Virus record (IMG/VR): IMGVR_UViG_3300044811_000029
Span: 1-45,719 of that record
Strand: one strand, 5' to 3'
Length of the DNA stretch: 45,719 nt
Source: a virus
The notes under the pieces are model-generated. The model saw only the letters and a program-made list of their open reading frames with translations. It searched no databases and was not told where the DNA came from. Below, one piece after another: positions 1 through 45,719 of this stretch. The position numbers were made by a program, and so were the translations under genes. The stretch's first letter is position 1. Every line of letters begins with the position of its first letter.

Positions 1-127
1 ACGCCGGCTATCCGCACAACGACATCGACTCGATCGACGCCGAGGCGGCCGAGCTGGCCGAGAAGGACCCGGCGCAGGCTGAGCGTTATTACGGCAACAA
101 GCTCGTCTACGGCGCCGGCACGTGGCT
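1..127. repeat. 127-bp direct terminal identity (left copy)
   Basis: Bases 1-127 are identical to bases 45593-45719. Joining the two copies restores one open frame for the large terminase, so this is the overlap of a circular assembly rather than two separate genes. A length of exactly 127 equals a common maximum assembler k-mer, which favours an assembly overlap over a biological terminal repeat. The non-redundant genome is 45,592 bp. Confidence 0.95.
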
Positions 128-758
128 CGAAGGCGACCTGTGGGACGCCCGGGCGAAGCCGCGCGTGGTGCCGCCGGGGACGCCGATCGTGCTCGGTTTC
201 GACGGCTCCGACGTCGACGACTGGTCGGTCCTGCGGGCGCAGACCGAGGACGGCTACCAGTTCACCCCGACGTTCGGCGACGACCACAAGCCGTGCATCT
301 GGGATCCGGCCAAGCATCGCGGCCAGGTCCCGCGACTCGAGGTCGACGCGGCGGTCGAGGAGCTGTTCGGGCGGTTCAGCGTGATCCGGATGTACGCGGA
401 TCCGCCGGACTGGAAGACCGAGATCGACGGCTGGTCGGCCAAGCATGGCGAGAAGGTCGTGCTCCGCTGGGAGACCTACCGGATCACCCAGATGCACGCC
501 GCGCTGAAGCGGATGCACTCGGACGTGACCAAGGACGCCACGACCTTCACCCACGACGGCGACCCGGTCGTCGCCGTGCACATCCGCAACTCGCGCAAGC
601 TGTTGCGGGCCGGCCAGAAGTACATCCTCGGCAAGCCGAGCCAAGCCCAGAAGATCGACGCCACAATGTCGTCGGCCCTATGCAACGAGGCTGCCGGCGA
701 CGTAACTGCCGCCCGCGGTTGGGCGAAACCCGCCGACGCGTACGCCTACAGCGCATGA
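3..758 (+). CDS. terL: Terminase large subunit, nuclease-domain part (gene continues from the right edge)
   Basis: This is the C-terminal part (about residues 290-540) of the DNA-packaging motor, which cuts concatemeric phage DNA and pumps it into the procapsid. The frame is open at the left edge and continues from 44728 across the circular junction. The RNase H-like nuclease fold is indicated by a GFDGS motif with acidic D356, a second acidic motif YADPPDW, and a C-terminal FTHDGDP motif, in the usual order for two-metal terminase nucleases. The ATPase motifs lie in the part at the right edge. The portal gene follows 15 bp after the stop, the standard order. The GTG at about 165 is internal and is not the start. 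Confidence 0.95.
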   Translation, partial: AGYPHNDIDSIDAEAAELAEKDPAQAERYYGNKLVYGAGTWLEGDLWDARAKPRVVPPGTPIVLGFDGSDVDDWSVLRAQTEDGYQFTPTFGDDHKPCIWDPAKHRGQVPRLEVDAAVEELFGRFSVIRMYADPPDWKTEIDGWSAKHGEKVVLRWETYRITQMHAALKRMHSDVTKDATTFTHDGDPVVAVHIRNSRKLLRAGQKYILGKPSQAQKIDATMSSALCNEAAGDVTAARGWAKPADAYAYSA

Positions 759-773
759 GAAGCGGGGGTCCTG

Positions 774-2291
774 GTGTCGCTCACCGCACAGCAGGCCCTC
801 GAGCAGACCAAGACCCTGTTCCACCAGATCGCCAACCGTCGCGCGGCCGTCGAACTGGCGGAGCACTACTACCGCGGCAAGCAGCGCCTGCGCTTCGCCT
901 CGGATAAGTGGCGTGAGTTCCATGCGGCCCGCTACCAGGAGTTCTGTGACAACTGGTGTGGCCCGGTGGCCAACAGCCCGAACGAGCGGCTGCGGGTCGA
1001 CGGGTTCCGCCTCGATGACGATCCGGCCGTGTCGGACGCCGAGAAGAAGCTCTGGCGCGACTGGCAGGCCAACGACATGGAGGCCCAGAGCTCGCAGGGC
1101 TTCCTCGCCTCGATCGTGGCCGGCCGCTCGTACGTCATGGTGTGGGGCACTGAGGACGGCGAGCCGGTGGCGACGTGGGAGCGCGCCGACCAGGTGACCG
1201 TCGCCTTCGACGTAGAGCGCCCGAGCCGGGCGACTGCCGCGCTGAAGACGTGGCACGACGGCACGACGGAGTTCGCGACGTTGTACACGCCGGACGAGGT
1301 GTGGAAGTGGGAGCGGCCATACCTGCAGACCCGCAACGCGAGCACGGAGTACAACCCGCGGGCTGAGCAGTTCTTCTACTCGACGTCCGGCTTGGTCGTG
1401 CCGATCACCGACAATTCCGGCTGGAATCAGCGGCAGCCCAACGAGGACGACTCATGGCCGCTGACGAACCCGATGGGCATCGTGCCGATCGTGGAGATGC
1501 CGAACCGGCCGATCCTGGGCGGTGAGCCGCTGTCGGACATCACCGGCACGATGGCGATGCAGGACGCGATCAACCTGCTGTGGGCGTATCTGTTCACGGC
1601 CGCCGACTTCGCGTCGATGCCCGCCCGCGTGGTGATGGGCCAGGAGCCGCCGAAGGTCCCGATCCTCGACGACAACGGCCAGGTCGTGGGTCACAAGACG
1701 GTGGACCTGAAGAAGCTCGCGCAGGACCGCATCATGTGGCTGACCGGCGAGAACACCAAGATTGGGCAGTGGGACGCCGCGAAGCTGGACGTCTTCACGC
1801 AGGTCATCGAAACCGCGGTCACACACGTCGCCGCGCAGACCCGCACACCGCCGCACTACCTGATCCTGGGCAAGGGCCTGGTCAACATCAGCGCGGACGG
1901 CATCCAGGCCGCGGAAACCGGGCTGGTGAAAAAGGTCGGCGAGATGCAGCTGTTCCTGTCGCCACCAACCCGGGGCGTCTTCCAGCGCTTCGCGCTCGTG
2001 CGTGATGACAAAGCCCTGGCCGAGCAGGCCCGCTTCGGCGTCGTGAAGTGGAAGGACGCCGAAAACCACTCCGAGGCCCAGCTGGTCGACGCGCTCGTCA
2101 AACTGCAGACCATCGGCTTCCCGTTCCCGTGGCTCGCCGAGCGCTACGGCCTGTCGCAGACCGAGCTGGAGCGGGTGATGGCGATGCGTGAGACTGAGGC
2201 CGCCAAGGATCCGCTGCTGGCGATGGTCCAGCAGCCGCCTGCGACTCCCGCGCTTCCGTCCGCCTCGGCTACGCCGGTGACCGGGGCGTAA
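774..2291 (+). CDS. Portal protein (SPP1 gp6-like)
   Basis: A 505-residue protein forming the dodecameric portal at the capsid vertex, through which DNA enters and exits. Its length, its place between the large terminase and a MuF-like protein, and its N-terminal pattern (helical start, then a YYRGKQRL segment) fit the SPP1 gp6-like portal family common in actinophages. The C terminus is Pro/Ala-rich. The start is GTG at 774, preceded by a G-rich stretch that can act as ribosome binding site. The stop is 4 bp before the next gene, so the two are probably translated together. Confidence 0.9.
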   Translation: MSLTAQQALEQTKTLFHQIANRRAAVELAEHYYRGKQRLRFASDKWREFHAARYQEFCDNWCGPVANSPNERLRVDGFRLDDDPAVSDAEKKLWRDWQANDMEAQSSQGFLASIVAGRSYVMVWGTEDGEPVATWERADQVTVAFDVERPSRATAALKTWHDGTTEFATLYTPDEVWKWERPYLQTRNASTEYNPRAEQFFYSTSGLVVPITDNSGWNQRQPNEDDSWPLTNPMGIVPIVEMPNRPILGGEPLSDITGTMAMQDAINLLWAYLFTAADFASMPARVVMGQEPPKVPILDDNGQVVGHKTVDLKKLAQDRIMWLTGENTKIGQWDAAKLDVFTQVIETAVTHVAAQTRTPPHYLILGKGLVNISADGIQAAETGLVKKVGEMQLFLSPPTRGVFQRFALVRDDKALAEQARFGVVKWKDAENHSEAQLVDALVKLQTIGFPFPWLAERYGLSQTELERVMAMRETEAAKDPLLAMVQQPPATPALPSASATPVTGA

Positions 2292-2295
2292 GCCC

Positions 2296-3186
2296 GTGTC
2301 GGCCCGGCAGGTCGCCGCGGAGCACGCGCGCAACCGTGCTCGCCTAGCGATGCGGCTGCGCACCGAGGCTCGGCAGGCATGGGCCGCGGTGGATCCGGCG
2401 CGGATCAGCGAGACCTGGATCGTGCAGATCCAGCGGCTGTTGCTGCTGATCACCGGTGGGCAGCACGCCGCGGCCGTCTCGGCGGACCGCTACGTCGCCG
2501 AGGTCCTGACGCTGCAGGGCGTCAGCCCCGCGACCGACGGCCGGATCGACGCCGGCGCGTTCGCGGGGATCGCGTCCGACGGTCGCAGTCTGGAGTCTCT
2601 GCTAGCCCAACCGGCCATCGTCACGAAGGTCGCACTGCAGGGCGGTGCGTCTCTCGAGCGGGCGATGGCCACGGGTAGCGCGCTGACCCAACTGATCGCC
2701 CACACGCAAGTGACGGACGCAGGCCGCACTGCCGACCAGGTGGCGCTGGTCTCTCGCCGTGCGGCCACCGGCTACGTCCGGATGGCGGTCGGCAAGACCT
2801 GCTCCCGGTGCCTGATCCTGGCTGGCCGCCGATACCAGTGGAACCGCGGCTTCCAACGGCATCCACACTGCGACTGCATCCATATCCCTGCCGCCGAGGA
2901 CCGAGCCGACGACCTGCGTACGGACCCGAAGAAGGCGTTCGGGGCGATGGATGCCGCCGAACAGGACCGCGTGTTCGGCAAGGGCGGCGCGCAGGCGATC
3001 CGCGACGGCGCCGATATGGCGAAGGTCGTCAACGCTCGCCGCGGCATGGTCACCGCCGAGGGGCGACTGTTCACCACCGAGGCCGCCGGGCGCACGCCGC
3101 GGCTCATGCCTGAGCAGATCTACCGCGACGCCGCGAGTCGTGAGGACGCGATCCGGCTGCTTCGCCGGTTCGGCTACATCCTCTGA
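2296..3186 (+). CDS. MuF-like minor capsid protein
   Basis: A 296-residue protein with a Cys/His cluster at about residues 173-198 (CSRC ... HPHCDC). This arrangement is typical of the MuF-like minor head protein that follows the portal in many actinophages; such proteins sit inside the head and are thought to help capsid assembly or be ejected with DNA. The start is GTG at 2296, four bases after the portal stop. The last 13 bases overlap a minus-strand membrane-protein gene. The family call rests on the Cys/His cluster and on position. Confidence 0.85.
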   Translation: MSARQVAAEHARNRARLAMRLRTEARQAWAAVDPARISETWIVQIQRLLLLITGGQHAAAVSADRYVAEVLTLQGVSPATDGRIDAGAFAGIASDGRSLESLLAQPAIVTKVALQGGASLERAMATGSALTQLIAHTQVTDAGRTADQVALVSRRAATGYVRMAVGKTCSRCLILAGRRYQWNRGFQRHPHCDCIHIPAAEDRADDLRTDPKKAFGAMDAAEQDRVFGKGGAQAIRDGADMAKVVNARRGMVTAEGRLFTTEAAGRTPRLMPEQIYRDAASREDAIRLLRRFGYIL

Positions 3187-3323
3187 GCCGCCGGAACGAT
3201 CACGGTCAGCACCCAGAACAGCAACCCGAGCGCGACCAGGTTAATCCGGGTCGCGACGGCGGCCGCGGCGAGGCCGAAACAGACGGCCGCGGCGATGAGC
3301 AGCAACAGCAGCAGCACTTCCAT
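3174..3323 (-). CDS. Tiny membrane protein antisense within the head operon
   Basis: A 49-residue protein, almost entirely hydrophobic, starting MEVLLLLLL and containing two likely membrane helices with a conserved-looking RINLVALGL turn. I recall very similar short proteins with an 'R-x-NL-x-ALGL' core in other actinobacteriophages. It is the only minus-strand gene in the head cluster. An upstream in-frame ATG would lengthen it to 68 residues, but the start at 3323 has a purine-rich site (GGCGGGA) before it and leaves a cleaner hydrophobic N terminus. Function unknown; roles in membrane targeting or superinfection control are speculation. Confidence 0.6.
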   Translation of the reverse strand: MEVLLLLLLIAAAVCFGLAAAAVATRINLVALGLLFWVLTVIVPAAQRM

Positions 3324-3412
3324 GTCCCGCCGTGTACCCGTCCGGCGGCACGTCTGAAACAAGATCCTCCCGGCGCGCAAGGCCTCGGGACTGACCCCGC
3401 AACGGAGTCACC

Positions 3413-4027
3413 ATGTCCGACCAGGACGATCCCATCATCGAGCCCGACGTCGACACGGATCCGGTCGACGACACCGATGGCGGGACGGACGACGACGGCG
3501 CCGACAAGCTCGGCGACGCCGGCAAGCAGGCCCTCGATCGGATGAAGGTCCGGTTGCGTGAAGAGCGGACAGCGCGCAAGGCGCTGGAGGCTCAGATCGC
3601 AGCGAAGACCCCGACGAAGGACGACGACGCACCGGATCCGGCCGAGCTCCGCAAGGCCGCCCAGGCCGAGGCCCGCGCCGAGGTCCTGATGGAGCGAGCG
3701 CTCGACAAGGTGGAGGCCAGGGCTGCGAAGTTGTTCGCCGATCCGGAGGACGCCAGAGCGTTGCTGGCCGGGCAGGTCGACGACTTCATCGACGACGGCA
3801 AGGTCGACGTTGACGCCGTGGATGAAGCCTTGAAGGAACTACTGAGCAAGAAGCCCCACCTCGCCGCCGCAACGGCGAAGAGGTTCCAGGGCGGAGCGGA
3901 TGGCGGTGCCCGCAAGGGGTCACAGCTCTCGCAACTCACCGAGCAAGACCTCAAGCGAATGACGCCTCAGCAGATCGACGACGCGCGGCTCAAGGGCCAG
4001 CTGAACGACCTACTCGGCGTCTCCTGA
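3413..4027 (+). CDS. Capsid scaffolding protein
   Basis: A 204-residue, very acidic protein with an Asp-rich disordered N terminus (about residues 1-45), a predicted coiled-coil middle (alternating Arg/Glu/Ala, about 45-130) and a charged C terminus. These features and the place directly before the major capsid gene are those of phage scaffolding proteins, which template procapsid assembly and are then lost. ATG at 3413 follows a CGGAG site. There is no protease motif, so scaffold exit or cleavage would depend on other proteins. Confidence 0.85.
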   Translation: MSDQDDPIIEPDVDTDPVDDTDGGTDDDGADKLGDAGKQALDRMKVRLREERTARKALEAQIAAKTPTKDDDAPDPAELRKAAQAEARAEVLMERALDKVEARAAKLFADPEDARALLAGQVDDFIDDGKVDVDAVDEALKELLSKKPHLAAATAKRFQGGADGGARKGSQLSQLTEQDLKRMTPQQIDDARLKGQLNDLLGVS

Positions 4028-4043
4028 CCCCAGAGAGGCAACC

Positions 4044-4919
4044 ATGGCCATCCTCCGGTTCCGTCCGGAAATCTGGTCCGCCGCCCTGCTGGTCGCCCTT
4101 CGTAAGAAGCTGGTGTACGCCCAGCCGGGCGTCGTGAACCGCGACTACGAGGGCGAGATCACGCAGGCGGGCGACACCGTCCGGATCACCTCCATCTCCG
4201 ACCCTACGATCGGTACCTACGTGCCGAACGTGACCGCGATCGCGCCGGAGGAGCTGACCGACGCGCAGCGCACCCTCGTGGTCGACCAGGCGAAGTACTT
4301 CGCGTTCTTCGTCGACGATGTGGACGCCCGCCAGGCCAAGGGCGACGTGATGCCCACGGCAATGGCCCGCGCCGCGTACAAGCTGGCCGACCAGGCTGAC
4401 CAGTTCGTGGCCGGCCTGTACACCGGCATCCAGGCGGCGAACGCGGTCAACGCCGGCGCGGCGCTCACCTTCACCGCGGTGGGCACGACCGCAACGGAGG
4501 AGTTCTACAACAAGGTCCTCGTGCCACTGAAGGTGAAGCTCGACGAGGCGAACGTGCCGACCGAGGGCCGCTGGTGCGTCGTCCCGCCGTGGGGCCACGC
4601 GATGCTGCTGCTGTCATCGCTGTTCTCCCGCTGGGACGGCCAGGGCAACAACGATGTGTCCCGCAACGGCATGGTCGGCCGGGCGGCCGGCTTCGAAATC
4701 CTGGTGTCGAATAACGTCCCGCTGATCACCACGGACTTCGCGGTCATCGCAGGTGTCGACAGCGCGCTGTCCTTCGCCGAGCAGGTCAACAAGACCGAGG
4801 CGTACCGGCCGGAGGCGAAGTTCGCCGACGCCGTGAAGGGCCTCTACCTCTACGGCGGCAAGCTCGTGCGCCCCGACTCGCTCGCCTACGCCCGCGTCAC
4901 TCGCGTCACCGGGCTGTAG
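4044..4919 (+). CDS. Major capsid protein
   Basis: A 291-residue protein that would form the capsid lattice (HK97 fold). Evidence is its place after the scaffold gene, a good AGAGAGG ribosome binding site, and the N-terminal pattern seen in P22-coat-like actinophage capsids: a helical start, then DYEGEITQAGDTVRITSI, then an alternating beta-rich core and a conserved DADQFVAG-like helix. There is no extended N-terminal delta domain, consistent with a separate scaffold gene. A short GC-rich hairpin follows at 4931-4945. Confidence 0.92.
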   Translation: MAILRFRPEIWSAALLVALRKKLVYAQPGVVNRDYEGEITQAGDTVRITSISDPTIGTYVPNVTAIAPEELTDAQRTLVVDQAKYFAFFVDDVDARQAKGDVMPTAMARAAYKLADQADQFVAGLYTGIQAANAVNAGAALTFTAVGTTATEEFYNKVLVPLKVKLDEANVPTEGRWCVVPPWGHAMLLLSSLFSRWDGQGNNDVSRNGMVGRAAGFEILVSNNVPLITTDFAVIAGVDSALSFAEQVNKTEAYRPEAKFADAVKGLYLYGGKLVRPDSLAYARVTRVTGL

Positions 4920-4930
4920 CCGGCCCTCTG

Positions 4931-4945
4931 GCCGCCGCCGGCGGC
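4931..4945 (+). terminator. Short GC hairpin after the capsid gene
   Basis: GCCGCC and GGCGGC arms flank a 3-base loop just after the capsid stop. No T-run follows, so it could be a weak attenuator or an mRNA-stabilising structure that favours capsid expression. Seen directly; the role is inferred. Confidence 0.3.
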
Positions 4946-4985
4946 TTCAGTCCTTCAGTCCGACCTTCCGAACGGGAGCTGAACC

Positions 4986-5372
4986 ATGGCCCGTGTGGCA
5001 CTTCCATACAGCAACCTGGTGTCCAATTCGAACCTGCTCGACCCGACCGGTGTCGCCACCGTCGCCGGTGCCGGCAACGGGCTCCAGGTCCCCGACATCT
5101 CCCCGAACCGGCGGCAGTCACTGCCGGAGCTCACGCTGCTGCGCGTCGCGAACGCGTCGGGCGGCTCTGGCACGATCAACCTCCTGCCTTCGACCAACCC
5201 GCCGAACGTGGCGGGCGGCCAAGGCGCGCTGACGACCACCGTGGCGAACTCGACCACCCAGTGGATCGGGCCGTTCGAGTCGAACCGGTTCATCCAGTCC
5301 GACGGCTCGCTGATCCTGGAGAGCTCGGTCGTCATGACCGTGACGGCCTTCCGCGTTCCGGCGAGCGCCTGA
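4986..5372 (+). CDS. Small virion structural protein (capsid decoration candidate)
   Basis: A 128-residue Ser/Thr/Gly/Asn-rich protein with alternating hydrophobic residues, suggesting a beta-sandwich. It lies directly after the major capsid gene, the usual place for head decoration proteins. ATG at 4986 follows GGGAG. Its middle (L-R-V-A-N-A-SGGSG then LLPSTN, a later VANSTTQW) resembles the protein at 10411-10746, suggesting two paralogous structural subunits. The stop overlaps the next ATG by one base. Exact role is not proven. Confidence 0.6.
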   Translation: MARVALPYSNLVSNSNLLDPTGVATVAGAGNGLQVPDISPNRRQSLPELTLLRVANASGGSGTINLLPSTNPPNVAGGQGALTTTVANSTTQWIGPFESNRFIQSDGSLILESSVVMTVTAFRVPASA

Positions 5373-5671
5373 TGGGCACGCCGGAGATCGGCTACTTCCG
5401 GGGCGCCGGCGGCATCGTCTTCGACTTCCACCTGCCGCTCACCGAGCAGCAGCAGCAGCAGGTCACCCGAGGCGAGCTTGTGCGCGTCAACGAGGACGGC
5501 TCGCCGTTCGAGGCCCACAGCACCATGGATCTCGCGAACGGCGAGTTCCGCCGGCCCGGCGTGAATGCACCGAAGAATGAGTGGGTCGGTTACGCCGTCA
5601 GTCAGGGCTCATCGGTCGATGACGCGGACGCGATGACGAAGAACGACCTCATTGAGAAGTACGGCAAGTGA
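5372..5671 (+). CDS. Head-region protein of unknown function
   Basis: A 99-residue protein starting at an ATG that overlaps the previous stop by one base (TGATG coupling). It contains a QQQQQ run near residue 30 and a charged C terminus ending LIEKYGK. The size and place between a decoration-type protein and the connector match small head-completion or capsid-associated proteins, but I see no diagnostic motif. Confidence 0.6.
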   Translation: MGTPEIGYFRGAGGIVFDFHLPLTEQQQQQVTRGELVRVNEDGSPFEAHSTMDLANGEFRRPGVNAPKNEWVGYAVSQGSSVDDADAMTKNDLIEKYGK

Positions 5672-5689
5672 GCGAGGGGGCGAGTTTCG

Positions 5690-6259
5690 GTGGCTGACCA
5701 GCTGGTGACACCGTCGGAGCTCGCCTCCGCAATGCAACAGGACCTGGACACCGCCACGGCCACGCTGATGATCGAGATGGCGACCGGCAAGGTGCAGACC
5801 GCGGCCGGGCAGTTGCTGGTCGCGGGCACGTCTACCGCGGTGATCGACGTGGAACTGCAGGACTGCGACGAGTACCTGGATCTGCCGCAGTGGCCCGTCC
5901 GGTCGGTGGCGTCGGTGCTGATCGATGGCGTGGCGGACGCGACGTGGCTGCTACGTGGTCAGCGGCTGTGGCGGCTGTACGGCTGGTCGAGGAACTGGTG
6001 GCAGCCGACGCAGGTCACGGTCACCTTCACCCACGGCTATCTGGCCGGCGCGCAGGGCCTGCAGCTGGCCCGGGGCATGGTGCTGGCGCTCGCGCAGGCG
6101 GGCTACGGCAACCCGAGTAGGTCAACGTCCGAGGCGATCGACGACTACAAGGTGACCTACGCCGAAGCGGACGCCCGGATGCAGGTCACCGACAGCATGC
6201 GTGACCAGCTCCAAGCGGCGTACGGCACAGGCGTGTACGTGATCAGCTCGCGGGCCTGA
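5690..6259 (+). CDS. Head-tail connector (adaptor) protein
   Basis: A 189-residue protein starting at GTG 5690. The N-terminal part is helical with paired helices around a short acidic segment (MQQDLDTATATLMIEMAT), followed by a beta-rich middle with VTVTFTHGY, the motif typical of HK97 gp6 / SPP1 gp15-like connectors. These form a ring under the portal and prepare for tail joining. The stop overlaps a possible 13-codon micro-ORF. Confidence 0.8.
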   Translation: MADQLVTPSELASAMQQDLDTATATLMIEMATGKVQTAAGQLLVAGTSTAVIDVELQDCDEYLDLPQWPVRSVASVLIDGVADATWLLRGQRLWRLYGWSRNWWQPTQVTVTFTHGYLAGAQGLQLARGMVLALAQAGYGNPSRSTSEAIDDYKVTYAEADARMQVTDSMRDQLQAAYGTGVYVISSRA

Positions 6260-6297
6260 AAGCCCTGCTCCGTAAGCAGTACGGGCCGGTCATCTGA
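6256..6297 (+). other. Possible 13-codon micro-ORF overlapping the connector stop
   Basis: A CTG at 6256 overlaps the connector stop (CTGA) and opens a 13-codon frame ending at 6297 that reads KALLRKQYGPVI after the first residue. Four-base stop/start overlaps are the rule in this genome, but CTG starts are rare and the product is tiny. I keep it as a candidate only. Confidence 0.25.
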
Positions 6298-6364
6298 TCG
6301 CGCCCTTTCGGCCGCTCTGCGGCTCCTCGTCCATCACCTGAGCTTGCAGAAGCTGGAGATCATC

Positions 6365-6835
6365 ATGTCCAAGGCCCGTTACACCGTGCAGACCGGCGCA
6401 GCCGTCGCCCTGTCCGCCGCGACCGCGAAGACGGTCCTGGCGGTCATCGCGCCGGCCCAGTTCGGCTGCGACCTGGTCGGCTACGAGGTCGCGTTCGACG
6501 GCGTGACCGCGTCAGCGGTGCCGGTGCTGGTGGAAATCTGCCAAAGCACGTTCGCGACGAACTCGACCCCCGGCACCGGCAACAGCACGGCGACGGTAAA
6601 CCAGACGGCGGGCCGCGCGATCACGCCCGGCTTCACCGGCTTCTACGCCTCGACGTCGGAGCCGACGGTCCTCACGCCCGTCGACAGCTTCACGATGACG
6701 CCGAACGGCGGCACGGTGATCCGCGACTACAACGGCGCGACCCCGGATTCGGCCGTCTCGGCCGGCTTCGTCATCCGCTGCACCGCGCCGGCCGCAGTGA
6801 ACGTCCGCGCCACGATGTGGTTCGAACGCTGCTAG
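6365..6835 (+). CDS. Predicted virion structural protein
   Basis: A 156-residue protein, low in charge and rich in Thr, Ala, Val and Gly, with an alternating pattern expected for a beta-sandwich. I choose ATG 6365 (MSKARYTV) over the ATG at 6344 because a CTGGAG ribosome binding site sits at the right distance. It lies between the connector and a small tail-side protein. Proteins of this look are common in actinobacterial prophages; I know no defined function. A decoration or capsid-fibre role is plausible. Confidence 0.6.
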   Translation: MSKARYTVQTGAAVALSAATAKTVLAVIAPAQFGCDLVGYEVAFDGVTASAVPVLVEICQSTFATNSTPGTGNSTATVNQTAGRAITPGFTGFYASTSEPTVLTPVDSFTMTPNGGTVIRDYNGATPDSAVSAGFVIRCTAPAAVNVRATMWFERC

Positions 6836-6875
6836 TCGCCCCCCCGTCGCCACTCGTCTCAGCTAGGAGCCTGGC

Positions 6876-7184
6876 ATGGCCGGATACGACATCACCGATG
6901 CGGGTGTCAACAACACCGCGGGCCAGATCACCCGGGCGTTGTGGGATGACCTGGATGCTGCCCACCGGTTCTACCTGTGGCTCAACGACGCGACCAACGC
7001 CGATGCGGCGTTGGTCGCGCGGGGAGTCAGCCAGGCCAGCCTGGACATCATCCGGCCCGCATTCGCCGACCTGGGCGGCCCGTCGGGGCTGTGGGCGGTC
7101 GCGCACGGCACGTACGACCCGTCCGGGGTGAACAACTTCTTCTTCAGCGCCAAGAAGTTGACCGGCGTCACGTACGCGGGCTGA
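6876..7184 (+). CDS. Small structural-region protein, function unknown
   Basis: A 102-residue protein starting MAGYDITDAGVNNT and rich in aromatic residues (WLND, FYLW, NNFFF). It has its own AGGAG site and lies between two structural genes, so a virion or assembly role is likely. No recognised domain. Confidence 0.55.
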   Translation: MAGYDITDAGVNNTAGQITRALWDDLDAAHRFYLWLNDATNADAALVARGVSQASLDIIRPAFADLGGPSGLWAVAHGTYDPSGVNNFFFSAKKLTGVTYAG

Positions 7185-7215
7185 CCGCCCGTCCAGGCGA
7201 CGGGAGGGGTGAGCG

Positions 7216-9120
7216 GTGGCCGTAGCCGTCAGGGGTTCCACCCCCACCATCGGCACGGCCACCACCGGCGCCACGATCTCGGCGGTGCTCACCGGCACCA
7301 AGCAGCCGCAAGCCGGCGACCTGCTGGTCATCATCCACTGCAACGACTACTGGGCTCTATCGAACATGCCCACCCCGACGGTGGGTGGCAGCACCACCGG
7401 GGTCAACGCGATTACCGGCGGGTCGGCGGACGCCGGTAGCCCGAACCCGCACGCCAAGTCCTACTGGTATGCGGTGCCGTCCACGGCCGACCGGACGGTT
7501 GCGGTCACCGAGACGGGTACGGCCGATGAGGAAAAAGCCCTCATCGTGTACGTGCTTTCCGGCGCGGACACCATCACGGCCATCGACGTAGCGGCCGGGA
7601 GCACGGGCGCGGCGTCGACGTCGCATGTGGCCCCGTCGATCGCGCCCGGGTCGGCAACGGCTTACCTGATCGGCCACGCCAGCACCGACGGCACCGCCGC
7701 CAACACGAACTCGTACACCCCGCCGAGCGGCATGTCGGAGACGTACGACCAGAACATCATCTCGTTCATGGCCCTGACCGGGGCCACGCAACAGCTGGCG
7801 GCGTCCGGGGCGACCGGAACCAAGACGTTCGCCTATACCGCATCAACGGTCTGGGTGACCCTGTCGATCGCCGTGCTGACGGCCAGCGGCGGCGGTGGGT
7901 CGGCGCCGGTCGGACGCCAGCTGGTCGTCACCGCCCCGACCGACCGGCCCCGGTCGGTGGGCATGGTTGTCCGCCGGTCCCTGGCGGACCCGCCGGTCCT
8001 GACGACGGCGAGCCCGCTGGTCGTCGACCCGGCACCCCCCGCGCCCACCCGGGCCGCGGCGGTGCTCCTCCGGAGCAGCCTGCAGGACACGGTCGCGCCG
8101 GCCGTGGCGCCACCCGGCCCGCTCGTCGTCGGCCGGCCCCAGGCGCCGGCGCCGCTCTCGATGCCGGTGCTGCTGCGGACCCCGGCCACACCGGTCCCGC
8201 CGTCCGCGCCGTACGTCGTCGCTCAGCCGGCCGCGGCGGCCCCGTCGTTGCCGGTGCTGTTGCGCGGCGCCCTGGTCGACGCGCCCGTCCTGATGACGAG
8301 CTCGCCGACGGTCGTCACCACGGCCCCGGCCCAGCCGGCCGCGGCGGCGATCGTGTCCCGGGCCCCGCAGCCGGTCGTCATTGCGGCGGCGTCCACCCCG
8401 GCTCCGATCGTGGTCACCACCGCGGTCACGCCGTCCGTGCCGGACGCGCTGCTGATCCGCAACACGCTCGCCGACGCTACGGTCCCGGCGACCCCGGAAC
8501 CTCTCGTCGTCACGGCCCCTACGCCACCGCCGGCGTCGGCCGCGATCCAGGTCCGCAACCCGCAGCCACCGGTCGCGGTCGTGTCCGGTACGACGCCGCA
8601 GCCGATCGTCGTCACCCAGTCGGGGCCACCCTCCGGCTCGGCGGCATTGACGCTGCGGGCGCACTTGCAGGACGCGATCCTCGCGACACCCGGCCCGCTC
8701 GTCGTCACCACCGCGGTGCCGGCCCAGCCGTCGCGGCCGATCGTCGCCCGGGGCAGCCTCGCCGACCTGCTCGCCGCGACCCGGCCGCTGATCGTCGGCG
8801 CCCCGGTCCCGGCGGCCCGCGGGACCGCCCTGACAGTCCGCAACGCGCCACCGCCTGTGGTCGTCGGCCCGTCCGGCCCGATTACCGCGCCGATCGTCGT
8901 CACCGTCGCCGGCCAGCCGGTACGCGGCTCGGCGATGGTGCTGCGCACCGGCTCTGGCGTGTGCGACTGCACGACGCACCGACCGTCATCGGGCGTCACC
9001 GTACGGCCGTCCGGCGGCACGACGGTCCGGCCCTCGGTCGGCACGACCACGTACGCACCCGGTGGCACGACGACGCGGCCGAACACCGGCACCACGACCA
9101 GGCCCTGCAGCTGCTCGTAA
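7216..9120 (+). CDS. Large repeat-containing fibre-like structural protein
   Basis: A 634-residue protein in three parts. Residues 1-225 form a Gly/Thr/Ser-rich beta domain. Residues 235-580 hold eleven repeats of 30-35 residues, each starting near 'P-(L/I)-VV' and containing a Leu-Arg step; the arms alternate between '(G/S)-L-x-D' and 'N-P-x-P-P-V' forms. Residues 586-630 hold five short 'G-T-T-x-RP' repeats bracketed by CDC (583-585) and CSC (631-633). Such regular Pro/Val repeats suggest an extended rod, and the Cys pairs a disulfide or metal clasp. The place between head and tail genes suggests a capsid or neck fibre. Start is GTG 7216 after GGGAGGGG. Family not named with confidence. Confidence 0.7.
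   Translation: MAVAVRGSTPTIGTATTGATISAVLTGTKQPQAGDLLVIIHCNDYWALSNMPTPTVGGSTTGVNAITGGSADAGSPNPHAKSYWYAVPSTADRTVAVTETGTADEEKALIVYVLSGADTITAIDVAAGSTGAASTSHVAPSIAPGSATAYLIGHASTDGTAANTNSYTPPSGMSETYDQNIISFMALTGATQQLAASGATGTKTFAYTASTVWVTLSIAVLTASGGGGSAPVGRQLVVTAPTDRPRSVGMVVRRSLADPPVLTTASPLVVDPAPPAPTRAAAVLLRSSLQDTVAPAVAPPGPLVVGRPQAPAPLSMPVLLRTPATPVPPSAPYVVAQPAAAAPSLPVLLRGALVDAPVLMTSSPTVVTTAPAQPAAAAIVSRAPQPVVIAAASTPAPIVVTTAVTPSVPDALLIRNTLADATVPATPEPLVVTAPTPPPASAAIQVRNPQPPVAVVSGTTPQPIVVTQSGPPSGSAALTLRAHLQDAILATPGPLVVTTAVPAQPSRPIVARGSLADLLAATRPLIVGAPVPAARGTALTVRNAPPPVVVGPSGPITAPIVVTVAGQPVRGSAMVLRTGSGVCDCTTHRPSSGVTVRPSGGTTVRPSVGTTTYAPGGTTTRPNTGTTTRPCSCS
7918..8955 (+). repeat. Eleven coding repeats (30-35 residues each)
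   Basis: The units begin at residues 235, 267, 302, 332, 364, 397, 429, 463, 494, 524 and 559 of the fibre-like protein. They are diverged in DNA but share a protein pattern: P-(L/I/Y)-VV, 8-12 Pro/Ala-rich residues, then a hydrophobic stretch ending in Arg, then either SLxD or NPxPPV. Confidence 0.8.
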
Positions 9121-9130
9121 GGAGGTCCGG

Positions 9131-9529
9131 ATGTCCCGCGCCTCCGTCGTCGCCCGCGCCCAGGCCGCCGCCCAGGCCGGCATGGTCGACACCTGCTCGA
9201 TCCGTCGCAAGACCGGCGAGACCACCGACCCGGACTCGGGTGTCATCACCCGGACGTGGTTGGCGCTCTACGCCGGCAGGTGCCGTGTCCAGCAGCCGCA
9301 GGCGCTGGCCCGCCCGCACGACGTCGGCGAGGATTTCCTGCTCGTCGCCCGGCTGGAGATTCAGCTTCCGGTGGCCGCAACCGCGGGCCTGCTTGTCCGC
9401 GACGAAGTGACGATCACGGCGGCGACCCGGGACCCAGACCTGGTCGGTCGGGTGTTCCTGGTGCACGAGCTCCCACGCAAGACCGACGCCAGCGCCCGCC
9501 GTGTCTCGGTGATCGAGAGGACTGACTGA
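9131..9529 (+). CDS. Head-tail joining protein (DUF6093-like)
   Basis: A 132-residue protein whose N-terminal half carries the pattern MVDTCSIRRKTGETTDPDSG followed by a C-R-V-Q segment, which I associate with the DUF6093 head-closure/stopper-type proteins of actinophages. ATG 9131 lies 8 bases after a strong AAGGAGG site. It is followed with a one-base overlap by the gp10-like tail completion gene, the standard gene order for neck proteins. It would sit between the connector ring and the tail. Confidence 0.7.
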   Translation: MSRASVVARAQAAAQAGMVDTCSIRRKTGETTDPDSGVITRTWLALYAGRCRVQQPQALARPHDVGEDFLLVARLEIQLPVAATAGLLVRDEVTITAATRDPDLVGRVFLVHELPRKTDASARRVSVIERTD

Positions 9530-9924
9530 TGACGAAGAGCGTGCGCATCGAGTCCGGCGACGTCACCGACCTGGTCCAGCTGCTCGCCCAGGCCCCGGCC
9601 GTGATGGTCGGCGAGGCCCGGGCGATCGTGAAGCGCGGGGCGCAGAACATCAAGACCGACGCTCAGCGCCGCATCGGCCAGCCGAAGCACGCCCCGGCCT
9701 ACTCCCGCGCGATCTCCTACGAGACCGGCGAGTCGGCGACGAAGGCGTGGGCGGAGATCGGCCCGGACAAGAACAAGCGGCAGGGTCCGCTGGGCAACAT
9801 CCTGGAGTTCGGCTCGCCCACGTCGGCGCCGCACCCGCACATGGCGCCGGCGGCTGAGGCGGAGCTGCCGAAGTTCGAGCGGTTCATGCAGGCGGCGGCC
9901 GCGAAGGCCGCGGGCGAGCGGTGA
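9529..9924 (+). CDS. HK97 gp10-like tail completion protein
   Basis: A 131-residue protein with the family pattern: an N-terminal helix, an IKTDAQRRIG segment, then GPLGNILEFGS with a nearby HPHMAPA motif. The 'EFGS ... PHPFM/HM-P' signature is typical of the HK97 gp10 family that closes the head-tail interface. The gene overlaps both neighbours, so the three neck genes are translationally coupled. Confidence 0.85.
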   Translation: MTKSVRIESGDVTDLVQLLAQAPAVMVGEARAIVKRGAQNIKTDAQRRIGQPKHAPAYSRAISYETGESATKAWAEIGPDKNKRQGPLGNILEFGSPTSAPHPHMAPAAEAELPKFERFMQAAAAKAAGER

Positions 9925-10349
9925 GCACGACCCAGGACCACGCGAACGCGGTTCTGGCCCTGCTCGACGCGGACAATACGGCGCCGGCGCTGGTGTTCCT
10001 CGACGGTGCGGTGCCGTCCGGGCAGCTGCCGCCGTACGTGCTGGTGTACCTGATGCTGCAGACGCCGGACGGTCTGGCCGCCCCGGACAAGGTCAGCCTG
10101 GACTTCAACTCCGATGTGGTCGACCTGTGGGTCTACTGCCACTGCGTCGGCGGTAACGCGGCCGCCGCCCGGGCCGTGTCCGCGCGGGTGCGGGCGGCCT
10201 TGCTGAACGTCACGCCGACGATCGCCAACCGGGTCTGCTTCCCGATCCGCTGGCGTGAGGGCAACCCGCCGCAGCGCGACGAGAGCACCGGCGTGCTCGT
10301 GCAGGACCTCGTGGATGTCTACGGCTTGATCACGGTCCCTACTTCCTGA
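9921..10349 (+). CDS. Tail terminator protein
   Basis: A 142-residue protein starting at GTG 9921 in a 4-base overlap. It has the size and order of siphophage tail terminators, with a helix, the PPYVLVYL strand, an Asp-Leu-Trp-Val strand and a C-terminal strand ending VDVYGLITV. Such proteins cap the tail tube and dock it to the head. Assignment is mainly by gene order and fold pattern. Confidence 0.75.
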   Translation: MSTTQDHANAVLALLDADNTAPALVFLDGAVPSGQLPPYVLVYLMLQTPDGLAAPDKVSLDFNSDVVDLWVYCHCVGGNAAAARAVSARVRAALLNVTPTIANRVCFPIRWREGNPPQRDESTGVLVQDLVDVYGLITVPTS

Positions 10350-10410
10350 TCTCCGCCTGCCCGGCCGGCGGCTTCACCCTGCTCCAACCATCCAGAAGGG
10401 GGTGCGCCGC

Positions 10411-10746
10411 ATGGCGCTGCTCACCGCTGTGTCCGTCGTTTCGGCGGCCACGAACGTAGCCGGGGCCGCGGTGTCCGCATCGGACACCATCGCCGCGGCC
10501 GACATCGGCGTCAACGGCGCGCTGCTGAACGTCATCAACGGCTCCGGCGGTTCGATCAACGTCACGCTGCTCGACCCCGGCACCACGGACGTGGGCAATG
10601 CGGGCACCGCAGTCCTGCAGGCGGTGGCGAACGCCACGGACCGCTGGTTCCGGCTGTCGCCGTTCCACGTCAACCCGGCGACCGGCGTCGCGACGGTGAC
10701 GTACTCCGCCACCGCCACCGTGACCTACAAGCTGATCCGCTGCTGA
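10411..10746 (+). CDS. Small beta-rich structural protein
   Basis: A 111-residue protein starting ATG 10411; AGAAGGGGG sits at the correct distance, whereas the GTG at 10402 would be too close. It has few charged residues and shares the pattern L-N-V-I-N-(G)SGGS, LL, VANATDRW with the protein at 4986-5372, suggesting duplication. It lies between tail terminator and tail tube genes, so a tail or decoration role is likely. Confidence 0.6.
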   Translation: MALLTAVSVVSAATNVAGAAVSASDTIAAADIGVNGALLNVINGSGGSINVTLLDPGTTDVGNAGTAVLQAVANATDRWFRLSPFHVNPATGVATVTYSATATVTYKLIRC

Positions 10747-10758
10747 GGAGCGCGCTCG

Positions 10759-11085
10759 ATGACCGAACTGAAGAAGTACTGGATCGCCGACATCGAGGGC
10801 GTGAAAGCCGTCGTCGACGGCGCCGATGCACGCGATGAGTGGACCCGGGTCCGCGGCTGGTCGGAGACGACCGAGCCGGTCGGCCAGGAGTTCCAGTGGA
10901 TCCGCAACGTCAACCACGGCGGCAAGGGCGTCATGAACCACGAGGCCGCCCTGTTGCACGAGGGCCTGGGCTGGTTCCCGTCGGGGCCCGATGGCTACGA
11001 CGAGCCGGAAAGCGCGCCGGCACCGGAATCCAAGAGTTCCCCGAAGCCCGCGGCCACGGCCACCAGCGGCGACAAGAAGGAGTAG
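10759..11085 (+). CDS. Small tail-region protein, function unknown
   Basis: A 108-residue protein with a compact N-terminal domain (YWIADIEGVKAVVDGADARD ... WTRVRGW) and a Pro/Ser/Lys-rich disordered tail from about residue 80. The position directly before the tail tube gene is conserved in many actinophages I recall, but the function is not established. It has a GAGGAG site and ends 4 bp before the next start. Confidence 0.6.
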   Translation: MTELKKYWIADIEGVKAVVDGADARDEWTRVRGWSETTEPVGQEFQWIRNVNHGGKGVMNHEAALLHEGLGWFPSGPDGYDEPESAPAPESKSSPKPAATATSGDKKE

Positions 11086-11089
11086 GTAG

Positions 11090-11569
11090 ATGGCTGACGT
11101 CACCGCGGATGGAAAAACCAAGGTCTACTGGGTTACGACCATCTCCAACATCAACGCCCCGACGGTGTCCGAGCTGAATGCGGGCATTGCGCTGAACTCG
11201 ACGATCACCGCGGACGGCCTGGTCGGTTTCCGGCCGGACACCGCCGACGTCGACACCAGCGCGCTGGACTCGACGTTCAACACGATGGTGAACGGCCGCA
11301 CGAGCTTCTCCGGCACGCTGCTGCGGCTGAAGAAGCAGGCTTCCGGCGACACCATCTTCACCACCCTGACCCGTGACACCGCGGGCTTCGTGGTGATCCG
11401 CCGGACGATCGTGGTGGCGACGGCGTGGGCGTCGTCGCAGGCGTGCGAGGTGTACCCGGCGCTGTGCGGCGAGGTCGCCCGCGTCGACGTCGAGCCGAAC
11501 TCGCTGGAACGCTACGAGATCCCGATCAAAATCACGTCCTCGCCCGCACTGCGCGCTGCAGTCGCCTGA
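11090..11569 (+). CDS. Major tail (tube) protein
   Basis: A 159-residue protein that would polymerise into the tail tube. It is followed by a strong terminator and then the tail-chaperone pair, exactly where the tube protein lies in siphophages. The sequence is beta-rich, with Ile/Thr/Val alternation and an N-terminal KTKVYWVTTISNINAPT segment typical of actinophage tube proteins. The dedicated terminator fits a very highly expressed gene. Confidence 0.85.
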   Translation: MADVTADGKTKVYWVTTISNINAPTVSELNAGIALNSTITADGLVGFRPDTADVDTSALDSTFNTMVNGRTSFSGTLLRLKKQASGDTIFTTLTRDTAGFVVIRRTIVVATAWASSQACEVYPALCGEVARVDVEPNSLERYEIPIKITSSPALRAAVA

Positions 11570-11587
11570 TCCCTGCTCCACCCGTCG

Positions 11588-11616
11588 CCCCGGACCGTGT
11601 GGTCGCGGGGTTTTTT
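11588..11616 (+). terminator. Rho-independent terminator after the tail tube gene
   Basis: Stem CCCCGGACC pairs with GGTCGCGGGG (one bulged G) around a GTGT loop and is followed by six T. This is the clearest intrinsic terminator of the structural region. It would end or attenuate the head/tube transcript and set the level of the downstream tail genes. Confidence 0.85.
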
Positions 11617-11622
11617 CGTGCC

Positions 11623-11655
11623 CGGACCCGGGTCGCCTGGCGGTGCCCGGGTCCG
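11623..11655 (+). promoter_or_regulatory. Second strong hairpin ahead of the chaperone gene
   Basis: A perfect 10-bp inverted repeat, CGGACCCGGG and CCCGGGTCCG, with a 13-base loop and no T-run. It sits 7 bases after the terminator's T-run and 24 bases before the chaperone start. It could stabilise the 5' end of a processed mRNA or tune translation. Confidence 0.5.
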
Positions 11656-11678
11656 TGCGCCAACCGCCAGGAGTGAAC

Positions 11679-12251
11679 GTGAGCGGCAAGTCCACGATGA
11701 AGAACTTCAAGGCCATGCTGGCCGAGGCGCAGCTGCCGGAGAAGACCGTCGACGTGTGCCTGCGCGGCGACCTGTTCGCCGAGCACCAGGCCGCCGAGGC
11801 CGAACTGGAACAGGCCGAGAAGGCCGCCGAGATGTCGAACAGTCTCGACGGCGGCGCCCCGGTCGCCAAGCTGAGCGAGCGCATCAAGGCCATTGAGGCG
11901 ACGATGCGCGAGCACACCTACCCGTTCCGGATCCGCGGCCTGGCGTCGGCGAAGTACCGCGCGCTCAAGGCCGAGCACCCGCCCCGCAAAGACCCCGACA
12001 CCGGCGAGGTGTTGGACTCCGACAAGTTCGTCGGCGCGAACATCGACACCTTCTTCGACGCGCTGGCCCGCAGGTGCACCGTCGATCCGGAGCTGGACGA
12101 GGCCGGTTGGCGCACCCTGGCCGACGAGAAGCTGACCGAATCCCAGCTCGACGAGATCGGCAGCGTCGCGTTCCGTCTCAGCGTCGGCGAGGTGAGCGTC
12201 CCTTTCTCGCAGGCCGCCTCGCGGCTGAGCCGGAGTTCCTCGCCCGAGTAG
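11679..12251 (+). CDS. Tail assembly chaperone (G-type, upstream frame)
   Basis: A 190-residue protein; the GTG at 11679 has an AGGAG site 5 bases upstream, so I prefer it to the in-frame start at 11643. It matches the upstream product of the lambda G / GT pair: helical and acidic, ending just after a slippery site. It would coat the tape measure during tail assembly. A -1 slip at CCCTTTC (12200-12206) joins it to the 12206-12625 extension. The gene order tube, chaperone pair, tape measure is diagnostic. Confidence 0.85.
   Translation: MSGKSTMKNFKAMLAEAQLPEKTVDVCLRGDLFAEHQAAEAELEQAEKAAEMSNSLDGGAPVAKLSERIKAIEATMREHTYPFRIRGLASAKYRALKAEHPPRKDPDTGEVLDSDKFVGANIDTFFDALARRCTVDPELDEAGWRTLADEKLTESQLDEIGSVAFRLSVGEVSVPFSQAASRLSRSSSPE
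12200..12206 (+). promoter_or_regulatory. -1 ribosomal frameshift slippery site CCCTTTC
   Basis: In the upstream frame the codons read GT(C CCT TTC), an exact X XXY YYZ heptamer. Both tRNAs can re-pair after slipping one base back (CCT to CCC, TTC to TTT). It lies 45 bases before the zero-frame stop, and the -1 frame is open through this point to 12625. Confidence 0.85.
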
Positions 12252-12625
12252 AGGCCGCCGAGCGGCTCGGTATCGCGCCGTCGCAGTTCGACGGCCGGGA
12301 GCCGGTCGAGGTCACCGAGTACGAGTACGACGACGCGGGCCGACCGCTGCGGTCGGTCACCATCCGCGAACCCCGGTGGACCGAGCAGGACCGCGCGGAG
12401 ATCCTCGCGCTCGCGATGCACCGCAACTCGATCTGTCCCTGCGGCTGCGGCCATCCCGCCGCCGAGACCCTCAAGCCCGAAGCTCAGGGCCCGGTGTTCG
12501 TCCCGGCGCAGACCGTGTGTCAGGCCCGGATGCGGCTGCTGGAGTCGCAGCGCGGTGTGGCCGAGGAGCGCGGCATCGAGAACGCCCCGGCACGCCTCTG
12601 GTCGATTGAGATGCGAAAGAGGTAG
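12206..12625 (+). CDS. Tail assembly chaperone extension (T part, made by -1 frameshift)
   Basis: This segment has no good start of its own and is read after the slip at 12206, giving a fusion of about 315 residues (176 from the upstream frame plus 139). It begins LAGRLAAEPEFLARVEAAER. A CPCGCGHP cluster followed by a later Cys suggests a small metal site in the T domain, which in the lambda model binds the tail tube protein. It ends 4 bp before the tape measure start. Confidence 0.8.
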   Translation, partial: LAGRLAAEPEFLARVEAAERLGIAPSQFDGREPVEVTEYEYDDAGRPLRSVTIREPRWTEQDRAEILALAMHRNSICPCGCGHPAAETLKPEAQGPVFVPAQTVCQARMRLLESQRGVAEERGIENAPARLWSIEMRKR

Positions 12626-12629
12626 CGCC

Positions 12630-15600
12630 GTGGCTCTTCGCACCGTTGGTGTCCGGCTGACCGCTGACATCGCCAACTACGTCAGCAACATGAAGAAGGC
12701 CGAGCAGACCACCAAGAGCTTCGGCCAGAGCCTGAGCCAGCGGGCCGCGGCCGGCAAGCTCGACGAGGTGGCCGGCGCCGCCGGGAAGATGGGCTTGGGC
12801 CTCGCCGCCGGGTTCGCCTTCGCGGTGAAGTCGGCCGCCGACTTCGACAAGCAGATGTCCGCGGTCAGCGCAGCCACCCACGCGAACGTGCAGACGATGG
12901 GCCAGCTGCGGGCCGCGGCGTTGCAGGCGGGCAAGGACACCCAGTACTCGGCGACCGAGGCGGCGAAGGGTGTCACCGAGCTGGGCAAGGCCGGTGTGTC
13001 CTCGGCGGACATCCTGGGCGGTGGACTGAAGGGCGCGCTGGCCCTGGCCGCGGCCGGGCAGATGGACGTCGGCGCCGCCGCCGAGACCGCGGCCAGCGCC
13101 ATGACCCAGTTCGGGCTGTCCGGCGACAAGGTCCCCCATATCGCTGACCTGCTCGCCGCGGCGGCGGGCAAGGCGCAGGGCTCGGTCCACGATCTCGGCT
13201 ATGCGCTCTCGCAGTCCGGCCTTGTCGCGTCGCAGACGGGCCTGTCCATCGAGGATGCCACCGGCACCCTGGCGGCGTTCGCCAGCGCGGGCCTGATCGG
13301 ATCTGACGCGGGCACCAGCTTCAAGACCATGCTGCTGGCGTTGCAGAACCCCACCGCCGGCACGGAGAAGCTCATGAACAAGATGGGCATCTCAGCGTAC
13401 GACGCGTCAGGCCAGTTCGTCGGTATCACCAAGTTCGCAGGCATTTTGCAGGATCAGCTTAAAGATCTCACTCCGGAAATACGCCAGGCGACGCTTGCAC
13501 AGATATTCGGCAGCGACGCGGTGCGCGGCGCGACGGTCCTCTACAACCAGGGCGCCGGCGGCATCCAGAAGTGGATCGACAAGACCAACGAGGCGGGCTA
13601 CGCGGCGTCCACGGCGGCGAAGCTGACCGACAACCTCTCCGGCGACATGGAACGCCTCAAGAGTTCCCTGGAGACGCTGGCCATCGAGGGCGGCTCGGGT
13701 GCGAACTCCGGGCTGCGGGTGCTCACCAAGGGCCTGAACGGCCTGGTGGATGGGTTCGCGTCGATGCCGCCGGTAGTGGGCGGCACCATCACCGTCCTCG
13801 CCGGGCTCGGCGCGGCGCTGCTGCTCAGCGGCGCGGTATGGGTGAAGTACCGGGCGACGGTCGCCAAGGTCAACGAGGAGCTGATCGCGACCGGCCCGGC
13901 CGGAGCGAAGGCCGCCGCCGGACTGCAGAAGATCCAGGGTGCGATCGGACCGCTGATGCTGGCGTTCGCCGGCCTCGAAGCGTTCAAGGCGTTCTTCGAC
14001 TACTTCGGACCGGTCGCCCCGGACGTCGACAAGCTGGCCTCGTCGCTGCAGAACTTCTCCACCACCGGCAAGGTCGCCGGGGAGATGGCCGCCAATTTCG
14101 GCGCCAACATGAAGGGCTTCCGCGGTGAGGCCGGCCTGGCGTCCGACGCCACGGGTGGGTTCACGAAGAGCGTCAACGGTCTGCTGAACGCGATCGGCGC
14201 CGGGTCGGTGGCCGACTGGATGGCCGGGCTGACCGGCACGTCCACGTTCAACACCGCCACCGCCGACATGAAGTCCTACGACGCCGCGCTGACCCAGGTG
14301 ATGACGACCACGGGGGACGCGAAGAAGGCGTCGCAGCTGTGGAACAGCACGCTGCAGCAGTCCGGCCTGGACACTGACCAGCTGGCGAAGCTGCTGCCCG
14401 GCGCTTACAAGAAGGTCGGCGAGCTCAACACGGCCGCCGACAAGGCCACCCCCGCCCTGCACGAAATGGGCAAGGCGTCGGCCGGGGCCGCGACTAAGGC
14501 GGGCGTGTACAAGACGGCCGCCGACCTGGCCGCCGGGGCGGCACGCGGTGAGGCTGCCGCGCTGGCGACTCTGAGCAAGGCCCTCAGGTCCGAGGCCGAT
14601 CCGGTGTTCGGTCTGATCGACGCCGAGAACAGCCTGAAGACCGCCCAGGACAAGGCGTCCGAGGCGATCAGGAAGCACGGCAAGAACAGCACCGTGGCGA
14701 AGGCGGCTACCCGCGAGCTGGCCATGGCGGCGATCGACTTGCAGGGCAAGGCCGGGGCGCTGGGCGACAAGTTCAGCGGCAAGCTGACCCCGGCGATGAT
14801 GACCACGCTCAAGGCCGCCGGTCTGACCAAGACCGAGATCGACATCGTTTCGGGCGCGTTCAAGTCGGCGAAGAAGTCGGCCGAGCAGTACGACGGCAAC
14901 TACAAGGCCAACACCAGCGCGCCGGGCGCCAAGCAGGCCAAGACGGACCTGGACCATGCGTACACGGCGGCGAATCACTTCGCCGGCCCGTACAAGGCCA
15001 ACGTCACCACCACTGGCGTGCCGAAGGTCAGGCAGGCCCTCGGTGGCTTGCTACTCATGCAGCAGGCGCTGAAGAAGGGCGTGTCCGCGTCCGCTATCGC
15101 GGCGACCAACAAGAACGTGGCTCAGGGCTTCTCCGAGGGTGGCTACACCGGCTCGGGCCCGCGTACGCAGCCGGCCGGCATCGTGCACGCCGACGAGTAC
15201 GTGGTCAACTCGCCGTCGCGGCAGAGGTTCGAGTCGGCGCACCCCGGCGCCCTGGATCACATCAACCGCACCGGCCAGATGCCCGGCTACGACGGTGGTG
15301 GTCGGGTGGTCTGGCCGTACCCGACCACTGCGGCGATGACCAGGATCCCGTCGAGGAGGGAGGCCGCGGCCGCGGTCACCCCGGCCTTCGGCAACTGGCC
15401 GTCGAGCCCCGGCGCGCAGCGCGGCGACTCCGGCGTGTGGCGTTCCATCGTGGCGATGATCCGGGCGACCGGTCCGATGTCCGGCTCGTTCGGCAACGCC
15501 TACCGCCCGGGCGACCCGCTGTGGCACGGCAGCGGCCGGGCCGTGGACTGGATGGGCTTCAACCAGGACCGGCTCGCCACGTTCCTTGCCGGCAAGCGCC

Positions 15601-15959
15601 CCCTGGAGTTGATCCACCGCACCAACCACCGCGACTACGCCTACACCCGCGGCGTCAACAAGGGCTCGTTCAACAACAGCCTCATGCAGGCGCACCGCAA
15701 CCACATCCACATCGCGATGCAGCGCGGCGGCACCATCCGCGAGCCGGTCATGGGGATCGGCGCATCGGGGCGCACGTACAGCTTCGGCGAGAACTACCAG
15801 CCGGAGAAGGTCACCCCGAACTGGCAGTCCGAGGGCGGCACCGGTGGCCGCGGGGTGCAGCTCACCGTCACCTTCTCCGGGCCGGTGGGTAGCCAGTACG
15901 AGCTGGAGACGTGGCTCACCGGGGCGGTCGACAAGCTGAAGAAGCGGGGCCGGATCTGA
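12630..15959 (+). CDS. Tape measure protein with C-terminal M15-like peptidase-type domain
   Basis: A 1109-residue protein, the longest here; tape measures set tail length at about 1.5 angstroms per residue, which would suggest a tail near 165 nm. I choose GTG 12630 (MALRTVGVRLTADI) with an AGAGGT site over an upstream in-frame start. Residues about 60-260 match the phage minor-tail/TMP core (KQMSAVSAATHANVQTM, then TFKTMLLALQNP-like). Hydrophobic helices lie around 385-400. Near the C terminus, H966, D973 and an NHIH motif (H1025, H1027) resemble a zinc D,D-peptidase site, which would help cross the cell wall at infection. A patch with AT-rich codons at 13437-13512 is unusual. Confidence 0.9.
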   Translation: MALRTVGVRLTADIANYVSNMKKAEQTTKSFGQSLSQRAAAGKLDEVAGAAGKMGLGLAAGFAFAVKSAADFDKQMSAVSAATHANVQTMGQLRAAALQAGKDTQYSATEAAKGVTELGKAGVSSADILGGGLKGALALAAAGQMDVGAAAETAASAMTQFGLSGDKVPHIADLLAAAAGKAQGSVHDLGYALSQSGLVASQTGLSIEDATGTLAAFASAGLIGSDAGTSFKTMLLALQNPTAGTEKLMNKMGISAYDASGQFVGITKFAGILQDQLKDLTPEIRQATLAQIFGSDAVRGATVLYNQGAGGIQKWIDKTNEAGYAASTAAKLTDNLSGDMERLKSSLETLAIEGGSGANSGLRVLTKGLNGLVDGFASMPPVVGGTITVLAGLGAALLLSGAVWVKYRATVAKVNEELIATGPAGAKAAAGLQKIQGAIGPLMLAFAGLEAFKAFFDYFGPVAPDVDKLASSLQNFSTTGKVAGEMAANFGANMKGFRGEAGLASDATGGFTKSVNGLLNAIGAGSVADWMAGLTGTSTFNTATADMKSYDAALTQVMTTTGDAKKASQLWNSTLQQSGLDTDQLAKLLPGAYKKVGELNTAADKATPALHEMGKASAGAATKAGVYKTAADLAAGAARGEAAALATLSKALRSEADPVFGLIDAENSLKTAQDKASEAIRKHGKNSTVAKAATRELAMAAIDLQGKAGALGDKFSGKLTPAMMTTLKAAGLTKTEIDIVSGAFKSAKKSAEQYDGNYKANTSAPGAKQAKTDLDHAYTAANHFAGPYKANVTTTGVPKVRQALGGLLLMQQALKKGVSASAIAATNKNVAQGFSEGGYTGSGPRTQPAGIVHADEYVVNSPSRQRFESAHPGALDHINRTGQMPGYDGGGRVVWPYPTTAAMTRIPSRREAAAAVTPAFGNWPSSPGAQRGDSGVWRSIVAMIRATGPMSGSFGNAYRPGDPLWHGSGRAVDWMGFNQDRLATFLAGKRPLELIHRTNHRDYAYTRGVNKGSFNNSLMQAHRNHIHIAMQRGGTIREPVMGIGASGRTYSFGENYQPEKVTPNWQSEGGTGGRGVQLTVTFSGPVGSQYELETWLTGAVDKLKKRGRI

Positions 15960-15960
15960 C

Positions 15961-17523
15961 ATGGCGGCCCGCTACAAGTTCTACGTCGACTGGACTAACA
16001 ACGGCACGTTCACCGACGCCGGCGACGACGTCACCTCCCGGGTCCTCGACGGGCGCACCCCGCTGCTCATCCGCTACGGCCGCGACCAGTCCCGCGCGCT
16101 GTCGCCGACCAGCCCGGCCGAGGTCAACGCCGAGCTGAACAACATCAGCCGCGACTACAGCCCGGAGAACACCAGCTCGCCGCTCGCGGGCAAGGTGCTG
16201 CCGGGCCGCAGCGTCTACAGCAAAGCCACCCTCACCGGCGTTGACTACCCGCTGTTCGCCGGCCAGCTCGACGACTTCACGGCCAAGCCCGACATCGAGG
16301 ACCGCTCGATCGACATCACCTGCCTCGACGCGCTGGGGCGGCTGCGCGGCGTGCAGGTGTCCACTGAGCTGTACGCCGGGATCCGCACCGGCGAGGCGAT
16401 CGGCCACCTGCTCGACGCCGCGGGCTGGTCGGCGACCGCCCGGGACCTGGACGTCGGCGCGACGGTCATGGCGTACTGGTGGGCCGACGCCGAGGACTGC
16501 TTCGACGCGGTGATGAAGCTGGTCGCCTCCGAGGGGCCGCCGGCCCTGATCACGTCGGACGGGCTGGGCAACGTCGTGTTCCGCGACCGGCACCACCGGC
16601 TGCTGCGGTCGGCGTCGCTGACGGCGCAGTCGACCTGGTACTCGGCGGGCAGCGTCGAGCCGGTGCTGTCGAAGCCGTCGGTCTACAACCACGGCTGGAA
16701 AGAGATCGTCAACGTCCTCGACTTCGACGTGCCGCAGCGCCGCCCGAGCGACCCGCCGAGCGCGGTGTGGAACTCGCAGGACCGGATCACGTTGGCGGCC
16801 GGCGAGACGGCGACGCTCACGGCCAGGTCGTCGGACCCGTTCTACAACGCGATCGTGCCCGTGCAGGACATCGACTACACCCTCGTATCCGGTGCCCCGC
16901 AGATCACGCTGACGAAGCTGTCCGGGCAGTCGACCACGGTCACCATCCTCGCGGTCGGGGTCGCCGCGATCATCGACGGTCTGCAGGTCCGGGCCACCGC
17001 CGTGCCGACGGTCACCACAGTGGTCCTGCACGCCGAGGACTCGGTGTCGATCGGCACCGCTGCGGCCCCGAACTACGGCCGGCGCAGCGCACCCGACAGC
17101 TTGGCCCCGGTGTGGGCGAACCTCTACGACGCGCAGGCGATCCAAGAGGTGATCCTCGCCCGCCGCGCGGACCGGGTGCCCACCATCTCGGTGACGCTGG
17201 TCAACGCGAACAACACCCGCCTGCTGCAGCAGCTGACCCGCGACCTGTCCGACCTCGTGCGGGTGAAGCTCGCCCAGATCGGCCTTGACGCGGACTGCTT
17301 CATCGAGCAGATCCAGCACTCCATCGGCCAGGGCGGTCTGGAGCACCGCACCACGTTCGGCCTGGAGAAGGCGCCCACCCAGCCGACGGCCGTCTTCATC
17401 ATCGGCTCGGCGACCAGCGGCGTGCTCGGCACGAACCGGCTCGGCAAGAACGGCCTGGACGATCCGTCCCTGGTCTTCGTCCTCGGCTCAGATCTCCTGG
17501 GCACCAACCTGTTGGGACACTGA
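15961..17523 (+). CDS. Minor tail protein (distal tail / hub type)
   Basis: A 520-residue protein starting one base after the tape measure stop. It begins ARYKFYVDWTNNGTFTDAGDDVTSRV, a pattern I associate with actinophage minor tail proteins directly downstream of the tape measure, and later has WWADAEDCFDAVMKLVASEGPPALITSDGLGNVVFRDRH-like text typical of hub domains. It is likely part of the tail tip baseplate (Dit/Tal position). The last 50 residues contain two copies of an LGTNxLG pattern, perhaps a short trimer-forming repeat. Confidence 0.8.
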   Translation: MAARYKFYVDWTNNGTFTDAGDDVTSRVLDGRTPLLIRYGRDQSRALSPTSPAEVNAELNNISRDYSPENTSSPLAGKVLPGRSVYSKATLTGVDYPLFAGQLDDFTAKPDIEDRSIDITCLDALGRLRGVQVSTELYAGIRTGEAIGHLLDAAGWSATARDLDVGATVMAYWWADAEDCFDAVMKLVASEGPPALITSDGLGNVVFRDRHHRLLRSASLTAQSTWYSAGSVEPVLSKPSVYNHGWKEIVNVLDFDVPQRRPSDPPSAVWNSQDRITLAAGETATLTARSSDPFYNAIVPVQDIDYTLVSGAPQITLTKLSGQSTTVTILAVGVAAIIDGLQVRATAVPTVTTVVLHAEDSVSIGTAAAPNYGRRSAPDSLAPVWANLYDAQAIQEVILARRADRVPTISVTLVNANNTRLLQQLTRDLSDLVRVKLAQIGLDADCFIEQIQHSIGQGGLEHRTTFGLEKAPTQPTAVFIIGSATSGVLGTNRLGKNGLDDPSLVFVLGSDLLGTNLLGH

Positions 17524-17525
17524 TC

Positions 17526-17954
17526 ATGCGCGCATACGCACGGGTCAACTGGGGCCGCTGGCTGGCGGACTGCCCGCGCCTGGAGTGCAAGAACGCCGAA
17601 CACTTCGGCCCGGACCCGGTCACCGACCACGTGGGCGGCCTGACCGGTGCGGCGTTCCGCTGCAACGTCTGCAAGGTCGAATGCCCGGCGCAGTGGCCGC
17701 CGAACGTCGACGACATCGCCTACGTGCTGTCGCTGCGCCCGGTGCCGCAGACCCGCAACTGGGGCCCGGGCGAGCGTCTGTCGGATCTGATGACGGAGAA
17801 CTTCGCGCACGGCATCGCCCCCGACGCACCGACCGCGATCGACGACCGGCCCGGGCAGTTCGAGTCGCTGCTGGAGATCCGCGGCGAGCACATCGCCGGC
17901 GGCCTCGCGCTGCCGGCCGGTCACCAGCTCGCGATGATCGGGGCTGGTTCCTGA
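17526..17954 (+). CDS. Minor tail-associated protein with zinc-ribbon-like Cys pairs
   Basis: A 142-residue protein starting two bases after the previous stop. CPRLEC, then C-N-V-C with a following Cys, form a likely zinc ribbon around residues 16-56, followed by CPAQWP. The C-terminal half is beta-rich. Proteins like this occur in many actinophage tail-tip clusters. The overlap with the next ATG suggests coupled translation. Probable tail-tip component. Confidence 0.65.
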   Translation: MRAYARVNWGRWLADCPRLECKNAEHFGPDPVTDHVGGLTGAAFRCNVCKVECPAQWPPNVDDIAYVLSLRPVPQTRNWGPGERLSDLMTENFAHGIAPDAPTAIDDRPGQFESLLEIRGEHIAGGLALPAGHQLAMIGAGS

Positions 17955-18499
17955 TGGCCTGGACCGCGCCGGCAACCTTCAGCGACGGGTCGATCCTGAC
18001 TGCCGCGCAGCTGAACGCGATGCGCGACAACTTCAACGAGACCGCCCCGGCGAAGGCCACCGCGGCGGGCGGCTACATCGTCAGCAACGGCGTCAACAGC
18101 GTGGTGCAGCGCGACCCGAACTCCAACACGTTCAACACCGCCACCACGTCCACATCGACCAGCTACGTCGACCTCACCGGCACCGGTCCGGCCGCCGGCC
18201 CGGTCGTCTCCGGCACCCGCGTGATCGTCTGGTTCACCGCGCAGATGAACAACAACACCGTCAACACCGAGACCATCTGCTCGGTCGCGGTGTCCGGCAC
18301 GACCACGATCGCGGCCGACGACAACTACTGCATCGACGTGCAGCAGCCGACCACCGGTACCGCGTTCATCGACATCACCGCCTGCCGGGCGGTACGGCTG
18401 ACCGTCACCGCGGGCAGCAACACGTACACGATGAACTACCGCGTCACCGCCGGTACCGGCTCCTGGAGAAGGCGCTCGCTCGTCGTGCTTCCCGCATGA
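17954..18499 (+). CDS. Tail-tip structural protein
   Basis: A 181-residue protein starting MAWTAPATFSDGSILTAAQLNAMRDNFN, an N-terminal signature very common in phage tail-tip or fibre proteins of actinobacteria, where it acts as a virion attachment segment. The rest is a Thr/Asn/Ser-rich beta domain of receptor-binding type. It overlaps both neighbours by 1-4 bases. It is a candidate receptor-binding or accessory fibre protein. Confidence 0.7.
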   Translation: MAWTAPATFSDGSILTAAQLNAMRDNFNETAPAKATAAGGYIVSNGVNSVVQRDPNSNTFNTATTSTSTSYVDLTGTGPAAGPVVSGTRVIVWFTAQMNNNTVNTETICSVAVSGTTTIAADDNYCIDVQQPTTGTAFIDITACRAVRLTVTAGSNTYTMNYRVTAGTGSWRRRSLVVLPA

Positions 18500-19353
18500 T
18501 CCGGCGCCTGCTCGCCGCGGTGGTCTCGCTGCTGCTCGCCGTCTCCACTCTGGCTGTTCTCAACGCCGCCCGGGCGGCGGCCGTGCCGCCGGTCGTCTCC
18601 TGCGCCACCCCGCCCGCGGTGGTCGCGCACCGGGGCGGCAACGAACTGTTCACCGAGAACACGCTGCTCGCGTTCGACTCGGCGGCCACCCAGGCCGGCG
18701 CGCTGATCTGGGAGAGCGACCTGCGCTTCGACTCCAAGAACATCGGCGTGATCCTGCACGACGACACGGTCGACCGGACCACCCCGGCGACCGGGGCGAT
18801 CGCCGAACTGCAGGCGTCGGGCACGGTGCGCATCCCCACCGACGACGGGCAGCTGGTGCCCACCGAGTGGGAGCTGCTGAACCTGGCGCTGCAGCGCGGT
18901 GCTCGGGTGCTGCTGGAGCTGAAGGTGATGCCGGCGAACAGCGCCCAGTGGTCGAACTTCTTCAACCGCATCGACATCACCGTCGGCCGGGCCGCGATCA
19001 CCGTCGCCAGCTTCGACACCGACGTGCTCGACCAGGTGAAGTCCCGCTCGAGCGGGATTCGGACGGCGCTGATCCAGCAGTCGGGCTACATCTCGGCCGC
19101 CGACGTCCTCGCCCAGGGCCAGTCCTTCGAGAAGTACGGGCCGTCGTACACCAAGGACCGCTACACCGAGTGGCACGCCGCCGGCATCGAGCTGTTCGCG
19201 TGGACGGTCGACGACCCGCTGGACTGGCCGCGCCTGACCAACTATCCGGTCGACGGGATGATCACCGACAAGCCGCTCGCCTACGCGGGCTGGCTGCGCA
19301 CGTTCTGCCCGGTCGTCCCGCCGCCGGGCACGCCAACCGCGGATAGGAGGTAG
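18496..19353 (+). CDS. Secreted glycerophosphodiester phosphodiesterase (GDPD)
   Basis: A 285-residue enzyme that would hydrolyse glycerophosphodiesters, possibly the backbone of glycerol teichoic acid or related surface polymers. Residues 1-29 form a typical signal peptide (MIRRLL, hydrophobic core, A-rich end). The GDPD motifs are complete: H45-R46 in AHRGG, E54 in TENT, E73 and D75 for metal, H88 in ILHDDT, and later LLELK and GMITDKP. It lies between the tail tip and the endolysin and overlaps the tail gene by 4 bases. A signal peptide is unusual for a virion enzyme, so it may be exported by the infected cell to aid lysis or block re-adsorption. Binding to the virion cannot be excluded. 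Confidence 0.9.
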   Translation: MIRRLLAAVVSLLLAVSTLAVLNAARAAAVPPVVSCATPPAVVAHRGGNELFTENTLLAFDSAATQAGALIWESDLRFDSKNIGVILHDDTVDRTTPATGAIAELQASGTVRIPTDDGQLVPTEWELLNLALQRGARVLLELKVMPANSAQWSNFFNRIDITVGRAAITVASFDTDVLDQVKSRSSGIRTALIQQSGYISAADVLAQGQSFEKYGPSYTKDRYTEWHAAGIELFAWTVDDPLDWPRLTNYPVDGMITDKPLAYAGWLRTFCPVVPPPGTPTADRR

Positions 19354-19359
19354 CGGCGG

Positions 19360-20016
19360 ATGACCGCCCCATATCTGGTGCCCTGCCTGGTGCACCTGCG
19401 TGAACAGTTCAACCACGAGTTCCCCGACCGGGCCAAGGGCGCCGACGGGTGGATCGGCGACGCCGCGCACCAGAGCGGCACCAGCGACCACAACCCGAAC
19501 GCGCAGGGCGCGGTCCGGGCGATCGACATCACGACCGACCTGGCCCGGCCCGGGGTGTCGCTCTGGGATGTGTGCGAGATGCTCCGCGGCAACAGCCGGC
19601 TGGAGTACATCATCCACATGCGCAAGATCGCGTCCCGGTCGCAGGGCTGGACGTGGAGCACCTACGCCGGCACTGACCCGCACACCAATCACGCTCATTT
19701 CTCCGCCCGCCATGACGGCAGCGGGTGGAACAACACTTCCCCGTGGGGCCTGGAGGACATCGTGACCAAGAGCGAATTCATGTCGTGGATGACCGAGTGG
19801 GCGAAGAGCTCCAACGGCCAGGTGGCCCTCGGCGTCAACCTCGACGACAAGATCGGCGACACGGCCAACCCGAACCGTACGGTCGGTGACGTGCTGCGGG
19901 ATCTGGCGAAACTGCGCGGTGTGCTCGTCGGCGACAAGGCCGACACCGCGAACGCCAAGCTGCCGCTGACCTCGCCGCTGGCCGAGATCATCGCCGCAGC
20001 GCATCCGACAGCCTGA
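19360..20016 (+). CDS. Endolysin, M15-like peptidase domain
   Basis: A 218-residue enzyme expected to cut peptidoglycan stem peptides at lysis. The N-terminal domain has the M15-like zinc layout: SGTSDH (H44), a following Asp in AIDITTD (D56), and a late HTNHAHFS motif (H111, H113). The C-terminal 80 residues form a separate region, possibly cell-wall binding. Start ATG 19360 follows AGGAGG. It has no signal peptide, so it needs the holin-like proteins just downstream. It is followed directly by three membrane-protein genes, a normal lysis cassette. Confidence 0.85.
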   Translation: MTAPYLVPCLVHLREQFNHEFPDRAKGADGWIGDAAHQSGTSDHNPNAQGAVRAIDITTDLARPGVSLWDVCEMLRGNSRLEYIIHMRKIASRSQGWTWSTYAGTDPHTNHAHFSARHDGSGWNNTSPWGLEDIVTKSEFMSWMTEWAKSSNGQVALGVNLDDKIGDTANPNRTVGDVLRDLAKLRGVLVGDKADTANAKLPLTSPLAEIIAAAHPTA

Positions 20017-20019
20017 TCG

Positions 20020-20418
20020 GTGGTGCCACGAAGGCCACGAGGCGTGTACGTCGCCGGCTACGCCATGATGGCCGCGGCCGGCGCCGTCGCCTTCGCGATC
20101 CCCTTATCCAGCATCCAGGCGAGTACCGGCTGGCTGGTCTACGTATGGGCCGGGTTCCTGCTCCTCGGCGGCCTGCTGTGCGGGTGGGGTGCGGTCACCG
20201 ACCGGTGGATCGGCGAGCTGACCGGCCTGCCCCTGATCAGTTCGGCGTGGGGCGTGTACTTCGTGGTCCTGTCCTTGACCCGCACCGTCAGCGGCTTGGC
20301 GGCGGCACTCGCGTTCGGTGCGGTCGCCCTGCTGCTCGTGGCCCGGTGGCGTGACATCTCAACGGTCAGGCGGGAGGCGGACCGGCAGGCGCATCCAGGG
20401 GCGCGGGAGGTGCTGTGA
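20020..20418 (+). CDS. Four-helix membrane protein in the lysis cassette
   Basis: A 132-residue protein with about four membrane helices (for example AAAGAVAFAIPL, YVWAGFLLLGGLLCGW, SAWGVYFVVLSL, ALAFGAVALLLV) and a basic C terminus. I recall similar proteins, with a 'TDRWIGE-TGLPL' segment as here, next to endolysin genes in actinobacterial phages. A holin or holin-partner role is possible. Start GTG 20020 or 20023; the ribosome binding site is weak, suggesting coupling to the endolysin. Confidence 0.65.
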   Translation: MVPRRPRGVYVAGYAMMAAAGAVAFAIPLSSIQASTGWLVYVWAGFLLLGGLLCGWGAVTDRWIGELTGLPLISSAWGVYFVVLSLTRTVSGLAAALAFGAVALLLVARWRDISTVRREADRQAHPGAREVL

Positions 20419-20735
20419 AGGCCAACGAGCTGGTCATCCCGCTGGCCACTCTGCTACTCGGCAGCGGCGGCCTCGCATTCCTGCAAGCCGCATTCAAGGG
20501 CGCCGGAACCCTGCGCGGCGGCGCACGGGCCCGCGAGCGTGAGGCCGTCAACGATCTGGCCCGGGCCCGCGACGCCGCCGACGATCGCGCCGAGTGGGCT
20601 GAGGCGGACCGCGACTTCTGGCGGGACGTGGCCGGCCGCTGGCGCTACCAGCTGGTCAGCAACCACATCGAGCCGATCCCGCTGAGTCCGGAGCCCCCGT
20701 CGACCCGTCGGGGCCGCAAGCCTGCGAAACCCTGA
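20415..20735 (+). CDS. Single-helix membrane protein with coiled-coil tail
   Basis: A 106-residue protein with one N-terminal membrane helix (about residues 5-27), then a charged, Arg/Glu/Ala-rich helical segment and a Pro-rich basic C terminus. It starts at GTG 20415 in a 4-base overlap. The layout resembles spanin-like or lysis-accessory proteins of actinophages; which side of the membrane the tail faces is not clear. Role by context. Confidence 0.55.
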   Translation: MKANELVIPLATLLLGSGGLAFLQAAFKGAGTLRGGARAREREAVNDLARARDAADDRAEWAEADRDFWRDVAGRWRYQLVSNHIEPIPLSPEPPSTRRGRKPAKP

Positions 20736-20771
20736 ACCGTTCCCTTGCATCCCAAGATCGGAGCATCGCTC

Positions 20772-21122
20772 ATGGTCAAGCTGTCTCGCGATCCCGCGTT
20801 CTACATGACCATCTTCGCCACCCTGGTGCGGCTGCTGGCCGCCTTCGTCTTCGACTTCTCCGCCGACCAGCAGACGTGGCTCAACGCCGGAGCTGCCGCG
20901 ATCGGCGGCCTGATCGTCGCCGTGTGGGTGAAGCGTGACGGGCAGATCGCCGCGCTTACCGGTCTGGTCAGCGCGCTGCTCGCGATCGCGGTCGGGTTCG
21001 GCGCGCACATCTCCGCCGAGGGCCAGGCCGCGATCATGTCGTTCGTCGGCGCGCTCGGCGCCGCATTTGTTCGTTCGCAGGTGGTAGCGCCCGTGAGCGC
21101 AGAAGGAGTCAAGCAGCTGTGA
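20772..21122 (+). CDS. Holin-like membrane protein
   Basis: A 116-residue protein (start ATG 20772, MVKLSRDPAFYM, with a GGAGC site) with three to four membrane helices. The opening 'V-K-L-(S/T)-RDPA', then a helix and F-SADQQTWLNAG, is typical of holins I recall from actinophage lysis cassettes. It would make membrane lesions that release the endolysin. An in-frame start at 20745 would add nine residues but lacks a better site. The next gene starts in a 4-base overlap. Confidence 0.7.
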   Translation: MVKLSRDPAFYMTIFATLVRLLAAFVFDFSADQQTWLNAGAAAIGGLIVAVWVKRDGQIAALTGLVSALLAIAVGFGAHISAEGQAAIMSFVGALGAAFVRSQVVAPVSAEGVKQL

Positions 21123-21373
21123 AACCCACGACTGGCCGGATCCTGCGGTACCGCGGCAAGCAAGGCCTGCACGCGATGCGCGCGGCGATCGTGACCTGCG
21201 ACGTCGAGACGCTCGACCCGCGTGGTGTCGAATCGGGCGACATCCCGGGCCTCGACTCCGACGAGCACGTCCACCTCTGGGTGTTCACCCCGGGAGAGAA
21301 GGGCGGCTTCACCGAGTACAACGTGGCCCAGGGCGACGAGCCCGGCCAGTGGAGCTGGCCACCCCGGAGCTGA
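21119..21373 (+). CDS. Small protein at the end of the lysis operon
   Basis: An 84-residue protein beginning at GTG 21119 (4-base overlap). It has the pattern RGVESGDIPGLDSDEHVHLWVFTPG...FTEYNVAQ, found in small proteins of many actinobacterial phages near the lysis genes. Function unknown. A hairpin with a T-run follows. Confidence 0.6.
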   Translation: MKPTTGRILRYRGKQGLHAMRAAIVTCDVETLDPRGVESGDIPGLDSDEHVHLWVFTPGEKGGFTEYNVAQGDEPGQWSWPPRS

Positions 21374-21398
21374 CCAACGTGAGACCGGGGGCGTTTTT
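21362..21398 (+). terminator. Possible intrinsic terminator after the lysis operon
   Basis: CCCCGG (21362-21367) can pair with CCGGGG (21385-21390), and five T follow at 21394-21398. The stem is short and the loop long (17 bases), so it is only a moderate candidate. It separates the lysis genes from the antirepressor. Confidence 0.4.
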
Positions 21399-21420
21399 GT
21401 CGTACCCGGCCACGAAAATA

Positions 21421-21463
21421 GATCGGTCCCGGCGCGAAACCCATCGCCCGGGACCCGACGATC
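21421..21463 (+). promoter_or_regulatory. Leader hairpin before the antirepressor gene
   Basis: A two-part inverted repeat: GATCG/CGATC outside and GTCCCGG/CCGGGAC inside, separated by a small bulge, ending 14 bases before the GTG start. It could be an mRNA structure affecting translation or an operator. Seen directly; the role is inferred. Confidence 0.4.
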
Positions 21464-21477
21464 AACAGGGAGTTTCT

Positions 21478-22116
21478 GTGACCGCACATGAAGTATTCCA
21501 GTTCGACGGCGACACCGTACGCACGGTCCTGATCGACGGCGAGCCGTGGTTCGTGGCGACCGACGTTGCTGAGGCTCTCGGTTTTCGGGACGCCCACAAC
21601 GCCATCCGAGGCCTGGATGAGGACGAACAGGGTACTCATAATGTGAGTACCCCTGGCGGCGATCAGGCCGTCGCGATCGTCAACGAGCCGGGCATTTACT
21701 CGCTCATCTTCCGCAGCCGCAAGCCAGAGGCGAAGGCGTTCAAGCGTTGGATCGCGCACGAGGTGCTGCCGACGCTCCGCCGGCAGGGCTTCTACGGCAT
21801 GCACCCGGAGCTGACCGTCTACTCCTTCGACGAGGCGGCCACGCTCATCGAGCAGCGCACCGGCCTGTCGCTCACCGTCAGCCTTATGGTCAAGCTGATG
21901 AAGGCCGCCGGCGTGCTCAAGCAGAACGGTGCGCCGGCGACGAAGTACAAGCACCTGTTCTGGCACACCGGCCTGACCTACATGGTGTGGCCGCACGAGC
22001 TGCCCAAGCTGACAAACAAGGTGTGGGAGACCCACCACCAGCTGCGCGAGTTCCGCTCCATGCAGACCCGCCTGGAGGCCGAGGGCTTCGGCCAGCTACA
22101 GCTGCCGGCCGAGTAG
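21478..22116 (+). CDS. ant: Phage antirepressor (Bro-N domain)
   Basis: A 212-residue DNA-binding protein. Residues 1-105 form a Bro-N domain (EPWFVATDVAEALGFRDAHNAIRGLDEDEQ, then NEPGIYSLIFRSRKPEAKAFKRWIAHEVLPTLR), the classic start of phage antirepressors. The C-terminal half is a different helical domain with a VSLMVKLMKAAGVLKQNG segment. Such proteins disturb repressor function during induction. It lies at the end of the late region, facing the lysogeny genes. I choose GTG 21478 over upstream in-frame starts because an AGGGAG site precedes it. Confidence 0.9.
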   Translation: MTAHEVFQFDGDTVRTVLIDGEPWFVATDVAEALGFRDAHNAIRGLDEDEQGTHNVSTPGGDQAVAIVNEPGIYSLIFRSRKPEAKAFKRWIAHEVLPTLRRQGFYGMHPELTVYSFDEAATLIEQRTGLSLTVSLMVKLMKAAGVLKQNGAPATKYKHLFWHTGLTYMVWPHELPKLTNKVWETHHQLREFRSMQTRLEAEGFGQLQLPAE

Positions 22117-22140
22117 CCGCTCTCTCAACCCGCCACGACC

Positions 22141-22169
22141 GCGCCCCGCCTCTGTCAGAGGCGGGGCGC
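22141..22169. terminator. Bidirectional terminator between convergent genes
   Basis: A near-perfect inverted repeat: GCGCCCCGCCTCTG and CAGAGGCGGGGCGC around one T (in practice a 13-bp stem with a 3-base loop). It lies between the antirepressor (plus) and the DUF2637-like gene (minus), so it can end both transcripts. TTCGTCGT follows on the plus strand; there is no true T-run. Confidence 0.8.
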
Positions 22170-22184
22170 TTCGTCGTGCCCGGG

Positions 22185-22697
22185 TCAGGCCGTCGCCGGG
22201 ACCGCCCTGGGTCGACGCGCCGCGGCCTTGGTCGCCGGTGCCGGCTTCGTCGCCGCGTTTGCCTTGCGGGTCGCCGCGGCCTTCTTCGCTGACGCCGACC
22301 GGCGCTGCGCCTGCGTGGGGATGACGACGGGGGCCGGCCGCAGCTTCGCCGCGTACCACTCGGCCACGATGAACGCCGCCACGATCAGCGCCCCGTAGAG
22401 CCGCTCGCCAGGCGTGTGCCCGGCGTAGACGTTCGCGACCAGCGACACCGCGCCGGCGGCAATCTGTAGGCGGAAGCCGGTGCGCTGGGTGTCGGCGGAG
22501 AATCGGGCCGAGCGGCCGATCATGCCGAGCAGGGCGAATCCGTCGATGGCGAACGGGACGGTCCACGCCTGCCAGCCGGTGAGGCCGAGCATGTGCGAGG
22601 CGGTGACGATGTGGCCGAAGCTGATGGCCAGCGCGCCGAGCATGTAGACCCGGACGATGGAGGCGACGGTGAGGTAGGTCCAGTTCGTGGTCTTCAC
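22185..22697 (-). CDS. Membrane protein, DUF2637-like
   Basis: A 170-residue protein with about four membrane helices in its first 115 residues and a basic Lys/Ala/Arg-rich tail. The segment ALAISFGHIV...W-A-VPFAIDGFALLGMIGR matches my memory of DUF2637 proteins, which occur on actinomycete conjugative plasmids and some phages. Start is GTG at 22697 with AAGGAC upstream. It stands alone between a terminator and a divergent promoter region, so it may be expressed in the lysogen. The role is unknown; a Spd-like or surface function is speculation. Confidence 0.7.
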   Translation of the reverse strand: MKTTNWTYLTVASIVRVYMLGALAISFGHIVTASHMLGLTGWQAWTVPFAIDGFALLGMIGRSARFSADTQRTGFRLQIAAGAVSLVANVYAGHTPGERLYGALIVAAFIVAEWYAAKLRPAPVVIPTQAQRRSASAKKAAATRKANAATKPAPATKAAARRPRAVPATA

Positions 22698-22791
22698 GGC
22701 GGCGGGTCCTTGTCGTCTGGCGGTGGGCGCCGGGCGCTGCCCTGTGGGCTGCTGCTCCGTCTGCTCCGGTCCGCTTGGCTTGTGGTCTCAG

Positions 22792-22832
22792 TCTACAGAG
22801 CGGTAGAGAAACCGTCAAGCGCGCTGTAGAGT
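22792..22832 (+). promoter_or_regulatory. Leaderless promoter and operator-like repeats ahead of 22840
   Basis: TCTACAG (22792-22798) and CTGTAGA (22824-22830) form an inverted repeat; GTAGAG also occurs twice, 23 bp apart (22803, 22826). The second overlaps a -10-like TAGAGT (22827-22832) lying exactly 7 bases before the ATG at 22840, with no ribosome binding site. This fits a leaderless promoter with an overlapping operator. No good -35 box is visible. Confidence 0.5.
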
Positions 22833-22839
22833 TGACCGC

Positions 22840-23043
22840 ATGAATGAGGATCAGCTGCTCGCCAGCCTGATCTCGGTCGTAGCCGAGCGGGCCGAGCTTG
22901 AGCGGCGCAGCGCCCAGTTGGAGCAACGCCGCGATGAGCTGGTCAGCGCACTGATGCAGACCCGCACCCCGAGGGAAACCATCGCCGCGGCCGCCGGCCT
23001 CAAGGTCGCCAGGCTCTACCAGATCCGCGACGGCCAGAGCTGA
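22840..23043 (+). CDS. Small coiled-coil / HTH protein
   Basis: A 67-residue protein: a helical Glu/Arg-rich N-terminal half likely to form a coiled coil (AERAELERRSAQLEQRR) and a C-terminal helix-turn-helix-like segment (PRETIAAAAGLKVARLYQIRDG). It lies in the lysogeny region, divergent from the DUF2637-like gene and convergent with the excisionase-like gene. The start has no ribosome binding site and appears leaderless. A small regulator is likely. Confidence 0.65.
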   Translation: MNEDQLLASLISVVAERAELERRSAQLEQRRDELVSALMQTRTPRETIAAAAGLKVARLYQIRDGQS

Positions 23044-23052
23044 CCCGCCGGG

Positions 23053-23259
23053 TCAGTCGCCCTCAGGGTCCTCGGCCAGCTCGGGCCGGTGCTGCTGGAT
23101 CCAGGCCTCGACGTCGTCCGCCGCCCACACCGAGCCCATCGTGAGCACGGCGTACGGTGCCGGGAAGTTCCGATTGCTCGTGATCTGAAAGACCCGGTTG
23201 CGGCCGAGGCCGAGCCGCCGCTGGATCTCCGCGGCGCCCATGAGCCGGATCTTCTCCAC
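23053..23259 (-). CDS. Excisionase-like / AlpA-like DNA-binding protein
   Basis: A 68-residue protein (GTG start at 23259) with a winged helix-turn-helix of MerR/Xis type: MGAAEIQRRLGLGRNRVFQI, then a basic NRNFPAPYAVL wing and a VWAADDVEAWIQQH helix. This layout is that of phage excisionases and AlpA-type regulators, which help the integrase excise the prophage or act as transcription factors. A -10-like TAGCGT sits 7 bases before the GTG on the minus strand with no ribosome binding site, so it looks leaderless. An in-frame ATG at 23331 would lengthen it but adds low-complexity sequence. Confidence 0.75.
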   Translation of the reverse strand: MEKIRLMGAAEIQRRLGLGRNRVFQITSNRNFPAPYAVLTMGSVWAADDVEAWIQQHRPELAEDPEGD

Positions 23260-23266
23260 GCAGCAG

Positions 23267-23331
23267 ACGCTAGGCGCGGTCGTGATGTGTGTTCGCTCTT
23301 TGCACCTTCTGAGAGTGAACGCTCTGTGCAC
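23267..23331 (-). promoter_or_regulatory. Promoter and direct repeats upstream of the excisionase-like gene
   Basis: On the minus strand TAGCGT (23267-23272) stands 7 bases before the GTG start. Upstream, CGCTCTTTGCAC (23294-23305) and CGCTCTGTGCAC (23320-23331) are direct repeats differing at one base, with starts 26 bp apart. They are candidate operator or Xis/Int arm-type binding sites. Confidence 0.5.
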
Positions 23332-23441
23332 GTGCTCTAATCCTGTGTAACGTCGTTGGGTACGGGGGCGGCGGTTGGAGTCCTAGGTCCGGCCTGGCCG
23401 TCGCCCTCTCCCAGACCCCGGCCGGGCCACGGAAGGCCACG

Positions 23442-23669
23442 ATGACCGACCATGAGCCGAACGTCGAGACCTGGAACTGCCGGCGGTGTGACGGCCAGTG
23501 GCCGTGCGAGCCGGCGCGCACGCACATGCTGGCGACGATGCGGCCGACGGAGCTGGCCATCAGCCAGTGGATGATGCTGGAGCGGGCCATGCCCGACCTT
23601 CAGCCGATCGACTCCCGCGAGATCTGGGACCGCTTCCTCGGCTGGTCGAGACGCGACCCGCTCAGCTAG
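23442..23669 (+). CDS. Small Cys-containing protein of Micromonosporaceae type
   Basis: A 75-residue protein with WNCRRCDGQWPCEPAR near the N terminus. I recall many short Actinoplanes/Micromonospora proteins with this W-x-C-x-x-C...WPC-x-x-AR pattern, so it looks host-derived and supports the host call. GGAAGG lies at the right distance from ATG 23442. Its stop shares CTAG with the stop of the convergent gene. Function unknown. Confidence 0.65.
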   Translation: MTDHEPNVETWNCRRCDGQWPCEPARTHMLATMRPTELAISQWMMLERAMPDLQPIDSREIWDRFLGWSRRDPLS

Positions 23670-24193
23670 ATTCCGACCTTGTCCACGCTGGTGACCTTGA
23701 TGGTCAGCTTCTTCTTCGAGCTGGTCGTGCTGACCGACTCCTCGTTCACCTCGTACTCGTCGCCGGTGACATTGAAGCTGCCGACCAGTGGGCCGTCCTC
23801 GATGCCGGTCACCTCGTAGGTGACCTCCCACGTGTCGTCCGTGGACAGTGTCGGGCCACTGTAGGCCATCCGCACCTTGAAGCTGACGTTGCAACCGGCC
23901 GAGCCGAAGCACTCCTTACTGGTGATCTTCGCGGTCAGCTTGACGTTGTCGGCCTCAAGGCTGACCGTCGGCTCCGGCGTGTCCGTAGGCAGTGCGGGCT
24001 CCGGGTTGGTGATCAGGTGCTCTGCGGCCGACGTGGGAGCGGGAGCCGTGGCTGCAATGTGGGCCGGCCGGATGGAGACGACCAGGCCGACGACGGCGAT
24101 GGCGATCAGCAGCGCGGCGAGGCAGCCGCCGATGATCCAGGGGAGCTTGCTGGCCTTGGGCTTCGGTGCGATGGGGGTGGAGGGCATGCTCAT
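23666..24193 (-). CDS. Membrane-anchored secreted protein (lysogenic conversion candidate)
   Basis: A 175-residue protein with a Pro-rich cytoplasmic N terminus, one membrane helix (WIIGGCLAALLIAIAVVGLV) and an extracellular part: a Pro/Thr-rich linker, then a beta-type domain of about 95 residues with one Cys pair (CFGSAGC). I use ATG 24193 because AAGGAC precedes it; an upstream in-frame ATG would add 20 residues. It resembles host surface proteins rather than phage enzymes. Its place between integrase and excisionase-like genes suggests expression from the prophage, perhaps in surface change or exclusion. Confidence 0.7.
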   Translation of the reverse strand: MSMPSTPIAPKPKASKLPWIIGGCLAALLIAIAVVGLVVSIRPAHIAATAPAPTSAAEHLITNPEPALPTDTPEPTVSLEADNVKLTAKITSKECFGSAGCNVSFKVRMAYSGPTLSTDDTWEVTYEVTGIEDGPLVGSFNVTGDEYEVNEESVSTTSSKKKLTIKVTSVDKVGI

Positions 24194-24282
24194 CGGGGTT
24201 GTCCTTCTGTGGGATGGCGGCGCCAGTGTGGACGCTCGGGATTGGGGTGGCAACGCTCTGTCGTTGATCTGGCTATATGGAC

Positions 24283-24309
24283 GATGCGAATGTGACTAGG
24301 TGTCGCATC
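24283..24309. promoter_or_regulatory. Inverted repeat GATGCGA/TCGCATC in the gap at 24194-24436
   Basis: Two 7-base arms flank 13 bases. The 243-bp gap also holds AT-richer sequence (GGCTATATGG) and should contain the promoters of the two divergent neighbours. The repeat could be an operator or part of the attachment site. No gene is visible in the gap. Confidence 0.35.
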
Positions 24310-24436
24310 CCTGGCACGGGCTGCTTGTTCACGGTCGGGGTGATGGTGGATGTGCGCTTAGTGACGGGCGGGTTAACTGATCACCCTTCCTGCGGACCGG
24401 GCCCCGCAGCTCACCAGCTACAGGGGGAGCAGGTCA

Positions 24437-24808
24437 GTGACCATCGCTGTCGTCTTTGTGCCCACCGCTCACGTCATCCCGTTCGCCAAGCAGTGTCTGG
24501 ACTACTGCGCAGGCCGCGGCTACGAGATCGCTGGGGTGGTGCGCGACGACTGGCCAGCCGCCTTCGCCATGATGGCCACCGGCCTGGTCGACGTGATCGT
24601 GGTCGCCCGCCGCGAGCATCTAGACCCCAACCGAACGCCGCGCGTCGAGATTCTCGCTGAGGTCGACGGCGAGTCGCGGCCGAGTAATCTGAGCAACCGC
24701 CGGCCGCGGCTGAACCAGAACCGGCAGAGCGTCGACGGCCTTCGTGCACGTCGAGCTGGAGACGGCGACGTACAACTCGGTGGTGGTTACCCTGGAGTGC
24801 CCCAGTAG
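24437..24808 (+). CDS. Small recombinase-N-terminus-like protein, overlapping the integrase gene antisense
   Basis: A 123-residue protein. Its first 75 residues (MTIAVVFVPTAHVIPFAKQCLDYCAGRGYEIAGVV, then VDVIVVARREHLDPNRTPRVEIL) look like the N-terminal fold of small serine-recombinase-like proteins that I recall from Actinoplanes, without a clear catalytic Ser. GTG 24437 has a GGGGGAG site 7 bases upstream. The last 189 bases run antisense to the 3' end of the integrase gene. The N-terminal half is well supported; the overlap could be a genuine convergent overlap or the result of insertion at the attachment site. Confidence 0.6.
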   Translation: MTIAVVFVPTAHVIPFAKQCLDYCAGRGYEIAGVVRDDWPAAFAMMATGLVDVIVVARREHLDPNRTPRVEILAEVDGESRPSNLSNRRPRLNQNRQSVDGLRARRAGDGDVQLGGGYPGVPQ

Positions 24809-25525
24809 TTCCTGAGCCGCCCTGATGTCCTTGCCCGACGCCAGGTAGACCTGCGTTCCGAACCACTTGCGGAGCAGATGCATGTGGACGGCCGGATAGC
24901 CGAGCGTCCGCTGCAGGTACTGATTGCCGGACCGCGACACGGACTCTCGCCCGGCCGGGGTGCCATCGACGTTGAGCGCGATCGGGCCGGGCGGCAATGG
25001 CTCGACCAGCTCCCAGATCAGTGGGTGGGTCTTGACCAGGCGCTCGCGATCGCCTTTGCCATGGATCCAGATGGCCCGCTCGGTGACATCGCACCGGTCG
25101 AGCCGGGCGAGCTCGCAGCAGCGCAAGCCGCCGTATGCGGCGAGCCGCAGCCACAGCTGGTACCGGCCGACGGCCTGAGCGAGGATCTCGCCGAGGATGC
25201 CGTCTTCTGGTGGCCGGCTGCGCTTGGCCCGAATGCGGATCTCGGGCAGCTGAATCGTCGGGTCGTAGTCGAGGTAGCCGCCGCGGCCGGCTGCCCAACG
25301 GAAGAACCCGGCGGCGGCGTTGCGGTAGAGGGCGCGGGTGTTGCTGGCTCGGCCGTCGATGTAGATCCAGTCGCTCAGCTCGTCGGCCATGGCGGCGTAG
25401 AGGCCGTACGGCAGTTCGCGGTCCATCCGGCGCAGGATGGCGATGTAGCCGGTGATCGTATTGCCGGATCGTTCCAGGTTGCGTAGGTGCTGGGCGTATT
25501 CGCTGATGAGGTCGGGTGTCGTCAT
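24620..25525 (-). CDS. int: Tyrosine integrase
   Basis: A 301-residue site-specific recombinase that would integrate and excise the phage. It has an N-terminal SAM-like core-binding domain (about 1-90) and a catalytic domain with the conserved set: R135 in GGLR, K157 in HGKGDRER, H216 and R219 in HMHLLR, H243 in LLGHS and Y252 as nucleophile. ATG 25525 follows GAGGAG. It is a short integrase with no obvious extra arm-binding domain, so a small attachment site is possible. Its 3' end overlaps the convergent gene at 24437. Confidence 0.95.
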   Translation of the reverse strand: MTTPDLISEYAQHLRNLERSGNTITGYIAILRRMDRELPYGLYAAMADELSDWIYIDGRASNTRALYRNAAAGFFRWAAGRGGYLDYDPTIQLPEIRIRAKRSRPPEDGILGEILAQAVGRYQLWLRLAAYGGLRCCELARLDRCDVTERAIWIHGKGDRERLVKTHPLIWELVEPLPPGPIALNVDGTPAGRESVSRSGNQYLQRTLGYPAVHMHLLRKWFGTQVYLASGKDIRAAQELLGHSRVTTTELYVAVSSSTCTKAVDALPVLVQPRPAVAQITRPRLAVDLSENLDARRSVGV

Positions 25526-25563
25526 GGCTGCTCCTCTCGGTGATCTCCGACTGTCCGCTCAGG

Positions 25564-26037
25564 TCAGGCTGAGGGGGATCGGCCTTTGACCCAGCCGGGG
25601 CGTCGCCGGTTTGCCGGGATGGCTGATACCGGCCGGGTATGCTCGCGGCGACCCGGCCCTGTCGGCCGACTTGCTGTCCGCGGGAATGGCGTGGCGGCGG
25701 AGGATGGGGTGGCCGCGGGGCGGATATTCGCCAAATCGCCTTTTAAAGAACTGGGGGATCCGCCGCGACCCGTTCGGTTGAGGCGTGGTCCTGCCATCAG
25801 CCAGCCCATGTCGCATCCGGTGCGGTCGGCGATGATCGCGGCGATCTCAGCGAGGCGCTGCGGCGCCCGACCGTCGCGCTCCCAGGACCGCCACGATTCG
25901 GTCGGTAAACCGCAGGCCACGGCGGCTTCCTTGACGTTGCCCCAGTGCATCCGCTGGCGGACGAGTGCGAGACGTGCCCCGAAGGTGGAGTCGTCGGCTA
26001 CCCACCCTTGTGAGGTCGGCCGGTCAACTGTCGTCAT
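25564..26037 (-). CDS. Immunity repressor (HTH)
   Basis: A 157-residue protein with an XRE-like helix-turn-helix at about residues 17-85 (GARLALVRQRMHWGNVKEAAVACGLPTESWRSWERDG) followed by a Pro/Arg-rich region. I choose ATG 26037 because a -10-like TATGGT stands 6 bases upstream and overlaps a palindromic operator; the longer frame to 26142 would run through the operator region. Divergent from its paralogue at 26134. It likely maintains lysogeny and controls its own promoter. The long basic Pro-rich tail is unusual for a cI-type protein. Confidence 0.8.
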   Translation of the reverse strand: MTTVDRPTSQGWVADDSTFGARLALVRQRMHWGNVKEAAVACGLPTESWRSWERDGRAPQRLAEIAAIIADRTGCDMGWLMAGPRLNRTGRGGSPSSLKGDLANIRPAATPSSAATPFPRTASRPTGPGRREHTRPVSAIPANRRRPGWVKGRSPSA

Positions 26038-26039
26038 AC

Positions 26040-26055
26040 GCACACCATAGTGTGC
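26040..26055. promoter_or_regulatory. Operator palindrome over the repressor promoter
   Basis: GCACACCATAGTGTGC: 6-base arms with a 4-base spacer, starting 3 bases upstream of the repressor start. It contains the minus-strand -10 candidate TATGGT. Binding here would repress the repressor gene itself. A second small palindrome, GTGCAATGCAC, overlaps its right end (26052-26062). Confidence 0.65.
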
Positions 26056-26089
26056 AATGCACGAGATAGCTATGCCAGGACCATCAGAA

Positions 26090-26126
26090 CTTGTGCTTGA
26101 CACAAGTCCGATGACGCTCATACAGT
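26090..26126 (+). promoter_or_regulatory. Early rightward promoter with operator
   Basis: TTGACA at 26097-26102, an 18-bp spacer, and TACAGT at 26121-26126, then 7 bases to the ATG at 26134: a near-consensus leaderless promoter. A palindrome CTTGTG-cttga-CACAAG (26090-26106) covers the -35 box, so a bound repressor would block it. TGACACAA recurs at the start of the coding region (26135-26142), possibly another half-site. It would drive the early operon from 26134. Confidence 0.8.
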
Positions 26127-26133
26127 CTTGCGT

Positions 26134-26430
26134 ATGACACAACCCCCGGCGGTAAGCGCAAGCCCGACGGTAGGCGAACTCGGCTCGAATTGGAAGCCCG
26201 ACACCGCTGCCTTCGGAGCACGGCTGGCCCTGGTGCGGTGGCAGCTGAACTACAACCAGAAGGAAGCCGCGATCGCCTGCGGCGTCCCGGCAGCGAGTTG
26301 GCGATCCTGGGAAGTTGACGGCTCCATGCCGCGCGACCTGGTCGCCATCGCCACGCTGATCGCCGAGCGCACCGGTTGCGATCGGCTCTGGCTGCTGATG
26401 GGCGACGACACCGCGGCCAGTGCCGCATGA
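26134..26430 (+). CDS. Cro-like HTH protein, paralogue of the repressor
   Basis: A 98-residue protein with an XRE-like helix-turn-helix clearly related to the divergent repressor: both share FGARLALVR, KEAA-ACG-P-SWRSWE-DG and IA-RTGCD-WL-MG. It is shorter and lacks the repressor's Pro/Arg-rich tail. It is the first gene of the early operon and is transcribed without a leader. A Cro-type role, shutting off the repressor, is likely. Confidence 0.8.
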   Translation: MTQPPAVSASPTVGELGSNWKPDTAAFGARLALVRWQLNYNQKEAAIACGVPAASWRSWEVDGSMPRDLVAIATLIAERTGCDRLWLLMGDDTAASAA

Positions 26431-27026
26431 CCGATCTCGCCACCCTCACCCCCTTCGAGTCGGCGACGCTCTCCGGCTGCGAGGAGCGCATCGAGCGAGG
26501 CCTGCAGACCTTCGTCGAGGTCGGCCAAGCGCTCGCAACGATCCGCGAGAAGCGGCTCTACCGCACCGAGCACGAAACCTTCGAGGACTACTGCCGCCAG
26601 CGCTGGAGCATGAGCGCCCGGCACGCGAACCGCTCGATCGAAGCGGCCGCGGTGGTCGAGTCGATGGGACCCATGGGTCCCACTCCGACGAACGAGCGAC
26701 AGGTCCGCGAGCTGGCCAAGGTGCCGGAGGCCGAGCGCGCCGATGTCTGGCGCGAGACGGTCGAGCGCACCGAGGGCAAGCCCACGGCAGCCGCAGTCGC
26801 CGAGCTGGCCGAACAGCGACGCAAGCAGGCCGCCGAGCAGCGCGACGCCCGCGCCCTGCTGCTGCGCGCCGTCGACCTCCTGGCGCCCGCCAACCGCAAC
26901 GCCGGCTTCGTCGAGTCGTGGGCCAAGCAGCTCGGCCCGTACGACGACGAGCTGTCCGAACTGGCCAAACGTGCCGCCGACGCCATCTCCGTTCTCGACG
27001 AGCTGATTGAGAGTGCTGGCCAGTGA
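26427..27026 (+). CDS. ParB/KorB-like DNA-binding protein candidate
   Basis: A 199-residue helical protein beginning TPFESATLSGCEERIERGLQTF with DYCRQRWSMSARHANRSIEAA, which reads like a helix-turn-helix of the type in phage and plasmid ParB-like proteins, then a long charged coiled-coil region. It overlaps the Cro-like gene by 4 bases. A regulatory or partition-type role is inferred; there is no catalytic ParB box. Confidence 0.6.
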   Translation: MTDLATLTPFESATLSGCEERIERGLQTFVEVGQALATIREKRLYRTEHETFEDYCRQRWSMSARHANRSIEAAAVVESMGPMGPTPTNERQVRELAKVPEAERADVWRETVERTEGKPTAAAVAELAEQRRKQAAEQRDARALLLRAVDLLAPANRNAGFVESWAKQLGPYDDELSELAKRAADAISVLDELIESAGQ

Positions 27027-27466
27027 ACTTCGACGAGCACCTCTCGAACCACCGGAACACCGACGGTTCCTACGACCTGGACGGCGCCGAGGAGGACCGC
27101 CGCTTCGAGATCGAGACGAACCCGGCCGAGGTCGTCAAGCTGGCCGCCAAGGTCGCGAAGCAGGAACGCATCGCCTGGCAGAGCACCGAGAGTCAGAACC
27201 TGCGCAAGCAGTTCGAGCAGCCGGCGCTCTCGCCGAGCCTGGAACTCGACGTCAAGGTCCCGCTCGGCAACGGCACGGTGGTCCGCCTGGGCGACATGAA
27301 CCACGTCCGGATCACCATCCGCAAGGACATGCGGATCAAGACCCACCTGGACGAGATCCGCGCGTTCGATGCCGAGATGTCGCACTGGCTGCACACCGAG
27401 CCGCTGCTGGATAGCGGCGAAACGATCGAGGACGCAATCGATCGTGGCGGGCAGGTCGGGCCTTGA
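27023..27466 (+). CDS. Early protein of unknown function
   Basis: A 147-residue acidic protein (start GTG 27023, 4-base overlap) with alternating hydrophobic strands in the middle (LELDVKVPLGNGTVVRLGDM). No recognised motif. It is coupled on both sides, so it is part of the early transcript. Confidence 0.6.
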   Translation: MNFDEHLSNHRNTDGSYDLDGAEEDRRFEIETNPAEVVKLAAKVAKQERIAWQSTESQNLRKQFEQPALSPSLELDVKVPLGNGTVVRLGDMNHVRITIRKDMRIKTHLDEIRAFDAEMSHWLHTEPLLDSGETIEDAIDRGGQVGP

Positions 27467-27636
27467 TGCGGATCCTCGGAGCGATCACCGCACGGCTGCT
27501 CAAGCAGCACGGTTCGGACTCGCCGATCTGGCAGCCCGGCCGACCCGCCGACGTGACACCGAAGCGCAAGGCCACGAAGCCGCCGAAGGGTGTCGACGGG
27601 ACCGCGATGGGCGGCGGCGGGCGGAAGAAGAAGTGA
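27466..27636 (+). CDS. Small basic protein
   Basis: A 56-residue, Lys/Arg/Pro-rich protein whose ATG overlaps the previous stop by one base. The C terminus is GGGGRKKK. It is the first of three tiny overlapping basic frames. No function recognised; nucleic-acid binding is plausible from charge. Confidence 0.5.
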   Translation: MRILGAITARLLKQHGSDSPIWQPGRPADVTPKRKATKPPKGVDGTAMGGGGRKKK

Positions 27637-27713
27637 CCGCCGCCCGCCCGCACAAGCCGAAGCCGCCGTCGAAGCCACCCCGCAAGCCGATCCAGACCAA
27701 GCCCATCCGTTGA
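27633..27713 (+). CDS. Tiny Pro/Lys-rich peptide (26 aa)
   Basis: A 26-residue frame starting at GTG 27633 in a 4-base overlap, nearly all Pro, Lys and Arg (PHKPKPPSKPPRKPIQ). I recall small Pro/Lys peptides of this kind in actinophage early regions. It could be expressed by coupling, but might be noise in GC-rich DNA. Confidence 0.35.
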   Translation: MTAARPHKPKPPSKPPRKPIQTKPIR

Positions 27714-27790
27714 GCCGTCCGGCTCCCCGACCGCAGACGCCGAGGCCTCCCGTGGGGCCGAAGCCGCCGGCACCGCCACCGAAGCCCTGA
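27710..27790 (+). CDS. Tiny Pro-rich peptide (26 aa)
   Basis: A 26-residue frame starting at TTG 27710 in a 4-base overlap (TTGA), rich in Pro, Arg and Ala. It continues the run of basic Pro-rich micro-ORFs. Weak evidence on its own. Confidence 0.25.
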   Translation: MSRPAPRPQTPRPPVGPKPPAPPPKP

Positions 27791-27867
27791 AGCACTGCGC
27801 GGGCCGCCCGCCGTAACCGGAGCGACCCGCGTGCGGCTCATCAACCACCGCTAGGAAGGCCGATCAG

Positions 27868-28797
27868 ATGACCACGACGATACCTGCCCTCACCGACAAG
27901 AGCGAGCCGGACCCGTTCGCCGCGATCGCCGCCGAACTGCGCCGTGCGGCCGATGACATCGAGAAGCTCGTCGGCTCCGGGCACCCGAAGCCCGCCCACG
28001 TCGCCCTCGACTTCCACGCAGGCCGCCGGAGCTACGCGACCCGCGACGACAACGAGACGGCCGCCGCGGTCGACGCCCTCGGCCGGGTGCTGCTCGGCAA
28101 GCCGGGCGTGGTTCAGAAGATGGGCGGCGGCACCTACCACTACGGCACGGAGCAGACCACGCGCGGCCCGATCAAGGTCCACGTGTACGACTCGGTATCC
28201 ACGCCGTGGGCTGAGGGGCGTGAGAGCGCCTCCGCGTTGGCCGCGAAGGAAGCGGAGCTGGAGAAGCTGCGCGCCGAGGTCGCCGAGCTGCGTGCAGTCG
28301 CCGGCGACGAGCGGTGCCCGGACTGCGGCGAGTCGCTACGGGAGATCGGGCTCGGCACGCTCGGGCACATCCCCGGCGAGATCTGCGCCCCGGCCGACGA
28401 GGTGTCCGAGCACTACGAGACGAGCGGCTGGACCGGCGGCGTCGACGGCTCGGGTGTGGCGTGCGCGTGCGGCACCACCTTCGACGGCTTCGACTCCCTC
28501 GCCGAGGCGGGCGAGCAGCTGAAGCACCACATCCAGAACCCCGACCCGGTCACCGTCTACTTCAGCTTCGGGCACGGCCAGACCGACCCGACGACCGGCG
28601 AGAAGCTGCTCGACAAGTACGTGACGGTCACCGGCCCGAGCTACGCGGCGTGCCGGAAGGCGATGTTCGCCAGCCGGTACGGCGAGCGCTGGTCGTTCGA
28701 CTACATCGCCGGGACGCCGACCGCCGACGAGTGGATCCCGCAGTGGACCGAGCACGACCGCATCGACGCGACTCCCCCCGCCACCGACCTCCACTGA
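27868..28797 (+). CDS. Early protein with CPDCG and CACG zinc-type motifs
   Basis: A 309-residue protein. Residues 1-115 are an unknown domain, then a helical Glu/Ala region, then CPDCGESLREIG (about residue 150) and a VACACGTTFDGF motif (about residue 195), which read like two halves of a zinc-ribbon pair. The C-terminal third is beta-rich. It starts at ATG 27868 after AGGAAGG. No known function; possible nucleic-acid-binding protein. Confidence 0.55.
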   Translation: MTTTIPALTDKSEPDPFAAIAAELRRAADDIEKLVGSGHPKPAHVALDFHAGRRSYATRDDNETAAAVDALGRVLLGKPGVVQKMGGGTYHYGTEQTTRGPIKVHVYDSVSTPWAEGRESASALAAKEAELEKLRAEVAELRAVAGDERCPDCGESLREIGLGTLGHIPGEICAPADEVSEHYETSGWTGGVDGSGVACACGTTFDGFDSLAEAGEQLKHHIQNPDPVTVYFSFGHGQTDPTTGEKLLDKYVTVTGPSYAACRKAMFASRYGERWSFDYIAGTPTADEWIPQWTEHDRIDATPPATDLH

Positions 28798-28805
28798 ACC
28801 GCCGC

Positions 28806-28829
28806 GCCGGCCTTGGGGAGAGGGCCGGC
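28806..28829 (+). terminator. Hairpin after 28797
   Basis: GCCGGCC (28806-28812) and GGCCGGC (28823-28829) make a 7-bp GC stem with a 10-base loop directly after a stop codon. No T-run. Confidence 0.35.
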
Positions 28830-28838
28830 CGGCACATA

Positions 28839-28878
28839 GCCCGGGCGCGGGTTGCTCCCCTGTGGCCCGCGCCCGGGC
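28839..28878 (+). terminator. Strong 13-bp GC hairpin before 28946
   Basis: GCCCGGGCGCGGG pairs with CCCGCGCCCGGGC around a 14-base loop. It is one of the most stable inverted repeats here and separates two early gene blocks. Terminator or RNA-processing element; no T-run, so the call is moderate. Confidence 0.5.
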
Positions 28879-28945
28879 CCCCCAGCTCCACCCAGCTTCA
28901 CCGGCACTTCACACCACGCAGAGCACTTCGCTGAAGGACATAGAG

Positions 28946-29263
28946 ATGACCATGACCCTCGGACCCGGTGAGGCGACCGCCAACCTGGCCCCGTTCCTGT
29001 TCAACCCGCCGCCGCTACGCCGCCCCGAAGTCACCCAGGCCTTCCTGGCGTTCCAGCCCGCCACCTCACCCGTCCCCCTGCCGCCGCTGCTGCCCTGGCT
29101 GGAGCCCCAGCCGGAGCCGGAGGTCGTCAAGCCGCTGCTGCGCCGGGGCCGTCACCGCCGCGACCGTGGCCACCCGATCGTCGCGTACGTGATGCTCACG
29201 CTCGGCCTGGCCGTGCTCGCCGCGATCGGCGGTTTCGTCGTCGCCGTGCTGGTGCTGTCGTGA
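28946..29263 (+). CDS. C-terminally anchored small membrane protein
   Basis: A 105-residue protein with a Pro-rich N-terminal half (PFLFNPPPL, PVPLPPLLPWL), a basic stretch (RRGRHRRDRG) and one C-terminal membrane helix (VAYVMLTLGLAVLAAIGGFVVAVLVL). This is a tail-anchored layout. AAGGA lies before ATG 28946. The next gene starts in a 4-base overlap. Function unknown. Confidence 0.6.
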   Translation: MTMTLGPGEATANLAPFLFNPPPLRRPEVTQAFLAFQPATSPVPLPPLLPWLEPQPEPEVVKPLLRRGRHRRDRGHPIVAYVMLTLGLAVLAAIGGFVVAVLVLS

Positions 29264-29643
29264 GCGCCGACCCGGTGAGCGCGCCGAAGCAGGAACTCCC
29301 GAAGCCGGAGCTGTCGTGGGACGAGGCGTTGGAGCTCGCCGCCGTCGACCGTGACCAGCTGCTGGAACGCCTGCACGACCACACCCGCCCGCAGCTGTAC
29401 AAGGCCGCCCGCAAGGTGTCGCTGCTGCGCTGGACGTGGCGGCTTATCGACCTGCGGGACGACTCGGTGCTCGCGTGCGGCTCGGCGTTGTCCGAGTGGG
29501 GCGCGTGGCGGCGCTGCCACGCGGCCTACAGCAAGGAGCTGGCCAAGCCGCGCAAAGATCCGCAGGTCACCGAAGGGCAGGTCGTCGTCGCGACGACCCT
29601 CGCGCACGACGAGGTCCCGCCGAACGCTGGGAGCGTCTCGTGA
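29260..29643 (+). CDS. Early protein of unknown function
   Basis: A 127-residue protein, start GTG 29260, 4-base overlaps at both ends. Helical, with a W-E-A...C-H cluster (DSVLACGSALSEWGAWRRCH). No recognised domain. Confidence 0.55.
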   Translation: MSADPVSAPKQELPKPELSWDEALELAAVDRDQLLERLHDHTRPQLYKAARKVSLLRWTWRLIDLRDDSVLACGSALSEWGAWRRCHAAYSKELAKPRKDPQVTEGQVVVATTLAHDEVPPNAGSVS

Positions 29644-29981
29644 GCAAGCGCAGGGATGAGCTCCCGGGTCGCGAGCTGCGGACCCCCGAAGAGAACCGGT
29701 TCGTCGACGAGCAGGACGCCCGCGTCCGTGCCGTCCTCGACAAGGCCGTGCACGACGGCGCGTCGTACAAGCTCGCCCTGCACCTCGGCGAGCCGGTCGA
29801 TGTCGTCGAATGGTGGGTCGATGCCTTCTGGGACGGCCTACGCGACGCGCTGTGCGACGACGTCGAACACCCGACCCTGCGCACCGAAGATCGGCTGACC
29901 GCGATCGCGCTGCTGCTCGACGAGCGGATGACCGCCGAGTGGCGCCGGATCGTGGACGGCGTGGGGAAGTGCCGGCCGTGA
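29640..29981 (+). CDS. Small early protein, function unknown
   Basis: A 113-residue protein (GTG 29640) with a helical body and HLGEPVDVVEWWVDAFWDGLRDAL, a highly aromatic segment. Overlaps both neighbours by 4 bases, so it is part of a coupled run. No known motif. Confidence 0.55.
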   Translation: MSKRRDELPGRELRTPEENRFVDEQDARVRAVLDKAVHDGASYKLALHLGEPVDVVEWWVDAFWDGLRDALCDDVEHPTLRTEDRLTAIALLLDERMTAEWRRIVDGVGKCRP

Positions 29982-30202
29982 CGACCCCCGCGATCAAGCA
30001 CCGGCTGACCGGGCCCGAGGCGTCGGCCATCTGCCGCGACCTCGCCCAGGTCGACATTCCCGTCCGCGCCACCGCCGACGTCTTCGGCACCGTCCACCTC
30101 TGGCCCGGCCGGGTCGTCACCACCCTGGAGGAAATCACCGCCCTGCGACCGTTCCTGCTGACGACCGACGCGCCCCTGGCCTGGCATAAGGCGGTGGCCT
30201 GA
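29978..30202 (+). CDS. Small early protein, function unknown
   Basis: A 74-residue protein (GTG 29978). It contains a beta-type ATADVFGTVHLWPGRVVTTLEE segment. Coupled by overlap to the next gene, which precedes the exonuclease. No known domain. Confidence 0.5.
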   Translation: MTTPAIKHRLTGPEASAICRDLAQVDIPVRATADVFGTVHLWPGRVVTTLEEITALRPFLLTTDAPLAWHKAVA

Positions 30203-30432
30203 TGGTGCGCAAGGCCGGCCTCGACGCGATGTTCTCCGTCGAGTACGCCTGCCCCCGCCGCTGCCAGGTCGAGTTCGACCTGTCCGATGTCCAGGTCCGT
30301 TTCACCCTCGGCCAGATGCTCGCCAAGGCCGAGGCGGCCCACGACGAGGCGCACACGGTCGAGCGCAGGGTGTACCGCGCGGGCGACATGCTCGTCCGCG
30401 CCGCCGTCCTGACCCCGGCGGTGGCCAGGTGA
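30202..30432 (+). CDS. Small early protein with a Cys pair
   Basis: A 76-residue protein (ATG 30202) starting VRKAGLDAMFSVEYACPRRCQVEF, a C-x3-C motif. Directly upstream of, and overlapping, the exonuclease gene, so it may be an accessory factor of the recombination module. Function not recognised. Confidence 0.5.
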   Translation: MVRKAGLDAMFSVEYACPRRCQVEFDLSDVQVRFTLGQMLAKAEAAHDEAHTVERRVYRAGDMLVRAAVLTPAVAR

Positions 30433-31460
30433 CCGCCGTCGAGCTGCTGCCGCCAGCGGAAGCGGTGCATGGCAACGACCGCTGGTATGAGGTCCGACGC
30501 GGCGGGATCACAGCGTCGGAGATCGCCATCGTGCTCGGCATCTCCCCGTACGGCTCGCCGTTCTCGTTGTACTGGCAGAAGCTCAACGACTGGCGCGACG
30601 ACGGCAACGAGTTCACGTCGGCCGGGCGGCACCTCGAGGACGCCATCGCCGACTGGTGGATGGCCGAGTGCGACCCGCTGGAGAACCTCGTCGCCGCCCC
30701 GGCCGGGCTCTACGCCAACGCCGAGCGGCCGTGGCAGCTGGCTACGCCGGACCGGCTGCTTCATGAGGCGTGCCCGTGTTGCTCGGATGGGCAGTGCACC
30801 TGCGGCCTCTACGGCAACTGCTCCGACTGCTACAACACCGGCCTTGGGGGTCCGGCGCACGCGCTGCTCGAGTGCAAGTGGGTGGCCTACAGCTGGGACG
30901 GCTGGGGCGAGCCCGGCACCGACGAGATCCCCGTCTACTACCGGGCGCAAGCACTCTGGCAGCTCGACACCCTCGACGTCGATGAGGTCCACTTCGCCGT
31001 CCTCGGCCCCGGCGGCTTCCGGGCGTACGGCCCGATCCGCCGCGACCGCAATGACCTGGCCGTGATGCGGCGTGAGGGGCTGCTGTTCCATCAGCGCCTA
31101 CAGAACGGCGACGCCCCAGACCTGGACGGCCACTCGGCCACCATCAGCGCGCTGCGCAAGCTGCACCCCTCGGTCGGCGAGGGCGACGTCGAGGTGGACG
31201 TCGAGCTGGCCGTCAAATACCGCGTCGCCCGGGCGGCCAAGAAGGTCGCCGAGGAGCGCATCGCCGAGTGCGAGGCCGAGATCCGGGCGGCACTGGGCAG
31301 CGAGTTCAACCGGGCCGTGTGCAACGGCAAGCTCGTCGCCTCCCGAAGCGTCTACGACCAGTCCGGCGATTCCGCCGAGCTGACTGCCCTCGAGGACGAC
31401 TGGCCCGTTGTCGACCGCCTCAACCCTGGCCGCTCGGCCAGCTATGCCAAGGAATCCTGA
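30429..31460 (+). CDS. YqaJ/lambda-exonuclease-type recombinase nuclease
   Basis: A 343-residue nuclease of the PD-(D/E)xK superfamily, partner of the RecT annealase 0.6 kb downstream. It would chew one strand of broken phage DNA so RecT can pair the ends. Motifs: RGGITASEIAIVLGISPY near the start, E70 in HLEDAIADWW, D108 in ATPDRLL and E148-K150 in LLECKW. Between the last two lies an insertion with seven Cys (residues 115, 117, 118, 123, 125, 131, 134), suggesting an Fe-S or zinc site not usual for YqaJ. A helical C-terminal region (about 255-300) follows. Confidence 0.85.
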   Translation: MTAVELLPPAEAVHGNDRWYEVRRGGITASEIAIVLGISPYGSPFSLYWQKLNDWRDDGNEFTSAGRHLEDAIADWWMAECDPLENLVAAPAGLYANAERPWQLATPDRLLHEACPCCSDGQCTCGLYGNCSDCYNTGLGGPAHALLECKWVAYSWDGWGEPGTDEIPVYYRAQALWQLDTLDVDEVHFAVLGPGGFRAYGPIRRDRNDLAVMRREGLLFHQRLQNGDAPDLDGHSATISALRKLHPSVGEGDVEVDVELAVKYRVARAAKKVAEERIAECEAEIRAALGSEFNRAVCNGKLVASRSVYDQSGDSAELTALEDDWPVVDRLNPGRSASYAKES

Positions 31461-32014
31461 TGGGACTGGACATCGCCGCCTACAGCAACCTGCGGTACCT
31501 CGGCCACCACGAGGTGGCCGAGGACAGCGAGCACCCGTACGACCCGGAGACCGACGAGCGGGTGCACGTGGAGGCGCTCGCCTACGACGCCTTCCCGCAC
31601 GCGCTACTGGGCATCCCCAACCAGCAACTGAAGACGTACGGCAGCTCCCGATTCATCGTGTGTGGCTGCTTCGAGATCACCGAGAAGACCGAGAGGTACA
31701 GCTTCCGGGCCGGCAGCTACAGCGGATACGGCCAGTGGCGGAGGGACCTCGCCGACCGGTTCAACCCGTACCGCGACAATGGCCAGCCAAGCCCGGAGGG
31801 GCCGTTCTACGAGCTGATCTGGTTCGCCGACAACGAGGGCACCATCGGCGAACTCGCGGCTACCAACCTGCTCGGCAACTTCCGCCAGTACGAGGTCGAG
31901 TACCGCGCCGCGCACCTCGGCTCCGAGATGGGCGACTACTTCGTCCAGAAGTACGCGGACTGGCTGCGCGCCTGCGAACTCGCCGCCACCGGCGGCCTCA
32001 TCGACTTCCACTGA
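31460..32014 (+). CDS. Conserved phage protein (MGLDIAAYS family)
   Basis: A 184-residue protein starting MGLDIAAYSNLRYL, a start I recall from a widespread phage family of unknown function, followed by an aromatic-rich body (GYGQWRRDLADRFNPYRDNG, FRQYEVEYRAAHLG). It overlaps the exonuclease stop by one base and lies next to recT, so it may serve in the recombination module. Confidence 0.6.
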   Translation: MGLDIAAYSNLRYLGHHEVAEDSEHPYDPETDERVHVEALAYDAFPHALLGIPNQQLKTYGSSRFIVCGCFEITEKTERYSFRAGSYSGYGQWRRDLADRFNPYRDNGQPSPEGPFYELIWFADNEGTIGELAATNLLGNFRQYEVEYRAAHLGSEMGDYFVQKYADWLRACELAATGGLIDFH

Positions 32015-32024
32015 GGAGAGCACC

Positions 32025-32924
32025 ATGCCTGAGACCGTCAGCAACGCCGTCGCCCAGCGACAGAACACGCCCGGCGAGCTCATCAAGCAGTACAGCAGCA
32101 GCTTCGCCAGCGTGCTCCCGACGCACGTCAAGCCGGAGACGTGGGTACGCCTCGCCCAGGGCGCGCTGAAGAAGGGCAAGCGGATCGACGCGCCCAACCA
32201 GAAAGACCCGGACCACCGGTTCAACGGCATGTTCGAGCTCGAGGTGGCCGCCGCGAACAACCCGGGCGCGTTCCTCGCCGCCCTGCTCGACGCCGCCCGC
32301 CAAGGCCTCACCCCCGGGTCGGAGGAGTACTACCTCACCCCGCGCAAGGTGAAGGGCCAACGCGAGATCCTCGGCATCACCGGCTACCAGGGCTACGTCG
32401 AGCTGATGTACCGGGCCGGCGCCGTGTCCTCGGTCATCGTCGAGGTGGTCCGGCAGAACGACCGCTACCTCTACCGGCGCGGCATCGAACGTACGCCGAT
32501 CCACGAATTCCCGGCGTTCGCCCGTGAGGTCGACCGTGGCCCCCTGATCGGCGCGTACGCCTACGCCGAGATGCTCGGCGGCGCCGTGTCCCGGGTGGTC
32601 GAGCTGAACCTCGACGACATCGAGCGCATCAAGGCCGTCAACACCGGCTCCAGCTACGACAGCTCGCCGTGGGTGAAGTGGGAGTCCTCGATGTGGCTGA
32701 AGTCGGCTGCTCGTCAGCTGCGCAAGTGGGTGCCCACGTCGGCCGAGTTCCGCAAGGAGCTGGCCCGGGCCGCCGGTGAGGCGCAGCGGGTCGCGTCGGC
32801 ACCGGACGCGCCGGTCGGGATCGACACGCCGCAGGGCGACACCATCGAGGGCGACTTCAGCGACGACGGCACGGCCGGCGACTGGCCGGAGACGACCCCG
32901 GTGCCCGGTGATGGCGATGCGTAA
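32025..32924 (+). CDS. recT: RecT-family single-strand annealing protein
   Basis: A 299-residue annealase that would pair complementary single strands made by the neighbouring exonuclease. The family signature is clear: NNPGAFLAALLDAARQGLTPGSEEYYLTPRK, then ILGITGYQGYVELMYRAGAVSSVIVEVVRQND. The C-terminal 50 residues are acidic and probably disordered. ATG 32025 follows a GAGGAGAG site. The ArsR-like gene overlaps its last 14 bases. Confidence 0.95.
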   Translation: MPETVSNAVAQRQNTPGELIKQYSSSFASVLPTHVKPETWVRLAQGALKKGKRIDAPNQKDPDHRFNGMFELEVAAANNPGAFLAALLDAARQGLTPGSEEYYLTPRKVKGQREILGITGYQGYVELMYRAGAVSSVIVEVVRQNDRYLYRRGIERTPIHEFPAFAREVDRGPLIGAYAYAEMLGGAVSRVVELNLDDIERIKAVNTGSSYDSSPWVKWESSMWLKSAARQLRKWVPTSAEFRKELARAAGEAQRVASAPDAPVGIDTPQGDTIEGDFSDDGTAGDWPETTPVPGDGDA

Positions 32925-33237
32925 GTTGACGTCGCCGTTCGGCCGCGGCCCCATGCCGATCGGCCAGGCGCAGCACCTGGCGTCGGTGCTGAAGGCCCTG
33001 GCCAACCCGTCGCGGCTGCAGTTGCTCGCGCTGCTCTCCGTCAACGGCAAGCTGACCAGCGCCGACCTGCTCGTTCGGCTGGACCGGCTATCGCAGCCAA
33101 CAGTCAGCCACCATCTGGGGATCCTGCGCGCGGCCGGGCTGATCACCAGCTGCCGCATCGGCGTATTCACGTGGCACGCGCTGTCGCCTGACGGGTTGAC
33201 CGCGGTCGCACGGGCACTGAACCCGGGCGGCGCATGA
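32911..33237 (+). CDS. ArsR-like winged-HTH regulator
   Basis: A 108-residue protein with a complete ArsR-type winged helix: LASVLKALANPSRLQLLALLS, SADLLVRLDRLSQPTVSHHLGILRAAGLI, then a wing. It starts inside the end of recT. The Cys pairs used for metal sensing in ArsR are absent (the only Cys is in the wing), so it is likely a metal-independent regulator. It sits in the recombination module, where it may control that block. Confidence 0.75.
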   Translation: MAMRKLTSPFGRGPMPIGQAQHLASVLKALANPSRLQLLALLSVNGKLTSADLLVRLDRLSQPTVSHHLGILRAAGLITSCRIGVFTWHALSPDGLTAVARALNPGGA

Positions 33238-33404
33238 TGCCCGACGAGCCGCAGAAGATCACCGACCACAAGTGGCGCCGGCGGATGGTCTTTGAGCCGG
33301 CGCAGAGGAAAAGCGGCCTGCACCTGCTCTGCGGCTACATGAACTGCCGCCGCCCGCGGGACGAGCACGCGCCGGCCGGACTCCGATCGGGGCCGCGCCG
33401 ATGA
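33234..33404 (+). CDS. Small basic protein
   Basis: A 56-residue frame (ATG 33234) in 4-base overlaps on both sides. It is basic with one C-x4-C (CGYMNC) and an RRPRD segment. No function known. Confidence 0.5.
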   Translation: MMPDEPQKITDHKWRRRMVFEPAQRKSGLHLLCGYMNCRRPRDEHAPAGLRSGPRR

Positions 33405-33604
33405 CCGCCTACGGCCTGCTCTGGGAGCTGACGAAGCACGTCCTGCACGGCCGAGGCCGTGACGTCGTCGTCATATGCGTCAAGCTCGCCGAGGAGGGGA
33501 CCATCGACGGCCCGGAAATCGCTTCGGGCGAGGACGTCTCATTCAGCTGGCCGGGCGACCCCGACACGTTCTGCATGCTGTCGTCGGACCAGGTGATCGC
33601 ATGA
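33401..33604 (+). CDS. Small early protein, function unknown
   Basis: A 67-residue protein (ATG 33401) with beta-type segments (GRDVVVICVKL, DVSFSWPGDPDTFCML). Overlaps by 4 bases with both neighbours and precedes the resolvase. No recognised domain. Confidence 0.55.
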   Translation: MTAYGLLWELTKHVLHGRGRDVVVICVKLAEEGTIDGPEIASGEDVSFSWPGDPDTFCMLSSDQVIA

Positions 33605-34185
33605 TCCGGCCGCTGCGGGCCATTGGGCTCGATTTGTCCTTGACCGGCACCGGGATAGCCGTCACGCACGACCAGCTGGGCGAGCCCCGGCTGTCGTGCC
33701 GCACCGTCTCGCCCCGCAAGCGCAAGTCCCCCAACCGCATCGACCACGAACGCCTACACGAGACATTCGCCGCGATCGCCGCGGCCGTGCAGTGCAAGCC
33801 GGACCTGATCGTCATCGAGGAACCGCTGCACGTCGACGGCAAGGGCGACACCAGCATCCGCCTCGCCGAGCTGCACGGCCCGATCAAACACTGGATCTGG
33901 AGTCGGGGCATCCCGTACGTCGACGTACACCTGACCAAGGTGAAGACCTACGCGACCGGCAACGGCAACGCCGACAAGCCGACTGTCTTCGCCGCCGCGA
34001 TCGCCCGGTACGGGCGGCTACTGCACATCGGGTCGTACGACGAGGCCGACTCGCTGACGCTGCTGGCCATGGCGCTGGACCACTACGGCCAGCCGCTGGT
34101 CCCGGTGACGGCCACCTCCTATACCCGCGCCTTCGTCGATATCACCTGGCCAAAACTGGATCTTCAGGAAGGCGGACTGAAATGA
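33601..34185 (+). CDS. RuvC-like Holliday junction resolvase
   Basis: A 194-residue nuclease of the RNase H-like fold. Acidic residues are in the RuvC order: D11 in IGLDLSLTGTG, E73 in LIVIEEP, and D147/D150 in SYDEADSL, with K126 in ADKPTV. It would cut branched recombination intermediates before packaging, completing the exonuclease-annealase-resolvase set. ATG 33601 overlaps the previous stop. Confidence 0.85.
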   Translation: MIRPLRAIGLDLSLTGTGIAVTHDQLGEPRLSCRTVSPRKRKSPNRIDHERLHETFAAIAAAVQCKPDLIVIEEPLHVDGKGDTSIRLAELHGPIKHWIWSRGIPYVDVHLTKVKTYATGNGNADKPTVFAAAIARYGRLLHIGSYDEADSLTLLAMALDHYGQPLVPVTATSYTRAFVDITWPKLDLQEGGLK

Positions 34186-34418
34186 GCTGGAAAAAGCGGG
34201 ACCCGGTCGCACCACCCGGCCCGGACTCGGCCACCGAGTTCCGGCTGATCGAGGCGCTGGACGCGATCACCCGCGCCCTGGCCGTGCTGGACCCGGCGCT
34301 GCGGGACACCCGGCTGGACCGGTGCGCGCAGGACGTGTTGCTGGACGTGCGCAACGCGCTGGTGCCGCCGCTGCCACAACGCCACCCGCTGCCCTTCGCC
34401 CCGGGGCGGTCGTCGTGA
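34182..34418 (+). CDS. Small early protein, function unknown
   Basis: A 78-residue protein (ATG 34182), Pro-rich at both ends with one helical segment (FRLIEALDAITRALAVLDPALRD). Part of the overlapping run. No motif. Confidence 0.5.
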   Translation: MSWKKRDPVAPPGPDSATEFRLIEALDAITRALAVLDPALRDTRLDRCAQDVLLDVRNALVPPLPQRHPLPFAPGRSS

Positions 34419-34579
34419 GCCGATTGGTCGCAACCCATGTGACGAAGTACGGGCGTTTCAAGCCCGGCATCCTCGGCCCCGAGACCGGCGTCCAGCACAA
34501 CGCCATCGGGGTCGGCACCACGAGGTGCAGCGTCTGCGGTCGCCTCGTCATTCGCGGCAAGGGGCGGTGGTGGAAGTGA
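34415..34579 (+). CDS. Small CxxC protein
   Basis: A 54-residue protein (GTG 34415) ending CSVCGRLVIRGKGRWWK, a single C-x-x-C knuckle on a basic background. May bind zinc with a partner or as a dimer. Function unknown. Confidence 0.5.
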   Translation: MSRLVATHVTKYGRFKPGILGPETGVQHNAIGVGTTRCSVCGRLVIRGKGRWWK

Positions 34580-34695
34580 TCGCCGCCCTGGGCGCCCTCG
34601 CCGTCGTCGGGGCGGCCCTGTGCCTCTGGGCGCTGTGGGATGCGCGGCCCGACACCCGCGACTACGGGCCCCGCCACGCAGGGGAGGCCCGATGA
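34576..34695 (+). CDS. 39-residue membrane peptide
   Basis: A 39-residue frame (GTG 34576) with one clear membrane helix (LGALAVVGAALCLWALW) and a charged tail. It overlaps both neighbours by 4 bases and could only be expressed by coupling. Confidence 0.5.
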   Translation: MIAALGALAVVGAALCLWALWDARPDTRDYGPRHAGEAR

Positions 34696-35234
34696 CCGCC
34701 CCGGCGGACGGCCTGTCGACGTCGGCGCGGCTGGCCAAGGCCGAGCGGGAACGCGACGAGGCCCGCGGGCAGCGCGACAAGTTCATCGCGGCCGCCGACA
34801 AGCTCCACGGCGAGTGGCTGGACCTCAAGGCCGAGATCGGGCGGCTCAAGGCCGAGGCCGTGACGTCGGCCGACAACTACCTGCTGGTCGCCGCCGAGCT
34901 GTCCAGCGCCCGGCAGGACCTCGACGTTCTGCGCAAGAGCCTCAAGGGCAGCGCGACAACCGCGAGTGTCGCGCTGCGGGACCTGGCCGAGACCCGCGCC
35001 CAGCTCGCCGACATGCAGGCGGCGGCCGAGGAGAAGGTCCGCGCCGTGCTCACCGCACCGACCGGCGACGTCATCTCCCAGCAGACCCGCTACTGGTGCG
35101 AGACCTGCGGAGCCCGCTACGGCCAACCGTTCGACCACCCCCACGGGCCACTGACCTCCGTCACCGTGACCACCACCCGCGCGCCCCGACTGTTTCCCGC
35201 CACCACCACCAACCAGGAGGAAGGAGTCCGATGA
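34692..35234 (+). CDS. Coiled-coil protein with C-terminal CETC motif
   Basis: A 180-residue protein, mostly a long coiled coil (about residues 10-120) followed by WCETCGARYGQPFDHPHG, a Cys/His knuckle that may bind zinc. It ends 4 bases into the repeat-protein gene. Function unknown; may be an oligomer scaffold. Confidence 0.6.
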   Translation: MTAPADGLSTSARLAKAERERDEARGQRDKFIAAADKLHGEWLDLKAEIGRLKAEAVTSADNYLLVAAELSSARQDLDVLRKSLKGSATTASVALRDLAETRAQLADMQAAAEEKVRAVLTAPTGDVISQQTRYWCETCGARYGQPFDHPHGPLTSVTVTTTRAPRLFPATTTNQEEGVR

Positions 35235-36547
35235 AGCGCATCACGACACTGACCGAGGAGCAGCGCGCCGCCATGGACGCGCACGCCGACGAGTGGATCG
35301 CCCACGGCTGGTCGACAGAGCCGGCCGACTGGGCACTGTTCGAGTCCGCCGCCGAGCGCTGCTACGGGTTCGCCGGCCTGCCATGGCATGGCAACGTCGT
35401 GCGGGTCTCGTCACCGCTGGTGTTGTCTCTCGCTGCCCCCGCGGCCGCGTTCGTGCTGACGCTGCGAAAGCAGCCCGCCGACGCGGTGGGCGACGCGGTG
35501 CACGACGCGGTGGGCGGCGCGGTGGGCGACGCGGTGGGCGGCGCGGTGCACGGCGCGGTGCACGGCGCGGTGCGCGGCGCGGTGGACGGCGCGGTGGGCG
35601 ACGCGGTGCACGACGCGGTGCGCGACGCGGTGCGCGACGCGGTGGGCGACGCGGTGGGCGGCGCGGTGGGCGACGCGGTGGGCGGCGCGGTGCGCGACGC
35701 GGTGGGCGACGCGGTGGGCGGCGCGGTGGGCGACGCGGTGGGCGGCGCGGTGCGCGACGCGGTGGGCGACGCGGTGGGCGACGCGGTGGGCGACGCGGTG
35801 GGCGACGCGGTGCACGACGCGGTGGGCAAGGGGACCCTCGAAACCATCAGTCGTATCTGGTACTACCGGCTCTGGGGCAACCTCTGGCCGTACTGGCAGG
35901 CCTACAACAGCTTCTTCCGCGACCACTGCCAACTCGAACTCGACGGCGACCTCTGGGACCGGTCCCGCGCCTACGAAGACACCGCCAAAGCCGCCGGCTG
36001 GTGGTGGCCCCACAAAGAGTTCGTCATGGTCTGCGACCGGCCCGCCGTCCTGCACCTCGAACAGATCGGGCCCCGCGGCTGGGGTTCACACCGGCTCCAC
36101 TGCGAAACCGGGCCGGCGATCGCCTGGCGCGACGGCTACGCCCTGCACTACTGGCACGGCACGAAAGTCCCCGCCGACCTGGTCGAAGACGACGGCTGGG
36201 ACACCGCGCGGATCCTCGCCGAACCGAACTCCGAGGTGCGGCGCTGCGCCATCGAACGGATCGGCTGGGACCGGTTCATCGCGGACGCCAACCTCAACCA
36301 GGTTGGCCAGGCCGCCCCGGACCCGGGCAACCCGGGCAACACGCTGACCCTGTTCGACGTGCCCGAGCAGATCTACGAAGAGCCGATCCGGGTGCTGCTG
36401 TGCACCAACGGCTCCGTCGAGCGCGATGGCACCCGACGCCGGTTCGGCCTCACCGTCCCCGCCTGGCACGACGACCCCATCCACGCCGCGGCGTGGACCT
36501 ATGGCCTTGATCCGTCCGAGTACCGGCAGGCAGAAGCCCGCCGGTGA
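35231..36547 (+). CDS. DUF6745-like protein with a 29-unit tetrapeptide repeat
   Basis: A 438-residue protein in three parts. Residues 1-82 are an N-terminal domain (MKRITTLTEEQRAAMDAHADEWIAHGWS, later AAAFVLTLRKQ). Residues 83-198 are 29 copies of a tetrapeptide ending in A-V, with Gly/Asp, His/Asp, Arg/Asp or Gly/Gly before it, encoded by a 12-bp tandem repeat. Residues 199-438 are a Trp/Tyr-rich domain (WYYRLWGNLWPYWQAYNSFF, GPAIAWRDGYALHYWHG, CTNGSVERDG) that I associate with DUF6745, seen in actinobacteria and their phages. AGGAG precedes ATG 35231. It is followed by a partner gene in the same order I recall from host genomes. Function unknown. Confidence 0.7.
   Translation: MKRITTLTEEQRAAMDAHADEWIAHGWSTEPADWALFESAAERCYGFAGLPWHGNVVRVSSPLVLSLAAPAAAFVLTLRKQPADAVGDAVHDAVGGAVGDAVGGAVHGAVHGAVRGAVDGAVGDAVHDAVRDAVRDAVGDAVGGAVGDAVGGAVRDAVGDAVGGAVGDAVGGAVRDAVGDAVGDAVGDAVGDAVHDAVGKGTLETISRIWYYRLWGNLWPYWQAYNSFFRDHCQLELDGDLWDRSRAYEDTAKAAGWWWPHKEFVMVCDRPAVLHLEQIGPRGWGSHRLHCETGPAIAWRDGYALHYWHGTKVPADLVEDDGWDTARILAEPNSEVRRCAIERIGWDRFIADANLNQVGQAAPDPGNPGNTLTLFDVPEQIYEEPIRVLLCTNGSVERDGTRRRFGLTVPAWHDDPIHAAAWTYGLDPSEYRQAEARR
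35477..35824 (+). repeat. 12-bp minisatellite, 29 tandem units
   Basis: Each unit has GCGGTG plus six variable bases (often GGCGAC or GGCGGC). The 60-bp blocks 35641-35700 and 35701-35760 are identical, showing recent duplication of five units. As 12 is divisible by 3, unit gain or loss stays in frame. Several other frames on both strands also stay open here purely because of the repeat. Confidence 0.95.
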
Positions 36548-36567
36548 ACACCCAACGAGGAGCAGAA

Positions 36568-36969
36568 GTGAACACTCTCGCCACGATGGAAGCCCGCTTC
36601 GGTGTGACTCATCTGGAGCACCTGGACCGCGAGGCGGCGATCCCGGTCGTGTCCCTGGTCGCGTTCCAGGGCGACGTCGCGATCCTGCGACGTGCCCGGG
36701 CCGCGGCGACCACGCCGATCCCGGCGGCCGGCTACCCGGTGGTCGCCGGGGAGAACGGTGGCAACACGCATGCCGTGTACGGGGTCGGCTTCTACGACCC
36801 GGCGCCGCGTTCGGATACGGAGCTGCTGCTGGGCGTGCTGACCGTTCCGGATGGGGAGCAGGTGCTGCTCAGCCACCCGGAACACGGCGGCTTCCTGATC
36901 GAGCCGGGCACCTACGAGATCCGCCGCCAGCGTGAGCAGGCCGACGAAATCCGGCTCGTCCAGGACTGA
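36568..36969 (+). CDS. Partner protein of the repeat gene
   Basis: A 133-residue protein (GTG 36568; GAGGAG is well placed, so the GTG at 36544 is less likely). The C terminus, QVLLSHPEHGGFLIEPGTYEIRRQREQADEIRLVQD, is a motif I associate with genes that sit beside DUF6745-like genes in actinobacteria. This pairing suggests a two-gene unit. A stable hairpin follows. Function unknown. Confidence 0.65.
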   Translation: MNTLATMEARFGVTHLEHLDREAAIPVVSLVAFQGDVAILRRARAAATTPIPAAGYPVVAGENGGNTHAVYGVGFYDPAPRSDTELLLGVLTVPDGEQVLLSHPEHGGFLIEPGTYEIRRQREQADEIRLVQD

Positions 36970-36978
36970 CCGTCCAGC

Positions 36979-37010
36979 GCCGCGCCCGTCTCAACCGGGG
37001 CGGGCGCGGC
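36979..37010 (+). terminator. GC hairpin after the repeat-gene unit
   Basis: GCCGCGCCCG and CGGGCGCGGC form a perfect 10-bp stem with a 12-base loop, 9 bases after a stop codon. No T-run; likely terminator or mRNA-end structure for the two-gene unit. Confidence 0.45.
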
Positions 37011-37034
37011 ACCCGCCCAACGCAAGGAGCGCCA

Positions 37035-37079
37035 GTGAGCGCTGACCTGCACGACTTCCTGTTTTACCACCGCGATTGA
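37035..37079 (+). CDS. 14-codon micro-ORF (leader-type)
   Basis: GTG 37035 is 5 bases after a strong AAGGAG and opens a 14-codon frame (MSADLHDFLFYHRD) ending 12 bases before the next GTG. The good ribosome binding site and the close downstream start suggest a leader peptide that couples translation. Confidence 0.4.
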   Translation: MSADLHDFLFYHRD

Positions 37080-37091
37080 GGAGCCCGGCAA

Positions 37092-37568
37092 GTGACCGCT
37101 GTGACGCTCAGGCCCACCTTCAAAAAGGACAGCCGCCCCAGCAACGGCCTGGAGGACATCGCCGACGAGCTGCTGGCCGACAAGACGAAGGTCCACTACG
37201 TCGTCGGCGCCGTGAAGTGGGCCGGCGGCAGCATCAGCGAGGAAGGCGACCTCCTTCCGGCGGCGAAGTTTCTCGCGATCGAGCCGCTGGCCGAGGGCTC
37301 GTCGCCGGAGGGCTTGGCGAAGAAGATCCTCGATGAGGCGCGTAAGGCCCGAGGGTTGGGCCGCATGGAGGACGAACACCCGGCCACGTCGGCGCTGTTC
37401 GACTTCGACGGCGACGGCAAGCCGGTCGTGCGGGTCGGCGCGGACGGCGAGCACCCGGTGCCGGAGCCGTCCGGCGAGGAGATCGTCGCCGAGCTGGACG
37501 AGCGCCGGGCCGCGAAGGGCCGCAAGGCCACCGCCGACCCGTTCACCCCGGGCGACACCAATGGCTGA
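37092..37568 (+). CDS. Early protein of unknown function
   Basis: A 158-residue protein (GTG 37092 after GAGGAG). Residues 20-60 read GLEDIADELLADKTKVHYVVGAVKWAGG; the C terminus is acidic and probably disordered. No known domain. It overlaps the next ATG by 8 bases. Confidence 0.6.
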   Translation: MTAVTLRPTFKKDSRPSNGLEDIADELLADKTKVHYVVGAVKWAGGSISEEGDLLPAAKFLAIEPLAEGSSPEGLAKKILDEARKARGLGRMEDEHPATSALFDFDGDGKPVVRVGADGEHPVPEPSGEEIVAELDERRAAKGRKATADPFTPGDTNG

Positions 37569-37782
37569 GGAAACCAAGACGGTCACCTTCGACCTGAACC
37601 TTCAGGGCATCTCGTACGTCACCCCCAAGGTGGCGTTCGGCCGCAGTGAAGACCGGCTGATCCTCAGCCTCCGCGGCCCGATGGTCGATCTCACCGCAAG
37701 CGACGCTGAGGCCCTCGGCACCCATCTCATCGCCGCCGCCGAGGGCATCCGCCGGAACCCTGATGGCGGCACCGATGACTGA
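37561..37782 (+). CDS. Small early protein, function unknown
   Basis: A 73-residue beta-rich protein (ATG 37561; VTFDLNLQGISYVTPKVAFG). Coupled to both neighbours. No recognised motif. Confidence 0.55.
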   Translation: MAEETKTVTFDLNLQGISYVTPKVAFGRSEDRLILSLRGPMVDLTASDAEALGTHLIAAAEGIRRNPDGGTDD

Positions 37783-38035
37783 GACGCAGGAGATCCAGGT
37801 CAGCGAGGTCCACTACATCCTGCTCGTCGACATCGACCAGGGCAACGTCTTCGACCAGTTCCTGATCAGCGCAGGCGAGAAGGTCTTCCTGGCCATCCCC
37901 GGCGAGCCGCCCGCCGACGTGTCCAAGCTCGTCTGGGACCTGGAGCATCTCGGCTGGTGCTGGCGGCCGGCGAACGACGACCGCTGGCAGCTCACCGACG
38001 CGGGCCGCCTGGCGATGGAAGGCAGCGGGCTGTGA
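37763..38035 (+). CDS. Small early protein, function unknown
   Basis: A 90-residue protein. Either ATG 37763 or ATG 37775 could be the start; the second leaves an 8-base rather than a 20-base overlap. The body is a mixed fold (YILLVDIDQGNVFDQFLI, LVWDLEHLGWCWRPANDDRWQLTDAGRLA) and could be a winged-helix-type domain, but no family is recognised. Confidence 0.5.
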   Translation: MAAPMTETQEIQVSEVHYILLVDIDQGNVFDQFLISAGEKVFLAIPGEPPADVSKLVWDLEHLGWCWRPANDDRWQLTDAGRLAMEGSGL

Positions 38036-38085
38036 GCGCCGCGACCTACCGGCACACCCACCGCGTGCGCATGGCTGCGACATGA
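38032..38085 (+). CDS. 17-codon micro-ORF
   Basis: GTG 38032 in a 4-base overlap with the previous stop; 17 codons, basic and His/Arg-rich, ending in a 4-base overlap with the next ATG. It exactly fills the gap between two coupled genes, so it may act as a translation bridge. Weak as a protein. Confidence 0.3.
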   Translation: MSAATYRHTHRVRMAAT

Positions 38086-38261
38086 GCGAACCCGCCGTCA
38101 TGCGCATCCCGGACCACATCCTGGCCCTCGCCGAGCAGCTGCCCGAACCGTCGGAGCCGGCCGACCGCAGCGTGCCGTGGAAGCAGCGGCAGCGACTGCC
38201 GTGCCTCGTCGACCCGGACTGCACCGTCGACCACCTGAGGAGACGCCGTGGAAAGCGCTGA
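38082..38261 (+). CDS. Small early protein
   Basis: A 59-residue protein (ATG 38082) with a Pro/Glu-rich N-terminal half and two Cys (CLVDPDC) near the end, then a very basic tail. Overlaps the next GTG by 14 bases. Function unknown. Confidence 0.5.
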   Translation: MSEPAVMRIPDHILALAEQLPEPSEPADRSVPWKQRQRLPCLVDPDCTVDHLRRRRGKR

Positions 38262-38442
38262 CGTCGAGGTGGTGCACGTCTACCTGTCCACCGGCTGCCT
38301 GCACGGCCACCACGACTACTGCCAGCGCGAACGCGGCCTCGCCGGCGACAAGACGCCGGCCAAATGCAAATTCTGCGGCGCGCCCTGTATCTGCCCTTGT
38401 GGACACGGGAAGCGGTGCGAGGAAGGAACCGACCGTGACTGA
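38248..38442 (+). CDS. Cys/His-rich zinc-finger-type protein
   Basis: A 64-residue protein (GTG 38248 after GAGGAG) with about eight Cys and several His: STGCLHGHHDYC, AKCKFCG, PCICPCGHGKRC. I recall close relatives with the VYLSTGCLHG start in many actinophages. It probably binds two zinc ions. Function unknown. Confidence 0.65.
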   Translation: MESADVEVVHVYLSTGCLHGHHDYCQRERGLAGDKTPAKCKFCGAPCICPCGHGKRCEEGTDRD

Positions 38443-38689
38443 ACCGAACATGACCCCCGGCGAGCTGGCCGCCTTCGACCAGCTGCTGGAACTGGCGATG
38501 GAGACCACGCTCGCGCACGTCGCCGCGTACGACGACCTCGACGTGCCCGACGCCATGTGGGCGTTCTTCCGCGACCTCGAAGCGCTCGGGAACTCCGAGT
38601 TCGTCATCCAGTCGCTGGCAATGAACCTGGCCGGGGTCGCGATCCGGCTCAGGCGGCTGCTGCTCGAACAGGAACGGGCGGCGCACTGA
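38435..38689 (+). CDS. Small helical early protein
   Basis: An 84-residue acidic helical protein (GTG 38435 with GGAAGG; LAAFDQLLELAMETTLAHVAAYDD). No motif. Overlaps the next ATG by one base. Confidence 0.55.
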   Translation: MTEPNMTPGELAAFDQLLELAMETTLAHVAAYDDLDVPDAMWAFFRDLEALGNSEFVIQSLAMNLAGVAIRLRRLLLEQERAAH

Positions 38690-38931
38690 TGGCCTCACTC
38701 CGCAAGCTCAACCGTCGCCTGACCGTCTGGCAGCGCTACGCCGACCGCGTGGCCTTCAACCCGCGCATCAATCAGCCCTGGGCATGGCAGCCGCCCCGCG
38801 GCTACCAGCGAGCCGCAAAAGCTGTCGAGCGCGAGGACGAGCGCCGCTTCTGGGACGAGGCCCCGGAAGTCTGGCTCGGCGGCCCCACGGGCGAGCAGGC
38901 GCTGATCGCCGACGTCCTCGGCGGTGCCTGA
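38689..38931 (+). CDS. Small basic protein, copy A of a tandem pair
   Basis: An 80-residue protein starting MASLRKLNRRLTVWQRY. The same start is seen in the next gene, so the two arose by duplication. The rest is Trp/Pro-rich and then acidic. Function unknown. Confidence 0.55.
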   Translation: MASLRKLNRRLTVWQRYADRVAFNPRINQPWAWQPPRGYQRAAKAVEREDERRFWDEAPEVWLGGPTGEQALIADVLGGA

Positions 38932-39161
38932 TGGCCAGCATGCGCAGGCTCAAGCGGCGGCTGACCGTCTGGCAGCGCTACGACGCCCGCTACAACCACC
39001 CCGGCGACTACCTGCTCGCGTGGCGGCCCTTCAAGCCCGCACGCGGCCACACGCGCGCCGTCATACGGCTCACCGACGAGCAGGTCCGCCGCGACTGGTT
39101 CCAGTTCCGCCCGGACGACGACGACTGGTTCGACGTGCGCAGCGAGGAGGACGAATGGTGA
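38931..39161 (+). CDS. Small basic protein, copy B of a tandem pair
   Basis: A 76-residue protein starting MASMRRLKRRLTVWQRY, paralogous to its neighbour in the first 17 residues, with a divergent acidic C terminus (DDDDWFDVRSEEDEW). Function unknown. Confidence 0.55.
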   Translation: MASMRRLKRRLTVWQRYDARYNHPGDYLLAWRPFKPARGHTRAVIRLTDEQVRRDWFQFRPDDDDWFDVRSEEDEW

Positions 39162-39376
39162 TCGAGCTGACCGACGAGATGCGGCGGGCGTTCACCGAGA
39201 TCAAGGCCGCCGTCAAGGGCTGCGATGGGCTCGATGACGGCGACTTCGAGGGCGTGGCTGCCGTGCTGGCCATCGTCGAGCGGGACTACCTCCGGGTGGA
39301 CGGCGTGCACAGGGACGGCCGCACCTGTCGGCCCGGGAACCTCTGCGTCTACTGCTCCCCGGAGTCGCCGCCGTGA
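39155..39376 (+). CDS. Small Cys-containing early protein
   Basis: A 73-residue protein (ATG 39155 or GTG 39158; GAGGAGG lies upstream of both). C-R-P-G-N-L-C-V-Y-C near the end gives a small Cys cluster. Function unknown. Confidence 0.55.
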   Translation: MVIELTDEMRRAFTEIKAAVKGCDGLDDGDFEGVAAVLAIVERDYLRVDGVHRDGRTCRPGNLCVYCSPESPP

Positions 39377-39579
39377 GCCGCGCGAAGCTCGTCCCGCACG
39401 TCTTCATCCCCGACCCCGACGTGCCCGCCGACCCCCTCGACCGCACCGGCCGCGGGGCCTGCCGCGAGTGCCACCTGATGGGCCGGGCCGGCGACCCGCG
39501 CCACAAGATGCCCGACCTGTTCGACCAAGACGAAGAGCACCGGCGAAGAGCCGGCGAGACCACGGAAGGAGCCGCCTGA
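39373..39579 (+). CDS. Small early protein
   Basis: A 68-residue protein (GTG 39373, 4-base overlap) with PHVFIPDPDVPADPLDRTGRGACRECHLMGRAGDPRHK, including a C-x-x-C-H pattern similar to the zinc knuckles in WhiB-like or HNH-type proteins, but incomplete. Function unknown. Confidence 0.55.
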   Translation: MSRAKLVPHVFIPDPDVPADPLDRTGRGACRECHLMGRAGDPRHKMPDLFDQDEEHRRRAGETTEGAA

Positions 39580-39604
39580 CAATTCCGAATACCGATTCAC
39601 CAAT

Positions 39605-39633
39605 AGCGGCCGGGGCACCATTACCCGGCCGCT
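39605..39633 (+). terminator. Hairpin at the end of the early block
   Basis: AGCGGCCGGG and CCCGGCCGCT form a perfect 10-bp stem with a 9-base loop. It starts an unusually AT-richer stretch. No T-run. Confidence 0.5.
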
Positions 39634-39744
39634 GGAATCGCATCCGGCTGTGAATGAGAGCACGAGGTAAATGGTGATCCATAAGACACGGCATTCCGGC
39701 GCGGCGTTGATCAACATGCGGTGCGAGCTGGGAGAATGGGGATC

Positions 39745-39779
39745 GGCCGGACGGGTGCGTCAACACCCGCTACCCGGCC
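39745..39779 (+). ncRNA. Structured element in the gene-free gap 39580-39823
   Basis: GGCCGG/CCGGCC encloses GGGTG/CACCC, giving a two-level hairpin. The gap of about 244 bases has no convincing gene, a different base mix, and a second hairpin at 39605-39633. I could not identify a known RNA family or a tRNA. A regulatory RNA or protein-binding site is possible. Confidence 0.3.
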
Positions 39780-39823
39780 TGAAGCACCACCGATTCGCCC
39801 TACGAACCGGAAGGAGCCCTGCG

Positions 39824-39901
39824 GTGACTATCGCATGGGTTAGCGCCCTGTCGCATCCTCGCAACGCCGTGTCGCGCGCCACCGAACAGGCGTACGCCTA
39901 A
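39824..39901 (+). CDS. 25-codon micro-ORF with strong ribosome binding site
   Basis: GTG 39824 follows GGAAGGAG at the right spacing; 25 codons end at TAA, which overlaps the next ATG. It may be a leader peptide for the downstream gene. The longer frame from 39671 has a weaker site and odd composition. Confidence 0.4.
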   Translation: MTIAWVSALSHPRNAVSRATEQAYA

Positions 39902-40296
39902 TGGGCCGCCAGCACCGCGTGCGCCCTGGCCGCCGCCGCGAAGACATCCTCTACAAGGTCCACGTCTGGCGCTCTATCGCCGTGCTGATCACGGACGATC
40001 CCCCATTTCCTGATCCCGGGGCTCGTCGTCTGCTGGCCGCGAGCCTCATGCACATCTTCGGGCAGGCCGAGTCGCCCCTGTTCCCGGCGCGAACGCCCGA
40101 CGAGTTCATCGCGTGCGTCAAGGAGCTGCACGAGGCGAAGATGCTCGGCGTCGAGGACGGTGTGGCCTTCGTGGCCTTCCCGGACCGCGACGCACTCGGC
40201 CGGACCTACGCCCGGCGCGTGCCGCGACACGAGATGGGCGAGTTCATCGAGGCGCTGCGGCAAAGCATTGCCGAGGACCCCAGCGGTGACCAGTGA
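39901..40296 (+). CDS. Early protein upstream of the initiator
   Basis: A 131-residue protein (ATG 39901) with a basic N terminus (MGRQHRVRPGRRREDILYKVHVW) and a mixed helical/beta body. It overlaps the initiator start by 4 bases, as helper or loader genes often do. No family recognised. Confidence 0.55.
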   Translation: MGRQHRVRPGRRREDILYKVHVWRSIAVLITDDPPFPDPGARRLLAASLMHIFGQAESPLFPARTPDEFIACVKELHEAKMLGVEDGVAFVAFPDRDALGRTYARRVPRHEMGEFIEALRQSIAEDPSGDQ

Positions 40297-41042
40297 GCTA
40301 CGAGGCCGTCCGCTGGGCGCTCTACGACGCGCCGATGCTGCTCACCTCCGCAGGCAAGCCGGATGCCACGGCGCGCCTCGTGCTGATTGCCCGCGCCGAG
40401 CGGGCCGACAAGCATGGCCGCAACACCTACGCCGGACCGGCTGACCTGATGAAGAGCACCGGCCTGGACGAGCGGACGATCCAGCGCGCCGACCGCAGGC
40501 TCGAAGAGTCGGGGCAGATGATCCGCGACGGCATCTCGCACGTCGGCACGGTCCGCTGGCGGCTCGCCATGACGCTGAAGCAGTCCGATACGGAGAAGGC
40601 GACCGCCGACCCTCGGATTGAGCGCCGGCGCGAGGCGGACAAAGAGCGAATGCGACGCCACCGAGACCGGCAAAAAGCTGTCGCTGAAGCACGCACGGAG
40701 ATTGCTGTCACGGATTCTGCGTCCGTGACGTCACGGACTTTAAATCCGAACGTCACGGATTCTGCGTCCGTTCGTCACGGATTTAACGCCCCCCAAACCA
40801 CCAATGAACCACCAAGGGAACCACCAGTGGGAACCACCCCTGGGGGCACGCTTCCCCCAGACCCCCTGCGACCCCCCTCGCCTTCGGCTCAGGGGACCGA
40901 GCCGCAACCGTCAATCACGGAATCACTCACGCCAGCCCAAGACCAACAGGGTGACCCACTCCCGCACGCGAACGCGCGAGATCCGAGCCCGGCCGAGCAC
41001 CTCGCCACCGTCACCGACTTCTTCACCCGAGAGGCGATCTGA
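40293..41042 (+). CDS. Replication-initiator-like winged-HTH protein
   Basis: A 249-residue protein (GTG 40293). Residues about 5-95 form a winged helix-turn-helix (ARLVLIARAERADKHGRNTYAGPADLMKSTGLDERTIQRADRRLEESGQMI), then a basic RRHRDRQKAV region and a long disordered Pro/Ser-rich part, and a short helical C terminus. This layout resembles phage replication organisers (lambda O, DnaD-type). The gene contains four GTCACGGA iterons in its middle, as lambda O contains its own origin. I therefore propose it binds these sites to start replication. No helicase or primase motif is present. Confidence 0.65.
   Translation: MSYEAVRWALYDAPMLLTSAGKPDATARLVLIARAERADKHGRNTYAGPADLMKSTGLDERTIQRADRRLEESGQMIRDGISHVGTVRWRLAMTLKQSDTEKATADPRIERRREADKERMRRHRDRQKAVAEARTEIAVTDSASVTSRTLNPNVTDSASVRHGFNAPQTTNEPPREPPVGTTPGGTLPPDPLRPPSPSAQGTEPQPSITESLTPAQDQQGDPLPHANARDPSPAEHLATVTDFFTREAI
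40707..40781. promoter_or_regulatory. Iteron array, candidate replication origin
   Basis: GTCACGGA occurs at 40707, 40730, 40752 and 40774: 23, 22 and 22 bp apart, about two helical turns. A 16-bp palindrome TCCGTGACGTCACGGA (40722-40737) places one copy on the other strand, and an AT-rich TTTAAAT lies between. A 20-bp segment starting GTCACGGATTC is repeated exactly at 40707 and 40752, including silent positions. The array lies within the initiator-like gene. Confidence 0.65.
40796..40838. repeat. AACCACC direct repeats
   Basis: AACCACC occurs at 40796, 40807, 40819 and 40832, spaced 11, 12 and 13 bp, just downstream of the iterons. It is coding sequence as well (Thr/Pro/Glu-rich). It could be a helicase-loading or primase site, or simple low complexity. 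Confidence 0.4.
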
Positions 41043-41290
41043 TGACCACGTCCCGCACTGCGTTGATCGGCCTCACAGCCGTAGCCCTGCTCGTAGGCGG
41101 CTGTTCGTCGCCTACGCCCAAAACGACCCCCGTGCCTACACCGAGCGCCAGCGTGGCCGACCCGGCCAGGGACCTCGGCGCGGGCACACCCGGTGCCTAC
41201 TGCGCCACCTCGCGGCTCGGCAAGCACTTCACCAAGGATGGCGTCACGTACACCTGCAAGGGCCCGAAGCCGTACCGGTGGCGCTCATGA
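41042..41290 (+). CDS. Phage lipoprotein
   Basis: An 82-residue protein with a lipoprotein signal (hydrophobic helix then LLVGGCSS, a lipobox). After cleavage and lipid attachment the Thr/Pro-rich linker and a small domain (YCATSRLGKHFTKDGVTYTCKGPKPYRWR) would lie outside the membrane, with one Cys pair. Exported phage lipoproteins often block superinfection or receptor binding. Starts at ATG 41042 over the initiator stop. Confidence 0.75.
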   Translation: MTTSRTALIGLTAVALLVGGCSSPTPKTTPVPTPSASVADPARDLGAGTPGAYCATSRLGKHFTKDGVTYTCKGPKPYRWRS

Positions 41291-41550
41291 TCCAGCTCAA
41301 AGACCCCACCCGGATCGGCCCCACCGTCGCCGCCCTACGACGCATGAGCCTCGCCAGCCAACGCGAAGTCGCCGACCACATCGGCATGGACCCCGCCCGG
41401 CTCAGCGACTGGGAACGCGGACACGCCACGCCCACCCTGCCGTACCTGGTCCCCGCCCTCGGCTACCTCGGCTACGAGCTGCACATCGTCCCCGAGCCCG
41501 AAGAACGCCACCCCGGCGCCCGACCCACCGGAACCGGGTGGCCGGCATGA
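41287..41550 (+). CDS. XRE-family HTH regulator
   Basis: An 87-residue protein with a clear HTH: RRMSLASQREVADHIGMDPARLSDWERGHATPTLPYLVPALGYLGYEL. It overlaps the lipoprotein gene by 4 bases. A third HTH regulator, unrelated to the 26037/26134 pair, probably tuning this block or a later stage. Confidence 0.75.
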   Translation: MIQLKDPTRIGPTVAALRRMSLASQREVADHIGMDPARLSDWERGHATPTLPYLVPALGYLGYELHIVPEPEERHPGARPTGTGWPA

Positions 41551-41822
41551 GCGAGCCGATTCGCAAGCCCGAAGCCGCAACCGTCTGGGTGCAGTACAAG
41601 GGCACCGAGCTGTGCGCCGACTTCGCCTGCACCTGCGGCAGAGGAGGCCACATCGACGCCAGGTTCGCCTACTCGGTGCAATGCGGAGCCTGCGGCCAGA
41701 TCTGGGTGCTCCCGCAGACGCTAAAGCTGGTGCGCGCCGAGGAGGCCACCGAGGCCGACGGCCACAAGCTCGACCAGCATGACGCCGTGCCCGTTCCGAT
41801 GGACGATTGGCCCCGCACATGA
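41547..41822 (+). CDS. Small CxC/CxxC protein
   Basis: A 91-residue protein (ATG 41547) with FACTCGRGGHIDARF and CGACGQIW motifs, a likely zinc ribbon. Coupled to its neighbours. Function unknown. Confidence 0.6.
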   Translation: MSEPIRKPEAATVWVQYKGTELCADFACTCGRGGHIDARFAYSVQCGACGQIWVLPQTLKLVRAEEATEADGHKLDQHDAVPVPMDDWPRT

Positions 41823-42010
41823 TCTGGATCTACCTCACCGACGCCTACCCGACCGAGGCCGACTGCCGCGCCAGCTTCAACACCATGGACGTCGACGCGG
41901 AGTACCTCGGCGTCTGGCACGCGCCCACCCCGGAGCTTCCCGAAGTCCACGTGTTCGGCGCAGGCGTCGACCGCGACGACCTCTTCCGCACGGGCTGGGT
42001 GATCGCATGA
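41819..42010 (+). CDS. Small early protein, function unknown
   Basis: A 63-residue protein (ATG 41819, 4-base overlap; the track-independent TTG at 41807 is less likely). Aromatic start MIWIYLTDAYPT. No motif. Confidence 0.5.
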   Translation: MIWIYLTDAYPTEADCRASFNTMDVDAEYLGVWHAPTPELPEVHVFGAGVDRDDLFRTGWVIA

Positions 42011-42183
42011 ACCTCGAAGACCAGTACCGGTTCACGATCCAGGCCGTGAGCCTTTCGGGGGCGCCCGCTGACCTCAGCCTCCACTGCGATCGGTGCGGCC
42101 GGTGGACGGTCCACATCGCGGAACCGCGCACCCTCGCCGAGCTGGAGCAGCGCGCCGACGAGCGCACGGAGGTCTGCCGGTGA
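42007..42183 (+). CDS. Small CxxC early protein
   Basis: A 58-residue protein (ATG 42007) with HCDRCGRWTVH and a C-terminal Cys, a likely zinc knuckle. Coupled by overlap. Function unknown. Confidence 0.5.
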   Translation: MNLEDQYRFTIQAVSLSGAPADLSLHCDRCGRWTVHIAEPRTLAELEQRADERTEVCR

Positions 42184-42395
42184 AGGAGATCGCGCTCGGC
42201 GACGGTAAGTGGGCGGAGGCCATCCTGCGGCAAGTGCGATCAGCGCGTCCCTACGACGACCGAGACACAGCCGCACTGCTCGGGCTACAAACGGAGCTTC
42301 GCGCAGGCGTCGACCTGGACGTCTGCGTCATGGGCTTCCTGCTCGGCGTTCAGGCCATCTACGGCCTCGACATCACGCTGACGGAGCGCCCATGA
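42180..42395 (+). CDS. Small early protein, function unknown
   Basis: A 71-residue protein (GTG 42180) with a charged helix (RQVRSARPYDDRDTAALLGLQTEL). No motif. Overlaps the next ATG by 4 bases. Confidence 0.5.
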   Translation: MKEIALGDGKWAEAILRQVRSARPYDDRDTAALLGLQTELRAGVDLDVCVMGFLLGVQAIYGLDITLTERP

Positions 42396-43324
42396 GCGAC
42401 CCGATCTGCGTCGTCTGCGAGAAGCGGCCCACCCCCGACGGCTACGCCTGCACCGGATGCGCCGACCGCGCCATCGGCAAGCTGGTCACGGTCATCGACC
42501 TCGCCCCCGACGCGAGGCTCGTCGCAGCCGGGCTCATACGCCGCGGTGGCGGCTTCGGCAGCAACAAGCCCGGCTCCCGGCCGCCACTCAACGACTCGGC
42601 CACCGACGTCATGGACGAAATCCAGAACACGCTCACCACGCTGGCCCGCGACATCGCCGAGGCGCGGGGGCGCGAGGTGCCGCACAGCCTGCGGGCCGAC
42701 CCGATCGTCGTCGCCGCCCGGTGGCTCGCGGGCCAGGTCGAATGGCTCAGGCACGCCATCGACGGGGCGGAACCACGGGCCGTTCGCGCCTTCGACGAGA
42801 TCGCCGTCTGCGCCGGGCGGCTGCGAGGAATCGTCAACGGGCCCGGCGAGCAGAAGTTCCTCGGGCCGTGCGGATACGTCTTCCAGGTCGACGTCACGTC
42901 GCTCGACAGGGAGCCGGAGACTGAGTTCGTCGACGGCAAGGTCTGCGACGGCGACGTGTACGCCTACCGCGGGGCACAGAAAGGCCGCTGCCGGACGTGT
43001 GGGGCCGAGGTGGCCACCAGCGAGCGACAGGCGTGGCTCGACGGCGAGGTGCGCTCTCACGCCTTCCGGGCCACCGAGATCGCCCAGGCGTACGCCATCA
43101 ACGTCAAGACCATCCGATCCTGGGCCACTGAACGACCCGAGGTACGCAACGCCGACAGCAAGCTGGTCCGAAGCGCAGCCCCGGCACGACTACGGCCACA
43201 CGCCCACGACCGCGACGGCCACCCGCTCTACCTGCTCGGTGACGTGCTCGACCTCGCCGCCGCCGACGCGGCACGACGCGAAGGCAACCGATCGCGCCGA
43301 TCACGCAGGGAGGCGGTGAGTTGA
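42392..43324 (+). CDS. DNA-binding protein with two zinc sites and a C-terminal HTH
   Basis: A 310-residue protein (ATG 42392). CVVC...CTGC near the N terminus and CRTCGAEV in the middle suggest two zinc sites; EIAQAYAINVKTIRSWATE is a helix-turn-helix followed by a basic C terminus. It ends the early operon, and its stop overlaps a TTGACA box. I recall similar proteins at this position in other actinophages. It is a candidate late-gene regulator, but also could bind the packaging site next door. Confidence 0.65.
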   Translation: MSDPICVVCEKRPTPDGYACTGCADRAIGKLVTVIDLAPDARLVAAGLIRRGGGFGSNKPGSRPPLNDSATDVMDEIQNTLTTLARDIAEARGREVPHSLRADPIVVAARWLAGQVEWLRHAIDGAEPRAVRAFDEIAVCAGRLRGIVNGPGEQKFLGPCGYVFQVDVTSLDREPETEFVDGKVCDGDVYAYRGAQKGRCRTCGAEVATSERQAWLDGEVRSHAFRATEIAQAYAINVKTIRSWATERPEVRNADSKLVRSAAPARLRPHAHDRDGHPLYLLGDVLDLAAADAARREGNRSRRSRREAVS

Positions 43325-43350
43325 CAGAAGATCACTCTGGCAGCCATGAT
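43321..43350 (+). promoter_or_regulatory. Late promoter candidate
   Basis: TTGACA (43321-43326) overlaps the end of the early operon; an 18-bp spacer leads to CATGAT (43345-43350). It is the only TTGACA box I noticed next to the packaging genes and would start transcription into HNH, terminase and head genes. Confidence 0.5.
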
Positions 43351-43371
43351 CTGCACAGCCAGAACTGTCGA

Positions 43372-43408
43372 AAGCCCCGGCCGCGCCCCCGTCGCGACAC
43401 CGGGGCTT
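43372..43408 (+). terminator. Hairpin between early operon and packaging genes
   Basis: AAGCCCCGG and CCGGGGCTT form a 9-bp stem with a 19-base GC-rich loop, followed by CGTCG. It lies downstream of the promoter candidate, so it could end early transcription or be a regulated leader terminator. Confidence 0.5.
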
Positions 43409-43429
43409 CGTCGTATCCAGGCGGTGACC

Positions 43430-43786
43430 ATGGCCCGCATGCACGTCTGCTCCTGCATCGGATGCCCAGCCCACGACGGCACCTGCCCTGAACTCAGCAC
43501 CGCACGCAGATGCCCCGACTGCCAGGCCCACGCCGAGCAGCGCAGAGGCAGCAGGCAGGCACGGGGCTACGACGCACAGCACGACAGGCTCAGGGCCAGG
43601 TGGAAGCCCAAGGTGGATGCTGGCCTGGTCGACTGCCACGCTGAGGTGTGTCTGCTACCGCAGCGTCGCATCTGGCTGGGCATGGAGTGGCAGCTGGGCC
43701 ACACCCCTGACCGCAAGGCGTACCGAGGGCCCGAGCACAAGCCGTGCAACGAGGCTGAGGGTGGACGCATGAGCCATGGAGGCTGA
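43430..43786 (+). CDS. HNH endonuclease
   Basis: A 118-residue HNH nuclease (ATG 43430). Cys pairs CSCIGC and CPDC are likely structural zinc ligands; the HNH core is WQLGHTPD (H91, D94) with GPEHKPCN (H103, N107). HNH proteins next to terminase are often needed for cleavage at the packaging site. Confidence 0.85.
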   Translation: MARMHVCSCIGCPAHDGTCPELSTARRCPDCQAHAEQRRGSRQARGYDAQHDRLRARWKPKVDAGLVDCHAEVCLLPQRRIWLGMEWQLGHTPDRKAYRGPEHKPCNEAEGGRMSHGG

Positions 43787-43790
43787 GCAC

Positions 43791-44084
43791 ATGCCACTGA
43801 TCAACGTCATGCGGCACATCGCCAGCGAACAGGGCATGAGCGACTACGACTTCGACGTCAGCCTCAGTGCCTACATCGGGCACGGCACGCTGACCGAAGC
43901 CGAACGGCAACAGCTGCTGGCCATGGCACCCACCGACCGCAGCCTCTGGCTCGTGGCCGAGCGCCGCTACCCCATCGACGCGCTGCGTGCCGTCGTACTC
44001 GACTTCAACGCGCACGGCTACCTCACGGTCGAGGGCCTTGCCCGCTTCGACCAGCCGACAGGCGAGCCCGTCACCAGCCTCTGA
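43791..44084 (+). CDS. Small protein between HNH and terminase
   Basis: A 97-residue protein. GGAGG favours ATG 43791 over ATG 43776. It is helical with MRHIASEQGMSDYDFDVSLSAYIGHG. No known motif. Position suggests a packaging accessory role. Confidence 0.5.
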   Translation: MPLINVMRHIASEQGMSDYDFDVSLSAYIGHGTLTEAERQQLLAMAPTDRSLWLVAERRYPIDALRAVVLDFNAHGYLTVEGLARFDQPTGEPVTSL

Positions 44085-44107
44085 CGTTACCCAGCGTGAC
44101 CAGGGGT

Positions 44108-44217
44108 GGGGGGAGACCCCCAAGGGCCGAGGGGCGGAGGACCGCCGGGGAGGGCTCTGTTCGGTCGGCCTGGTTCAAAGCACACTCTGAGACCCTGACC
44201 GTCACGCAAGGTGACGG
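44108..44217. promoter_or_regulatory. Candidate packaging (cos/pac) region before terS
   Basis: The 177-base gap 44085-44261 has no gene but three hairpins: G5/C5 (44108-44121), GGCGG/CCGCC (44133-44146) and CCGTCAC/GTGACGG (44199-44217), with several G-runs of 4-6. A structured gap between HNH and small terminase is the expected place of the packaging start. The exact cut cannot be read from sequence. Confidence 0.45.
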
Positions 44218-44261
44218 CCGACCGAGGCGCCGCGCAAGGCGGGCCGAGGGAGATGATCGCG

Positions 44262-44738
44262 ATGGCCAGTGGTGGCGCGCGGGCCCGGTCCGGACCCGCA
44301 CCCGATCCTGAAGCACTTAACCGCCTGCGCGGCACCGACGCCGCCTGGCACGTCCTGCCGGTCACCGGCCGGCCCGGGCCGCCGCCGGAGTGGCCGCTGC
44401 CCAACCCGTCGAGCCGCGAGCTCGAGCTGTGGGTGAAGCTCTGGGCGAAGCCGCAGGCGACGCGCTGGGAGATCCTCGGCCAGGACGACGAGGTGGCGCT
44501 CTACTGCCGCCGGTTCGCCCGCGCCGAGCAACCCGACGCGCCGGTGGCCACGGTCGTCGTGGTCCGCCAGCTCGGCGAGGCCCTGGGCTTGACCATCCCG
44601 GGCATGCTCCGCAACCGCTGGCAGATCGGCTCGCAGCAGAGCGCACCGGCGCCGACGGTTCCGGCGCCGACCGGCGGCAAGGTTCCCTCGAGGTCGTCCG
44701 CTCGCGACCGGTTCACGGTCGTCCGCGATGACCACTGA
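44262..44738 (+). CDS. terS: Terminase small subunit
   Basis: A 158-residue protein. I choose ATG 44262 (MASGGARARSGPAPDP) with GGGAG upstream; GTG 44211 lies inside a hairpin. The pattern (Arg/Gly/Pro-rich start, AAWHVLPVTG, ELELWVKLWAKPQATRWEILGQDDEVALYCRRF, RQLGEALGLTIPGMLRNRW) is that of actinophage small terminases. It would recognise the packaging site and feed DNA to the large subunit, whose gene overlaps it by 11 bases. Confidence 0.85.
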   Translation: MASGGARARSGPAPDPEALNRLRGTDAAWHVLPVTGRPGPPPEWPLPNPSSRELELWVKLWAKPQATRWEILGQDDEVALYCRRFARAEQPDAPVATVVVVRQLGEALGLTIPGMLRNRWQIGSQQSAPAPTVPAPTGGKVPSRSSARDRFTVVRDDH

Positions 44739-45719
44739 GCGGATCGTCGACTTCCCGACGCTGTTCATCGTCCCGGACTGGATCGAGCACCATTGTCCGC
44801 AACCGGACCGGTTCGGCCGCGGTGGCGAGTTCCGGCTCTACGACACCCAGCTGTGGTGGACGCTCAACCACTACCGAATCAAGCCGACCGCGGTGTGGCG
44901 GCCGGAGAATCCGCTCCTCGCGCCGGCGTTCCACAACCGCCGGTCGCAGGTCATCGCCCCACAGAAGGTCGGCAAGGGCCCCTGGTCGGCGTCGATCTGC
45001 CTCGCCGAGGGTGGCGGCCCGGTGCTCTTCGCGGACTGGGCGACCGAGGGCGACGTCTACCGCTGCGCCGATAACGACTGCGGCTGCGGCTGGGAGTACC
45101 GGTACGCGGCCGGCGAGGCCAAGGGCATGCGCTGGCCGACGCCGCTGATCCAGATCACGGCGACGTCCGAGGACCAGACGGACAACATCTACCGCCACGT
45201 CAAGGCGATGATCAAGCTCGGCCCGCTGAGCGGCCTCATGCATGTCGGCGAGAGCATGGTCCGGATCGGCGCCGAGGGTGAGATCGACACGGTCACCACT
45301 GGCGCGCTGTCGAAGCTCGGCAACCCGGTGACGTTCGCGATGCAGGACGAAACTGGGCTCTACACCGACACGAACAAGCTGCGCAAGGTCGCCGAGACCC
45401 AGCGCCGCGGCGCCGCCGGCATGGGCGGCCGGTCGATGGAGACGACGAACTGCTTCGACCCGTCCGAGGACTCGGTTGCCCAGCGGACGTACGAGTCGGC
45501 GGTCACCGACGTGTTCAAGTTCTACGAGCCGCCACCGCCTCAGTGGTCGTACCGCAACAAGCGCGAGCGCCGGAAGATTCACGCGTTCAACTACGCCGGC
45601 TATCCGCACAACGACATCGACTCGATCGACGCCGAGGCGGCCGAGCTGGCCGAGAAGGACCCGGCGCAGGCTGAGCGTTATTACGGCAACAAGCTCGTCT
45701 ACGGCGCCGGCACGTGGCT
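44728..45719 (+). CDS. terL: Terminase large subunit, ATPase part (gene continues at the left edge)
   Basis: N-terminal part (residues 1-330) of the 540-residue packaging ATPase/nuclease, beginning at ATG 44728 inside the terS end. A Walker-A-like APQKVGKGP (residues 77-85) and a Walker-B FAMQDE (D207, E208) mark the ATPase. A Cys-rich insert (RCADNDCGCGW, about residue 109) is seen in related actinophage terminases. The frame is open at the right edge and continues at position 128 onward (bases 45593-45719 repeat 1-127). Confidence 0.95.
   Translation, partial: MTTERIVDFPTLFIVPDWIEHHCPQPDRFGRGGEFRLYDTQLWWTLNHYRIKPTAVWRPENPLLAPAFHNRRSQVIAPQKVGKGPWSASICLAEGGGPVLFADWATEGDVYRCADNDCGCGWEYRYAAGEAKGMRWPTPLIQITATSEDQTDNIYRHVKAMIKLGPLSGLMHVGESMVRIGAEGEIDTVTTGALSKLGNPVTFAMQDETGLYTDTNKLRKVAETQRRGAAGMGGRSMETTNCFDPSEDSVAQRTYESAVTDVFKFYEPPPPQWSYRNKRERRKIHAFNYAGYPHNDIDSIDAEAAELAEKDPAQAERYYGNKLVYGAGTW
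45593..45719. repeat. 127-bp direct terminal identity (right copy)
   Basis: Identical to bases 1-127; see the left copy. It lies within terL. Confidence 0.95.

Follow-up and report, generated by a model that had tools for sequence, protein, structure and literature searches.

What does a phage protein gain from 29 consecutive copies of a four-residue unit, and is this run of units a variable functional part of the protein or merely a spacer? The question is raised by two adjacent genes, here called A and B, of a 45.7-kb viral record that also carries portal, maturation protease, head, tape-measure and antirepressor genes. The window referred to below is the whole of this record, 45,719 nucleotides in length. 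The A-B pair is flanked on one side by genes for RecE (30429-31460), RecT (32025-32924) and RuvC (33475-34185) and on the other side by a replication initiator gene (40293-41042), and it is on this position that the description of gene A as an early gene is based. The replication initiator gene itself holds tandem repeats at 40707-40844 (a 22-bp repeat in 3.5 copies and a 13-bp repeat in 3.6 copies), and these resemble an origin with iterons inside an initiator gene. The features of the locus are as follows.

33475-34185, + strand: RuvC-like Holliday junction resolvase, 5' of the pair (PHROG 159, E 6.5e-36)
34620-35234, + strand: gene 5' of A that overlaps the start of A; not confidently assigned to a family
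35231-36547, + strand: gene A, 438 aa, with an N-terminal domain, a tetrapeptide array and a DUF6745 domain (open frame and translation)
35231-35476, + strand: N-terminal domain of A, residues 1-82, kept in array-bearing relatives (tblastn); AF2 pLDDT 77-96 over residues 1-80
35477-35824, + strand: array of A, 29 in-frame 12-bp units encoding x-(D/G)-A-V (unit list, TRF, entropies)
35645-35764, + strand: two adjacent, identical 60-bp blocks, units 15-19 (35645-35704) and units 20-24 (35705-35764) (unit list)
35966-36529, + strand: DUF6745 domain of A, residues 246-433 (PF20530, E 7.5e-33, 114 bits, cut-off 27)
36568-36969, + strand: gene B, the partner, with conserved motifs QGDV, GE(N)GGNTH, HPEH and RRQRE (ORF, PHROG 27831, alignment)

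The array of gene A and the partner gene B

Gene A begins behind a strong Shine-Dalgarno sequence. Every unit of its array ends in GCG GTG, the first residue (X1) is G, H, R, D or A, the second (X2) is D or G, and only nucleotides 1, 2 and 5 of the unit vary. TRF places the array at 35479-35827 (29.1 copies, score 516) and ranks it as by far the strongest tandem array in the window. The twin blocks sit within the longest exact repeat, which is 95 bp long at a spacing of 60 bp. The use of GCG for Ala in 29 of 29 units has a probability of approximately 2e-20 under the gene's own codon use outside of the array, which indicates that the array is not due to chance. Since the Ala codons outside of the array are GCC 27 times and GCG 8 times, codon bias is rejected as the cause of the constant GCG. 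The profile match places gene A in the DUF6745 family above the curated cut-off. Thus, the 29 in-frame units, the identity of two neighbouring 60-bp blocks and the DUF6745-like domain after the array, all of which the initial annotation had claimed, are borne out.

The frame of gene B opens at GTG 36544 and ends at 36969. GTG 36568 is the likelier candidate for the true start, given the Shine-Dalgarno-like GAGGAG just 5' of it. The product matches PHROG 27831 with an E value of 3.8e-17 over profile positions 2-124 of 124.

A and B form a linked two-gene module

At loci found with B as the query, a DUF6745 gene adjoins B in 50 of 50 cases (23/23 viral loci and 27/27 actinobacterial genome loci). 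Likewise, the DUF6745 alignment as query gave 80 viral loci, the kept subset of 521 relatives in one scan, and B is present at 75 of them; at the five loci where B is missing (L115, L116, L131, L140 and L153), the contig stops on a side where B could be. Among 396 Actinomycetota genomes, DUF6745 is found above cut-off in 10, and B adjoins in eight of them. Over these searches, the two families co-occur far above chance. The association reaches past the Actinomycetota, as the pair is also present in Microcystis phage Ma-LMM01 (gp175-gp174), Deinococcus, Methylobacterium and Streptomyces. Whether B precedes or follows A differs between loci. A and B are therefore a linked module, and one that recurs in hundreds of viral contigs. 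The initial annotation had described a partner of this type beside such genes in host chromosomes and had proposed the actinobacterial comparison; both now have a clear positive answer. Genes of the STM4011-STM4015 family adjoin the pair in Deinococcus, Methylobacterium and Streptomyces (loci L058, L060, L170 and L171).

Array length and unit order among relatives

Most phage and prophage members of the A family carry the tetrapeptide array. Some relatives (L008, L009, L039 and the chromosomal types) do not, so the array is not essential to the A core. Among relatives, array length ranges from 5 to 57 units.

Array length and order change fast among near-identical prophages. The M. abscessus prophages prophiGD102-1 (L029) and L113 carry 46 and 19 units, respectively, in scrambled order, and their downstream flanks are identical over 4147 nt, with a single difference in 2833 nt upstream. 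A further M. abscessus copy (L115) also shows 0 differences over the 4147 nt downstream and has at least 20 units before its contig ends. The unit types of L113 are all found in L029 as well, and its junctions RG-WG and WD-RG are absent from L029, indicating that the L113 array did not arise simply by collapse of the L029 array during assembly. In N. farcinica, the copy at L102 carries 15 units and that at L156 carries 38, between flanks that are approximately 97% identical. These lengths carry a caveat: of 84 arrays, 25 are cut by a contig end, the pattern that failure of short reads would produce, and lengths taken from short-read assemblies may be wrong. According to PMC8092301, the GD-series genomes derive from Illumina MiSeq reads, some of them with Nanopore reads as well. 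A nucleotide search for phages near-identical to the window found none. The claim that the array changes length thus holds in relatives. The initial annotation had named a fixed repeat number, together with chance co-occurrence of the two families, as the outcome that would count against a variable functional unit, and neither was observed.

Unit order along the arrays is random, and in the arrays analysed we found no preferred lag of the kind that a solenoid might give.

Three further observations concern repeats at these loci. In N. farcinica NCTC11134, the 15-kb record called 'plasmid 3' shares 5.9 kb at 99.9% identity with a segment of the 2.66-Mb 'plasmid 2' record (L061 and L156), and the L061 array is out of frame through an indel that is absent in L156. 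A 15-bp array of 11.7 copies, CCTGTCCGGGGCCAA, lies at the end of locus L018 (8334-8508). Locus L162 has a second 12-bp array (5448-5757, 25.8 copies) at a distance from its DUF6745 gene.

Variation within the units is concentrated on two residues

Across 2194 units from 84 arrays, nucleotide 1 has a median entropy of 1.40 bit, nucleotide 2 of 0.77 bit and nucleotide 5 of 0.93 bit, and the median is zero at the remaining nine. The unit register used here is the one of four rotations that was picked to maximise entropy at nucleotides 1, 2 and 5. For this reason, a contrast between wobble and other positions, which does not depend on the register, counts for more. We pooled the 72 arrays of 12 or more units (1918 units, parsed automatically), leaving out three irregular arrays (L024, L061 and L080), and found 75 minor-allele copies on the four wobble positions against 1991 on the other eight. 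Nucleotides 1, 2 and 5, which specify X1 and X2, account for 1897 of the 2066 minor-allele copies (92%). By site, the counts are 893, 435 and 569 at these nucleotides against 28, 12, 22 and 13 at the wobble positions, and 44 of the 72 arrays show zero variation outside of nucleotides 1, 2 and 5. The wobble positions are almost invariant within an array yet differ between arrays. The constant positions as a whole make up 33 distinct frames. Related arrays are not all independent, and this figure gives an approximate idea of how many separate homogenisations have taken place. X1 is mainly G, R, D, W, Y or H and also S, E or N, X2 is D, G, A or S, X3 is A, Q, S or G, and X4 is V, L or T.

This distribution bears on several explanations of the array. 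The initial annotation had offered a plain spacer as one of its suggestions, and this is disfavoured, since the units differ chiefly at X1 and X2, with constant synonymous sites. It is scarcely credible that the array is a functionless neutral minisatellite. Its unit is GC-rich and of the slippage-prone kind, and its copy number varies, but neutral turnover predicts synonymous variation at least equal to non-synonymous variation. The observed variation is the reverse of this expectation, by more than thirtyfold per site, and arrays as long as 57 units keep an open frame. In a small neutral simulation, wobble diversity tracked whichever mutation rate was chosen.

The association between variable sites is 0.257 bit at 1 bp and 0.01-0.05 bit at 12 bp, so that neighbouring units are close to independent; a drop of this kind with distance is what recombination predicts. 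A second regularity concerns stop codons. A occurs at nucleotide 2 in 38 of 38 arrays in which the X1 codon ends in C or T, as compared to 6 of 34 in which it ends in G or A (p 1.8e-14). Its rarity in the latter group is explained by the fact that T followed by A would there create a stop, and this signature indicates that selection acts on translation. We accordingly regard it as very unlikely that the repeat matters as DNA, as a recombination, replication or packaging site that the protein merely tolerates. The array does adjoin recombination and replication genes; however, the constant bases differ among the 33 frames while the four-residue period and the X1-X4 classes persist.

That exactly three of 12 nucleotides vary in array after array would also be expected if targeted mutagenesis, of the type carried out by diversity-generating retroelements, rewrote these nucleotides. 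We consider this highly improbable. Reverse transcriptase (PF00078) is absent from 15 of 15 phage records, some of which are fragments, with positive controls; adenines of the constant codons CAG, ACC and AGC do not vary; and the sister prophages have common unit types and differ by shuffling. For these three reasons, we prefer selection on the protein to a mutator, and the data argue strongly for diversifying selection on X1 and X2. X1/X2 diversity with constant synonymous sites would be a direct sign of selection for variety itself.

Predicted structure and possible role of the array

The initial annotation had proposed structure prediction and fold searches for both proteins. AF2 models gene B (pLDDT 88.8) and the end domains of gene A well; the array is poorly modelled, as helices, with pLDDT 44-61. 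The hope of a known fold was not realised, as fold searches of A and B against PDB and BFVD returned no named match and a sequence search of solved structures returned nothing convincing. In these searches, gene B resembled one uncharacterised phage protein (E 2.5e-4). VIA-align of gene B to a cupin barrel gives a Z of only 2.0-2.4.

An array of glycine-zipper membrane helices is a most doubtful explanation of the four-residue period. A passing match to this model occurs in L011 (54.9, cut-off 27) and a weak one in P0001 (18.5 bits, cut-off 25), but glycine shares X1 with many other residues (W, R, D, Y and H) and is found there in only 556 of 1918 units rather than at each fourth residue, and most units contain charged residues.

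The reading that we favour, with a confidence somewhat short of even, is that A and B form a module whose array is shuffled by recombination, is selected for variety at X1 and X2, and probably serves as a multivalent contact arm. Protein A would consist of a conserved DUF6745 core and an arm of X1-X2-X3-X4 tetrapeptides. X3 and X4 would form a constant scaffold, conceivably helical, from which X1 and X2 would present variable side chains. Recombination inside the array would quickly alter copy number and order, and might be carried out by the RecE/RecT annealing system that the phage itself encodes. Such turnover would homogenise neutral differences, and selection on the protein would keep X1 and X2 diverse. 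The arm may well be a contact surface, multivalent and directed at a target that varies or that needs many weak contacts; contact with a varying host target would fit these data.

A possible, though less likely, alternative is a linker role for the array, as a low-complexity sticker-and-spacer segment (R, W, Y or D combined with G) that promotes clustering or solubility, such that composition is selected rather than a specific contact. The X1 residues are those typical of sticker-and-spacer segments, unit order is random and scrambled in the sister prophages, and lengths vary across the whole range given above. The strict four-residue period and the nearly invariant V, L or T at X4 speak against such a linker, as do the presence of aromatics in only 53 of 72 arrays and a mean net charge that is negative with a wide spread. 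Because order is scrambled between sister prophages, as well as random along arrays, composition and not a specific surface may be what counts, and the contact-arm reading accommodates specific contacts and overall composition alike. A more specific version of that reading, which we consider rather improbable, is a combinatorial recognition array in which each four-residue turn shows one or two variable side chains. Shuffling of units would then retune the binding of the DUF6745-B module to one or another component of the host or of a rival phage, and the array would, if this were true, be an expandable adaptive binder encoded by phages. The array offers a straightforward and testable starting point for work on this conserved gene pair.

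Comparison with known systems

Neither A nor B has a match in NCBIfam or among the PADLOC profiles of anti-phage defence proteins that were already described for the 2023 library. The literature searched contained no mention of DUF6745, and nothing on point was found there on DUF6745 or tetrapeptide arrays in phages. Pentapeptide-repeat proteins share with the array a short period and one hydrophobic residue per unit, but their period is five rather than four, and the array has no family match.

Diversity-generating retroelements of phages diversify proteins at set codon positions. The array is like them in being phage-encoded diversification of this kind and differs from them in that no reverse transcriptase was found and there is no adenine specificity here. 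In the TALE arrays of Xanthomonas, tandem units are near-identical save for two adjacent hypervariable residues, and recombination changes copy number and order. The array of gene A resembles them in the layout of its variable residues and in recombination-driven change. However, TALE repeats are approximately 34 residues long and bind DNA, whereas the period in gene A is four residues, outside the 33-35 residues of TALE-like repeats, and there is no evidence of DNA binding for the array.

The closest comparison is with DUF6745 proteins of Streptomyces, Deinococcus and Ma-LMM01 (gp174), in which, as here, the C-terminal domain scores above the curated cut-off and a small partner gene adjoins. 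These proteins lack the tetrapeptide array, as do the genes examined from Nostoc, Aulosira, Kovacikia and Ma-LMM01. Five chromosomal DUF6745 proteins (L049, L051, L053, L054 and L057) have long hydrophobic, membrane-like stretches where the array would be. In the Deinococcus and Methylobacterium proteins, what appear by inspection, with weak profile support, to be leucine-rich-like repeats precede the domain in place of the array (L058 5359-6369, L170 2368-3390 and L171 2368-3369).
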